Below, in pieces: positions 1 to 64,000 of a DNA stretch of 64,000 nucleotides. Location of the stretch: contig NADL03000869.1 in assembly GCA_002205965.3 (NCBI GenBank), positions 1 to 64,000 on the forward strand, written 5' to 3'. Source of the stretch: Kappaphycus alvarezii (taxonomy: Eukaryota; Rhodophyta; Florideophyceae; Gigartinales; Solieriaceae). The notes under the pieces are model-generated. The model had not been told where the DNA came from. It saw only the letters and a list, made by a program, of their open reading frames with translations, and searched no databases. Position 1 is the stretch's first letter; every line of letters starts with the position of its first letter. A program made the translations under genes and the position numbers.

Positions 1-2990
1 AAAACCAAGAAATATTTTAAGAGTTAACTTGTTTGCTAAAGCTACCAAACCTTCAGATATATTTAGTAATAGTTATGAAATTTCTTCCTGAGTTAGCTAT
101 CTAAAATATCACTAAAATTATTACTTATCATCTTTACGGCAGAATTATTCGAGGTTCCATCATATCCCCGTTCGTTCCTGCGCACTATGTTGAACAAAAT
201 AGTGCAAGTTAATCGGTGACAAAGATGAACAATAATGCAAAAATGGTCTCTTTAATTCTGACTGTTGAAGTTCTATTTAATATAATTTTTCAGGGATTAA
301 AGCGAAATATGGGCCAAGAATAAGACATCCATGCCCAAAATGCTTGAAAAAAAATCAAATCAATAATAAACATTAGTACATCTTTCAACGTATTGTTGAC
401 GTATTCGTCTGGATCTGGTATTATTATTTTTTTGTTAAATTAAATATACTTAATAATAAGTTCAGTGCATCAACGGATGTTTCTGGACCAAGTTAATGGG
501 GTTAGGTAGGAAACTGAGAATAATTTTCATATTTGCCATTTATTCAATTTTAAAATGCATATCTTGTCCTGAATGAAGTCCGGCGAGCTTTCCATTCAGT
601 TTAAACGTTCTAGGCCCTTTTGTAGTCTTATTCTGAAATTTGGAAAATTTGTAGAGGAAAAAAATTTTAGCCATTGTATTTGTCAATGATAAGTAATTCT
701 TTTCTTAACTATTTCAGTAGAAATGAACTAATACGCAATACCATTTCAGTATCATTTCAAAGTTTGCATACAAGAAGGTCTATTTCTTGGTACGACCATT
801 TCAATTTCGAACATGTCAAAGAGTTTAATGTTTACATGCTAAAAGTCAAACCCAAGAATCTTTTGCTATATTGAAGATACCTTTAATAACAACAAATAAT
901 GGATCAAGATCAATATCAGAACGCAAACTTTTTTGACATCCTGCACCCGTAATATTTTACTGAAAGCTAAAGGCTTTTAGCGATATGATGATGTAATTTA
1001 TCTTCTTCTACATTCAAATATGTATATTTCAAAATTTTTACTATCATAAAGTAAAGAAAATACCTGAACATAAGACTTTAACAGCACCCAAGTAAGGATT
1101 TACTTCGCTTTATGAGGTGCGTAAGAAGTAAAAATATACTTCTCAATTACTAAAGGAGATAAATTTGAACGGAAAAGTAACCAAGGCACTAATTCTACAT
1201 TTGTTATATATAGACTTTTTTGAAAGAAGAGTTCTTTCAGCTTCATCTTTTCGAATAATTAATACTAGATGTATTAAAAACAAAATTCAGAAATTTTGAT
1301 AGATATTTCTAATCGGAGAAATGAAGAGCTTCTGATCAAAACGATTTGTGAAATTTGACTATGTTTGAGTTTTGATGTTTTGAACGTACATCTTTGTACA
1401 CTTTAAATATCGAAGCGAAATACTGATTATTCATTTTAGCCATATTAAAATTTAAGAATGATTTAGATAAGACATGAATTATTTAAAAAATGACACTGAC
1501 TACTGCCTCCTAGTGGTAGTAAATTGATGCGCTTAAATCGGACGAAAACTTAAATTAATCATTCTAAAATTTGAAGAAACTTTTGTAGAACTCTGTTTGA
1601 TGCTTAAAATAATTCAAAAGTATGAGATGATACAATTTAGCTTCCAATAAATGCCCAATACTACAAGAAACAAAATGTAAATCAAATTGAGCATCGAAAA
1701 ACAGCAACTAAGAGACTGATGGAATTGAATCTATAAGAAAAGATGTTAAGGTTTCTGTACCTTCTGTTATTGCATAATTAGTCTTTGGGTGCGTTAATAG
1801 AGAAAAATGTCAAAAATGTTCAAAAAAGGAGTTTGATTAAATCCGGGAAAACATTTGAGGCTAGCAAGAATTGGACAGACACTCTCCTAATGCATACAAA
1901 TAAAAATTCACCTCTAGAACTACGGATTAGAAACCTAAAATACATTTTCACGGATCAATAAATAGCTTTGTTTACAGTCCTTTTCTGCTATTTTAAAACT
2001 TAACCAATGTGGCAAACCAATATCAAGTGTGCTTGTACAATTTAAGTCACAAATATTTTATTCACAGACTATTTGAAACTCCATTGAACAGGAAATGAAG
2101 TACATGTAGCTATTAATAACTCCCTTTAACATAATTATGGAGAGAAAAAAGGAGCAGCTAGTATAATATAAACTGGCATCGTGAAGATGCAAGCATGAAG
2201 AATGATTTCTTAGTTCTCATACTTTTTGAGGAGGAAATCAAAAAAATCATACCGAAAAATCAGAATTTTCTATCGCAACAACATTCTAGTTAAGTTGCAG
2301 AGTTCCTTAATCTTATCATTACATTTTCATATCCACATTCTAATAAAAAAGTTCAGTGTATCCTCAAATAAATTACCCCCTTGCCGGTTGAAAAATTCAT
2401 GTGTAATCTCGCAATGAAAAAAGTGTGATATTGATCAAGCGTAGTTTCAGCTTAACAGGTTACCCTTAATGTGTGTTTAAGGAAAACTAGCGCATATCAG
2501 GGTTGAAAAGATCGTCCTAAACCATGGTTTATACAAAACTATGGATACACAATTGTCAAAGTAATATAAAATGTAATGATATACTAGTGCATTAACTTGA
2601 GAGTAATATTAAATATTGATCTTTCGTTCTAGTTCATATTTGAATACGAAGTAATCGGGGATTAAAACGATAATACAAAAAGAAGAGAAATATAAGTATT
2701 CATGGATTGAAGAATACCACCACACGTTGCTGCGTCTGTAATATGTCGCGCCCCTCAACCTGCAGAGTTTAGGCACCCTATTCAAACCTAATTCTTTTAG
2801 TTTGTTACAGTGGGTATTCAGGACTTAGCATGTTGCACCTACATATGTCTGTGGTAAAGTAAAGAATCACCTCATCTATAGTCTTTCGAAACCTGGAAAA
2901 ATAGTTGTCTATTTCCTACGTCGTCCGACGAGATGTCACTAAATTCTCAAAAAGGAGAAGCAAAAAGTTGAATAAATGAAATACAATCGA
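1..2990. other. AT-rich gene desert
   Basis: No coding region, RNA gene or recognisable repeat could be supported on either strand. Open frames are short, start in AT-rich sequence and look like chance frames. A few slightly GC-richer stretches near 2,700-2,960 precede the first LINE tail, but nothing in them was identified. Confidence 0.6.
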
Positions 2991-3007
2991 ATTTTTTCAC
3001 CACTCCC

Positions 3008-3275
3008 AGGCGCAGGGGGGGGGTAAATTGGGGTATATTGGGTTTACTTGAATGGGTTGGTATACGTAATTTTCCTGCTAAGAGCAATCGCAGACTAGGA
3101 CTACTGTAAATAAGCGTAACCACTTATTGTACATACCCTCAGAACGGAGGCTCTCTGGAATACACTGTATACACAATTTCGAGTTGCGGCCTAAGTGTCG
3201 CTCAAAACTCGTTCCAACAAACAACTGGCGTTATTCTGGACGAGTCTCGCTGCGTGACGAGCTGCGAGTAATGGA
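3008..3275 (-). mobile_element. LINE 3' end, subfamily A (5'-truncated)
   Basis: Read on the minus strand this matches the end of the long LINE at 29.6-31.8 kb. The stretch around 3,190-3,270 corresponds to the last coding bases and stop region near 31,545-31,640. The stretch 3,010-3,060 corresponds to the CCCAATTT-rich terminus near 31,760-31,810. No poly(A) tail is seen; the terminus is a run of C (G on plus) at about 3,013-3,024. The 5' part with reverse transcriptase is absent. No target duplication was identified. Confidence 0.7.
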
Positions 3276-3846
3276 AAGGTAGGGAGTCCTCTGTACTTGT
3301 AATGAGGCGCAAGGGACGTGAGTTAAAGTTTGTTATGATTCGAAAATTTCCTTCGAACTTAAAAAAAAGCGTTTGGACGGAAAGAGCTTTGTAAAAACAC
3401 TTCAGACTGGTAATGTGCGTGCTCGGGTGCAAATCCCTACGCTCATGCTTCTCTCTCTACTGTCAGCTAGACCCTACACTGTAAGAGCGCAAATCACCTT
3501 TGTATGAGTAGATGACTAAACTGTGTCCTCATTGTCCCCGGTGCTCATCTGCTTCCCTCGACAGTGTTTGTACATTGCGAAGCAAGGAATCGGCATTGTG
3601 AACTGCTTGATAATGACTGGCTCATCGTAGGATGGATTGCATAAGCGCCTTAGCTTTGTCATCTGGTCGTGTACAGCGTTATGCACACCGTGGTGCTTCA
3701 CTCTCCATCGCACGGACCTGACATGTCCTCTCTGGTGGTGTCAGGGTAGGTTTGTATACTGTAGTAAATAAGGTGGTCATCTTGTTGGTTCCTAACTATA
3801 AGCTCAGTTTAGTCTGTGGTCGAAAACACCTTATGAATAAAAAATG

Positions 3847-4009
3847 TGTAAATGGGGGGTTAATTTACTGTGGTGGATATGTGGGTTGGTATCCAGTAAA
3901 TTTGTACCGAAGCGTAGATATCGTATCATTGTCAAGCCAATTGCGAAACCGTACGATGCGTCGAAAGCTGTGGATGGCACTCCAATCTACCAGAAGGTGG
4001 AAGGGAGGC
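3847..4009 (-). mobile_element. LINE 3' tail, subfamily B, with 13-bp target duplication
   Basis: This is a 163-bp insertion containing only the 3' untranslated tail of LINE subfamily B. On plus it starts TGTAAATGGGGGGTTAATTT, which is the reverse complement of the LINE 3' terminus. It is nearly identical to the tails at 9,799, 29,390-29,552 and 32,445. It is flanked by the 13-bp direct repeat TGAATAAAAAATG at 3,834-3,846 and 4,010-4,022, a clean signature of target-primed insertion. The near identity between copies and the perfect duplication imply a recent event. Confidence 0.85.
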
Positions 4010-4567
4010 TGAATAAAAAATGATTATCACATATGAATGAGATTTACCCATTCCTCATTTTCAGTATCCCCTTTTTTGCGATGGTATTGAGGGAACAAAT
4101 GACATTCTCATTGTACAATAATCCCAATCCAGTTACAGCACTTTCAGTGATATGCACTACATTTAACGATAAATGTTGTGTAACTGAAATGATGTTTCTT
4201 TTTGTGGTTGCCCGCAATGGCAGTGAAAGTTTTTCAATCTTCAGTATCTCCCTACTAGAGTAACATCAGCTGCAGTACCTGACGGAATATCCTGGGACGT
4301 AGCCACTCGCATCTCTCAAATATTAAAGAACCCAACCTTTTCCCCTACCTATATCTCAGCTAACCAAGATTCAGACGATAAGTTTTCTTTTCTTTTTTCT
4401 TCTTTTTCGAAGACGTATTTTGTAGTCATTGCCACGTAGAGTTTGCCTAGCAACTTCACTGGAAAAAAACCAAAGTATCATCTTATGCAGTGAATGGAAG
4501 ATTGTTAGAATTGTCATACCCGCCATCTCCCTCAGTAGCTTGCATTCCATCCACGCCCTCCGCACAC

Positions 4568-4692
4568 GAGGGGAACACGGGGCCTCATTTACTATAACAG
4601 ATAAGCTGGCTGATACCCAGTCAACTTGTATAGTAGTGTGTGCGTGCACATGAAATATTGAGGCAGGGGCTGACAGCACTTCAATCTACCGG
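4568..4692 (-). mobile_element. LINE 3' tail, subfamily C
   Basis: On plus it starts GGGGAACACGGGGCCTCATT and continues with a TTACTATAACAGATAAGCTGGCT-type block and a diverged TACCCAGTCAACTTGTAT block. The same order of blocks as subfamily B marks it as an older sister subfamily. The LINE would be on the minus strand and is truncated to its 3' tail. Confidence 0.65.
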
Positions 4693-4745
4693 CAGTTAGA
4701 TCGGATATATCTTCCAAGACTAAACACCCAAACCTTCTCCTCTAC
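4693..4745 (-). repeat. Short interspersed repeat (GGATATATCTTCCAAG family)
   Basis: This carries GATCGGATATATCTTCCAAG followed by an ACCCAAACCTTCTCC-like block. It is the reverse orientation of a roughly 50-110 bp repeat seen at least eight times in this window. It sits inside or next to a subfamily C LINE tail. Confidence 0.55.
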
Positions 4746-6014
4746 CAGCAAGTAGAAGAGGCCACACGAGTGCTTGTTAAACATTGAAGAGACACCCCTC
4801 CTTTTTCAGTTACCGAATTTTCATAATGTGCAGTATCACACCTCTTGTCATTTAAAATAGTTACTGTGGGGATTCATAGTGAAAAGACATGATAGAAAAT
4901 GTATTCCCAGCTGTGTAGGGTATCCTCGACTACCTCCAATCCAAAGCTTCGTATCAAATTTGCCCATGCTTCTGCATGGCCCTGTAATGGAAACTCCGTG
5001 ACGATTCGAAACTGAGGTTCAGGCATGCTGCAGCAGATGTTATGTACAATGAAGAGCGCCCTCTGCGGCAGTCGGGCTGTGGTTAGCATTTTCGATAATG
5101 TCAAACTGGGAACAGAGCGAAGAGAATACCTGGACTTGAGAAGAAAGAAGAATATTTTACGGCAATTGGTTTCTATGTTGTTCAGTCAAAGGGGTGTACT
5201 CGGTGTTTTAGTACTTAATACATGGGTGCAATAGGATTAGAAAATTCAAATGTTATTTTCAAAAAGGGAGTGAGGGAAGTCTACCCCTAGAGGGCACGGT
5301 GAGTATGACGAGATTTACTTTTGTGACAAGGTATACCTCCTAAGGAATTCTTTGATGTAATTAGGCATTTTTAGCAGACTTATTCTGGCCTTAAGAGTGA
5401 AGGCAACATGTCTGTGAATTGCGTATTGTTCCTCTTTGGGAAAACTGACCTTTCGTTGGGCAATGACCTCACTTTCCAAGAATTAAACTTCTAAAACTTC
5501 CTTCTTCGTTCCGTATTTGGTCATTTTCTGGCTGGATTGCCAACCTCTCGATCTCCCTGGCGACGCAATACCCTATACTTTCGCTACCTCCAAGCCAATC
5601 GCCCTTGACCCTGCAGGCATTCTGTCTAATGGTATCAGTCACCTCATCAATAAATTCTTTCGCGGTATCGCCCCTCGCCTCATTATAGGTACTAGTACGC
5701 TCCGTCACAGGATCCACCAATGCCTTACTCTTATCATTTGGTTGAGTTCAGCGAATTACGTCCTGTCTCCGCTCTCACTGTACACCGCAAACATTTGATA
5801 TCCTGTTAGTTTCTAGTTGAAAGGTCAGTTGTTTGAGCGCACGCAATGACGAGCCCTTTGAAATGAATGATATGCCTGTCTAAAGTTTCATCCCAACTGC
5901 TTGCCCTGGCAATTTTTTTTATGACATGCACTTGGCACCCCTGTAGGACATTCTGGGCCACAAACGACCACATCTTTCAAATGTTAAACCCCCCACATTC
6001 CTCCCTTGTCAGTA

Positions 6015-6148
6015 AAATGTAAAGCGGTGGATAATTGGGGTGGTTGATTTATTGTTTGGGTACATGGGGTGGTACCATATACTTAATTTTCCTGATTTAG
6101 GCAAAAGAGACCTAAGGTGAGTACGGTAGCTCCTGACATACCCTGAGT
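6015..6148 (-). mobile_element. LINE 3' tail, subfamily A (diverged)
   Basis: The blocks GGGTACATGGGGTGGTACCA and ACTTAATTTTCCTG align with the subfamily A tail at 3,030-3,080, and the ACATACCCTGAG block aligns with the one near 3,130. It is more diverged than the 3,008 copy. It abuts a subfamily C tail directly on its right, so two 3' ends lie head to tail. Confidence 0.5.
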
Positions 6149-6225
6149 GGGGAACATGGGTGGTTCAGTTACTGTAACAGATAAGCTTGCTGGTATCCAG
6201 TCAACTTGTATGGGAGTGTCGAGAG
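6149..6225 (-). mobile_element. LINE 3' tail, subfamily C
   Basis: On plus it starts GGGGAACATGGGTGGTTCAG, then TTACTGTAACAGATAAGCTT and GGTATCCAGTCAACTTGTAT. The block order matches the copy at 4,568. It is truncated to the tail. Confidence 0.6.
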
Positions 6226-6229
6226 AGAA

Positions 6230-6285
6230 AAGAATTGGGTGTTGTACTCTTGGAAGATATATTCGATCTATCCTGTAAAGTGGGT
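6230..6285 (+). repeat. Short interspersed repeat (CTTGGAAGATATATTCGATC family)
   Basis: It contains GGGTGTTGTACTCTTGGAAG followed by ATATATTCGATCTATCCTG, the plus-orientation form of the dispersed short repeat. The sister copy at 28,465 shares CTTGGAAGATATATTCGATC exactly. Confidence 0.55.
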
Positions 6286-7439
6286 TGATGTTCGGCTCAG
6301 GACAGAAACGCTGTACTATACGAGAATTGAGAAAATGACGCAAAAATTCTTCTTCCGGAGGAGCCTCCTTTCCATGCATGAGGCGAATAGACTTCATGGG
6401 GTAATTTGATGACAAAATTTTGTCATTGTTAATAGGGTAGATATGGGTTTTACTAAAGAAAAAGTACTGCCCTGCACCACTATTGCGTACCCATCCACTA
6501 TCACCAGCAAGGTGAAGTATAAGACCCTTTACAGACAAATCCGTAGCTATTCCCCGTGCTCGTAATAATCTCACCCGCCCGCCCAGTTGACGCCTGCCCA
6601 TAGACTCCCTCGGGGTTGATTATGATAGGGGCGGCTTGCGTAAAAGATAAGGCCTGCTTACCACAGATTGGTGACGTGCGAGAGGGTTTCGGTAGGCACG
6701 GAGGGTTCACCGCAGGATTGTTTCTCTTGGGTACTGGAAGGAGTGGGGAGGGCAAGTGATATAGAGGGAGAAGAGCCATAAAATTCCACTGGAAATGCCC
6801 TGCAGATCAGGGCTCCCACATCTTGAAAAAACATGCTTCTTCGGAATAAATAGAGTAAGTTTACTGCGGTTGGTTCTAACTACAAAATTGGTAATGCTAA
6901 GGTTCATACATTATTTCAGTTATTCAGCAAAAAAGGGCAACTACATGGAATACGTTGAACGAATGGAACAAATGGAAACGAAAAGATAATTCTTGTATAA
7001 AAACTAGGATTGCTATGGGATTTCCTAATGTAAATATGGCATGGGACATTCTCTACACCGCGATATTTCTTTCTGTAAAGCATACTACCTCAGGTGAGAA
7101 AACGTGAAAACGTTGTGAACAGTGCCATCATGTAATTTGAGTGAACAGTAGTCATGATACTGGGTTTACTTTATACAACTTGAGTACATGTGAGGTGTAC
7201 TAAACAGTGACATGACTTTGGTGCGTAAGTACTAAGTACAATACTTTGCCTTGGACCTTGCCCTCATTACAATCCTCGCAAACAAATTTTAGAATCTCTG
7301 CAAAAGAAATTCAGCCACAAAACACATTACCGCAAAGCTGCACCGCACATCTTCACCTCACGCTTAGGGTCCTGTAACCAGCCCTCCTCCTTCAACGCGA
7401 AACCGAATTACTTCCGTTTCTCGTAATAACAACATAGCA

Positions 7440-7890
7440 ACAACTATTGTTGACTCACTGTTGCTCATCAGACTGCGACTACAAAGGGAAGCTTTGGCGC
7501 GGGATCCAAACGGAGTTATTTTCGGATTGGATAGTATATATCACAACTGCAGAAATGTATGGTACCGTATGAGTAATGACTTTGCTTATGCTGTGACTGA
7601 AGTCCCACAATTGGTATAACAGTTTTCGATACCTTCAAGTCTGTTCGAAGCCAGGTCAACCAGAAACAAGGCGTCTATAGTCATTGGATGGGGATCGAGT
7701 TCAAATTATCCACATACTTCTGGCAACGGCGTTTTGCTCAGGATTTTTGTGGACATAATCGTGCGAAGAACAGAGTGGGAAGTCAGAATGCGGCCTGATA
7801 GCAGAGGAAGAGCACTTTACAGCCCAATCAATGAAATTAACCGAATTACATCGGTAGATGACTATGCCATTCGCTGTGATCGGTAATGAT
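7440..7890 (+). pseudogene. Decayed trypsin-like serine protease fragment
   Basis: One plus-strand frame (codons in phase with 7,680) reads through about 100 residues with the layout of a chymotrypsin-fold protease. A SNDFAYAVTEVP block near 7,572 resembles the catalytic-Asp segment (ND-A--L--P). An IPSSLFEA block near 7,635 resembles the following LP-----A strand. VIGWGSSSNYPHTSGNGVLL at 7,680 resembles the conserved GWG----G turn. The frame has an internal TAA near 7,617 and ends at TAA 7,884-7,886. The catalytic His segment and the GDSGGP Ser segment were not found in frame. It is therefore a partial, dead copy, or a multi-exon gene whose other exons I cannot see. Recognition rests on pattern only. 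Confidence 0.4.
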
Positions 7891-9258
7891 TGCCTCTCAT
7901 TATACCCCGAGGTTTGCTATGGCCAGAGGCATCACAGGCTCGGAAGAGAGGCACCAACCCAGGTATTGTAAGCCTTTAACCACATCAACATCCCTCAGGG
8001 AACAGCTGACCTCATTTCTCATGGATACAAAACACCTCAAATCCCCCCCCCCCCAACCCAGGTTCAGCAACAGAAAATTCGAGACAGAATCAGCTTGCAC
8101 TAGAAGGGGCATAACGTATTCGGACCGTAAAAGTCAAATGATCCAATGACAGGAACTGACATGCGGGATAAGGGGTGAATCCAGAGCATCTGGGAAAACG
8201 GTGTTAACGCGAGACACAAACTCTGTGTGCTGAGCAGTTTGTCGAATTCAGCTCAGTGGGCACCTCACAAATGGCGTCATGGCTGCAATCGCCATCCCGG
8301 CCGTTGCTGTAGCATGTGGAGCATGGCAGGATGAGCGCGAGAGAACGGGATTCACCTGCCAGATGTTTTTGGCCGCTGCTGATTTTAACTACCGGCACAC
8401 CACAAAAAGCGGCTGCAGGCGTTTCACTGTGGTCAAATTCCCAACGTGGCAGGCTCGAGATTCGAATGGTTATGAGAGGAAAATCGACACACTGCTAGAC
8501 GCGAAAGAAAGCAACAGACAATTTCCTTTAAATTTTTACGTCGATGCAAAGGCTCTGCTGACAAAGAGAGGAATCGCTTGCGGCAATTCGTGTCTATGGA
8601 AACGGTAAGAGCCGATTTGCAGTGGAATGGTAGTTCTAGTCATCGACTTTTTGGTTTTTTGCCCTGATCTTGTGTGCAAATCGTGACTTTTCACAGAACT
8701 ACGAAATTTCAGAAGTCTTAAGACTGAAGACCGGTATTGTTTGGACCTGGGAATGTTTCTCTACTTCCGAGTCTTACAACATCATTACGTTTCCAGTTGT
8801 CTCAGTACCTATGTCCTGATTTTTTCCTGTCTGAGCCTCGCAACGAGCGGTTGTCACATGTAAGGGTTCGGCTCCAGTTGTTGGCAATCTTGTGACTCCC
8901 TGATTCTGACTCTTGTTGCAGAGGCGAGTTTCGGCAGCAATTATGCAATGAGTGTCCACATTTGCTGGTAAAGTATAGCTCATAACAGTGTAATTACATG
9001 TATGAGGTTATGACCGGCGCTAGAACTTCTTCCTGTTGTTGTATGTTCATATTGCGCAAGATTGGAACGCGATAACGAACAAAGACCCTAGATCGCTGTT
9101 CTAAAATAAGCAGCCAATAATCGAGTAAGTCTTTCTCTTATGCCTTCTTAGTCGTCTGAAATAGATTCGAGCGCAAAACAACGAACCGTACCAGATCCAA
9201 AACTGCTTTCGGATACTCCTAGCTTCACAACATTAGTTTTGATGCACGGCATAAAAAA

Positions 9259-9300
9259 GGGGAACACGGGGAGTTCACTTACTGTAACACATAAGCTGGC
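9259..9300 (-). mobile_element. LINE 3' terminus, subfamily C (minimal copy)
   Basis: This is about 42 bp beginning GGGGAACACGGGGAGTTCAC, then TTACTGTAACACATAAGCTGG. It is only the extreme 3' end of the LINE. A second such end lies in the opposite orientation at 9,578-9,620, making an inverted pair. Confidence 0.5.
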
Positions 9301-9577
9301 ACAAAAGAGAGAAGGATCTTTACTCATTGCTTATCTTCCTATGAAGTAAAATTGATGATCGCAGGTTTCCGAAGGCTTTTGTAGTGATCTTAAATGCTTT
9401 ACCTGCACATGTTAGTTCTGGTATTTCACCGAAAACTAAGTCATGTTCTATTCGCAGGGGGAACTCGAAAGATGGAATCCTCTCGATTTGTTTCGCACAA
9501 GATCAGTACCGGTGACTTTATCAGTTACTCTTTTGCAGTTACTTTTCCACTTCTATAAATGTTGCCTTGGTTTCGCC

Positions 9578-9620
9578 CAGCATATCTGTTACAATAAATG
9601 GTCCCTTCGTGTTCCCCCTT
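9578..9620 (+). mobile_element. LINE 3' terminus, subfamily C (opposite orientation)
   Basis: The reverse complement reads GGGGGAACACGAAGGGACCA followed by TTTATTGTAACAGATATGCTGG, the subfamily C terminus. It is the inverted partner of the copy at 9,259. Confidence 0.45.
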
Positions 9621-9798
9621 TTCTCCATGAAGAAGGTTCATTGGATAACGGTATTTGCAGTTCCAAACTGCTGAATTTAAGCCTCATAATTCTGTTAAAG
9701 ACAGATAATCCTGCACTTTTTTCATGTTACTGTATCTTTCAAGCTTTCCCTCTACATTGCTCTAACACGTACAACAGCTTCCTTGGGCTTTAACCGTG

Positions 9799-10254
9799 TA
9801 AATGGGGGGTTAATTTACTGTGGTAGATATGTGGGTTGGTATCCAGTAAATTTGTACCGAAGCGTAGATATCGTATCATTGTCAAGCCAATTGCGAAACC
9901 GTACGATGCGTCGAAAGCTGTGGATGGCACTCCAATCTACCAGAAGGTGGAAGGGAGGCCAGCCAGCAAACAAGCGGCATTGGAGGTTACTGTCAAAGCG
10001 GAGTGCCGCTGTAAAAGAATGGCTCTAACCTTCGAAAACCGTTCCATTGCGCGGGTGGCAACGGTTCTCGCGAGTTCCTTGACGACGGAGAACGCCGTCG
10101 GATGCCAACCTCCAAGCGTTGAGATGGGGATAGGAACCAGCCTGTTTCTCCCAGGCAGCTCAGCAAGGAACCCTTGGTATTTCCGCTGCTTCTCTGCGTG
10201 AGCCTGCTTTGCCATTGCCGTGCTGTAAATCAACCCTACGTTTCCCCTTTTCAA
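9799..10254 (-). mobile_element. LINE subfamily B 3' end with C-terminal coding part
   Basis: On the minus strand this runs from a coding part (about 10,254 down to 9,937) into the B tail (down to 9,799). The 105-residue frame contains a QAHAEKQRKYQGFL block and the family hallmark PISTLGGWHP, followed by an Ala-rich helical end and a stop. These features follow the restriction-like endonuclease in the longer copy at 29.6 kb. The tail is nearly identical to the 3,847 copy. The coding part is open and undamaged over its length, consistent with recent insertion and 5' truncation. The 5' boundary and target duplication could not be fixed. Confidence 0.75.
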
Positions 10255-10589
10255 CCAGAAAAAGTTTGGGAAGTGTAAGTAAGGTAAATAGGGGCCATTT
10301 CCTAATAAACTGCAACGAACTATCTCCTTTCTATGGCGCGTTGCTTTAAGAGAGCGTTTCAGTAGAGAAAGTTCAGATCACACCAAATGCCGCTTTTGAC
10401 GAGGTAAAAGTTACAGCATATAAAACTGTTATGGTGGCAGTGCAGCGAGTTGACGACATGCTGTGACAGAGAGAGATGCAATAAGTCCTACTGTAGGGGA
10501 TCAAGACCCTTACCATAGTACCGGGAATGGTGTGCTATTTCCACTGATGTATCTGTCAGAACGAAAAAGGTCCTCTTCGCATCTTGAAA

Positions 10590-10985
10590 TCCGTCCTTCA
10601 CCAATCGTCCTACCTTTTTCTTTCCAAAACAAATTCGAAACATCTTTTTCTTTTATGAGTCCAAATTCACTGTACAACCCCATTTTCTATTTTATGTTTG
10701 AATATTTGGTCCTCCTCCTTTAAAGAGATGCCTTTCAATTCGTGGTCACTTCGCATCCCAAATTCCGTTCCGATATCTTATCACGCAGATTTTTATGATG
10801 CCCCCTAATTCATGCAAATCTAAGGCCGCAGTATTGCCTCGTATTTTTTTGACCAAGAACATGATGATTACGAAAGACATGCCCCTATTTAAAGTGCTAT
10901 AGCATTGTCGCTGAGGCATCACTCCTACCACAACCAATTCGATAAGGTGTTCAAGCCGCCTTTTAGAAGAACACAGGGAGCTAAA
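10590..10985. repeat. Unidentified dispersed repeat R3, copy 1 (partial)
   Basis: Blocks such as GAATATTTGGTCCTCCTCC and CTAATTCATGCAAATCTAAG recur in the same order at about 17,830-17,945 and 22,966-23,100. The minus strand has weak coding character (a shared ALNLHELG-like block). Function and class are unknown. It lies immediately upstream of the copia fossil, which may have inserted into it. Confidence 0.5.
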
Positions 10986-10989
10986 TTCA

Positions 10990-13900
10990 AAATTGAAACC
11001 CCGTAAATATGAGTTTGCTGCAGCCGCCAATTCAAACTGTGGTAATCAACAATGTGAGATATGTGAAAAGGGGGGCGTGCTACTGGAAAGTGCTTTGGAA
11101 CTATTGAAAAACCTCGTAACAAGCTTTACCTTAAGTACAACGAGAAAAAGAAACATCCAAAGAGTGGAGACCGGAAAAATGATATTGAAAATGGAAGCCC
11201 TGCGAAAAAGGAAAAAGAACATCGCGCATGCATTGCACTTGCAAATGATGCATGCCTTTTAGATCGAACGAGTATGATGCTCGATTCCGGAACGACTGTT
11301 CATATGGCCAACAAAGATGAGAAGCTTACAGACAGGAAACAATGCAATGTAAGAATTTCTTTTGGAGACAGTTCTGATATCAAAGCGACGCATGGTGGGA
11401 TACGGAAGGTTACGTGGTCTGCTAAGAAAACTGATACAGGTGTTCTGTTAAACAATGCCCTCTTTTCCAAAGAACTGGCTATGGATCTATTGTCTGTTCC
11501 AGCATTTGCCCGGATTGGGGTGTGCTCGTTACTTTTGCCCGACTGCGTCCTGCTGTTAGATATCGACAAAAGCTTCAAGCTATTAGGTAGAACTGACGTG
11601 CACAGTGATGGACTCTATTATATAGGGGGAATACAGGAACAAGATTCCCACTTACAAAAAAATGAGCAATCCGCACTAAGGGCCGTAGTCAAAGCAATAG
11701 GAGCTTTTGATGACATTAGCGAATCTCAAAATCTCAAGATTCATCTGGGAGCAGAGAATACCTTAAAACTTCAGAAAAGGATGATGGTAACCTAATCTAT
11801 ATAGCCATTGAGAGCAAAATTGATACGGAAGCAGAAATTGAAATTGATTGTGACTGTGAAAGCATTGGTAACGTAAGTAATTCACTTATATCGTCTCCAC
11901 TCTCAAAATCATCTCGACATTGCGACAGATGGCATCTTACCCTTGGTCGTCAAGGTTCTTCGGCAATTATAAGTAAAATAATCAAGCAAAGCACGTTTTC
12001 AAAGTTATTTACACACTACAAGTGTAAGCCATGCGTCCTCGGGAAATATCGAATGCCCTATCGATGCAGTTCTAAAAATAAAATAATACTAGTAGATACA
12101 AAATAGATACTTCCAAACAAATGAATAATAAATTAACAGAATATAACTGGGAATAAAAATTGAAGTAAAATAAATACTTATTGATCGACATGGATAGTTT
12201 GATGGCTCAAGGCTTGCTGAATCTTTTTAACAGTCTAAGAATATTTATACTGTAGATCAGAGTAGGAAAGCTACAAAGATGATTCCAGAAGTATAATGAA
12301 TTATGCAGACCAAATCAATGCTCAATAATAATTACAGGATAATTCCACAGGTGAGAATTCATTCAAATAATAATTATTTCGGACGATATAGTTCCAGTAA
12401 TTATAACCGCAGAATATAAACCCCAAGTGATAGACAGAAAATGGCTCCACAATTTTTATTACTTTATTCAATATGGAAAACAAATTAAATAGTTTCCCAA
12501 TACTTTCAAAACATTCTTTTCAATTTTCACAACAGAATCACAATTATGGATAAAACAGGTCATTTGCACGTTGATTTTATAGGCCTGATAAAGCAAAATT
12601 TCCCTCATGAAGAGAAATACATTGTTACAATAGTTGATGAGGCTACGAGTTTCGCTTATGCAAAACCCACGCTTGACAAGTCTGATGCATCGCGAGCTCT
12701 TCTGGACCATACAAAATATTTCGAGCGTCAGACAGAATGCTCTGTGAATTCTGTACATTTAGGTGTCGGTAGGGTTTTTGCACACGATCAGAATGTCCTA
12801 AATGTGAATGGATTTAACATAGATCTATATTCGAGCTACACTCCTGCATCAAATGGTCTTGTTGAACGGGCTTAGGGTGTCATTATTAATGCAGCACGCG
12901 CTTCTTTATCCGCGTCAAAAATTCCTCTGGAATTCTGGCCATATGAAGGTAAAACATGCTGTGGACGGTAACAATGTAACCACCCACAGAAAACGGGTAT
13001 ATATACGCATAAGGATTTTTTTGGTATAACTTCTCCATCTGTCAAGCACATGCGTGTCTTTGGGTGCAAAGTGAGCTACTTAGTAGTTTATCCTGGGAAG
13101 AAATAAAATCTCACAAGTTCACCGCCCAAATGGCTAATGGGATCAACATTGGTCATGAGAAAGGGAGGATAAATTAATTATTCTTACCCAACCGAAGGTG
13201 ATCAGGACAAAACTCGTTACGTTCTATGAGGAATAATTTATGGGATTAGGCCAGCTGAAAAATCTAGCCACGAGCACACAGACCCCTCTGCCTAAAAAGA
13301 AACAATAGGGAGAGCGGTGAGAGATTTATGTTGGCTCAGACTCAAATGGTGATAGAGAGTTGCGCTCGGAAGGTCAAATGGTCTGGACTCAAATGACTAC
13401 ACATCCCTCTAAAATTTTCAGGACTGGGAACAAATTACTCTTGACCGTGACGTAGCGCACGAAAGGGGCGAGATTGCATCCAGAGCTATAGTCTACCACG
13501 GTCCATGTTCACAAGCAACGAGCCAAAACTAAATGAAGGAATGTTAAGTGAGGTATGTTACTTCTGGAAACAGACAATCAAGGAAGAACTTGAGATTCTA
13601 GGCATCAGTAAAATTTGGAAACTCCCACCAGAGATCCCATATCCGGCAAAAAAAGCACTTCTGGTGGCATTTATTCTCAAATTGAAACGAAATTTAGAAG
13701 GTCTGCCTGTTCGCTTCAAGGAACGACTTGTTGCCAAGATTAAGCTACAACGCAAGAATGGATCGAATTCTCAACGTATTACGCTCCCTTATTTTGCATT
13801 GGAATGGTCCGTCTGTTGCTGTTTTACCTGCCTCACTTGCCTGGCATCGAAAACAACTAGATGTCAAAGGGGCGTTCTTATATGAAGACCTCCCATTAGA

Positions 13901-14765
13901 TACGCCCGCATAGATCAGACTCACAAATATTAGGGGAATTTATGGGGCTGCTGTAAGCATAACGCGATTGCTTGAGAGTCTTTATGGCCTGAGGAAAGCT
14001 CCTCAAATATGGTACAGTAGGTTGAGAACACGCCTCAAAGAGATTGGCTTTACAGAGCAGCAGATGCACGATTGTGTGTTCTTTTTGAAGTGGAAAACAC
14101 AGAACGTTGTCCTTCTATGTTATGTTCAGCTTTATTTTGAGACCTACCGCTTATCCAGCACATCAAGAATCAACTTCAAAAGACATTCGACGTGGGGATC
14201 TATCTTATTTTCTCGGGTGCACCTCGAGTAAAATGGACAATTCCTTTCACTTTCGCAATATGCTTACATAAAACAGATCATAGAACATACCGGCATGACC
14301 ACAGCGAAGGCTACAGCGTCCCTCGCTTCATACGGGGCACTTACTGTATGGAGCAAAAAAACATTTTTTTCCAAAGGAGAGGGAAACAATTGAACAAACG
14401 AAAAAAATCGGATCCCTTCTATCTATCTTCCAGAACCCAGCAAGATATTTCTACGACTGTGTCATTACGAGGGACGTTTAATGAATCAACTGCCCCATGT
14501 CATTGGAATACTATTAAGTTTGTCATTAATTACTTGCTTGGAACTGTTAACTTCGGCATTATGATTCAAAAAGATTCCGAGAAGGCCTCAATGGAAGTGT
14601 GTTCAGACGCTGACTTGGGTCGTGATGAGGAGCAAAGAAAGTCCCGGTCGGGATTGGTGATCAACTTGAATGGGTCTCCAGTAATTTGGAGTCTAAAAAG
14701 CAGACAAATGTAGCCCCATCGACAGCAGAAGCTAAATGCATAGCTTTATCTTCATGTATTCTATA
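10990..14765 (+). mobile_element. Ty1/copia LTR retrotransposon fossil (family 1), broken
   Basis: This is an old virus-like element on the plus strand with parts in copia order: a zinc-knuckle region near 11,050, an aspartic protease (DSG type) near 11,275-11,560, a GAG-pre-integrase zinc region near 11,900-12,080, the integrase core near 12,545-13,050, reverse transcriptase near 13,500-14,230, and RNase H near 14,500-14,760. Integrase before reverse transcriptase places it in Ty1/copia rather than gypsy. An AT-rich insertion of about 460 bp splits it between the zinc region and the integrase. Matching long terminal repeats were not found at its ends. It is broken, with more than half a dozen breaks, and looks old. 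Confidence 0.85.
12085..12540. other. AT-rich insertion within the copia fossil
   Basis: About 460 bp of sequence that is markedly more AT-rich than the flanking copia coding matter separates the pre-integrase zinc region from the integrase. No open frame, terminal repeat or target duplication was identified, so its class is unknown. Confidence 0.5.
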
Positions 14766-14897
14766 TGTTTCGGGGGAACGTGGTGTGCTAAAAGAATGCA
14801 TTTGGTGAGAAATTCGTACCAAAATACTCCAGGATAACTTGTGGTCAATCAAGTGGACAGTTCCGGAAGAAAAAGCACGAAATAACTTCTTCCAAAG

Positions 14898-14960
14898 AGG
14901 GGAAACCGGTGTGCTCATTTATTATAACAGATATTTTGGCTGAATTCTAGTCAACTGGTT
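14898..14960 (-). mobile_element. LINE 3' tail, subfamily C
   Basis: On plus it reads GGGGAAACCGGTGTGCTCAT, TTATTATAACAGATATTTTGG and a diverged TTCTAGTCAACTGG block, the C-tail order. It lies just past the RNase H end of the copia fossil, so it inserted into or next to it. Confidence 0.55.
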
Positions 14961-17690
14961 TCGAGGAGTATATAATTTCCTTTCCTCACCAATTAGATTA
15001 CCCCATCTCGTGCCAAAAGGGAGAGAAAGAACAAACGCCTTTGCACCCCTTTGATCGGTCTCTTCTTCTATGATAACAGTAATTACCGTAGAATTGCATT
15101 GAATGAGAGCTGTAGCGGGTGTCACTTCAAACACTGCAATCGTAATGGCCGGAGCTACTCCGTTCTGAGGGGAAATTAGAGCGCATGTTTTGGCCTTGCA
15201 TCAGCTCAGATCCCTTGCGCACCACAACGCCTGAAAATAAACATGCTATTTTACGAAAATGAACCACCCAGACTTCTCGTTTTTTGTATGACGTACGAAA
15301 ATGGGATTGTGCTTTCTACGAGATCCAGAAAGGCTGAAAACTAGGAAAGTTTGTGAGGAAGGCACTGCACAACGAAATGGATATAAAAAATCTTAAATCT
15401 ACCTAGAAACATGTAGGGAGATTGCAAAACATAAAGTGCGTTAGAGAAAACCAGTATTGCAGCACGTAACTGCGAGGGAACTGATACCATCCTCAAGGAA
15501 CCATCTGTGTCTCCATTTGCTACCCCATTGAGGGAGTAGATACTGGTTCCATCGAAATGGACGAAAATTTTTGGCTTATGAGAGTGTTACACAGAAAACA
15601 GGCGCGCCTCATATAGGACTTCGAACGTATTGAAACAGGGGGTAGTTCATGGAAGAACCATAAATTATATCCATGTGGCAGTTATGATGAGTAAGAACAT
15701 TGTGGTAGGAATAATTCGCCGAGTAGGAAATTCTCGCAGTCAATTATCTCAGGAAGAAGGTGTTGCAAGCAAAAAGGTGCTACCGTAGTAATTTTGGGGG
15801 GGATAGGTGAGGAGGGATAGGCGGAGAAAGAGGCTAGAAATAAGTCTACTAGGGGCAGAGTATACAACCTATGCTCAGTAAAATATAGATAAGTCAGAAA
15901 CTAATATTCAACTTCGCTAATTTTCAATCTACACTTATGCTTATCTGCTAGCTTACTTAATTTCTCCCAGGGGATGGGGTTTACCCGGGGTTTATAGACT
16001 ATTCGATTAAAACTAAAGTCTTAGCCACACAAAGTATATACCACAAAATGCATACAATAGAATTTTGTAGATGAAAACGACTAACAGGAACTGCTCTCAA
16101 GAAATATTGCTTATATCTACTTCTCATGATAAAAAAGTTTGAGGTCAGAGCTAAAACGTTCCTGCAAAATTTCCAAAACTCCAATCAAAGGCGTAGAATG
16201 GTACATATCCTCCTCAAATATATCATAATCACCCAATAATTACTCATTATATTTTATCTCCTCTTTTCCCCAATCGAGGAGTTCAACATCACGATGATAT
16301 CCTACTGCCACACTTTAAAATACCAACGTTCGTACTCCAACAGCTCCCTTACGGGATCAATTCAGTCCTTTTTGGAACTTTTCGCATCCAAAGCCTGCTC
16401 CTCTTCTTTCCGTGCCTTGTCGAAAAACTGAACATGAAACCACCATTATACGTGTTCTGGATTTAATCTCCTGACTTAGTCTTCGTAGTATGTACGATAA
16501 TTAGTTTTCAGAAAAATAATTTATGCGGCCTGGAGCACTGCCCGATTTTTTGATTATGAAGGATTGGTGGAGGCTATTAATATTGGTGGAAAATAAAGGT
16601 AGAGCGCGGACTACGGTTTTAATGAAAATGTATCCCTTTTTTATATTCCTCGCCTCTGTCCGATAGCGCGTACTATAGCACTTGAGTCTCCTAAAAAAAT
16701 TTCATTCCAGGTATTGAGTCTTTTACTTTTCCGTTGAAGATTATTTAATCCTATCAGAATGAAAATGATGTTTAAGAGATATTTAAAAGTAGATGTTGAT
16801 GTTTTTCAACAGGTATTTGGCGGTCACAGGAACCTTTAAAGCGGTATCTCTACACAGCAAGATGAATGAGGCGTTTGTATATTGTCACTACGCCTCGATT
16901 GCCCCAGATGTTGTCAGTTACGTCGAAAGGAAAAAGATTAGGAGGTATTTTCGTTTGAACGAGGTAACTGAGACTGTTTCTGTACAGCCTACACCTAGAA
17001 ACTTATGATTAATTTTTATTGCAATCATCGTCCTTTCATTCCGTAATACCAACTCCTCGTATACAGTTCTGCCTTATGTAGCCGTATTGCACATAAAACT
17101 CACTCTTCAAGTGGTTCTTTTTATTAATCAAGATAGGTTATTTGTAATACGTTTCGAATTTTTAGAGAAAGAGATTAATTGCCTTCAAGAGATATAATAG
17201 CTGATATCCAGTGAGCCTATTGACAGTTTACATATACATTACGTCAAAAATGAAGCAGAAGCGGGCGGAATTTTACGCTACCAAAAGTAAAGAAGAGTTC
17301 AGAACGCACGTTTCACATGTAGTTATACCCAATGGATATTGAGGGTCGTACAAGTATTATTCATTCTAGTCGTATTACTCTAGATTAAATAATATTGTAT
17401 GTCATTTTTTTCGATTAGGGTTCATAGACGGCCAGATTACGATATTGGAGCCAGTAAATATCCCTGCTCGCTTCCAAGCGGATGGTATACTGTGAAAGGA
17501 GAATTAGTTTGAAGATACACATCAGGAGAAAGGTTTCCACCATTTGATTCCATTATTTCTGCCACACTCCTTTGTTAGCATACGATACTTATTGTCCAGA
17601 GTCAGAGTGTAAGGAGAAGACTTGCTGTATTGTTGTTACGGGTGTGACATTTACATCCATAACAACCATATTACACCCTTCTGTGATGAA
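14961..17690. other. Mostly non-coding, AT-rich stretch
   Basis: No gene or repeat could be supported. A 71-codon open frame at 16,793-17,008 (plus) starts just after a TTTTTCAACAG acceptor-like sequence and has slightly more balanced composition than its surroundings. No family was recognised and it was not called. Confidence 0.45.
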
Positions 17691-17699
17691 AATCACTAC

Positions 17700-18540
17700 C
17701 TCTTTCATACTTAGAGGCATGTTGACCTCTTCTACTTTAAACTAATCATCCTATACTTTCTTTTACAGAAAGAAATCCTAAAAAAACTTTTCTATTTTGA
17801 ATTCAAATTAACTGCATGGCCCCAGTTTCTCTTTTATGCTAGAATATTTGGTCCTTCTATTTTGAAGAGAAAGATTTTAACTAATTGCAGTTTCGATATT
17901 ACAGCAAACAGATTTTTTTTGCCCCGAATTCATGCAAATTCAAAGCCAAAACATCCCTTAATGATTATTTATTTCGACCAAGGCTGCGAACAGTATTGAA
18001 AAATGTTCTTATTGAAAGTGCTATAAAAACATTGTAGAAGGAACACCTCTACTTTCAACAAAAAAAATCAGCTCACCTGCAAGCTACTTTATTTTTAAAT
18101 CAATATGACCTACCTTTGCCCGTCACTTACCATCCGGAACCCAAGTAGATCCCAAGGTCGCATAAAATGTCTGGCTTTGATGGCCAATGGTTCAAATGAC
18201 TACGAGATAAAGCTTAGGGAGATATACTGGTCATATGTTCTAAAGGAGGTTTTCGTCAATTTATGGAGGGGTAGGAGGACCCGTAGGAAAATGAGGCGGA
18301 TGTACAGGGATCCGAATATGGGGATGAATTAGTTTACAGTTGGGAGCCATTGGTGACCAAACGTGGGGAAGTTGCTGAAAGGATCTACGAGGAGAGAGAG
18401 GGTGTGGTAGTAATATTTTTTCTCCTCTGTTGCAAATGAAGCTGAGGTTGAAGGTAATGCGAGGGACTTGGAGGACCTTGATATGTCCGAAGAGGATATC
18501 TATCATTCAGAGCCTCCAGATAAAATTTGAAGAACTACAT
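17700..18540. repeat. Unidentified dispersed repeat R3, copy 2
   Basis: This shares ordered blocks with 22,790-23,790 over its full length, including GAATTCATGCAAATTCAAAG, an AGATTTGATGGCT/GTCTGGCTTTGATGGC block and a GAGGCGGATGT-GAGGGAT block. The left half has residual coding character on the minus strand. The right half (about 18,150-18,540) has it on plus, with an acidic, Glu-rich frame. That would be a divergent two-gene element or two merged repeats. The family is not recognised. Confidence 0.5.
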
Positions 18541-18559
18541 GGGCCAGACAAGCTTTTAT

Positions 18560-21500
18560 ATATTATACAACGAGTTAACTGTTCTTTTTGTAGATTTCAG
18601 TACTATTAAATATATTCAATATTTAATATTAGAGTTATTTAATGTATGAGTCAAAGAAGAAATTTCTTAGAGAATCAAATTGGCTCTATTAAAACAATGA
18701 ATATTATACTTGTTCTCTTTTTGAGATTTAAAAGCGACAATTCATACTTGAATCCATCTTCAGACTTTTTCCGAGCCTTTACTGCGACATTTCGATGATA
18801 ATAGCTATTCACAATATTTTGAAAATAACAGCGAAAATTTGTTCTTTTCGGTAATCTTTTCTAATACAAACGACGCAATCAACCGAAAAAGAAGGACATG
18901 AAAATGTTTTATGCAATTCTCGGCACCACATTGAGAAATTAGGAACAATTAAGCAACTGATATGTGAAAAAAATGAAAACTTTGATGGTAAAATGATAAT
19001 TAGAACCGCATTGATAAAAAGATTGGTATTAAGGATTCATATTCCAATCATTACTCTTTAATTGAGACGCACAGCAATTATTTTTCGTATGACTACGATC
19101 TATTGACTTTTTAGATGATTTGAGATGTGCCCTGAATTCAATAATAACATCGCACTTCAATGTAAATATCAAACCCCTGTAGCATTTTTTGCATTACATA
19201 TATCTTTTCAAAAGTCTCGAAAATTAAACATTTTTATTTGCCAATTTGTTTCTAATATTTCGTATTAACAACCAAAGATCAAGCTATAAGAATCTAAATC
19301 GAGCGATATTATATTAAACTTGGTAGATATATTGTAGAAAATAGAAAAAATATAACAGGGGTTGCTTACACATGAGAATTATTCTTAATATTTTAAGATT
19401 ACTTATTCATTAATACGCCATACAAAAAATTTAATAAATTCAAAATTAGAGTTTTCAAATACTTCACAAATTTACAAAGAGCCCCAAATTCTTCGAAACC
19501 TGCTAAAATTAAGAGATTGATTTAGACTTTTCAAAAACGTCTCAGAGGTGTTACTATAGTGAAAAGATTAAATTTTCATGTCACGGCCACGCTACTTCTA
19601 TAGATAATTATGTAAAGTTTTAACTAAATTACTACCATCATTTAATTTTTGACACGACAGAAAGGCCAAAGACATCTTAAATATATTTAATTATACTTCA
19701 GTATGTCATTTTTTCCCTTTACCTTTTTCTCCGCACTTCGATTGGAAATTATTCTCAGAAGCTCTTTTAACAAATTTTAACGCTCTTACTTGCTTTCCCA
19801 ACAAAACTCTGCTGCACAGTATTGGGAGAGAAAAAGGTCGCACTGTTTGCTAATTGATCAAAATATTCATCCTTACTACTATTACTAGACATAAATCACT
19901 GTGAGGAGCATATTGAGAGAAAGTTTTATATGTTATATTTTTTAGGAGCTCCATGAAAAGAATAAAGACTGCAAAAATAATATTCTGATCGATTCTAATT
20001 ATTTTCATCTTGGGAGAGGAGGTAATGAAATTTTATATTCAACGTTTTTAATACAGTCGAAAATCTTATCGCTAAAAACCGCTTAAGTCTTATCGGAAAC
20101 ACCTCTGCGCCTGTTAATGACCACTTTAATTTTTTTTGGCATAAATAATTCTGCAAATTATTTCCGCAGATGAGCTAATATGTTTTTTTCTGGTATCATT
20201 GTGAAGTTTAGTTCAGATAATATGCTTTTTATGAGCTTCTTAAATTCCTGATTTGTACAATTTACTGCAGTGCTGTAACAAAAAATCTTACACGTACCGA
20301 AATACAGGATTTAATGGTGTTTCCTAATATAATCAGATAACGGAACTGCAAAGATCTGAATAATTTAATCCAATTGTTTATTTATAGTTAAAGAGTCTCG
20401 TTTTATCGTATTAAGGTTCTAAAACTCACATAAAGTGTTTTCACAGATGGATGTAATGAGATGCCAAATTTCGGTTTCCATAGCTTTTGTCAGATTGGCT
20501 TCAGAGGAACGCACTACATATTCCCTTGAACCCATTGAGGATTAGAATACTATTAAAAACCTTATAAATGAGCATGAAATGTTTAAAATTTGCGATAGTA
20601 TGAGTCTTAATTGTTTTTAACGCGATTCCAACAAATGCTCAAAAAAGGCACTGTTGTTTTGCACATTATTCGTATTATTTTATTTCTCTCTTGTAATGTT
20701 TTACTGTTAAAAATCCCCTTTGGAGCTAGTAATAAATAAATACAGTCAGTGTAGACCAAAATGAGGTATTTTGAAATTTGGAATGAGAATCTATCATCGG
20801 TCTTACAGTAGTACGTAGTTTAATTGATTTTATTGAGGTAGACGTTAGTCTCATAGGTCTAATAAACAGTATATGCTACGAAGAAGTCACCAAGAGTTAC
20901 GGAACTTATGGTCTAGGTCTTGAATCATATTAATTAAGAGAGCAAAAGTTTCTTACTTAAGTCCCACATGATTTGATGGAGCAAAGGTAGTAGAATTGTG
21001 TTATCTGTAAATTTGAATGCACTAGACATTTTATCATATCTTTCACTTTTTTGTGACAGATTAATGTAAAGATTTATCGAGTGAAATATAGGGTGACCAA
21101 AAATTGACAGGCGTCCAAACTCAAAAATGCGACGAGTATACGGAAAAAGCAAACTAAAGGTCAAAGTATATAAAAGACTCAGAAGTTTGACAAAAACGAT
21201 AATTGATTTATTACAAAATAAACTCGACAAAAATTGGCTTTTTTGAATTTCACTGTTGTCTCAGATCATGTTTCAACCATACTTTACAATTTCCTTCGTG
21301 CATTCATCCGAAATAAAAATTGAATCTGAGTCTTAGTTTGTCAAAAAACATCCTCTTCCACATTTTCGCAGAGAAGATCATTTCAGACCAAAGCTCTGAA
21401 CCTGGCGCACAAATCGTTCCAAATATTCTCTACTTCTTCAATAGCATGTACTTTCATATTAAAATTTGTTGAATTTAGGCAACTATTCAATGTTTGAATA

Positions 21501-22780
21501 ATGAACTTTCTTCAGTCACTGAAATTCTTCAAAACTTCCTTCAGAAATTATCAAATATTTTGCTCATTTATCAGAAGTTACTATAAATTGGTTACCAGAT
21601 ATCTCTTAAATAATGAATAATATTATTACAAAATATCTTCACATCCAGACAGTTATAAAAAAGACCTAAAGAATAATCAAAACTTGAACATAATATTAAT
21701 AATGCAGTAAATTTACCAGAACCAATTACAGAAATTTATCGTTCGAAAGAGAATTTTTATATGTTCCGGGACTGGTAGCATCTGGCTGTCTTATCTTCGC
21801 TTACCTTAACCATGATTTTATTTACTTATTTATACAGATCAAACTGCCTCTTTTTGTACTCATAACAGGCCAGATAACACCCTACTTTGTGTATTTTACC
21901 ACCGACTACATCGAAAATGGGAAAAATTTGGGGTTTTCAACTAATAAGAAATATCGGAAGGCAATAAATGAGATGAAAAGGGGCAGAACTGAGTATTGAA
22001 GGTTCTGAAAATGAGAACGGTTCAGGTGGGGATACCTCAACAGAGTCTTATAAAGATTTTCGTGATCTCTTTACTTTTTATTGATTAAGTTTCATTCTAG
22101 AATCGGTACGCTGCCAGAGGAGGCAGGATTTGAGTCCATCAAATATGCAATGTAAAGAATCCAATTGAGCACTCGTTACTTATATAAGTAATGTTTCACG
22201 CTACTGCAAGGAAATAAAGGACGAGGAAAGATATACATACTGCGCTTTGAGAATTATATTTTGCTTTCGATATTTGAAATTCTTTGGGAAGGTTCTAAGC
22301 CCTTAATGAGATCTTCGTCTCAAACTGTACCCCAAAAATTATATATCAGGAGAAATTAAGAAGCTAGTTGGTTAATTATTTCACCATCTGATTCATTGTC
22401 ATATCTTTGTTTTCTGAGGTTTTGATTTCCTCTCTTCCAAATAATTCTTGCTGGATCTCTTGCTCTCTTGTTATGTAAAACTTTTTTTCTTGCCGGATTG
22501 ATACTAGCGGGGAAAGCTTAGTTCAAAACTGATCATCCCATCATTCCTCTAACCAAAGACCTAGCGTAAATATTTTTGGCCAGTACACCATTTCCAAAAA
22601 ATAATTACTCAGCATGATAGATATTGATTCTCTAGGAATATTTTATGCAAACACATTTTGAGAAAGATTTAGACCTACATTATCTGAAATCTACATTTCG
22701 AAGATCTCAGCACTTACTGCCAATATCGCCCAGTTCCTCTCTCTTTTGAGCGGCGCTGTCGCTAACAATATTTCGAATGC
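18560..22780. other. AT-rich gene desert
   Basis: No coding region, RNA gene or dispersed repeat was supported. Open frames are short and AT-driven. Confidence 0.55.
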
Positions 22781-22789
22781 CTTTATTCA

Positions 22790-23790
22790 AGGTATCTGTT
22801 GATACGAAACCTGCCTTTTCCCCGAATTCTTTTTCTTAATCAAAAAGTCCATCCTTTACCTCTTCTACTTCAAATCAAGTGTCCATTTTGTTCTTCCAGC
22901 AATCTCATTCCAAAAAGTCCTTTTCAATTATGAATCCAAAAATTAATGTACAACTAAATTTTCTATTGTATGCTTGAAAATCTAGCCCTCCTTTTCGAAA
23001 AAAATCGTTCTACCCGTGATCTTCTTGGTCCTTCATATTCAGCCCCGCGACTTATCAAGTACATTTTCCATTATTGACCACAGTGCAAGCAAATTCAAAG
23101 CCGAAACATCGCCTCCCTTATATTTGTTTCGAACAAGGTCGTGAAAGTTATCGACGGCATTCATCCATTCAAAGAGCGAGAGCAACGTTGTTGAATTAAT
23201 CCCTCTGCCATCAGCCACTACATTGGGTCACTAGCAAACTGCAATACTTTCTCATCTAAATGACCAGCTTCCGCATATCCTTCACCATTGCTAAATAAAC
23301 CAGAGCCCTCAGTCACATCAGCGGTCAAGATTTGATGGCTTCTGGGCCGACTGGCTACGAGAACCACCACAGAAAAATTATACGGGAAAGCGCTCAAGAG
23401 CGAATTCATGGTCAATTTGTGGAGGAGTCGAAGAGGGTAAAGGAGCCGAAGTAGACTGAGGCGGATGTGGAGGGATATGAGAATGAGGATGACTGAGTGG
23501 ACCCTAGGAAGCCATTTATTTTAACCCGTGAGAGAGTTGATATGGGGAACGGAGGGGAGAGTGAGGGTGTGATCATAATATTATACTCCTCTTTTGTAAA
23601 TTGGGCGGCGGTTATTGGTCGTAAAGAGGTATTGTACGATCTTCATATGTCAGAGGAGGCTGTCTGTCATTCTGGGCCGTCCGGTAGCGTTTATAAAAAT
23701 TTAATTGGAAGCAATGAAAGTTTAGAGGATTTATTTGGGTCTGCTACCGCCGAAGAAGATTGTAAGTAGTAGTTACATAAATTTATCCTA
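22790..23790. repeat. Unidentified dispersed repeat R3, copy 3
   Basis: This is the longest R3 copy seen. The minus strand near 23,040-23,200 has an open block reading NAVDNFHDLVRNKYKGGDVS. Related but more broken blocks occur in copies 1 and 2, which suggests descent from a protein-coding gene. The plus strand at 23,497-23,769 has a 90-codon frame in the part that matches the acidic frame of copy 2. Copies are diverged and carry different interruptions, so the repeat is old. A transposon origin is inferred from copy number only. Confidence 0.5.
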
Positions 23791-23799
23791 GGAGTACCT

Positions 23800-26145
23800 A
23801 TCGCTAATCTCTTTCGTCCGCAAGATTTCCTTTAATGTATTTGTTAGTGAAGGGTCATGAGCCCTACTATCGGAAATTGTCATGCACGACTCCCGACCGT
23901 TCGGAATGGTATTTAAGTACACCTATTTACTGCAGCCATAATTCGGAAAGTATCCGATGCCCACTTCAATTCATAAGTGTCCCTTCCAAGGGAATTGTAA
24001 CTGTCAGTACAACTACTTTGAATTCGTTGGAATGCACTCGGGCGCTTCGTGGTATAGACTGTAGTTAAATAGGGCCAACTTCCAATGGAAGAACCAACTT
24101 CAGAGCGTAGATCATCAGTCACACTAACCGAACCAGTAAACAACTGCTGGCTCAGGGGAGGGTGTGCAGGTGGTGCCCACGCAGTCTAAACGTTGTTGTC
24201 AAATTAATACTTCGCATCCTCATCCCCAATTGGTCCTGAATCACTCGACAACATTCCTTGGTTCACTCTGTATCAGTCCGATATCAGTATTTTACCTTAT
24301 TTAGTATATTTGATTGAGACTTTGGGACTAACCGAAAAGTTTATACAAGGTAAGTTTACCACTACATGTAGCAATGGACAAGAAAATTATTTGAAAAAGT
24401 CAAGTTCAGACGATATTAGTGGAGAATTTGAAAGTCAACTTATAACAAAAGAAAGTTTTCCGCTTTAATCACAGAGAATAGGGCTAGACCTAGCCCTTCT
24501 TTTTCTCAGCTATAGCAATTTGACCTCTTGCCAATATTGACTTCATCTTTTTCCCACAATTACACTTCGGTAGCACTTTTTCAATTAAAACATCTTCTAT
24601 CTGGGATTATTGGTTCAGAGAATCTCATTCTCAACGATTTAATACCATCATCATCAGCAATGTTTCGAGGTCCTACTTTGGTATTGTAAAGAGCGTAGCT
24701 ACTCAGTATAACTTTGTGTGAATACTCTTTTGAATCGAATGTTTTTGTGTTGAAAAATCTAGTAGACGCAAGTATATATTTCAATTGTAAAAAACCCACA
24801 CCTTCCTCTTCTTATCTAGGAACATATATCTATAGTACAATGGGCGGTGCACAGTTCTTCTCGTCTAGGAACGGAACACCGTCAGACAATGAGAGAAACA
24901 CCACACACAAATCAATACCCACAGTGTGTTCGTTTTCCCCCTTTCTCTTTAAGCAACTTGGGATGCAGTAGCACAGATCGCCTACGGCGAGGAGAAATGG
25001 GTTCAGAAGAACGTGGGTAATTACTTGGACGGCTGGACGGAATACTTGTCCTCCGGGTTGTGAGGCCGAACCGTGGTCCGCGGAATGCTATAAACTTGAT
25101 GAGCATCGATTCCAAAGAATCGCAGACACCAGAAATCTAATAACGGACAAAGAAGTTGTAGCAGTGTGTCAACAGTGCTGATATATCCTTTTTAGACAAG
25201 GATGTTGTCATCAACGACAACCTTGAAGTTCCTATTTGTATGTTGACGCCGGAGTCCGGGGCGCCAAGTGTGAGCAAGTATCACAAACAAGTAACAAAAG
25301 GGTTATTACAATATTAGATAGATAGAGGGAATTAAAAAGGGTGACCCCGGGCGGGAAAACGTGGCTATAGCCAAAGTTGCCGTTAGCAAGGTTTCTGCAA
25401 AGGCGGAGTTGGGAGTCAATTTCAGAGCCAACACCGTGTTGCCTGTTTGGATGCTAGTGTTCAGGTAGGTATAAATAATAGTTAGATAGGTTAGGGTTAT
25501 CTACGACGGCGGGGAGTGAAGTTAGGGCCAGCCAAGTACGTGAGATCCAAGGATGAGATAAGTAAATTCGACACCTGGCCCAATATGTGCCCTTCACCTG
25601 CGAAAATATCAGGTCTAATTTGGGGCCGAGTGGTCCAGACTGAAAGCCCTCAATCCCCCTCGGGTAGTTATACAGTACCCGGAATAATAGTGGGCGAGAA
25701 GCGAAAATTGCCCTTACTGTACAGTGCAGTGCCTGCTGGTTAGCAGTGAATCAGATCAAAAATGATTACCAAAATCAGCTCTGCAGATTGCAATACAGTG
25801 TGAGTGCCAATTGCACTTCAGTCAAAATTGCAGAAAACTAATTTATAGCCAAATTAGGGGTATCAAATAACCCTCTTTATCACGTAGATCCTGTAGCACT
25901 AGTCACTGCACCGTATTTTGACTCAGATATCTAGCAGAAAGTTATATTCAAGGTTTAGCTCGTTTTGAGCTTCGAAATCTGGGCTATCTATTTCTATATG
26001 TGAAAATATATAACTTCGAGGGTCTACGTACACCAAACATTTTAACGAAAACTCAGAAAGAGAAAAATTCCTCTAAAAATTTTGGCCAAAGATTAAAAAG
26101 GAAAAACATGTATAATATACATCTGCATGACTTCAATTACCTAGG
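23800..26145. other. Unclassified mixed-composition stretch
   Basis: This is GC-richer than the deserts, especially 24,830-25,760, but no frame shows a recognisable domain. A short perfect hairpin GGGCTAGACCTAGCCC lies at 24,481-24,496. The stretch could hold untranslated or LTR-like sequence of an unrecognised element. Nothing firmer can be supported. Confidence 0.35.
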
Positions 26146-26150
26146 GAGGT

Positions 26151-26510
26151 AAATAGGGAACAAGAGATGTTCATTTACTTTGGCAGATAAGCTAGGTGAT
26201 ACTTATGCAACTGTTATGGTGATAGAAAGCATGTAATTGAAAAGATTGGACAGAAGCTGATGACACCTTACTCTACCAGCAATTTCAAAGGAGGCCAGCA
26301 AGCAAAAAAGTGGAATTAGTGATTAATGTCAATGCGGGGTGTTGCTGTAGAAGAATGTTTTGCACCTGGAAAACCCGTTTTATCGAATGACAAGAGACGG
26401 TTATCAAAATTCATTTTGGTCGGTGACTGCCATCGGATGCAAGCCCTCGAGCGGTGAGATGCGGACAATAGAGATCCTGCTTCTTACCGAAAATTCAGCA
26501 AAAATCCTTT
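26151..26510 (-). mobile_element. LINE 3' end with decayed C-terminal coding part (subfamily C-like)
   Basis: On plus a C-type tail (GGGAACAAGAGATGTTCATT, then a TTACTTTGGCAGATAAGCT block) is followed by AGGAGGCCAGCAAGC and a region matching the B copy at 9,950-10,170. The minus frame near 26,400-26,500 retains AEF-VRSRISIV and GLHPMAV, a degraded version of the PISTLGGWHP hallmark. It is an older relative of the 9,799 copy. Confidence 0.6.
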
Positions 26511-26519
26511 GATATTTCT

Positions 26520-28460
26520 GCTTCTATTGAGTAAACAGGGTTTGGTTATTGGAGGGATTTAGGTGCTGAGTTTCCAGGCTGACTGGACTTTCTAAGGAAA
26601 CAAATTTTATAAAAAAAGAGGAACCATCTTTCTCAACTATTTCCTGTCCCTCTTATATGTCTACAGGCAGGTAAGGTTTGGACAATGCGGAGACAAACCC
26701 ATTATTGTCTCCGTGTCCATAGTAGCCTCACTCGAACGCTTTTTTCTAGTTGAGCTGTGCCTCTCATAGTTCGCAGATGATATTTACGTTCATATATCTA
26801 TCTTAACTCAGAGAGCTTGAATAGAAATTTAATATGTAATAGTTCTTATAAAAGCAAAATTTAGTCGTGTTAATAGAAATTGGGATGGAAAACGGAGGTG
26901 TTTGTCAAAGAAAATAAACTGAAGGCATTCTCTTTACACGCCGAAACTCGTCCTCGTTTGTTTCTCTCCTCACATTATTTTTTCTGTTTTTTTTACACAT
27001 TATCTTCTTTAACGCGACAAAATTGAAATTGCTTTGTACTCCTTTCTTTTCTCTTTTTCTAATTTTATGCTTGATTTTCTTCTTCGTTGACATTAATTCT
27101 TATAGTCATCTCGGTTTATTCAGTATTCTTTGCTAATAAATATCTTTCTCCATAATCAATATTCCTACACGCGGCATTCGCCATATATTAGAAATTTGAA
27201 GGAGTTTTACTCTACTTTCAACTACATGACCAATTTACGCCTACTTTTTATTTCCGCAGGCCTGCCGATCTGAGCTGCTTAACTCTATTAAAAACCGACT
27301 TGTACTGGCCATAGTTAGTCCGCGATCCTCCAAAAACAAAAACCTGACAATTCACATCCCCTTTTGGCATCTCCCATGCACGTATTACGTCGTTCTCGCC
27401 CCATTGCCAAATATCTCCATCCTCGCCCCATCAAGATCTCCCCCTTTTTATTTCGCGGCCAGCATATGCAGAGGGGTACCTCCATCGTTAGGCAAGGAAA
27501 CCCCTGAAGGAGCTCTTCGCTCGTTACCTGCTAAATATCGAAGAGCAGGAATTGGTGAGGGGACTTTGGAAGGAAAAGGTATGATGAAGGTGAGCTCTTC
27601 GAGGATTGGGTGACCCCGGAGCTCATCTCAGAAGTTAAGGAAGACGAAAACAACAGTTACGCGTCCAATTATGTGGAAGAGAAGTTCCAGGAGTCCAGCA
27701 ATAGAGAAAAATAGGGCGGAATGGGTAACAACGGAGGATGGGGAACGAATTATAAGAAGCAAGTGTTACGACCGTGGTTCTGGTTGGGAGGCACTTTAGA
27801 TGAGCTGTATTGTTCGCAGAGAGGGGAAAAACTCATAAGCTTCTCGGGAATTTTTGTGAGAATCACATAGGCACTTATAATTTTTTGAAAGAAATTGCTT
27901 GATTTTGATCTAAAGGTTGCAGATCTTGAGGAATAGATTAATTTTGTTCAATTATATATCTTTTGTCAAGTTTGCTGCGTCCATTTGGAGCCTTTTCTAC
28001 TTTTCTGGTGCTTTTAGTAGTTTCATCTAGTTTTCAGTTTCAGAAAATTATATATAGGCTGAACAAATTTCTTCCTCCATGAGATGAAATGCAAGATTGG
28101 AGTCAGCTTGAATACAATATCTTCGGTCAATTCTCTAGCCTGTAATAAAGGCGAGGTGGTATTTTAGAAGTTATATCTTGAACAGACATTTTTTTCACTT
28201 CTACTCCCCTCCGTCGTCCGTTAACGCCTACTGTAAAAAATTTAATTGATCTTAACGATTTGCAGCTCGGGTATTAAGCAATTCCTTTTTCGTTTGATGC
28301 CATTTCTACACTATTAGTATTCAAGATAATTTTGAGGTCTGCATAAATGGTTGGGATATTTTTTGTTTATCCAAGGGAGCTCTGTGACAAAAGGATCCAG
28401 AACCGCCGTCTTGAAGAATTTGATATCCCTCTGAATAAGTGTTACATTACAGTAGTTCTA
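26520..28460. other. Unclassified, mostly AT-rich stretch
   Basis: No gene is supported. Around 27,240-27,720 composition is more balanced. A minus-strand GGTPLHMLAAK block near 27,450-27,490 is reminiscent of an ankyrin repeat, and the plus strand downstream is Glu-rich, but neither extends far enough to call. Confidence 0.35.
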
Positions 28461-28464
28461 GGGG

Positions 28465-28515
28465 AGAGGTTTCTTTGTTTTACTCTTGGAAGATATATTC
28501 GATCTAAATACAATA
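28465..28515 (+). repeat. Short interspersed repeat (CTTGGAAGATATATTCGATC family)
   Basis: It contains TTGTTTTACTCTTGGAAGAT followed by ATATTCGATCTA, matching the copy at 6,237 over about 30 bp. Confidence 0.55.
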
Positions 28516-28736
28516 CTTCTAGGTGGAGTTTAGATCTATCTGGATGTAGCTTTTATCTCTAGTAACACTATCTAGCCGATTGTGACTCGATCTCATGAAA
28601 AAAACGTTACGGCGACGATTTCATTCGACTTAGCCTGCACTATCCCCTTCCCCCTCGTGGAATAGCCGTCCTACATGTCTAATTAGTAAAGCAAACCAAA
28701 TACTACCATATCTAGAGCATACTACTGTAGTACTGG

Positions 28737-28850
28737 GGCATAGGGGGTTTGTTAACGTAACAGGTAAGCTGGCAAGTACTCAGTCAAATTTTATGGTGAT
28801 ACTGAGGATGTACGTGAAAGTTTGCGAAAGGTGCTGATGGAGCTTCATTG
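28737..28850 (-). mobile_element. LINE 3' tail, subfamily C
   Basis: On plus it reads GGGGCATAGGGGGTTTGTTA, ACGTAACAGGTAAGCTGGC, then ACTCAGTCAAATTTTATGG, the C-tail order. It is followed directly by a minus-orientation short repeat. Confidence 0.55.
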
Positions 28851-28912
28851 TACCAGATCGAATGTATCTTCCAAGAATAGAAAATCCAAACTTACCCCCT
28901 CTACCTCTGCGT
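28851..28912 (-). repeat. Short interspersed repeat (reverse orientation)
   Basis: It contains GATCGAATGTATCTTCCAAG and a CCAAACTTACCCCCTCTACC block. The same arrangement, C tail followed by this repeat, occurs at 4,568-4,745. Confidence 0.5.
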
Positions 28913-28914
28913 AC

Positions 28915-29552
28915 TTTCAACCCACTCACCTCCCTCAACGCAGCCATCTCCGCCAAACGTAGAAGGTATAAACCACTGCTCGCGACGGTTACTAGAAGAA
29001 GGATTGTACTTATCCCAATATCCACCCTTGGAGGCTGGCACCCAGACGCGTACGTGGTGCTAACCGATGTCGCGCGGAAGGTGGCCGTTCGAGCAATTGA
29101 GACCTATGGGATGGTTAGAGCGGTGATTACCCACAGGCACGCTGCCGCGGCCGTCATGTCTAACGCGGCATGCCAGCTCGCTGGCATTGAGCTGGCCTGT
29201 TGGAGGTCATGTACAGTAGTGTTACCCATTAGTAACGACTTATCCCGCATAACGCAATAGCGGCATGGATGTAACCGACTACATCTTCCATCGATTAAAA
29301 TAACACAAAAATTTCCCCTCCCGCACTGTATTACTGTGTACAGCAATTCAGAAAATTTATAGGCCGCGATAAAATCTTCTAGAAATAAAGCCTCACCTCC
29401 ACCTGGTAGATTTAAGTGCCATCCACAGCTTTCGACGCATCGTACGGTTTCGCAATTGGCTTGACAATGATACGATATCTACGCTCCGGTACAAATTTAC
29501 TGGATACCAACCCACATATCTACCACAGTAAATTAACCCCCCATTTACAAAA
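28915..29552 (+). mobile_element. LINE subfamily B 3' end, plus strand
   Basis: The coding part (about 28,915-29,210) has AAISAKRRRYKPLLA, then PISTLGGWHPDAYVVL, then VSNAACQLAG-like helices ahead of the stop region, as in the minus-strand 9,799 copy. The tail follows and ends TTAACCCCCCATTTACA at 29,552. The 5' part is missing. Between coding end and tail about 190 bp are unlike the 9,799 copy, so the 3' UTR differs internally while the last 150 bp are nearly identical. Confidence 0.7.
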
Positions 29553-29589
29553 ATAAAGCAGAGAGCACTAGAAAATAGCACTAGAAAAT

Positions 29590-31830
29590 AAGACAAGAAA
29601 GCCCCGATCGCCGTGGGCGAGACCTTACGTCGCTTGGTGGGAAGATGTTTGCTGACTCGCATTTCCGAAAAGGCTTCCGAATACTTTCAGTCACTGCAGT
29701 TGGGAGGAGCAACGTCAGGAGGATCTGAGGCAGTTGTCCACGCCGTACGGCGACTGTATGAGGGGCACGGCGAATCGGCAGAGTATGCACTGTTAACCGT
29801 TGACCTTCAAAACGCATTCAAACTGGTCAGCCGAAGTGAGTTTTTGAAGGAGGTCGAGCAGAGGTTCCTGGAGCTCTTACCTTGGGTCAATTACACGTAC
29901 GCGGTAAACCCGGGTCATCTGTGGTGTAGGGATGATATGCTCCGGAGCGTGGTAGGCGTGCAGCAAGGGGATCCCCTGGGTCCACTTTTATTCTCCCTTG
30001 TGCTGCAAAAGTGACGCGGGAACTGAAAACCCGCCTGGAAAATGTGGGCGACGCCACAGGCAGGCCTTCTGCACTCCTGCAGCTAGGGTACTTGGACGAT
30101 GGGTACATAGTGGGCACCCACGAAGCCATTCGAACGGCACTACAATTCCTCTCTTCCGCGGAGGTGCGCGCTTTGGGTTTGCACCTCCGCATGGATAAGT
30201 GTGCCGTCTGGTGGCCAACCGCTCCCCCCCCCGTCTGTTCAGCAGTCCTTCCCAGCCGACCTTCACCAGGACTATAGTGAAGGGACAAAAGTGCTCCACG
30301 CCCCAATCGGATCGGACCTATTTGTGGAGCGCGAGTTCTCAAAGCATGTCGCTTAGCTGAAGCCTCTCCTCAGCGATTGGTTGACCCTGGAGGACACTCA
30401 AGTAGCTCTCTATCTACTACCGACCTGCTTCGGCGTATGTCGCATTAACTACCTCCTACGTGTAGTTCCCCCTCATTCCACTGCTAAAGGGGCTGCGGAA
30501 TTCGATTCCGCTGTTGAGGCTACACTGCGGGGGTTGATGGGCGGGGTCCTGGACAGCAATACTTTTCGGGAATTGCAACTCCCTGTGCCGCCCTTCGGTC
30601 CCCTCAAGCCAACTTTTGGCATTGGGCTTCGCTCTGCGAAGCTCACTGCGGCGGCTGCGTTCCTTTCCTCCGTGTCCCCCACGCGTGCCCTTTGCTCAAC
30701 CCTTCTGGCTGTGCTACCGAACACTGCTCTTCATTCATACAAATCCGCAGTTCGGGCGCACGACGACTGGAAGACACAAGTGGTACCCGAGATTATGGTC
30801 CATTTCACGGCTATCGACTCAGTGCAGAGGTTTGGGCAGGGGCAACTCGTCTGCTCAGTTGGGGAAAAGGCCTTTGATGCCATGCCGAAGGGAGATGAGA
30901 GGACTGTTGCATTCCGAGCCTCGTTGTCAGTGGAGGGTTGCAAGGACTGGCTGTCATGCCAACCGGCACCGGGTTTGGGTACTTACACCCGGACCGCAAT
31001 TACAAGACGTGGTTGCAGTTCTATTGCAGGGTGCCACTGTTTCCTCCAGCTTCGAAATGCCACAAACGAGGATGCACGACCCTCATGGATCAGTATGGTG
31101 ACCACGCGCTGTGCTGTGCAAATAGATCCACATGCGGGTGGCGGCATGGCTGGCAGACACGTTTGTTTGCTGCAGATCTCTCCAAAGCTGCCCGAAACCC
31201 TGTCCTCGAGTCGCCACAATGCGGCCACGCAGTTCGCCCGGATATCAAGGCGCTTGGAGAAAACGGGGGACGGACTTTTTCGACGTAACTGTCATCCACC
31301 CACTTACCCATGCCCGGCTTCCCTCCCTGCCGCGATGCCCACTCAAGCCCCTTAATCATGCCCGCCTTGGTAAGGTCACTCGCTTTGCCGAATTGATACG
31401 TTCAAAAGGCCCTGGGCATCGCTGCATTGCCCTTCCACTTTCCACATTGGGGGGCTGGCACCCGGCTGGACTTTGCAAAACGGGTTGCGACCGGCATTGC
31501 TGCACGGGCGGCTGTTCTGATTGCTCACGCAACGCAAACACTGTCCGCTCGTCACGCGGCGAGGCTCGTCCAGAATAACGCCAGTTGTCTGCTGGAAGGG
31601 GTTTTGAGTGAGTCTTAATGCCGCAACGTGCATGTTAGTATGTTCCAGAGAACCTCTGTTCTCATGGTATCTCCGTCCCTACGCAAGTGAGACCTCTTCA
31701 CTGTTATGTGTAGTTCCACCCTGTTCCACCCGATCTACCAGTCATCCGTTTCAGTATAAACCCCTTCTTATACCAACCCATTCAAGCAAACCCAATTTAA
31801 CCCAATTTGCCCCTCATGTACTAAAGAGGG
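29590..31830 (+). mobile_element. Non-LTR retrotransposon with restriction-like endonuclease, 5'-truncated (subfamily A)
   Basis: This is the longest LINE copy here. In order it has an RT region starting GETLRRLVGRCL near 29,610, RT motif A with DLQNAF near 29,805, RT motif B with GVQQGDPLGPLLFSL near 29,955, and an RT YLDD box near 30,090. After a connector, a CHKRGC--LMDQYGDHAL-C zinc motif lies near 31,060, followed by an RH--QTRL motif near 31,140 and a PD-x13-D nuclease motif (RPDIKAL ... FDVTV) near 31,230-31,290. The hallmark LSTLGGWHP is near 31,440, a stop lies near 31,617, and a CCCAATTT-rich tail ends near 31,815-31,830. This domain order is that of early-branching non-LTR elements of R2/CRE type, which use a C-terminal PD-(D/E)XK nuclease for target-primed insertion. 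The frame shifts about four times (near 30,010, 30,960, 31,285 and 31,450) plus a stop in the 30,280-30,380 connector. The N-terminal DNA-binding part is absent. Confidence 0.85.
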
Positions 31831-31839
31831 GAGATTCTT

Positions 31840-32394
31840 TACGCAAGGGAAAGAAGGAATTCAGGCGCGCATAAGGATTGTAGGAGGAAGACTAACTGGA
31901 AGAAATACTGATCAGGTTGACGTCGGGTACTTAGCGAGCCTTCATCTTTGAGAGGCAGAACGAAAAACGACTAACTGCAAAGTTTTATTAATATTTAATG
32001 AGTCTTAATATATTAGTGAAATAGATTTGTTTACTTGCCAAGTTTGATTGTTTCTTATATTACGCAGTTATTTGACCTCTTTTAGCTCTGCTCAGGGGTT
32101 CATTCCTATGGATATTATTTTTACGCCAGGTTTGGTGATGCAGGTCTTGCTTTAGCCTCATGGGAATCCGTTTAGATTCCCCCGCTAAACGTGTCAGACA
32201 ACGAAGTAAACTATCCCACCATCCCTCCCATTCAGGCTCACGTCGTTGTTAATTTCTATGGTAGTACTCTAGCTCCTCTCCATGGATTTCTGTTCTCTCG
32301 TTGATATTGTAACTTTTAGTATCCCACGGAGAATGATCAAGTGCTCTTCTACAACCAGAGTACTGAGGGTAAAGTTATTGTTCTACTGGATTCA
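31840..32394. other. No gene seen
   Basis: Mixed-composition sequence between the LINE and the next repeat cluster; no coding or repeat structure could be supported. Confidence 0.4.
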
Positions 32395-32595
32395 GAGGGG
32401 AATCAGGTGACACAGCCAAATATGTCCTCCAAGATCAAAACACCGTGTAAATGGGGGGTTAATTTACTGTGGTAGATATGTGGGTTGGTATCCAGTAAAT
32501 TTGTACCGGAGCGTAGATATCGTATCATTGTCAAGCCAATTGCGAAACCGTACGATGCGTCAAAACACCTAAACCGTCCTCTTCCAAGTTCTTCC
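32395..32595 (-). repeat. Short interspersed repeat split by a LINE tail
   Basis: The left part (to 32,434) reads ATATGTCCTCCAAGATCAAA and the right part (from 32,570) reads TAAACCGTCCTCTTCC. With the insert and one duplication copy ignored, the order matches the uninterrupted copies at 4,706 and 28,867. Confidence 0.6.
32445..32559 (-). mobile_element. LINE 3' tail, subfamily B, with 10-bp target duplication
   Basis: This 115-bp insertion is nearly identical to the first part of the 3,847 copy but is truncated after TACGATGCG. It is flanked by the direct repeat TCAAAACACC at 32,435-32,444 and 32,560-32,569. It landed inside an older short repeat. It is shorter than the 3,847 copy although the shared part is nearly identical, as expected of variable 5' truncation. 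Confidence 0.85.
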
Positions 32596-32599
32596 AGAA

Positions 32600-33100
32600 T
32601 ATATCTAAATAGAATCAATTTGTATGACATTCTCTGCTTTACACAACGCCTGTCTCCAAAATCCCATTCTATCCACGCCCTCTGCTTAGAAATGCTTGTA
32701 AAAAAAAGAAATTTCCCAAAAGAACCAGCTCACTTGAAGGCCGCCATAATTCTCTCAGTAAACAAAATCCTTATTCTCCCGTATAATATGACTCTGCATA
32801 GTGGGTAATGAGCAAGCTTGAACTGGTAACTCGCCACTCTTAATGCTGCGGCGTATTGAGATGTAAATTGGGTGTTAGAATGAAACAGCTTGTCTACAGA
32901 AGAAAATCTCAGTTTTGGGGGCCGGTGTTTACTTCTCTCGCCAATGATTCCTAACTAGTTCCGTTGCATCAGACAACGGGTGTCGCTTCCCGAAACAACA
33001 CCGGCGGGGTCAACTGAATTCAAAACAGACAAAACTAGCGGCCCTACAATTCACGAAACAGAAGGACTTTTCATGGACAGTGCAACGCCTGAATATCTTC
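32600..33100. other. Intergenic region upstream of the secreted-peptide gene
   Basis: No gene is seen. Composition becomes more balanced from about 32,800 toward the TATA box. Confidence 0.4.
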
Positions 33101-33108
33101 CCAGCTAG

Positions 33109-33115
33109 TATAAAG
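33109..33115 (+). promoter_or_regulatory. TATA box of the secreted-peptide gene
   Basis: TATAAAG lies about 100 bp upstream of the ATG at 33,214, embedded in GCTAGTATAAAGAGAGACC. Initiation about 30 bp downstream would give a leader of roughly 75 nt. The assignment rests on position and sequence only. Confidence 0.5.
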
Positions 33116-33213
33116 AGAGACCACCTTACTGCCTGGGGAGCCATTAGTGCAAACACATCGTAAGAAAGCTTCAAATTTGCCTATCCTAAGTCCATACACT
33201 ACACGACTCAATA

Positions 33214-33465
33214 ATGATTGCCAAGATCGCCTTCGTCCTCGCTCTCGTCGGTGCCGCTGTCGCTGGCCCTGTTTCCCGTGCCTCCATCCAAGGTATCGTT
33301 AGCTCTGGCGCCGGTTTCCAGAGCGACGGCACCACCACCGCTGGTGCCTCCGCTGATGCCGAGTCCGGCGTTGCCGCCGGTTCCCTCGAAGGTATCGGCT
33401 CCGTGCTAGGTGTTGCCGGTCCGGGTCAGGCCGCTGCCGCTGCCCTCGCCTCTCCTTCCTTGTAA
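33214..33465 (+). CDS. Small secreted Ala/Gly/Ser-rich protein, unknown function
   Basis: This is an intact 83-residue frame from ATG to TAA. Residues 1-17 (MIAKIAFVLALVGAAVA) form a typical signal peptide with an AVA-G cleavage site. The mature peptide of about 66 residues starts GPVSRASIQGIVSSG and is rich in Ala, Gly, Ser and Val with few charges and no Cys. Codons strongly favour C or G in third position, unlike the AT-rich surroundings, which argues for a maintained, translated gene. A TATA box lies about 100 bp upstream. No AATAAA was noticed downstream. No domain is recognised. It could be a cell-wall, mucilage or surface peptide; that is speculation. The start is chosen because the ATG opens directly into the signal peptide. 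Confidence 0.75.
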   Translation: MIAKIAFVLALVGAAVAGPVSRASIQGIVSSGAGFQSDGTTTAGASADAESGVAAGSLEGIGSVLGVAGPGQAAAAALASPSL

Positions 33466-33479
33466 ATGATGTTGTGAAG

Positions 33480-34030
33480 GCCAATGCCAGGAGTGTTTGC
33501 TGGATTTTGTAAGCAGTCTCTAGTGTTGTGTGATGTGCCTAAATAGGAAAAATCAGTTCGGCGGTGAAGATTTGACCAACCGCTGGCCATGAAACGAAGG
33601 ATGGTAGTTTGAGGTGACGCTTACATTGACGAAATGCGTCCACGGTTGAAGCTGATCTCCCAGTTGTAGTAATGGAATTCGCTTTTAATAGATTATGGTG
33701 TCGGCAACAAGCTTCAATTTTTGACAACGTCCCCGTTGCATGGCCGAGAGGCCGAGAGGCCATACAACATTAAAGAGTCTAGAACACTTTCCATTCATGT
33801 ATATTCCACTGCAACTAAATTGAACCCTCGAGAATATTTCTTGGCCTGCAAACATGTTCGCCACTAACTGCGAGAACTATTTTCACCTTGCTTGCTTGCC
33901 TCACCTTTACGTGCAGGTAGAGTGGGAAAAATTTGGGTTGTATAATAACTAGAGCGTAATGCCGTAATCCTGAAGTGAGGCCAGCTGTTCCATTAGGGAT
34001 TAAGGCTAGTGAGTGTAAGCTTGTAAAATA
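33480..34030. other. 3' flank of the secreted-peptide gene
   Basis: No second gene is supported. The sequence includes a short direct repeat GGCCGAGAGGCCGAGAGGCC near 33,741-33,760. Confidence 0.35.
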
Positions 34031-34034
34031 AAAT

Positions 34035-34200
34035 GGAAGGAAAGGCTTTGGCGTTTTATTCTTGGAAGATATATCTGTTCTATCCCTGTTGAGAGGAAAG
34101 GCCTGGGTGTTTTACTTTTGGGGGATATATCCGATCTATGCCATAGTTTTCCAGACAACCACAATCAACCAAAAAAGGTATGCTGACACAGTAATGGGGA
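34035..34200 (+). repeat. Tandem pair of the short interspersed repeat
   Basis: Two plus-oriented copies follow each other: GAAAGGCTTTGGCGTTTTAT with CTTGGAAGATATAT (34,041-34,078), then GAAAGGCCTGGGTGTTTTAC with GGGGGATATATCCGATC (34,095-34,137). The second copy continues through TTTTCCAGACAACCACAATC to ACACAGTAATGGGG near 34,198. That extension is shared with the copy at 52,365 and defines a unit of about 110 bp. Confidence 0.6.
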
Positions 34201-34282
34201 AGGAACTAGGCTCTTTAAAAGGGTACAGAGTGAAGTGGAATGCCATCTACACTTGAAGCAACACCTCACATGCGTGCACCCA

Positions 34283-34345
34283 ACCATAAGAGTGATTGCC
34301 ATATCCGTTACAGTAAATGAGCCCCCCCGTGTTTTCCCGTTCATA
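34283..34345 (+). mobile_element. LINE 3' terminus, subfamily C (plus orientation)
   Basis: The reverse complement reads GGGGGGGCTCATTTACTGTA followed by ACGGATATGGCAATCAC, the C terminus. It lies directly upstream of another LINE fragment in the same orientation. Confidence 0.5.
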
Positions 34346-34359
34346 TTCATCTCACAGGG

Positions 34360-34825
34360 TCAACCGCCATAGTCAACAAGTCTCACTTCTCGCAAAAGAC
34401 CTGGCAAGAGCTGCACGTCATTTTGTCGTAGAGCCGCGCCGTGGTCCCCACTGCACAAAATCGGATATCCAATAAATAAGAAGCAAAGGAGGGACCGAAT
34501 TTTTTTAGGTCACATTCGAGAATCTCCTCGCTCCGTCAAACAGGTAAGTGAGGGCCGTCAACCAGTTTGCTCCCTGAATGCGGCGCAGAGTGCAAAGAAC
34601 TGAAGACATCAATGCATTATCGCCTCCCCTCTAGGTAGCTTCATTCCAACGCCAATCTCCACTCTTGGAGGTTGGCAACCGAATACATGCATGCTGCTGA
34701 ATGACGTGGCAAGGAACGTGGCTACGAAGGCAATAGAGACCTTCAGAAAGGTTGCAGAATTTTCAAAAGGCAGTAACCGTTGTGTCCAATGCGGTTTGCT
34801 TGATGCCTGGCCTTAATGAAATATA
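34360..34825 (+). mobile_element. LINE fragment: endonuclease to C-terminus, decayed
   Basis: Near 34,380-34,480 the plus strand encodes LLAKDLARAARHFVVEP, which aligns with LFAADLSKAARNPVLES of the 29.6 kb LINE just ahead of its PD motif. Near 34,645-34,760 it encodes PISTLGGWQPN and a NDVARNVATKAIETF helix, the C-terminal hallmark. The region between is scrambled and no 3' tail follows. It is an old, internally rearranged copy. Confidence 0.6.
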
Positions 34826-34829
34826 ATTC

Positions 34830-36980
34830 CTGATTATTTTTGAGCACTTGAAAGTATGTTCATAATATACTATTTATTCTGGGAAGTACAAGCGAGTAGA
34901 TACTTTAATGACTGTTTCATCAATAATTAGGTTAATAGTCCATTTCTGTTAGTATTTTTGAATTTTTGAGAACTAAATTGTCATCGGTGTCTCAGGATCA
35001 ATAGCGAGGAGGTTTAAAGCATACTCTAAAACCTTCATTTTACCTAATCAGATTTACTCCCTAAATACCATATTGAATGAGTGCTGAGGAACCCATTAAC
35101 GTTCTTTACCCTGTAGTTTTGTTTCCGAGTAAAGCCAATCCACTTTGAGAATAAAAAAGACCTATGATAATATATTTAATAATATATTTATACTGCTTTT
35201 GAACTGATAAAATACTTTCGCATCAAAGTAAGGTATCAAATACACCATAATGTTATTTTAATGTCTCAAGTTTTCATGCACAAGATTCAGTTAATCAGTT
35301 GTGCATTTTCAATCCATCTCCTTGCTAGATCTTTTTTGACTATCGTAAACATAAAGTATCTAAACCATTCATTAGAACTGTTTATTAAATATTATTCCTT
35401 TTCTATCGATAAATAAAATTTAAGCCCCGGTAAACTGTATTTGAAGGGATAATTTTCTTTGATGACGAGAAAACGCGTTTGCACAGATTGTTTATACACA
35501 AAGACCTTGTCTGAACCATTCTTTCAATCCTCGATTTTTTACTTGATGAAATGAAACGTACCGTAGGATCTCCCTTGGATGATACACATTTGAGATTGAA
35601 ATAACAGTATTCATAATCAGTACTTTTGTACTTATTTTTATAGATTAGGGGATTTAGGGGATTAGGGGATTTTAGGGGATTTAGGGGATTTTTAGGGGAT
35701 TTAGAAGATTTTATTTTGGATACCGTACAGGTTATAAAGTATGGCGGCGATATGCACCATAGGTTTTCCTTGCGGATGAAACGTTTTCTGGTCTTTGGTT
35801 TTATATCCAGCAAATTAAAACGTAACTTTTTCTATTAAAATCGAACTCTTTCTTGAAACTAATCTCTGATGAATTATTCTTAAGTGTAAATAAGAATTAG
35901 GTTTTATTTATTTTAGACAGTTAAAAACACGAAAATAAATATATCTTACATGTTAAAAAACCTTACTTCCCTTTTTAGTATGATGTAGGGCGATGTTATG
36001 TCTCCTCTGGTCCTTAAAAATTTTAATGAAAGAAATGCTTTGCTTTACGCAAAAACGTTCTACTTGCTAATATTAGCTAAGCTAAAAGGTATTGTTAATT
36101 TACGTTTTCAGTTGGATGAAATTAAGTCGTGCGTTCAATCTGTGAATTTTCATACTTACTTTCGCTGTAGTCGGAACTGATTTTTATGTTTCACAAATTT
36201 ACATTTTGCGTAGCTTATTTCTTGAATATAGTTTTTATCAATCTCTACATTTGGATGAAAAATCACGGCAGGTCACATTTGCGGGAAGCATCCTAGTAGA
36301 ATTATTATAACTACAATAATTTATTCAGGAAATGGTTTTTCAAAACTCTAATATAAATTTTTTCACGTGCAAATTTTATTCTCATCGCAGGAGTTCTGCT
36401 TTATAATAGACGTTTTGCTTTCGAGAAAATTTTGAAGCAGATAGAACGCAAGTTTGAATACCTACTTTTAATGCAAAAGATGTATTTCAATGGGAAAGCA
36501 GGAATATACCTCAATAAGCTGCTAGAAGACATATTTTATTACAAAATTGGCTAGCATAAAATTCTTCACGTCCAATGGTGGCCGAATACAGTATCTTTTG
36601 TATACAAATTGCATTATAATTTTGTCCTCAGATTTATATATAGAATCATTCCGAATTTTTCAATCTTTTTCTTCTCAATTCCTTTAAGATATGTAAAAAT
36701 CCAGACACTTTCTTTTTGGCGAAACAGTATGCAATTTGTAAATTTTCAAGTCAGAATTTTAAGTAAAATATACGTTATTTGTTTTAATCAATGATTTCAT
36801 TAATCTCTCAAGCAAATTGGAGTCTTTAAAAATACATAAATATTAATTAACGTAGAAAATTTAGTTATTATTTGAAATGAGTTCTGTAATAGTTTGGAGG
36901 ATCATCTATAGACGACATTTACGTCAAAGTTGAAGGTGATGATACATGTGGAAATTACCAATAATGTAATGAATAAAAAC
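34830..36980. other. AT-rich desert containing one minisatellite
   Basis: No coding region is supported. The only structured feature is the G-rich tandem repeat at 35,643-35,706. Confidence 0.55.
35643..35706 (+). repeat. G-rich minisatellite (TTTAGGGGA)n, imperfect
   Basis: Seven consecutive units of 8-11 bp, each a T run plus AGGGGA, vary only in the number of T (for example ATTTAGGGG, ATTAGGGG, ATTTTAGGGG). The unit resembles telomere-type T/A-G repeats. It is short and interstitial. Confidence 0.8.
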
Positions 36981-36989
36981 GGAGGCAAA

Positions 36990-37835
36990 AGATGTTATTC
37001 TCTTATTTTATACTGACGCTAATTCAACTTTATCGCACAGAGTTTGACCTCAAAAACGTCGACGACGCATATCCCCGATGGATTGCAGAACTGATTTATG
37101 ATGTGGTGGCAGATATGGAAATAGAGCTTTTGGGATCAAGTAGATGTCGAAGACATTACAAAACGTCGATACCCGACTAACATGATGACAAGCAGCGAAG
37201 CACTGTTCGATATGGCAACGCACAATATGGATTCGGCGGTTTTTAGACTCATGATCGACATGGATACAATAAAGGAGTCGTCTCGAAAGAGGGAGATCGA
37301 TGGTACTGCACACATTGCAGGGATGAAGAACCCGTCGGACTTGATGGCAAAGGTAACGCGGAGTGTGAAGTTTCTGGAGCTAATGGTCGGGAAAAAATTG
37401 TAAGACATGTGCAGTGAGCAGCAAGGAACTCAGATTGGTAATCTGGGGTTATCAGAACGTAAGTGCTTGCATATGTCCAAAAGTTGCGTTCGGATTTTGG
37501 TCCTATCAGTCCGAAAGTCGAGTGCGAAAAGCTGGCGACATATGAAAAGGAGGAAATAATAGTGGCCGTCATATTTATCTTAGGTTATCACGCGACCGGG
37601 TGAAGGAGGAGAAAAAGATTAGCTCTATCTTTGAGTGCTCAGTAAGCAACAAGGGTGCACTTTGGTCAGAGTACACACGACAAACTTTCCAAGTCAGCTA
37701 TATAATTGCTCCCTCAGGCTTTATTGCCATGTATTTCACCTTATTTCAAATCTGTCTCGCAAGTCCTTGTATACACGCTTATTTGACTTGTTGAGGTCAG
37801 ACTCGATGCGATAACGTAGGAATGGTCTTAGCCTA
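36990..37835. mobile_element. Composite fragments of copia family 2
   Basis: Three pieces of the LTR element best preserved at 58-63.5 kb lie together: an LTR fragment in minus orientation (about 37,030-37,125), an RNase H region on plus (about 37,140-37,410), and an LTR fragment in plus orientation (about 37,540-37,830). The opposite LTR orientations show rearrangement or nested insertion. It is a broken, old fossil. Confidence 0.6.
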
Positions 37836-37839
37836 ACAT

Positions 37840-39395
37840 CATCCTCCTAGGATATGGGTATTTTGTTTTATGGTATACTTTAATTTATTTCAAGATACCA
37901 AGGAGCATAAATATGTAATGTAGCTTCAAATAAAGAATTAATGGGAAAGAATTAATGGGAAAGGTTTAGACTGAAAATTATCCAGCTAGCTGTGGCGATA
38001 TTTATTTCCGAGTAGGTTCTTTAAATCGTTCTTAATATTTCGTTCATTAAACTTGAAAGTTATCTCAGGAGAGAATACTGAGGGAAACGACAACTTAAGA
38101 AGGTATTGATACGTAAATCTATTCTAGTTATAATTATATTTTCAAATCGAGTAAAGCTCAACTGGGGTTCGAACAGTCACATTATTGTTTAAAACTTTTC
38201 ATGCCATATTTTAATTTTTACGAGACCTCTGTGATATTCTCTTTAGTTTTTACAAAACCGGCAATGTCATGATAAATCAGTATCATCGTGGTAACATAAT
38301 CTCTATTCCGCAATATTTAAAGCAAATGAAACTCAAGGGAGTAACCGGAAAAAACTTGTTTAGCATTTCAAGTAATTATACTGACTAAAATTATACGTGA
38401 CGAACCAGACCTGAAAAGCAATTACATCCTATTTTATGGATTAATGGTCGATTTTATACCCTTTCAGAAGCCATAAGGATTCAGTTCGGAAATTTTGATT
38501 CATATCAATTGAAATTTCTCTAATATCACCATTTACGCTGATATTTGACCGAATTTCTTGATAGAAAACTGTTACATAAGCCCAAATAGAACTGATATAA
38601 TGCTGTATTTAGAGCACGAAGCATATTAGTACGCTAGTTATTTCCAATATAAAAAGTTTTTACATTGTTTAATAGCACTATGAACATATGTGACATTAAA
38701 TATGTTTCAACAGTAACATTTAATGCCCTTTCAAAAATCTGTAAGTACTTATATCTATCTGGGAAACTTAACGCCGAATTTATATCATTACAAATCAATA
38801 TTTTCGTTACAAAGGGCCTAGGAGTACATTACTTTAGATGATACAATCTTTTTGGAGCAATTTCTTTCTATTTACTTTTATACCTCACACAACGCCTAGA
38901 AATCTCATTTGTTATAGCTAGTATTTGGTACGAAAAAATCACTTAATTATAGCCTTTCCAATCGGCGCCTCACCTGAAACATTTTACTTTCGAACTTTTC
39001 AAGAAGAGAAGTGCTGTTATAGTTTATTCATTAAACATTTAAAAATGAAAATTTCTCTAGGTTAATACGAGACTTTCGCACGAACAATTTTCTATTTGCC
39101 GTACATAGAGAACAAAACAACGATATTTATATCAAAGTATTCGTCAAAGTTTCGATTTATTCACTACTTTTGAGGAATGAAACATTTGAGGTTCGATATA
39201 GTTGCTATCGACCTTATTAAAGCTAGCTTTCCAAGAAAAAGTAACTCCAGTACCGTTATATACAGTAAATTAAGTTATTTTTGATATGAAGACCATCAAT
39301 TCTCCAAGAAATAAGTAGAAAAAAGAAAAAGTGAAATTTGTCATAATAGATTACCATTAGTTGAAAAGTTAATAGTGAAGTTGATCAAATAATTT
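37840..39395. other. AT-rich gene desert
   Basis: Nothing could be supported on either strand. Confidence 0.55.
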
Positions 39396-39399
39396 TTAC

Positions 39400-40430
39400 C
39401 TATTGCAAATATTGGGCGTTCTTTTAAAATGGATGATACAAGTAGAAGAAAGAAAGGGCTTTTTCAGTAACCAGACCGCGGCGTTTAATAATACCACCAC
39501 ATTTAACTTGAATGAAGTTACAAACGTCCTTGTACATTCCAGGAGAACTACTTCTGTTCAGTGCGCTCGGAGAAAACATTTCTCTGGGAGGAGCAGTCCT
39601 TGTAAAGTATCATGTCAACCTTGTCCCTTAATTCATTATTAGTAATTGATTACATTTCATAGGCCGATGTTGCTCTGCGCACAGTGTCCCTCGTATGGAT
39701 CCCAGTTCAGGTTTTCAATTTTGCTGAAATATTACCATTTGAAGGTGGGCCTGCAGCAAGGTGTGGCTCTGCCGAAGACATGTCCCCTTGGGGCAAGCGT
39801 AATCTACGAGTCAGCTGATTACTCGGAATAATATTTGACGAAGGCTATTACAACGTTATCGCACCGCGTCTGACCTTAACAAGTCAACGAAGCGTAGACA
39901 CAAGGACTTGTGTGACGGATATGAGATAGGGTGACAGAAATGGCAGTAAATCGTGACGGAGCAAGTAAATAGCTGACTTTAAAAGTCTATCGTCTGTATT
40001 CCGACCACAGTGAACCCTTGTTGCTTACTGAGTTCTCCAAGATCGAGCTTCCCTTTTTCTCCTGCTTGACCCGGTCGCGTGATAAGCTAAGATACATATG
40101 ACGGCCACCGTTCTTTCCTCCTTTTCATATGCCGCCAGCTTTTCGCACTCAAATTTGGACTGATGGAACCAAAACTACCATCGAGAGTAAAGTACAACCG
40201 GCAATCCGCTCACAAAACGTATTCCTCGTCACTAGTTCTTTTCTTCATTCCACAGCATGTTGCATTACCTATTTTGACTGTGATTTTCATGTCATCAGGC
40301 TATAAATGCACCATCGTAATATTTCCGTATACTATTTAAATTCAGCTACTGCACAACGAACATGACCCTGTTTACCAGCATGTCAACACTCAATCAATAC
40401 TGTAAGCATGTTAATACCAGATGTGATGTT
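39400..40430 (-). mobile_element. Copia family 2 fragment: 5' LTR and leader/gag start
   Basis: The part 39,850-40,430 aligns over its whole length with the LTR at 57,960-58,545, with many differences (shared blocks include GTTATCGCACCG, GATAAGCTAAG and CATATGCCGCCA). The part 39,400-39,850 aligns with 63,050-63,450 next to the other LTR remnant of the 58-63.5 kb element. It is a truncated fossil. The LTR is about 575 bp. The divergence indicates considerable age. Confidence 0.65.
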
Positions 40431-40439
40431 TTCACCGTC

Positions 40440-41870
40440 AATCTCGAAATTGGGCTCTCAAATATTTTTTAAAATGGATTTACTTGTTTGGTACAAATTT
40501 ACACACTCATAGCATATCAAATGTCATTAGGAATAGATTAAGATTATTTCATCTTTCTTTCTTCCAAAACATTTTTAAAGTTCAGAAGGATATTATTGTT
40601 TTGGTTTCAATCCAGACAGTCGTAGATGATCAAAAACTCTAGCTGCTTGTAGGATAGCTAATTATGATTTTTTTGATTTAAAGCATTTTAGCAAAACATT
40701 ACTGGTATCGATGTTAATATGTTTAAGAAAATATTCAAAATTGAGGAAAAAATACATATTAAACAGCTTCGGGTAAATTTATAGTGATTATAGGTCAAAT
40801 ATAGGACATTAAAGTTCTAAAAGTCATTATAAGATCATCGAAAATTTAAATCAATTGTAACAGATATTAGTGCTTCTATCAGGCTTTGAAAGGATATTTA
40901 CGAGCCATTATACCTTGAAAAAAATAAAGTATTTTAGATGGTTATTTTTGTGTATTAATAATCAAGAAACAATCAATATTAATTGCAAAGAACCGCACTG
41001 CGAATAATTGATTTGATGAAAAAATGAAGATATGGTTCCTTCAAAGGAGAACAAAGAGTAAATCGAGCGATTTTTATTTTTAAAAATACCAATAATAAAA
41101 TTATTCTCCAAGCAAAAAGTAAATGCAGTTAATCTATGGTAAAGTTTATTCTTTTCCTAGCCAAATCTCAATTATTCGTGGTAAGACTAAAATCTTGCTA
41201 ATGTTAAACTTTTCCAGAAGTGTTTTACTCAGAACAATTACTGAAAATGTTTCCTTGAGATTTTTTCAGTAAAGCATAATAAAATGATATCTTGGTATTT
41301 CATTTTTGAACATACTCATTAACTACGGATAATCATAGATCTTTTGGACGCACTAATTTTCTTTCCTTCATTATTCAGTTTTCAGTTAAGTATGGAATAT
41401 TTAAAATTGATAAATTGAATTAAGCAAACTTTTTGGTACTATTTTCTCTTTAATATTTTGATCAATAAGAGAATTCGGCACTATATGTTAATATTTGAAG
41501 TAGAGCATATCTTTTTATCTGAGTAAGGATGATAACCTTCAATTAAAAGCTATGGTTCTTAGGTTGAATTGATATACGAGAATATTCATCCTTAATATAA
41601 TACATCACTAAATTTACGGAAGCTTCATCACAGCAGATCTACCTTATAGCAGTCCACCAAAAAAGTTAAAATACTCCTCCACTATTTTCAATAATTCTTA
41701 ATTAGGACTAAATATGTGATACGTTCTGTTATAATGGATAATTAAAAGTTGATAAATCAATAAGCGAGTGATTTAACTTTAGTAGCGGTAATTTTGAAGT
41801 TATCCCTAAGAATAAATATATTTCAGTTTTTAGGTTAAAAAGTACTACATATTTTTTGTATTTACAATTA
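40440..41870. other. AT-rich gene desert
   Basis: Nothing could be supported on either strand. Confidence 0.55.
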
Positions 41871-41874
41871 CAGT

Positions 41875-41985
41875 ACACCCAGTAACAGCAATTAGTGTGG
41901 GTGCACAAATAGTGTGGTAACAAAAATAATGTGGCCCACACTACTTGTGGTTGGGCTCAATAGCACATTGCACAAATAGTGTGGG
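41875..41985 (+). repeat. Cluster of TAGTGTGG motifs, direct and inverted
   Basis: ACAAATAGTGTGG occurs twice (about 41,905 and 41,972). Related TTAGTGTGG and ATAATGTGG units lie between, and an inverted CACACTACTTGTGG lies near 41,938. Such a cluster of short direct and inverted motifs next to a GC-richer open region resembles the subterminal transposase-binding region of a DNA transposon. No matching opposite end was found. Confidence 0.45.
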
Positions 41986-42099
41986 ATGACACGACGGCGA
42001 TCGGTCGAGAAAGCTCTCTGAAGCAAACAGCTTCGCGGGAAACAAGCAGATAAACAATTTTACCGCCATAACGCAAACCAGCACTTCTCACAGCCCATT

Positions 42100-42486
42100 T
42101 TGGCTTCAGTTCTCAACGCCGGACCTCCTCTAATCACTGCACAATTGTCCATTCCTACTACTGGGTCAACAATACTTGCTGCGTTTCAACGCGGTTACGC
42201 TCGGCAGACAATAAATAACACGCATTCTGCTCAGCAAAAATCCACCAGCACAAAAATGTCATCTGAAGGCATTCCATCGCATTCTACTGGTTTCTACACC
42301 AACAAACGACAAACTAAAAACGTATTGAGTGTCGCTGATCGGGCGAAAATATCTTCATGGATGGTGCACAATGCTGCCATTAGTGGTCCAAAGCACATCA
42401 TTTCAAAGGCTGTTAAACACTTTAAGTCATTGTCATCATTAGAGGTCGTCGTGTGTTTACTGCCTTTGTTAGAGCTTATATTTTAA
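42100..42486 (+). CDS. Hypothetical frame, possible DNA-transposon N-terminal region
   Basis: A frame open across about 128 codons, with its first ATG at 42,256, lies in a GC-richer island beginning near 41,990. The segment VLSVADRAKISSWMVHNAAI followed by an IISKAVKHFKSL helix has the look of a helix-turn-helix with basic and aromatic spacing, as at the N-terminus of some transposases. Composition drops back to AT-rich after 42,430, where the similarity appears to end. The upstream TAGTGTGG cluster fits a transposon end. No DDE or other catalytic part follows. It may be a chance frame; no family is firmly recognised. Confidence 0.3.
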   Translation: MASVLNAGPPLITAQLSIPTTGSTILAAFQRGYARQTINNTHSAQQKSTSTKMSSEGIPSHSTGFYTNKRQTKNVLSVADRAKISSWMVHNAAISGPKHIISKAVKHFKSLSSLEVVVCLLPLLELIF

Positions 42487-42659
42487 TGACTGCCGTCAAA
42501 TATCTTTATGGCTTTACAATATGCTGCTATAAGGACAACTGTGTTCATAAAAGGTTTCAATGCTGTGAGGAATACATGTTTTCGCAAGATTATTTAAGTG
42601 GAAAAGTTTTAGTATATGAGCAGACGGCGAATAAGCTTTTCTTGTTTCTGTAGATAATG

Positions 42660-45100
42660 CAAAAAAATCGTGATATTCCAAAACCTTCCCGTAACAGGAA
42701 AAATAAATGCCTCGCTTAGCATTGGTTTACATATTCAGCCAAATTTTCCACTTTTGCGCCTTGCAAAGTGTTTTTATGATTATAATTTTTTCTATACTGT
42801 TTGTATTAGACTACATATGCGATTGTATATATCAATTATTCGAGTCTAACTTTAATAAAAATTATCGCCAGTGCTCATTGTGATCGAGACTTCGAAGAAT
42901 GACACCGTAGCGGGAATTAATGAAAAAGTGTAGACAAATTGCTTCAGCTTTTTAAAATATTTATTCGGGTGTTTAGTAAATCTTTTGAGGCATATGGCGG
43001 CTCGGACAGAATTAACTCATAAGTAACTAGTCGGGGAAGCACAGCTTTTTGTAAATCATTGGCCCTGTAAAATTAGTAAATTATCAAAATATAAGGGACT
43101 TTCATCGTATCAACTGAACCAAGGAGTTTTTGTAAAGTAGCAAAGGCAAGAATACAAAAAGGAGATAAATAGTTGGTGGAGGTAAATTTAAAATTAAGCA
43201 TTGGTTAGCCTCCCTCTAAAATGTGATATCCATTAAAAGTTTACTTTGAATACACTCGAAAGACTAAAAATAGGATGACGCGACTGGGCTAGACATAAAT
43301 TTGAGTGGTCAGGGACAAGATGTTTTGGAAAATATTTTGATTCCATTCCTGATGTTGTTCCGGCAATGAATTTTACATCTCGTTGAGAGGAGATAAGCGC
43401 CTTTTAAATACATCTCAAATACAGTAAATGATCTCCTCATTTCCCAAATGGACAGTGATTTGTCCGTCACGAAGATGTTTATCTACTGCAAAGTGGGATC
43501 GAGAGTAGTATAAAGTGAGTCGGTTTGCAATGAGAAATTATATATCGAACAGCTCGCAGAAATGTCTCTACATTCATATCGATAAAATGGATTTCAATCT
43601 CCTATTTCATCTATTCTTTTATTGTCTATTATTCCTTCAAGAAATTACTATCTTTTTGACATGTTCCCATCCTCGCCAAGATGCAGGTAGCTGACTTTTA
43701 ACTATTCAAAGCTCTTTGTGATCAAACATAATTCTATGGGCACCCTAAATTCCCCCTCTTTCATGTAATGATTTGTTTCTCATTTTATTTCAACAATACG
43801 CGATACCGTGTCGTTCCGAAGGTAATGACGTTATCACTATCGCCATCGATATGTGCGGACAAATCAACTGGACTTGAAACTCCTCATGATCTTGGCGACT
43901 TTACAGCTGATTATCGAGGGAAGCACTGCCTTTCTGAATTCTGGAATCATAAAACCCGTGTCTCGGTGTTTGATCTAAAATATACCGTAGTTGTGCTGAA
44001 TCATCGAATTCTGCGCACTTACCTCACTACCTGACCTCGAGAGGCGGCTCATGTGTAATCCCGCCTGAATCTGAAGGAAAAAAGTTCTTTTTTCTCCTTG
44101 TTTGGAGTTTAGACTTACCGAGCGAACATGGAGTTGAGAACTGGATGAAACATATCTAAGACATGCAGCGAGGTGGGCGATATAACGGCTGTAGCCTCCG
44201 GGACCACAAGACAGAGCTGAGGGGCGATTGAATTCTGGCGCGAATAATATGGCATCGGAGTTGCAATGTCTGGTAGCGATACACATCCCGTCGTTTCCCA
44301 GGAACAAGATGCATCCTTACAAGATTTTACTCTAATGTAGGTGACACTGGGCATTACAGTAAAGTAGATGACAGTGGACTGTCAGTTTGTTTTGACACTG
44401 CGGTGAGGTAGGGCTTGATCTTAATCATTAGACATTAGGCGTGCTCAGTATGGGTCTGAATTGCAGTGGCTGATGCCGTTTGCAAGGCAAGTGGATCTGG
44501 TCAACAAGATCCGCACGCATCCAGCTGTCATCGGCGACAAACACAGTGGAGCCAGTTGAGCAATTCATCACGTTTTAGAGTCATGCACATATTGTTGCGG
44601 CCAGCTGGCAGCGGACCCACCGCCACTTTTGCTTTTCCAACAATCCTGTAATGTCCCAATCGAATAGACCCTAACTGGATTTCTCCAAACCAACAAGGCT
44701 TGCCTCCAAAAAATCTGGTTGGAGATTTCAATGTTTTGACTTTTTCCACATTTTCTGTAAAAAACGTATGTGTCATGGGTGATGGGTGATGGGTATCTTG
44801 TGGCATGCCAATACAAACTCTTGCTCCTTCCTGATCGCCTCGCTCGTTTTTTTCTCTTTTTTTCATTCTCCTTGCTGATGTTGCCATAAACTGTCCGATC
44901 TTGTACCTCATGAGATATATCTCTTCGTCATTTTCCTTTTCAGGAGCAATCGGTCTAGAGTTTTGGCCGAGAGCAAAACAAAGCATCATCTCCCGGAATG
45001 CGTGATAACAATGGCAACCACAACACAAAAAAATCAAATCATTCAACCAGTCACCCATCTTTACTGTTGCTGCTACCCAAGCATTTCACATTTTTGCACT
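42660..45100. other. No gene confidently seen
   Basis: 42.7-43.7 kb is AT-rich and empty. 43.8-45.1 kb is GC-richer with several overlapping frames on both strands, none with a recognisable domain. A short GGGTGATGGGTGATGGGTAT repeat lies near 44,778-44,798. The last few hundred bases would hold the promoter of the Cys-rich gene; no TATA box was evident. Confidence 0.4.
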
Positions 45101-45257
45101 AAATATACAACAGGCAGAGCATCACTCCCTCAAATGATTTCCACAAGCATAAAAGCCGCCCACAGGAGCAAAGGCTGCTCTTTATCCTTCACCTCAACAT
45201 CCTTTCTTACCCCCAACAAAAACCCCATCCACAACCCCACCTCCCTACATTCAAAAC

Positions 45258-45990
45258 ATGACCAATTTTACCAAACCAATCGCCCTCCTGTTTCTCCTCT
45301 CCCTCCTCTCCCAAACTCAAGCTTGCTCATGTCTGCCCACCAACCTAGAAAACTCATTCTTCTCCCCTACCACCAACCGAGTCCTCACCGCCACACCCAT
45401 CCTCACCTTTCTCTCCGATTCCACCCGCTTTTACATTCTACAAGTCGGTCATTCTACAAGTCGAACAAGTCTTCAAGCCCTGCACAAATCAAAACATCCT
45501 GCTCATCCGCACTCCAACTTCCTCTGCCGCATGCGGCGTGCGGCTCGATTTGCACACCCCCTATCTTTTCACCCTGCCTTCAGCCCCAACCCCGTCGCTG
45601 CTTCTCTGCACTGTACGTTGCAAATTCCCCTCATTCCCCTGGTGTTACGCAAACCAAACTTGACAATCTAACTCGTATGTTCGACTACTGTGTTTCCTGC
45701 TCTTCCTCCAGTTCTTTAAAAAGTATACCGATCTTACGTCTGCAGAATTGCGCTTTCTCAACTCCCGCTCTGTATGTTGCGACGGACGGTGCCGCTGTGT
45801 TGGAACAAGTATTGTCAACTGCTTTGTCGAACCGTGTAGCGTATCCACGCCGCCCTGTGCCGAGGCCACAAGATGTGTCAACAACTTTTGTGGCGGGTGT
45901 AACGCTGAATGGTTTACACAGGACGGTCTACCGGCTTGTCATGACGTCGTTGCGATTGATTCGGCAAATGCCACCGTGGCGGCACAGTAA
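45258..45990 (+). pseudogene. Secreted NTR/TIMP-like Cys-rich protein gene, one intron, frame broken by a 16-bp duplication
   Basis: The ATG at 45,258 follows a CT/CA-rich leader and opens a signal peptide (residues 1-21, ending SQTQA). Cleavage would leave mature CSCLP, an N-terminal Cys-X-Cys as in TIMP/NTR domains. The frame then meets CATTCTACAAGTCG repeated at 45,434 and 45,450, a 16-bp tandem duplication that shifts it. In the shifted frame (from 45,451) come VFKPC and SAACGVRLDLHTPYLF, a typical NTR CG-L---YL strand. A 99-nt phase-0 intron (45,613-45,711) follows. Exon 2 encodes ELRFLNSRSVCCDGRCRC and a tail with VEPC, CAEATRC, CGGC-AEW and a final C, ending TAA at 45,988-45,990. Without the duplication the product would be a continuous protein of about 206 residues. 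TIMPs use the N-terminal Cys amine to chelate a metalloprotease zinc; such activity here is inference. The lesion could be recent, allelic or an assembly artefact. Confidence 0.7.
45613..45711 (+). other. Predicted 99-nt intron of the NTR/TIMP-like gene
   Basis: The donor is GTACGT and the acceptor is TTCCTCCAG, preceded by a pyrimidine-rich TGTTTCCTGCTCTTCCTC tract. It contains an in-frame TGA at 45,661. Removing it joins LLLCT to FFKKYTDL in the same phase. The presence of the stop inside, good splice sites and conserved-looking sequence on both sides all support splicing. Confidence 0.7.
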
Positions 45991-46217
45991 CGCCGTGGTG
46001 ATGGAGTATGGATACGATGAATTGGCGTGAGTTTCAGTTGCTCGGCTGGAATTATGGAAACGGTTGCATTTTTAAATGGAGTGAAATTCGCATCAAGCAA
46101 GAGGTGGCACGCTGAATTACTTTCTAATTTAACATTATCCGACAACCTTGTCCGAATAGAGGTGTCGCGTTGACGATGGATGGTCTGGGACAATCACAGT
46201 CGTTGGCGAAAGATGCG

Positions 46218-46457
46218 TATAATATTTCCAACGCAAACTTGTCAGCCAATATCTGAAACGACCCGACGACGAAGATATCAATCCACCGCAGGCGCGAATC
46301 ACGCTAAAATATCTGAATAGAGAGTTTACGCCGTACCATTTTTTGAAGATATTTCGCATACACGTGGCGTACCTTGCACAACTGTATGACGTGCACAATA
46401 AATATCCAAGATACCAATACGAAACCTCGCAGGAATCGCATTTCATACGAGGAGTGA
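46218..46457 (+). pseudogene. Frame of unknown origin interrupted by the Harbinger insertion
   Basis: An open frame of about 80 codons (KRPDDEDINPPQARITLKYL, later RIHVAYLAQLYDVHNKYP) runs without stop into the Harbinger left end. It re-opens after the right end, from 49,513, for about 70 more codons in the same phase once the TGA duplication is counted once. No domain is recognised. It may be a host exon or part of the older transposon remnant to the right. Confidence 0.35.
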
Positions 46458-46498
46458 GGGTCGTTCCAACAAAACAATTTATTGTATGGAGCATAAAA
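46458..46498 (+). repeat. Harbinger left terminal inverted repeat
   Basis: These 41 bp match the reverse complement of 49,469-49,509 with two differences (positions 18 and 23). Confidence 0.9.
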
Positions 46499-47090
46499 TA
46501 TCATGAATGCTGTCCGACCTGGCATCTGATGATTGGTCATATATAGTTTGGGGGCAAACCATGTTGTGGGTCTTCCACAAACTTCTGTGACACTTCCATA
46601 GCAAAAGTGTTTTGTATAGAAGCGGCAGATTTGTCTTCACATCTCCACATTCCCACCACATATCCTAACCTCCTTACAGCCAACTCCCTCATTCTTGGTA
46701 GCAACCTGCCGTCCTATCCTCCCTAACCATGACAGACACGAACACCAACTCTCACCGCACTCCTAAAGAGAGTGCACCCGCTTCCCTTCCTTCTTCACAC
46801 CACATACCCCAAACATGTACCAACCTATCCCAACCACCTCCCCTAGAACACTGAACTACCTCCAATCCCGCTACTTCTTCAGACGCTGGTGCTGTGGTGA
46901 AACTATCAGCTTCTGAACCTGCGGAACGGGATTTTCTTCTGCAGCCACGACGTCCGACTCAAGATATTCCATCGGGCGCGCTAAGACGCATCGGCCTTTC
47001 TGGATCCGGGCAAAGTCTGTTCTAACTGCTCGGCTGAGCCGAGCCGGCGTCTCCGACTGCCTGCGAATAATGCACTTTGCCCGTATGTGA

Positions 47091-48025
47091 GAGAAGCATA
47101 AGACTGTTGATCCCAAAGTGCAAACTAATGCCTCCCGGGCAGGCGCAGAGCGTGGTCGCGCACCAAACTGGACAAGACACGAGACAGCCCGTCTTTTTCA
47201 TGTTATCGCCGATGTTCGTCACTCTACAATTGTCGCACGGATGTATCAGCGCATTGAGACTCGTCCGGACCTTGACGCTTGTCGCCATGACCCATTCGCG
47301 CACGAGTTTCTCGAATTATTCAATGACGAAACATTCGCTCCAGATATGCCCGAGACCATATGTGGCGTTACTGAAGACCTGCTGCTACAGTTTGACCCTA
47401 CCTTACATCCACAAAAGAGGAACGGAACCATTCTCAAACAGAAGTGGGACAAACAGCGATCTCCGTACATAGTGGCGGGTGAAAAGGAGACCCAGATACG
47501 TTCCCAAATTTCACAAATGGCAATGACAGTCTCTGCTACATGAATTGTGTGTTCTGCAATCACCCCAGTCTGGATGCAGTGGTAAGAGCTATCCCTCCCA
47601 ACGCTCAAATTGAGGTAGGCTTGAACGAGGTTGACGTGAACAGATCGTTAATTTCTTCGGTTCGAATGTCTTCTCGTAAGCGGAGGAGAGATGATTGTAT
47701 CGAATCTGTGGCAGCAGCGTTCAGAAAAATGGCAGAAACTAGTACACCTCCGCAACCAATAGTAATTCAAGACTCCGGTTCTGTTCTTGCCACGGATCCT
47801 AATATTTTGCATCTAGAGAGGGCGACAAAAGTGGCTTCAACTGTGACATGCCTAATGGAACTGGAAAGCAAGATTATCAGTAGTATCGACAGCCTCCCAA
47901 GCGACAATATGTACCCCGATAATACTAGAATGCTGCGTGAGAACATTGTAGCACAAACGCGAAAAATTATCGAGAGCGCAATGTCCAGTATGGACGATAC
48001 TTCGGAGAATGTTGATGAAAGTTAG
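47091..48025 (+). pseudogene. Harbinger Myb-like DNA-binding partner protein
   Basis: The frame opens at 47,091 with no clear ATG. A decayed Ser/Pro/Thr-rich extension with ATG at 46,729 may be the original start. Near 47,150 RGRAPNWTRHETARLFHVIA begins a SANT/Myb-like trihelix, followed by a DLLLQFDPTLHPQKRNG segment and an ILKQKWDKQRSPYIV helix. A single frameshift near 47,478 moves the frame into DTFPNFTNGNDSLCYMNC, then CVFCNHPSLDAVVRAIPPNAQ. A basic RKRRRDD block (about 47,670) may be a nuclear signal. The Ser/Asp-rich C-terminus ends at TAG 48,023-48,025. In PIF/Harbinger elements this protein brings the transposase to the nucleus and to the element ends. The partner lies directly downstream on the other strand. 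Confidence 0.7.
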
Positions 48026-49289
48026 GTCTACAGCTACGCACTGTGAGCCATCTCGTTTCTAGAACGTCACAGTTTCTATTTACATGGCCTTTGACGGTCC
48101 CTTGCTCCATCTCAGCTGTAAAGTCATCACGAAGCTGAAATTTCTCAAGATCCCGACGCCTGCGGTGTAAAGCCTCGTTAAGATCACAGTCATCTTGAAA
48201 GTAAATTTGTCGATCTTCTGGCTCTGAATAATGTCCAACATCAGCACCAGATGGCAGTGGGATATCGACGCCTTCTTTATCGTCTCTAATGAAGTTGTGC
48301 AACTTGCAACAAAGTGCGATGATGGTAGCGTTCTTGGTCACATTACATTTCAGTGGTTGCCAGAAAACACCCCATCTTCCGACAAGCATCGCAAAGCTCT
48401 GCTCGATGTGAATTCGAGCACTGGACTGTCAGTAATTGAAACAGTCCTTAGCGACGCTCAACGCCTTACCAGGCCAAGGCGTCAAGAACCTGTTGATGCA
48501 AGTGTACGCATCATCCGCGGCAACCCAAAAACCTTCTAACAGTCCTCCCTATCCCCGCTCAAGTAGTCTACAAAGGCCGCTTAATGCGTTGGCAGTACTA
48601 TTATGCGTTGATACAGGCGAAAAAAATGACAGGAATGTGAATCTGTACTTTGAATCACACATTGCCTGCACGTTCAGCGCAAAAAAGCCTTTTCTGTTAT
48701 AGTATGTAGACGAATTTGGTACTTCCCATGCGGCAGGTTCTGTAATCTTAACAGCAAGTCCGTCCAAAGCGCTGCAAGACATATCCAACTCACTACGTCC
48801 TCCACGAGCAAATCCCTCAGAAACTTCCTTCAACCAAGACTCATCACGATATGGAAAGCGTACTTCAAGTGATTTATCTATTGGACATAAAGTTTCATCG
48901 ATTTAATAATATATGGTGGGCATAGATGGATTATGAGCCAGAGGTATGTCGAGGTAAGATCCTTCCGCAAGCCATCGCAGCGTAACGGATAGCCTTTGTA
49001 ATGGAGACCTCCTTCGAAACTTGCAATCGTCCACTAGAGCAATAGTTTCTGCAAGAAGCATGAAAGTTGAATGAGATATGCGATAGATACGTTTGAAGAA
49101 CCGTGGAGGTGTTCCTGCAAGCACTGTAGATAATGAAAAAATACATCGGGGTATAGTGCGCTCCTCACGCCCCTCACCGCTGAGCATGAGCAAGAAGAAA
49201 GTAGATACTGCTGTCAAAACGCGCCAGTTATGTCTGCGACGTCTAGAGATGACACCAGCCACGGCATTCACAGTTTTCTTGGATGTCAT
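47967..49289 (-). pseudogene. PIF/Harbinger DDE transposase
   Basis: A single minus-strand frame of about 441 codons starts at ATG 49,289-49,287. The N-terminus has a helical FFKRIYRISHSTFMLL region and a LQRLSVTLRWLAEGSYLDI block typical of the family. The catalytic triad is visible: D in SALDGLAVKI (48,762-48,764), D in VAADDAY (48,510-48,515) and E in RIHIEQSF (48,402-48,404). Between them lie YYNRKGFFALNVQAMCDS and the SPVSTHNSTA motif. The C-terminus has GRWGVFWQPLKC and CCKLHNFIRDD. Three in-frame stops (48,903-48,905; 48,549-48,551; 48,429-48,431, the last at a usually Trp position) inactivate it. There is no frameshift. In the second family motif, Val replaces the usual Gly and Asn the usual Asp of SPGS-HDS. 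Confidence 0.85.
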
Positions 49290-49468
49290 CTTGTTATCAA
49301 GACTGGTGTGATAACGAGATGAGGAAGATTATGCAATTGTCCAAGCCCCAAATGCGAGGACGATACTCGCGTAGGATCAATCCGGTACGCCGATGATGAT
49401 CCTATACTGTACAATACAGAAAGTGTTGGAAAGGTTGAAATGGTATGGCATCGCATAAAAAATGTATT

Positions 49469-49509
49469 TTTTATGCTCCATACAATTAATTTTTTTGTTG
49501 GAACGACCC
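49469..49509 (-). repeat. Harbinger right terminal inverted repeat
   Basis: The reverse complement starts GGGTCGTTCCAACAAAA and pairs with 46,458-46,498. The internal flank also has a short ATGCTCC/GGAGCAT hairpin tendency. Confidence 0.9.
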
Positions 49510-49719
49510 TGAATCGTGCAAGCTGGCGCCAAAGCGTTTGCGCCCGTGGTCACGATACCTGTTTCTTTCCTCATTTCCGTGCCCTCGACCTCGACCATGA
49601 GGTCAACCTCAGCACAACTAGAGCAGTCGCATCACGGCGACAGTCACCCTTTACGGCAATAGCACTCCCATTCCTTCGCCATCCACCGCATCATCGGCGT
49701 CCAACCCTCCTTCCGCACC

Positions 49720-50575
49720 CATAGCGCCGACTTTCGCTAGAGCATCTCGCTCGAATTCCACCGATTCCTACGTAGCTACACCTCTGGAACTAAGCACTAA
49801 TGGACCTCGAACGCCGAAACTTAAGCGATTTCGCTTTCCGGAGCCGTATGAAGTCGACCCCATACGCTGTATGTGGGATGCAGGCGGTTACATTCCCAGG
49901 TGGGGAGAGATTGACACGCTGTACGATAAAGTTCTCAGAAACTTTCTCAATATGATGCCGTCCGTTGTGTTCACGCACATGCACAATCCATTCCGTAAAA
50001 ATCTGGTCGTTTGATTCATCTAAGTAGCTCAGCTGCGGGAAGAGGCTAAACAGAATGAGGCTGCGTCTGGTATCTTCGAGAAACATAATGGGATTGAGAT
50101 TTTACTGGATAACCATATCGCAGAAATCAGCAAAAACAAAGAGCTTGTTGTGCAGAGAAGGATAAAACGCAGCATGAAAATCGTATGCTTGCTGTAGGGG
50201 CGACCATCCACGGTATGGCTCTGAAAAGCAATTCGAAACTCAAAAAGAGCGAAGAGGGAAGCAGTGCATCGAGCTTGAGTGGATCGCGTGAGAGGCGAGC
50301 TCGGAATGTGGATGCTGGGCAATCGGGAGATTTGTTTCCAGCTCTGCTTCTTTCCCAGGCGAAGGAACGAAAACAGACGCAAAAGAGGATGTTTTTGTTT
50401 GAAGAAGAGCGAACCAATATCGCTCGTAAGAGCGCGGCTAGAAAAGTGTAGTGTTTCGAAGCAACACAGAGAGCTCTAGATCGCCACTTTGATCTGAATG
50501 AGAGTCGTTTTCAGCTGTACATAGAGGAAACAGACAGCTGGCGAAACAACAAAGGAAACAAACGGTGGGTGCGCT
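49720..50575 (+). pseudogene. Decayed accessory protein of an older DNA transposon (Myb/MADF-like plus coiled coil)
   Basis: From about 49,800 the plus strand encodes KLKRFRFPEPYEVDPIRCMW and GGYIPRWGEIDTLYDKVLRN, a compact basic/aromatic DNA-binding-like segment, ending in a stop at about 50,012. After a break, highly charged helical matter follows: EEAKQNEAASG near 50,040, then KSNSKLKKSEEGSSASS, a second Glu/Arg-rich coiled coil to 50,450, and DRHFDLNESRFQLYIEE near 50,485. At least two frame breaks and one stop separate the pieces. The order, a DNA-binding segment followed by an acidic/basic coiled coil, is that of accessory proteins in Harbinger-type elements. The next fragment on the right is a Harbinger transposase. 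Confidence 0.4.
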
Positions 50576-50989
50576 ATGGCTGCTCTCCAAAAAGTTGGGA
50601 AAGATAGATGATAGTTGAGCCACGTGCATCACGTCCCCGGTGCGCTGCGCGCAGATTTTGTTGAATCTTTCTTCGCTGCTTTTAAGATAATTTCTTCACT
50701 CGGCCCCTACTTATCATTTTTTCCTCAAAGTGAAACGTACTCTTCAAAACTAGGGATGTTGCAAGCAAAGTAGTAACTGATCTGCCTTACATTCTCCATG
50801 TATGTCTTGAAGCTCATAAATAGCGTAGATAGTACGTACTGCAGACCTAAAAGGAGCTATGAGCTTTTTGAAGCCGTGCGAAGTCATTTTGTACCCATAT
50901 TTATTCGAGTTCTTTGTAGTTCCATTCTTTGGCAGCTTGATCCAAGTTCCTTTCAGCTTTATTCAGAATGTGGGCTAATATAGCTGTTG

Positions 50990-51470
50990 CTATATAAAAT
51001 TATTTATGTGAACAAGGAAGAATTACATAAGCGGCGTCTCCATAAATGTAAAAATGCCAGTCACCTACAGCACAGGCCTCTTCTAAACTACTTTCGATTC
51101 CTGACCGTCGAGGAAGCGTCATATCGTGTCTAAGACCCTCCTCAGGTCCAAATAGTGAGAACATAAAACCGTGTGGTGTGCTTATTGTCTGGTACACCAA
51201 ACAGTGGAATCTTTTGAGACCAGAGTAACACGCTCATTGGTTGGCACCATTCCCTCACGGCCATGAAATCTTTATCTATTCGCAGTCTATAGAGCCCAAG
51301 TAGCTGATTGGAGGGGCACCAGAATCTTGAATAGCTTTTGCGTACATATCCGCTCCAAACAGAAAGAATTTTTCTGTAGCGTAGTAATAAAATGGCCCTT
51401 GGAGTTCCAAAATTACTGTACTACCGAACCGGATGAAAAAACTTGGACGTCTGCGCATTCGTAATATGAC
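50990..51470 (-). pseudogene. Fragment of a second, older Harbinger-type DDE transposase
   Basis: One minus-strand frame retains DMYAKAIQDSGAPPISYLGS followed by SID near 51,290, then CYSGLKRFHCLVYQT near 51,215. It continues with HGFMFSLFGPEEGLRHDMTL near 51,130 and FYIYGDAAYVILP near 51,015. These correspond to the ID-G first catalytic region, the GHKR---Y block, the FGP-EG-RHD motif and the YGD-AY second Asp of the PIF/Harbinger DDE domain. Several stops interrupt the frame and the final Glu region was not found. It represents a different Harbinger lineage from the 46.5-49.5 kb element. Confidence 0.65.
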
Positions 51471-52364
51471 ATCTGCGCCTTGTCTTGGTCTTTCTATGGC
51501 TTGAGAACGATCCGGGGATCTAAACTCGTTCTCTTGTTGCCGTTGAGAATTTCAGATTCAGCATTATCCCTTGTTAGTCGCTTCTGAAGAAGACGTAAAA
51601 TGAAAGGGATAGGAAATTATTCAAATGCTGAAATCAGAATCCCATCCGGATTAGAATTAGAAGAAGATAAAAAACTGTTTTAGATAGCAAGTTATTCTGC
51701 TAAGCTGACAGAATAAAAATTCATCTTGTGATCCGAAACATGTTTTTTGAAGAATGGACTCACCAAGTTTACGTGAATAATGTATTTGTGTACTTACACG
51801 CACTATTTCTACATCATCAAGGTCTTATCTGCACTTCACACCCTCGAAATCCTTTGCCCACTGAAATTACACCCTGATATGTGTAGTAATCTATTTTATA
51901 TTACACATCGGGCTATTTTCGCTTTTTGTAGTCCTTGGAATTGTTACATCATGATCTGAGAGTATAGGTAAGAGCGGCTATGTCAGAGACTGATCCATAT
52001 AGATGGAAGTAAAATTAAGTAGCCACGTCACTGAAAAGAACGTAAACTTCTGTTCTAAGTCCATAAAAATTTATTTATTGCTGAAACTCATTTGCAATTT
52101 CACGGTTTCCGCCTGGACAACTAGGGAGGTAGCGTGGCAAATCATTAGTGAGTCGTGCAGATTTGTGTTTAAAATCTATTCTATAAAATTGGTATATTTT
52201 TCAATGTACAAAAACAGAAGTTGGAATCTTCCGGCATTCTCTCAAGCTTTTGGGATCATTAAAGTGTATATTTTTGTTGATGAATACGATTAAAAAAGCG
52301 CTCAGATGTTGTCCTTTTCATACTAATTGTTTTCACTAAAATATAAGCCCTCAAAAAGGGTTTC

Positions 52365-52490
52365 ATTTTCAAGTACAAGGTTTGGGAATTTTTCCTGGAA
52401 GGATACATTATATCCATCCTAAAGATTTCCAGAAAACTACAATCGACGAAGAAAGTCATACCTACACAGTAAAGCGGGAGTAAATAAGCA
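52365..52490 (+). repeat. Short interspersed repeat, full-length-type copy
   Basis: It reads CAAGGTTTGGGAATTTTTCC, GGAAGGATACATTATATCC, TTTCCAGAAAACTACAATCG and ends ACACAGTAAAGCGGG. The order and spacing follow the second unit at 34,095-34,200, though diverged. Confidence 0.5.
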
Positions 52491-53193
52491 TTGAATAAAA
52501 TTCTGGAAGGGGAATTTCTACCATGGAGAATACTGCTTAAGTCTCCTTCTATTGTCTAAAAACCTTTCTTGAGGCAAAAAATATTATTTTGAGCACCTTA
52601 CTCGGACCAAATCTGACTTCATGAAGGTCATTTTTTACTTTAAAATTACTTGAAAACTTCGATAAATTTGATCAACCACTGTTATTACCTCAATTTTGTT
52701 ATCGTCTAATTTTTTTGCAGAGAAGGGAATAGCTGAATATTTCACGATGCTATGGTTTATTTTATTTTTTTTGCACATCCACGTCTGCAAAATGAAATAT
52801 TTTTCATCATTTGTTTTTTGAAAATAGGATTTTATAGTTTAAAAACCATACAAGAGAATTTCTTTCATGCACTGCTATTGAGTACCGAATAATTACGTTA
52901 GAAGCAAAGTAAAGAATTGACTTGAGGAGGGATATTAGCGAAAACTTTAGGCAAAAACGTCCTTTTTTCCGAAGAAGTGAAAGATTGCGAAACGAAATAA
53001 TTCCTTTCATATATAGGAATACTAGTCAAAAGCTTTTCCACAGTCTCAGATATTTGAAAGAGGAGTATTAGTCGTAATCAGTGGCGAGTTAAATGTAACT
53101 GAGACGCAGTTGCTGGCCTCGATGCGTTTTATGATTACAATGACGGCTTTATTGGCATTCAGCTTTTCTGGAAGAAACGTTCAGAAAACGAAT

Positions 53194-53239
53194 TTTATGT
53201 GAAGTTTTATATTTATATAATATAAAACCTTCACATAAA
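53194..53239. repeat. 46-bp palindrome
   Basis: TTTATGTGAAGTTTTATAT and its near-perfect reverse complement (ATATAAAACCTTCACATAAA) flank a 6-8 bp AT loop, with one unpaired base. It could be a minimal foldback element or simply a cruciform-prone AT palindrome. Confidence 0.6.
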
Positions 53240-56200
53240 CCTTTGTATTTCTTTCCATCTCCAGCAATTGATCCAATTTTTGAAAGAGAGTTTGCAGAAC
53301 GCAGAGTCTGCAGGTAATATACTGGAGGCTGAAATAAAACGCTAAAAATTCTCGTTAGTAGTTATCAACATGAATATTATCAGGGTGTGTAGTGTTAATT
53401 TGCAAAGAAATTAGATATTTACAACGATCTCCGAGGTAATGGAACATCGAAGCGGAGATATTAGTATTAATTCTATAGAAACACGGAAAAAGAAGAATCA
53501 GAAGCTCTACATTGATTGAAATGAAGGTTGAGAGCCATCAACAAAACATTAGTAGTCAAAAAGAACTTTAAACTGCTGTGGAAGAAACTTGGAGCTATAA
53601 AAATATCAATCTTTCAAACTCGAAAGGGAAAACTATTTCAAAAGGCTATGAAAAAATTGGAATCCAAAAATTGAATAAAAATGATTTCAACAGGAATAAT
53701 TTCCTATCATTTAGAGGTGCGGTCTTATGAGTCTGCGCAAAAATTTAATTCAGTATTAAATTAGTTCAAGCTCTCTCAAAGTGGACCAAAAATATAAATA
53801 TATTTATTTAAAGAGATAGTGAAATAGCTGAAAATGTATTTAGCCTCTAATGAGCCTGTTCTGGCTGTTATACATTGTATTAATATCTGAAACTATTAAT
53901 TTGATTCAATAATATATGAAATAATCGCGATGCCACCAGAGTGGAAAAGGATGAGATTGGGTGGCTCGAATTTGCCCAAAACTAATTTTGAAGAAAATAT
54001 ACTAGGTAAAAATTTAGTGAAAGTCACTTGCAGGCACAAAAACTAACGCACTATAATTTAGAAAATACTTAAGAAATAATATACTTTTAGCTGTTATTAT
54101 ATCAGGTATTAATGTCAGCAAATAAATATCTGTACGGTAAATGGCATGATCAATTTATTTTAGGGATGACCAATAGTAGAATCTTAGCTCCTTTCTAGAT
54201 TGTGGACTTTGGATACGGCTTGATATTTCCAGGGACTCGAGGTCACTATTATTATATTAGGAGGAGCTATTTAGAAATTCTGGAGGTGCAAACTGAAAAT
54301 AAAGCGTGTAAAGCGCATCCTTGCTTTGTCGAAAGACAGACAACCTATATATATTGTGATTTTTTTTATTTGCTAATTTTCAAATTTCAAGCCTAAAGGG
54401 GATTCAGAGGCCGAGAGTTCAGCAATTTTTCTGGACTCAAATTCTTTTTCTAACCTGTGATCTACTAAAAACGCTTCAGACTACCCCAACGAGGGTATTT
54501 TGTCTGTTTCATGCAAAACATTCCATGAAAAAGAGTCCGAGTAGATTCTAGGCGAAAACAGCTATGATCAGCTGCCTATGGAAGTAAATGTTCCTCTTTT
54601 CTTGCACTTCAAGATTTACAACCCCTAGTAGTTTTCAAACAGGTAGAATTTCTGCTGATAAAAAAGATGAACCCTACAAAAGTTGTGCATTTCACCAATA
54701 AGATTCATGAATCAATTTATCATTGGAAAAGCGATGATGAATTTCTACGTTGCTCTCACTGAGGACAGTCGGACACCAATTCTGTACTCACTAATATTTG
54801 AGTCGTCTTGATGAACCGTTCAAGCCATCTAGACCAAATTTAAGATGAAATAAAATCACGGACGGTCTCTAAAAGTGAATTGACTTAACAACTACGGAAG
54901 GGGTACAGGTACCGAGCCAGACTGTATGTTTGAATAAAATTAGAGGATATTAAGTTCGGTCCAGCTGGTAAGGCCAAGTTTTACTAAGTATAAAGCTATT
55001 ACCAAGAAGGGTTTGGAGCATTTTTTTAGGTAGGCTTATTAACGTAAATTAGATCTTCAACTATTCCCACATGTTTACTGAAATATAACAGACTTCACAG
55101 AAGGTTGATGAGCAAGACTTCTAGATTATTAGGGAAATTAGTAAAGCTTGGACGAATTTCGCATTGTAGGGAACACTCTCCAGTTTTTAGATGGAGATTT
55201 CACGTGAGAAGTTTTCAAAACGCTTAAAACGTTCAGAAAATAAAAGCCCGTCATGCAAATAATAACTTTTGAGATTTTCATTGAAAAAAATAACTCTTCA
55301 GAGATCTTTTGATTTGACTTAAACCAGAATTTGACGTTATGACATACTGTTAGACATGAAAGAACTGTGAAAATGGGATTCTTTAAAAATAGAAAAGAAT
55401 TGTTTGTGCAGTTGTCAACAGGCATATTTAGTTTCATGAAATACAATGATTTTTTCGCGATGCCCTTTAAATCAAAGAAAACTCCAAATATACAATTTTA
55501 ATCGATTTAGTGGTTCCTTAAACCAAAGATAAACCAATATACCCATTTACGGTGCACTTTAGCATGTGAAAAGAACTTAAACTATCAATTTTTCTTGATT
55601 TTTATCAAGTAGAGTACGAGATAGGGTTATCGGCAGAATAGCAATGAAAACGAGAATGGATATACTCTGGCATAAAGTGCAAAAAGTTTTTTTAAGTCTT
55701 GATCAATATGCGGCTATATGTATTCCTATTGGGTTAATCAAATTCGTATTTCTCCAAGGTCAATATAGTTACGGTGTGATATTTTCTTCTCCAGTACAAT
55801 AATCTGTCTCTACATGACCACTTTCCTTTTCTGTAACACAGTATTTTGAAAATGTAGAAAAATTATGAGACGACTAATGCATACTGCGATGATGTTTTAA
55901 AGAAGCGCTACTCAGGATGAAAAAGAACTTGCGACCAACAAATATTTTGAATTTCTCCAGATGACTGTGAGAGACAAACATATGGCGGCCAAAGTAAAAT
56001 GGTTTACTATTCAGTAACCTCAATTGATTATCAAGATAAATTGTTTTTTTAAACTTGAACGACAATTAGTGGCCACATTTAATTTGCGAACTTTTCGATC
56101 TCTTCTAAATGCAGAACATTGGCAATTTTCAAGACAATAGTGTTCTTTTAAAAATATCAGACCATTTTAAGTGGCCGTCACGTCTTGATAAAGCCGACTG

Positions 56201-57959
56201 AGCTAAGGACTAGCCCAAATTTTATTCCAATAAATTTTAAAGTCGAGAAAATCTCTACAAATTTTAGTTTTAGAAAGTTTTCTAAGGCTCTTTTCCACTG
56301 TGCTTTAAGTATTTTTAGTGTATCGCGGTGATGTTTGACGTTTCCGCGCATGCTAGCCATATCAACTTACTGCCATACCTCAAAGTAGACACAATTCGAG
56401 ACTCGAAGTAGTTTTTTTTGACATATTTACAACATTGAAGGAAATCGACTTGCGTGAATTCCAAGAAAATGAGTTTAATATTCCAAAATGATCGCTAAGT
56501 TTGATCAAAGGGCACTGCAAAATAATATCTATAAGGAAAGATCAGCAAATTAAAATCGGATCTCGGGCTGTACTCTGCCAATTTAAACTCAATATCATTA
56601 AAACTTCTCGTATGATTTTTATTTGGTCATATGAATGTGGAAAGCACAATTCTGATACATTATTATCAAAAAATTTAAATTGGGCACGAACCTCGCTGCA
56701 CCTTGTATTTTAAGTTCATGACTTTGTAAATTTCCACTTAAATGCTTGTGACAGTATGATATCTACCAATGGAATCGGGAAGAGAATGTTTTGCTTGAAC
56801 GCTTCATATAGGCAGGGGTAAGTAGTAATCTACATAGTTCACATACAACATAGCTGCAATATGATAAAAAGCTTACATCTGTGATATTTTCAAATCAATA
56901 AGTTATCCTTTTAATTTTTTGACCACTGTCACACTTCTTTCATGCTTCCATAGAAGTATCCACGTTAACCCCTAAAAAATTGCTTTACCCAGTTTCTTTA
57001 CACAGACCGCCACACGTCTTACGCCTTATTATAACTGTCCTCCTTTTTACCCTATCAAACACCAAAAATAGTAAAATCCCTCCCGAAACTGCAGCTGTAT
57101 GCTATGTTCCCGGGTTTCTGTATTAAGTTTTCAATTTTAAAGAATTAGATATTTATAGTCTGGTTTAATACTAATTTTATTAAACTAAGATCCTGTTAAA
57201 AATTAGAAAACGTAAAATATTTCATTAAAACCTTGAACCTGTGACTTCATTTGCATTTTCTATTTTTATCCCTTTAAAATAATCGCAGAAGTACTCAAAT
57301 AAAAGGAGATTCTATTAATATAACCTGTTGAAATATTGTTTTTCGCTTGATTTCGGTACATTCTCCTATAAAGCATAGATTCACTTCGAACAATAATAAA
57401 TGAAAGCACTTCAATTTTTTGATAAAGGAATAGGCGTGAATGAATATAATTACTTCTGAGAATTACTACAAAAAATAGATTTGTGGTTAATAACGACATT
57501 ATTTTTTTAAACTTGTCTATGTTTCATTACACCTGCTTTCTTCCCATGAAAACGTTTTCAAAAATTTAATATATTTAATAATTTTCTTATTGGCGGTTTC
57601 GATAAATTCTAGTTTTGTAATGCAAACATTAAACTAATAGTACTTCCAAGTAAATTACAGTATCGTGGGAAACGTTACTGTTTGATCTTACTATGCTATT
57701 ATACATTGTTTCTCATATGAGTAATTTTGCATGGAACATTTCTTCTATACTCTTTTCAAATCCAGCGCTAATCAGTACTTATGTGCTACGCTACAACTTT
57801 CTAATCACTTGTACAAATAATGAAGTGATTAATAAGTTCTTTTGTACGTCTTCCCATTTTATTTTACGAGATAGCAGTACCTTTTCCACTATCATGTATT
57901 GCCCATACGAATTAAATATCTGACCAGATGTTAGTTTTCAATGATGGTAGACTAAAGCC

Positions 57960-58545
57960 AAGGCAACGTTATCGCACCGAGTTTGACCTCGACACGTATA
58001 TGTTGCGTAGACATGAGGGCCATGCAGAACTGATTTGAGATAGGGTAACAGATTATGGCAATAGAGCGTGAGAGAGCAGGTGGATAACTGACGTCAAAAA
58101 TCTGGCATTTTTTTTGCCGACCACGGTGCACCCCAGTTGTTTACTGATTGTACCAAGATCGAACTACCCTTTCCCCTCTCCTCGCTGATCCCGACATGTA
58201 ATAAGCTAAGCTATCTATACCGGCCATCATTCTGCGCGCCCTGTCATATGCCGCCAACGTTCCGCACCCGAATTTGCACTGACAGGTCCGAAAATCCCGA
58301 CGAAAGTGAAAAACAACTGGCAGCAAGCTCACGAACCGTAGACCGCGTCTGCTCATGCTCTCTTCCATTTCACAGCATGTTGTATTAGTATTCTTGACTG
58401 CTCAAGTGTCATTCCATCAAGACGAAAATGCTCCAGTTGCCATTTCCGAGTACCGTTTACGGTCAGCTGCTGTATAACGGCCATGACCTTGCTGACGAAC
58501 ATGTCAATACTAGACTCCATACTGTAAGAATAGTAATCACAGATG
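57960..58545 (-). repeat. 3' long terminal repeat of copia family 2
   Basis: About 575 bp collinear with 39,850-40,430 (shared blocks: AACGTTATCGCACCG, GATTTGAGATAGGGTAACAG, CATATGCCGCCAACG, CCACAGCATGTTG-like). A purine-rich GGAGGTG tract lies just inside on the minus strand. Exact end bases are uncertain by a few nucleotides. Confidence 0.6.
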
Positions 58546-61064
58546 TGATTCGTTCACCGAAACACCTCCTTTTCTAACATGCCAAGAGGAGCCTTCTTTG
58601 ATCTAAAATTAGCCCTTCCAACAATCAACTCCTTAGGAAACAGCAATCCAAATTGACATAAAGGATTCACGCGAATCTCTGTGATATGGTCCCAGCTCAC
58701 TTCTGGAGATATCTTGACTCTATCGAATTGTCCATCTCGAAAAACAAAAATAAAACTCGTGACTTTGTGGAACCTCTGAAGGTTTTCGATGAACCGTGTC
58801 GCTGGGTTCATACCCACAATTGGTAACCGCCTCCGCTATCGCGCGGTAATGCAGATTTTTTACAAATCTCAGGAAAGCTTCGTCAAAATATCCCGGCGAC
58901 TCCCATGGCTAATCAGCCTTTTGAGCCTGCTACCCAATCTTCTGATCCGAAAACAACTTTGATGCACCCAAGCGGCTATGAACGTTCTGGCAACCCCTGA
59001 TTTGCAATTTGAGTTCCTTGCTACATACTGGATTGATCTTATTGTTGTCTGCCTTACCGCCAGGTCCAGAAGTTTCGCACTCTGCACTACCTTTGTTATG
59101 GTGTCCGCCGGGTTGTTCTTTACTTCCTTACTGTATGCGCAGGCCCGGAGATATCCTTTCGATACAACTCCCTTGTTGTGGCCATGTCAATCATTAGTCC
59201 CCTTTCGGCCTAACAGGTGTTCCGTGTTACCATATCGAACAGTGATTTTCTGCCTGTCATCCTGTAAATCTGGTACCGACGTTTTATGATGTCATCGGAA
59301 TCATATTGAATGACGAATGCCGTTTCGAAACCGGCTGAAAAAGCCATCACGTCACCTGTCAATGACGAATGTTTGACTCGCATACACTTCTTGCTGCTGA
59401 ATTCAAGCAAATTTCCGTTTCCATATTTGTCAGTTAGAGAAATTACTTACCCAATTTGGCTGGAAAGGTCCGAGTTCTTATCAAAAGATGCTTCTGTCTG
59501 CCTGTGATCTCTACTGATTCCATATCCAAACGCGGAATGCAAATATCAAATTTTTGTTGACTTAGGAACTTGCCGTGAGACCTGGTTACCATCTCGATCC
59601 TCTCGCTTCCAAACTCTTCCTCCTTTACGGTGTACATATCACCATCTGTGTACCGTTTACCGACCAGTATAGCCTTTACACGATTTTGTGGAGTCCCTGC
59701 GTTGCATGCGTGAAACGAGTACTCACAACGTTAGCAATTCTTGACAGGCGGTTCTTACGTACTACTTCCCACATATTCATGCCTCCCGAACCTATAATCT
59801 CCTTGCTTCTTGCCTGGTCAAACCTTGCTTCCTTTCCGCGAGAGTCTCCTGCTGGCAGTATCTCTGCCTTATATATGAATTGTTCTGCATTTGATCGTAT
59901 GAACAGTAGATCTACGCATCTAAAGTGTAGAAATCGTATTCAGGATCGACCGACGGGTCATCATACTCTACATAGCCTTCGTTATTTTCCCATACTTTCC
60001 CATTCTTTATGCGGCCCCTCATCATCTGCGATCTCGCTTGCGTCTCTTCATGCAAATCCGCCTCGCCGGATATATACAGATTTACGCTAGCTGCATTAGA
60101 CTCTTGCGACCTCACCTTATCGCTTGCAATTTGTTATTTCACTTCCCTACACCTTTAGTGCTTCGTACCAGACGGTAAATCGGGAGTGAAGTTTTCTAAA
60201 GAAAGACCAACAAAGGGTCCCCTTCGCTAATTATATCATAAGCGGCGCTAGAGGCTCTTTTCTATAGCATTTTGCGCAGTCGGAGCCTCGCAACAATTGA
60301 ATCCCTATCTTGTCTCGCAGTCTGCAACATATTCGTACGGTTTTCCTGATCCTGTAATTCGATAGATCCTGCCGGTACAAGAGAAATTGAACCGAAAAAC
60401 GACAGACTAGCACCAGCCCTTCAGTTACGCATGTTTCATTCATGGCTTTGCTGGCCAAGGACAGGACTAGTTCCTTGCTATAGCTCGGATGGTCTCGCAT
60501 GAACTTTAGTAGTATGCGCCTGGGTTGGTCATGGAAGCGCTCCCCGACCCCCATAGAGTTTGATCTGTCCACTGGCGATATTTTTATTACGACGCCCACG
60601 CTAGACACATACTTGTTCCACTTCATAGACGATAACAATGACCAAGAGTCAGTCTTGAGTGTGTCCGCGAAACACATGTATTTCGATATCCAGCACAGCA
60701 TAAACTTGTCCCAAACCTCATCAGTAGACTCACCAGGCAAGAAAAGAGCAGCGTAGTAGTGGTTCTTCTTCTACTACTTGAAGTATCGACTTCCCTACTA
60801 GATTCCACATCAGGTTCACTATCACCATGCGGTTAAAATCAATGAAACCGGGAATAGTTGCTGAGAATCGAAGTGGTCTCAGCGCATGATACTTACAGGT
60901 TGAACACTGTCCTGTGGCTTCTTCTAAAATTTGCTTCGTCTTATTTATAGCGTCCTCTGGTTTTACACTCTTAATTAAGTTAAACAGTTTTTCTGTTGAA
61001 GTATGGTAGAAGCCCAAATGTATTCTATTGAGTTCTTCGAGTTTGAAAAGTATTTACTTATCCC

Positions 61065-61130
61065 GACGGGAAACGGTTTAGGTATTTTAATCTTGGAACA
61101 TTTATCCGATCCTATCCCAAGTGCAGTAGA
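61065..61130 (+). repeat. Short interspersed repeat inside the copia fossil
   Basis: It contains TTAGGTATTTTAATCTTGGA followed by ACATTTATCCGATCCTATCCC, a diverged copy of the dispersed short repeat. It lies between the protease and integrase regions of the fossil. Confidence 0.45.
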
Positions 61131-63449
61131 GATGTACAGTTTTGCGGTATAGCTGTATAATTCGACCTGCATTATCGTGAACTAGCGTCTTTTTTCAGGT
61201 AGATTCCAAAGTGTCGAGCGCGTCCAATCATATGAGTAAGGATATATTACGCTGGAAAGCGTAAACCCTGATTTCAGTGTATGAGTGTCCGGACTGCGTT
61301 GGTCGAACGAAGATCGTTCCAATACAACTGGCGTTTGACTCTCCAAACTTGAAAGCACGGCGAAGCGTTTTTTAAATTAAAATCGCCAAAGTTGCATGGA
61401 CCTTGACCATACACTGACGTCTATGCTCCTGTGTCCAGGCATGCTCCATGGAGCTCTTCAGTCGCCACCCAGCAGTTGTAAAGTGATTCGTAATTTCGGG
61501 CACAACTTCCTCGACTTCTTGACTCGTTGCAATTGCATTATTCGTATTTAAGTACCCCTGGAAACATACCTCAAACTGTGCAACAAAATTTCCGGCCCCT
61601 TCATCGTCCGTTCTGCCATTGCTTGACCCTCCACCCTGGTCCGAGAGTCCAAGCGTGATCTCATTTTTGTCCCCAGATTTCTCGCCAGAATCCTAGCTCT
61701 ACTTTCATAGGCAAAGCAGCTCCTCCTAGTCCTCTCCATATTGCACTTACAGCTCAGTCATCACTTCGACAGCCACCGCCAGTATTACTACCGCGTTTAT
61801 AACCTTGAGCGCTTTGGCGCTATAGGCTAGATGGTCCTCAGAATTGGAATTTCAATCGGAGCAGTTGTACTGCATGTAGCCCCTCTTTCCGCATCCATAA
61901 CGGCTGCTTCGTAACGGGTTCGCTTCGCAAAGCCTATTCAACAGTTTGTGTTTGGGATTTTCAGAAGGGCACCCATACCTGTCCCCAAACCACACACTGT
62001 TTCCCAGTAGCTTGTCGCCAACATTAATCTGGAACGATCCGTGGTCCCATATTAGAATTTGATACTTTTCTTCCTCTATGGCTTAGGCTTACTGCCCAGC
62101 ATACATTTGAGAAAAATCGAATTCGTTCGCCCATGCGGCAGTCGGACAAGCCCACTTGTAGGATTGCACAGCGTGTTTTAATACAATATTCTATTCTTTT
62201 TCAGTCTGCCTCTCCTTGGTCAAAGGTCAACATGTTTTACTATTTCGTCTCGTATCGAATTCAGGCCCTCCACAAGTGAGCCAGATTTCTGGAAAAAATC
62301 GTATATTGAGAGGGCATGTAAATACTCTAGGGAAGCGTCCTGGAATTCTGATCCTTGAAAACATCCTTTATGAACTTTTTGAAATATTTCCGTTACACAG
62401 TGAAGTTAGGGTCAGCCTGAACATTTCGCTTTTACTAAGCTCAAATCTCTCCTGTTAGTTTAATCTCTACGTTGCTCAGTGAAGCATGTTCGGTCAAGCC
62501 CCGTTGGGAGGCGAAATTTATATACCAGGAATAAACATCCTCCCAATTCTCCCTGTTATCTCCCCGAAACTGTCAGAGCAGCGCTTAAAGTAGGATGCCA
62601 ACTTGTTCAAAGCATTCAAATCGTCCGTTGAGACTCTTTCCTGTCGTGTTGTGTGATGAGAATGATTACTTTCTTCAGCTGAATGCGAGGTCTCGCCGAG
62701 ATCTTTGCTATTGCCCGGTACAGCATGCTACTTGTTGCAGACTACTTGCAGATACGTCATTAATCGGGCCTCTAGAGGATTCTAGTTCTTATTTTGATGC
62801 AACATGGGAATATTGGAATGGCGAACACGACGTTCTGCACGGTTCGTCGGCGTTGTGCCGTCTTAAGTTTCCCTCCGGTGTATTGGAGGCGGAACTGTAT
62901 CATTGTCTACAGATGCAGGACTTCTACACCTGTTCGAAGCATCATCTGAATCCTGATTGCGACTAGAAGTACTATTTCATGGAGCCTAAATAGTTTGCAA
63001 AGCACCCTCTAGCATCTCACGGCACAATTCTGGGGCACTTTCTTTGAAATTGCGGATCTAATTAGATAGAAGAAAGAGCTTTCTCGAAAGCCAGGCAGCG
63101 ACGTTTAAAAATTCAACCACCTTTAAAGTAAATAACATCACGAACTTCCTGCAAATTCTAGGTGCTTTATTTATATTCAATGCGCTCCGTAAAAAAACGT
63201 CTATGGGGTAGCTTCTGTTGGAAAGTCTGTTGTTACTCTTGCCTTTATTCCAGTACTTCGATATTAATATCGGATTCCAACCATGAGTGGATTTAGCTCT
63301 TTGCGTCGTCTCCCTCGTCTGACTCCCAGCTCAAGTCTTTGATCTGCCTGAACATAATAGCACTTGGTTCTGCCGATGGCATGTATCTTTGGTGTAATAG
63401 TAGTCTAAGCGTCAGGTGATCATTCTAAAATGATGTTAGAATAAACCTG

Positions 63450-63535
63450 AAGCGATTTTATCGCACCGAAATTGGTCTAAACACGCCGACAAAGCGTAGG
63501 CACGAGTGCCTTGTAGAACTGATTTGAGATTCAAC
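63450..63535 (-). repeat. 5' LTR remnant of copia family 2
   Basis: TTTATCGCACCGAAATTGGT, ACAAAGCGTAGGCACGAG and AGAACTGATTTGAGAT align with the inner edge of the LTR at 57,965-58,030. The rest of the LTR is absent. Confidence 0.55.
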
Positions 63536-63539
63536 TGAC

Positions 63540-64000
63540 ATGTAATTTTATGTATTGAGTTGCATATGTTTATGCTTTTAAGTACTAAAATGATCACATA
63601 ATATCTGTATGCTAGTGGCATATAATTTATATGATTAGTAATAGGAAATACTTACACACAGCATGTAGAGCACAAACAGAATATTTGCTTTTATGGGTGA
63701 AACATCTAGGTGTTTGGTTCAAAACCTTGTTGGCTTTTACCAAAAAAAATGAATTAATAGAATGTGAGCGAAGAGTTCTGCTACAATTGTAGTGAAAAGC
63801 TACGTTTTGACAGTTTAACTCGTCAAAAACATTACCTATGCATATTCTTAACACCACTGAAATCCAGTTACACCTATATAATAGCGAAATATCCTACTAC
63901 AGTCGTAATAGTTCGAATACACGAATCCACCGATGAGTTTTCAAGATATTGTTACCTAAATCATTTGAATATTTCAGGCATAATCAGCTACTTTTTATGA
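63540..64000. other. AT-rich sequence, no gene seen
   Basis: Nothing could be supported; an open frame running off the right edge has no recognisable domain. Confidence 0.5.

Follow-up and report, generated by a model that had tools for sequence, protein, structure and literature searches.

TIMPs are generally regarded as regulators of the matrix in animals. The locus described here, from the red alga Kappaphycus alvarezii, raises the question of whether a seaweed encodes a secreted protein of the same design, i.e., an NTR-type domain that starts with Cys-Ser-Cys directly after a signal peptide and is followed by a Cys-rich tail, and whether such a gene is intact, related to TIMPs by descent, and new outside animals. 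The window, i.e., the whole stretch of 64,000 nucleotides that was analysed, corresponds to positions 1–64000 of contig C865 in its own genome (336.02 Mb in 884 contigs, which are referred to below by C-numbers). The original prediction had guessed a red-algal host, in agreement with the phycobilisome genes present in the genome. Phycobilisome frames score over the Pfam cut-off at three places (L031, L032 and L033, on C74, C669 and C837, respectively), up to 1.09 Mb into contigs, and may represent insertions of plastid DNA into nuclear contigs, or misjoins. Elsewhere in the window, the forward-strand ORF 11274–11795 matches Pfam Pol_BBD (PF22936; 33.1 bits, cut-off 27) and is a piece of a retroelement polyprotein, the forward-strand ORF 42100–42486 has a sub-threshold match to the SAT domain PF16073 (19.3 bits, cut-off 22.8), and a short tandem array of TTAGGGGAT, telomeric-repeat-like and internal to the contig, occupies positions 35645–35713.

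The features of the locus are collected in Table 1. The predicted order of a signal peptide and then CSC was recovered from the translation: the CSC at 45324–45332 directly follows the leader and continues as CSCLP. The cleavage site was placed by the −3/−1 rule, a guide to signal-peptide cleavage sites, rather than by a predictor; as the same TxA-CSC junction is found in the intact paralogues on C830 and C625, a mature N-terminus of CSC is plausible, with the cleavage site read from the sequence. The NTR-like CG-L---YL strand that had been expected to follow is present as well (CGVRL...YLF, 45532–45570), but the two elements do not share a frame: the NTR-like motif ILQVEQVFKPCTNQNILLIRTPTSSAACGVRLDLHTPYLFTL is in a different frame from the CSC segment, because a duplication with a 16-bp period shifts the frame between them. 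The CSC frame reads on to a stop at 45671, which gives a product of 137 residues that matched no Pfam family at E ≤ 10. A single frame (+1) holds both the NTR part and the Cys-rich tail, with a TGA at 45661–45663 between them.

Table 1. Features of the TIMP-like locus in window coordinates
Feature	Coordinates	Strand	Basis
Signal-peptide-like leader, 22 aa, ending TQA	45258..45323	+	Translation from the ATG at 45258; C830 and C625 with the same TxA-CSC junction
Exon 1, first part (exon 1a): CSC as putative mature N-terminus, with the first NTR strands, until the frame break	45324..45446	+	Translation, alignment
Direct repeat, two 14-bp copies of CATTCTACAAGTCG (45434–45447 and 45450–45463), period 16	45434..45463	+	Sequence
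Exon 1, second part, other frame: NTR core, C-D-loop-like SSAACGVRL, YLF strand, LLLC	45448..45612	+	Paralogue-profile score
Probable 99-base intron, GTACGT...CTAAC...pyrimidine tract...CAG	45613..45711	+	Profile scores of splice choices
Exon 2, putative C-terminal NTR helix (FFKKYTDLTSAELRFLNSR), helix by analogy with TIMP	45712..45768	+	Ungapped continuation of the NTR profile; C486 likewise ends FLNSR
11-Cys module with CVNNFCGGCNAEW	45769..45945	+	Translation, Cys count
C-terminal end and TAA stop	45946..45990	+	Translation

The duplication falls within a strand conserved in the family (GIFYIVQVVETFKG in C631). In the alignment, the window enters this strand as RFYILQV in one frame and goes on as VILQVEQVFK in the other. 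That the strand is shared between the two frames suggests a single ancestral frame which the duplication has split. The intact gene implied by the original prediction is thus not what the assembly holds: the frame is broken as assembled, and no full-length protein should be expected from this copy. Could the gene nevertheless function in the living alga, the duplication being confined to a minority allele, introduced by faulty assembly or bypassed by splicing, such that a secreted protein with an NTR domain and an 11-Cys module is made? The exons are open save for the duplication, with their Cys pattern retained, and the 99-base intron carries good-looking splice signals; in addition, the DNA search of the assembly found no second copy of the window gene, so that there is no second allele for comparison. 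However, a tandem duplication of 16 bp is an ordinary mutation, unlike the single-base error typical of long reads, and two further loci of the family, C586 and C701, are broken too. We therefore regard a functional gene as unlikely, although by no means negligible.

The splicing route was followed separately. On paper, ten GT–AG or GC–AG cuts of 10–97 bases within exon 1 rejoin the frames and keep them open across the break. The three best of these, scored with a profile of five paralogues from the same genome, remove 10–22 bases and were rejected, such lengths being too short for a normal intron. The GT–AG cuts of at least 60 bases were rejected as well: they lose the conserved, family-like strand, start with GTCCTC, which is a poor splice donor, and score no higher than the broken reading (23.2 versus 24.0 bits and 29.1 versus 29.5 bits for a 64-base cut). 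A bypass of the frame break by splicing is unlikely.

Is the broken gene related to TIMPs? Searching with the exon translations, as had been proposed alongside the prediction, gave no Pfam family at E ≤ 1 for the window pieces, which hence fall short of the gathering score of PF00965, but it gave 24.0 bits for the window model with the five-paralogue profile. None of the five members had been found via the window gene, and the broken C701 and C586 were left out of the final profiles. With the same profile, the NTR piece alone (45433–45612) scores 22.2 bits and the best of 2000 shuffles 7.3 bits (9.3 bits in another run); the window has 1246 stop-free frames of at least 30 codons, and none of them is comparable except the one holding the NTR piece, at 21.8 bits. 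When C481, itself found via the window, is added as a sixth paralogue, the model scores 29.5 bits, the NTR piece 27.9 bits and the best shuffle 8.8 bits. Taken by itself, exon 1a reaches 1.0 and 0.6 bits with the paralogue profiles, so the CSC end is backed by its position and motif, not by a profile score. Two of the window pieces had no match in NCBIfam at E ≤ 1, and the NTR piece matched no PDB chain at E ≤ 10.

The connection to TIMPs is made by the paralogues. C631 matches TIMP-2 (PDB 2tmp) with an E-value of 7.5e-7, in an alignment beginning at the shared first CSC, and a profile of four paralogue sequences (A2) matches TIMP-2 and TIMP-3 in the PDB with an E-value of 2.4e-7. Because the window piece is connected to the genome family, some members of which are in turn connected to the Pfam TIMP family and to TIMP-2, a relationship of the window gene to TIMP/NTR proteins is supported, indirectly, through its paralogues. 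The fold assignment in the original prediction holds to this extent, by homology through the paralogue profile, PF00965 and TIMP-2, but not by a direct Pfam match of the window pieces. Like the animal TIMPs (TIMP-2, PDB 2tmp and 1br9), the window gene has the (here putative) mature CSC, Ser2, the SSAxCG loop (SSAVCG in TIMP-2 and SSAACG in the window), the LC of the Cys3 partner, and the C-terminal stretch, with 30 of 112 aligned residues identical to TIMP-2 (26.8%). The columns of the Cys1 partner and the Cys3 partner are both Cys in the window gene. Unlike the animal TIMPs, it is without an equivalent of Cys13, the corresponding column being Phe and the stretch around it shortened; the alignment is uncertain at the column of Cys126, the other member of this third Cys pair of the N-domain in TIMP-2. 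In a quick tree the window gene groups with C481 (support 0.865), and the placement of TIMP-2 has a support of 0.252. Structure predictions were too poor for use, with a pLDDT of 44.5 for 45349–45612 and 39.8 for exon 2.

Relatives outside the genome were looked for in prokaryotic and viral collections. The gene region matched nothing among plasmids, and C631 nothing among plasmids and phages; alignment A2, searched against GTDB genome contigs with two patterns only, gave 34 stretches, none of them confirmed. Bacterial, viral or plasmid relatives were accordingly set aside, nothing having been confirmed in these collections by a pattern-seeded search, which misses distant relatives. The Pfam NTR family, PF01759, had no match in the own genome, and none in the control genomes either, which makes this search uninformative.

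Intact paralogues had also been proposed as a target for a search of the same genome, and six were found. The family comprises at least nine loci: six with intact frames (C631, C751, C830, C625, C486 and C481) and three that are broken, i.e., the window copy, C586 (by stops) and C701 (by a frameshift relative to C481). Two of the intact genes were found with PF00965 (C631, 46.7 bits, and C751, 44.6 bits; cut-off 23.1), and only these two of the six pass it. Protein searches from C631 reach C586, C486, C830 and C625. The window piece finds C481 and C701 at an E-value of 0.07 each, and C701 finds the window at 0.5, which are weak pairwise links; C481, to which the window gene is closest in the tree, has no TIMP among its PDB matches at E ≤ 10. 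The intact paralogues share with the window gene an NTR domain with a CxC start, at 22–29% identity to the window model, and differ from it in that their frame is intact and carries no 11-Cys tail. CSC stands right after the leader in the window gene, C830 and C625, and probably in C631 and C751, whereas C486 has an Arg at position 2 and C481 has 33 residues from the start Met before CSC.

At the DNA level, three sets of loci (C631/C751/C586, C830/C625 and C701/C481) are 92–95% identical over their longest piece of 2.0–2.8 kb, flanks included, and further aligned pieces of 0.4–0.6 kb are 88–93% identical. The degenerate C586 (L011) is a third copy of the C631/C751 TIMP gene, with 94.8% DNA identity to C631 over 2.7 kb. 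The NTR pair C701 (L006) and C481 (L005) shares 98% identity over 128 residues; the frame of C481 stays open from Met via CSC to the stop, and C701 is frameshifted just past CSC. The two near-identical intact pairs are under mild purifying selection, as read from few differences: dN/dS for C631/C751, over the first 155 codons with 22 differing codons, is 0.28 (NG86) or 0.41 (YN00), and for C830/C625, with 20 differing codons, 0.36 (NG86).

Between the NTR core and exon 2, a 99-base intron (45613–45711) is probable. The CTAAC lies about 40 bases before its 3′ end and is followed by the pyrimidine tract and CAG, and removal of the intron takes out the in-frame TGA at 45661–45663 while leaving the frame unchanged. 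Among eight GT–AG choices and two unspliced readings, this intron scores best with each of three profiles, by only 1.3–2.7 bits over the next reading (24.0 versus 22.7, 33.4 versus 30.7, and 29.5 versus 28.1 bits); the profile behind the second of these pairs (all6) includes the start of C701 in a wrong frame (CHC...). The NTR profile runs ungapped over the proposed 45612/45712 junction. Downstream of it, the frame of exon 2 is open for 108 codons, with G-rich first codon positions, and holds the second Cys-rich module with CVNNFCGGCNAEW just as predicted. Its 11 Cys in 59 codons rank first among 9627 overlapping stop-free 59-codon stretches of the window, the next having seven; a count of 11 was reached in 7 of 5000 dinucleotide shuffles, none of the seven being stop-free, for a stretch that had been picked for its Cys.

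The 11-Cys module has no convincing relative in Pfam, NCBIfam, the PDB, GTDB genome contigs, viral contigs, plasmids or the own genome. Against the PDB, exon 2 found at E ≤ 10 two TRIM25 chains only (E 0.14–0.18) and no TIMP; among GTDB genome contigs, 108 stretches matched its pattern and 0 were confirmed, among viral contigs 7 and 0, and plasmids gave nothing. Two contigs of the own genome were considered as carriers of a second such module and dismissed as chance matches: C595 (E about 0.09, with 54–57% identity over 23–24 residues in a stop-rich stretch) and C10 (E 0.2), where there is no such Cys module.

These observations bear on whether exon 2 belongs to the gene at all. If there were no intron, the TGA at 45661–45663 would end the protein, and the Cys-rich frame would be a relic or a chance product. 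Such a reading draws on the paralogues, which are single open frames, all six intact ones without the tail in that frame, and whose downstream frames (by eye, in C486, C830, C625 and C631) are without it too; it also draws on the small lead in bits of the spliced model. The ungapped passage of the NTR profile over the junction, the presence of GTACGT, CTAAC and the pyrimidine tract with CAG, the 108-codon open frame with its G-rich first codon positions, and the extreme Cys count all argue against it, and we consider it improbable. More remote still is the reading that treats the NTR frames as secondary and takes as the real gene the frame 44963–46030, of 355 codons on the forward strand and in the third frame, which overlaps the whole TIMP-like gene. 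The stop-free stretch of this frame, 383 codons, is longer than any in 1000 dinucleotide shuffles and was matched by one of 1000 local block shuffles. Yet the frame matches nothing in Pfam or the PDB at E ≤ 1, the codon-position composition, in our reading, suits the NTR frames better, and the NTR match is independent evidence of homology; we give this alternative hardly any weight.

We prefer, with somewhat more confidence than doubt, to read the locus as a red-algal gene copy, now disrupted, for a secreted protein of TIMP-like design, with a signal peptide, an NTR domain that starts with Cys-Ser-Cys, and an 11-Cys tail, whose intact relatives would inhibit metalloproteases of foreign origin. 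As described in PMC3679795, TIMPs coordinate the protease zinc through the alpha-amino and carbonyl groups of Cys1; residue 2 (Ser or Thr in vertebrates) reaches into the specificity pocket, and the loop of the Cys1 partner makes the second contact with the protease. As CSC stands right after the leader in C830 and C625, and probably in C631 and C751, these proteins are candidates for the same mechanism. In the intact members, removal of the signal peptide would expose Cys1, whose free amino and carbonyl groups would chelate the metalloprotease zinc, and Ser2 would go into the specificity pocket; the loop of the Cys1 partner (SSAAC in the window and SSAVC in TIMP-2) would pack alongside, and the enzyme would be blocked one-to-one. 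The 11-Cys tail may serve as a disulfide-stabilized anchor or as a second binding surface.

The NTR fold could also be used without protease inhibition, the family binding components of the matrix or wall, or signalling, like some NTR proteins. Hookworm AceES-2, which has a netrin-like fold, reportedly does not inhibit human MMPs in vitro, and two hookworm TIMPs are described in the same account as without a convincing demonstration of MMP inhibition (PMC3679795). Within the family, Cys1 may not be N-terminal in C481, given the 33 residues that precede its CSC, position 2 is Arg in C486, and the genome search found no PF00413 target of the alga's own. The placement of Cys-Ser-Cys directly after the leader in the window gene, C830 and C625, and probably C631 and C751, together with the retained Cys partners, speaks for an inhibitor instead, and a non-inhibitory family is possible, if the less expected outcome.

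For the inhibitor that we prefer, the likely targets would be foreign enzymes, from epiphytic bacteria or oomycetes, and not a matrixin of the alga itself. PF00413 (matrixin) had no match in the own genome, where introns could hide one; 7 of 14 controls matched it, five of them over the cut-off. A search of the own genome with PF05548 was uninformative, as 0 controls matched. The other line of evidence comes from Pyropia yezoensis, whose protein py03343.t1, a secreted PF00965 metalloproteinase inhibitor published in 2019, is induced on oomycete infection (2.13-fold in one infected stage, 5.89-fold in another) and was put forward by its authors as an anti-pathogen inhibitor (PMC6928737). The absence of a PF00413 match in the own genome and the infection-induced Pyropia protein would together favour foreign proteases as the targets.

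With the Pyropia protein in print, TIMP-like proteins are already known in red algae, and the novelty outside animals that the original prediction implied does not stand (PMC6928737). Among the open-access papers listed for PF00965 or TIMP in algae, Rhodophyta and Pyropia, it is the only one on a red-algal gene, the others being judged by their title and the start of the abstract; a layout of an NTR domain with an 11-Cys tail did not come up in the literature searches, which were directed at other subjects. As described there, py03343.t1 resembles the window gene in coming from a red alga, in being predicted to be secreted, and in its TIMP domain (in the window, a TIMP/NTR domain recognized via the paralogues); it is expressed (PMC6928737), whereas the assembled window copy has a broken frame, and the comparison goes by the published description. 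What is new is the family of at least nine loci, three of them broken, and the probable layout of an NTR domain with an 11-Cys tail, the tail being unmatched in the collections searched. This tail has no detected similarity to the C-terminal domain of TIMPs; helminths, too, have TIMPs without the C-terminal TIMP domain, according to PMC3679795.

We put forward, tentatively and as something that may well prove otherwise, that red algae have a birth-and-death family of TIMP-like inhibitors of their own, of rapid turnover and directed at foreign metalloproteases, in one branch of which the NTR domain was fused to an 11-Cys module not described before; this layout of two domains would be parallel to, and not shared with, that of animal TIMPs. 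The six intact paralogues make inhibition directly testable by simple assays. A multi-copy family of NTR inhibitors in a seaweed without a detected matrixin domain of its own would point to a use of this fold in defence outside animals.
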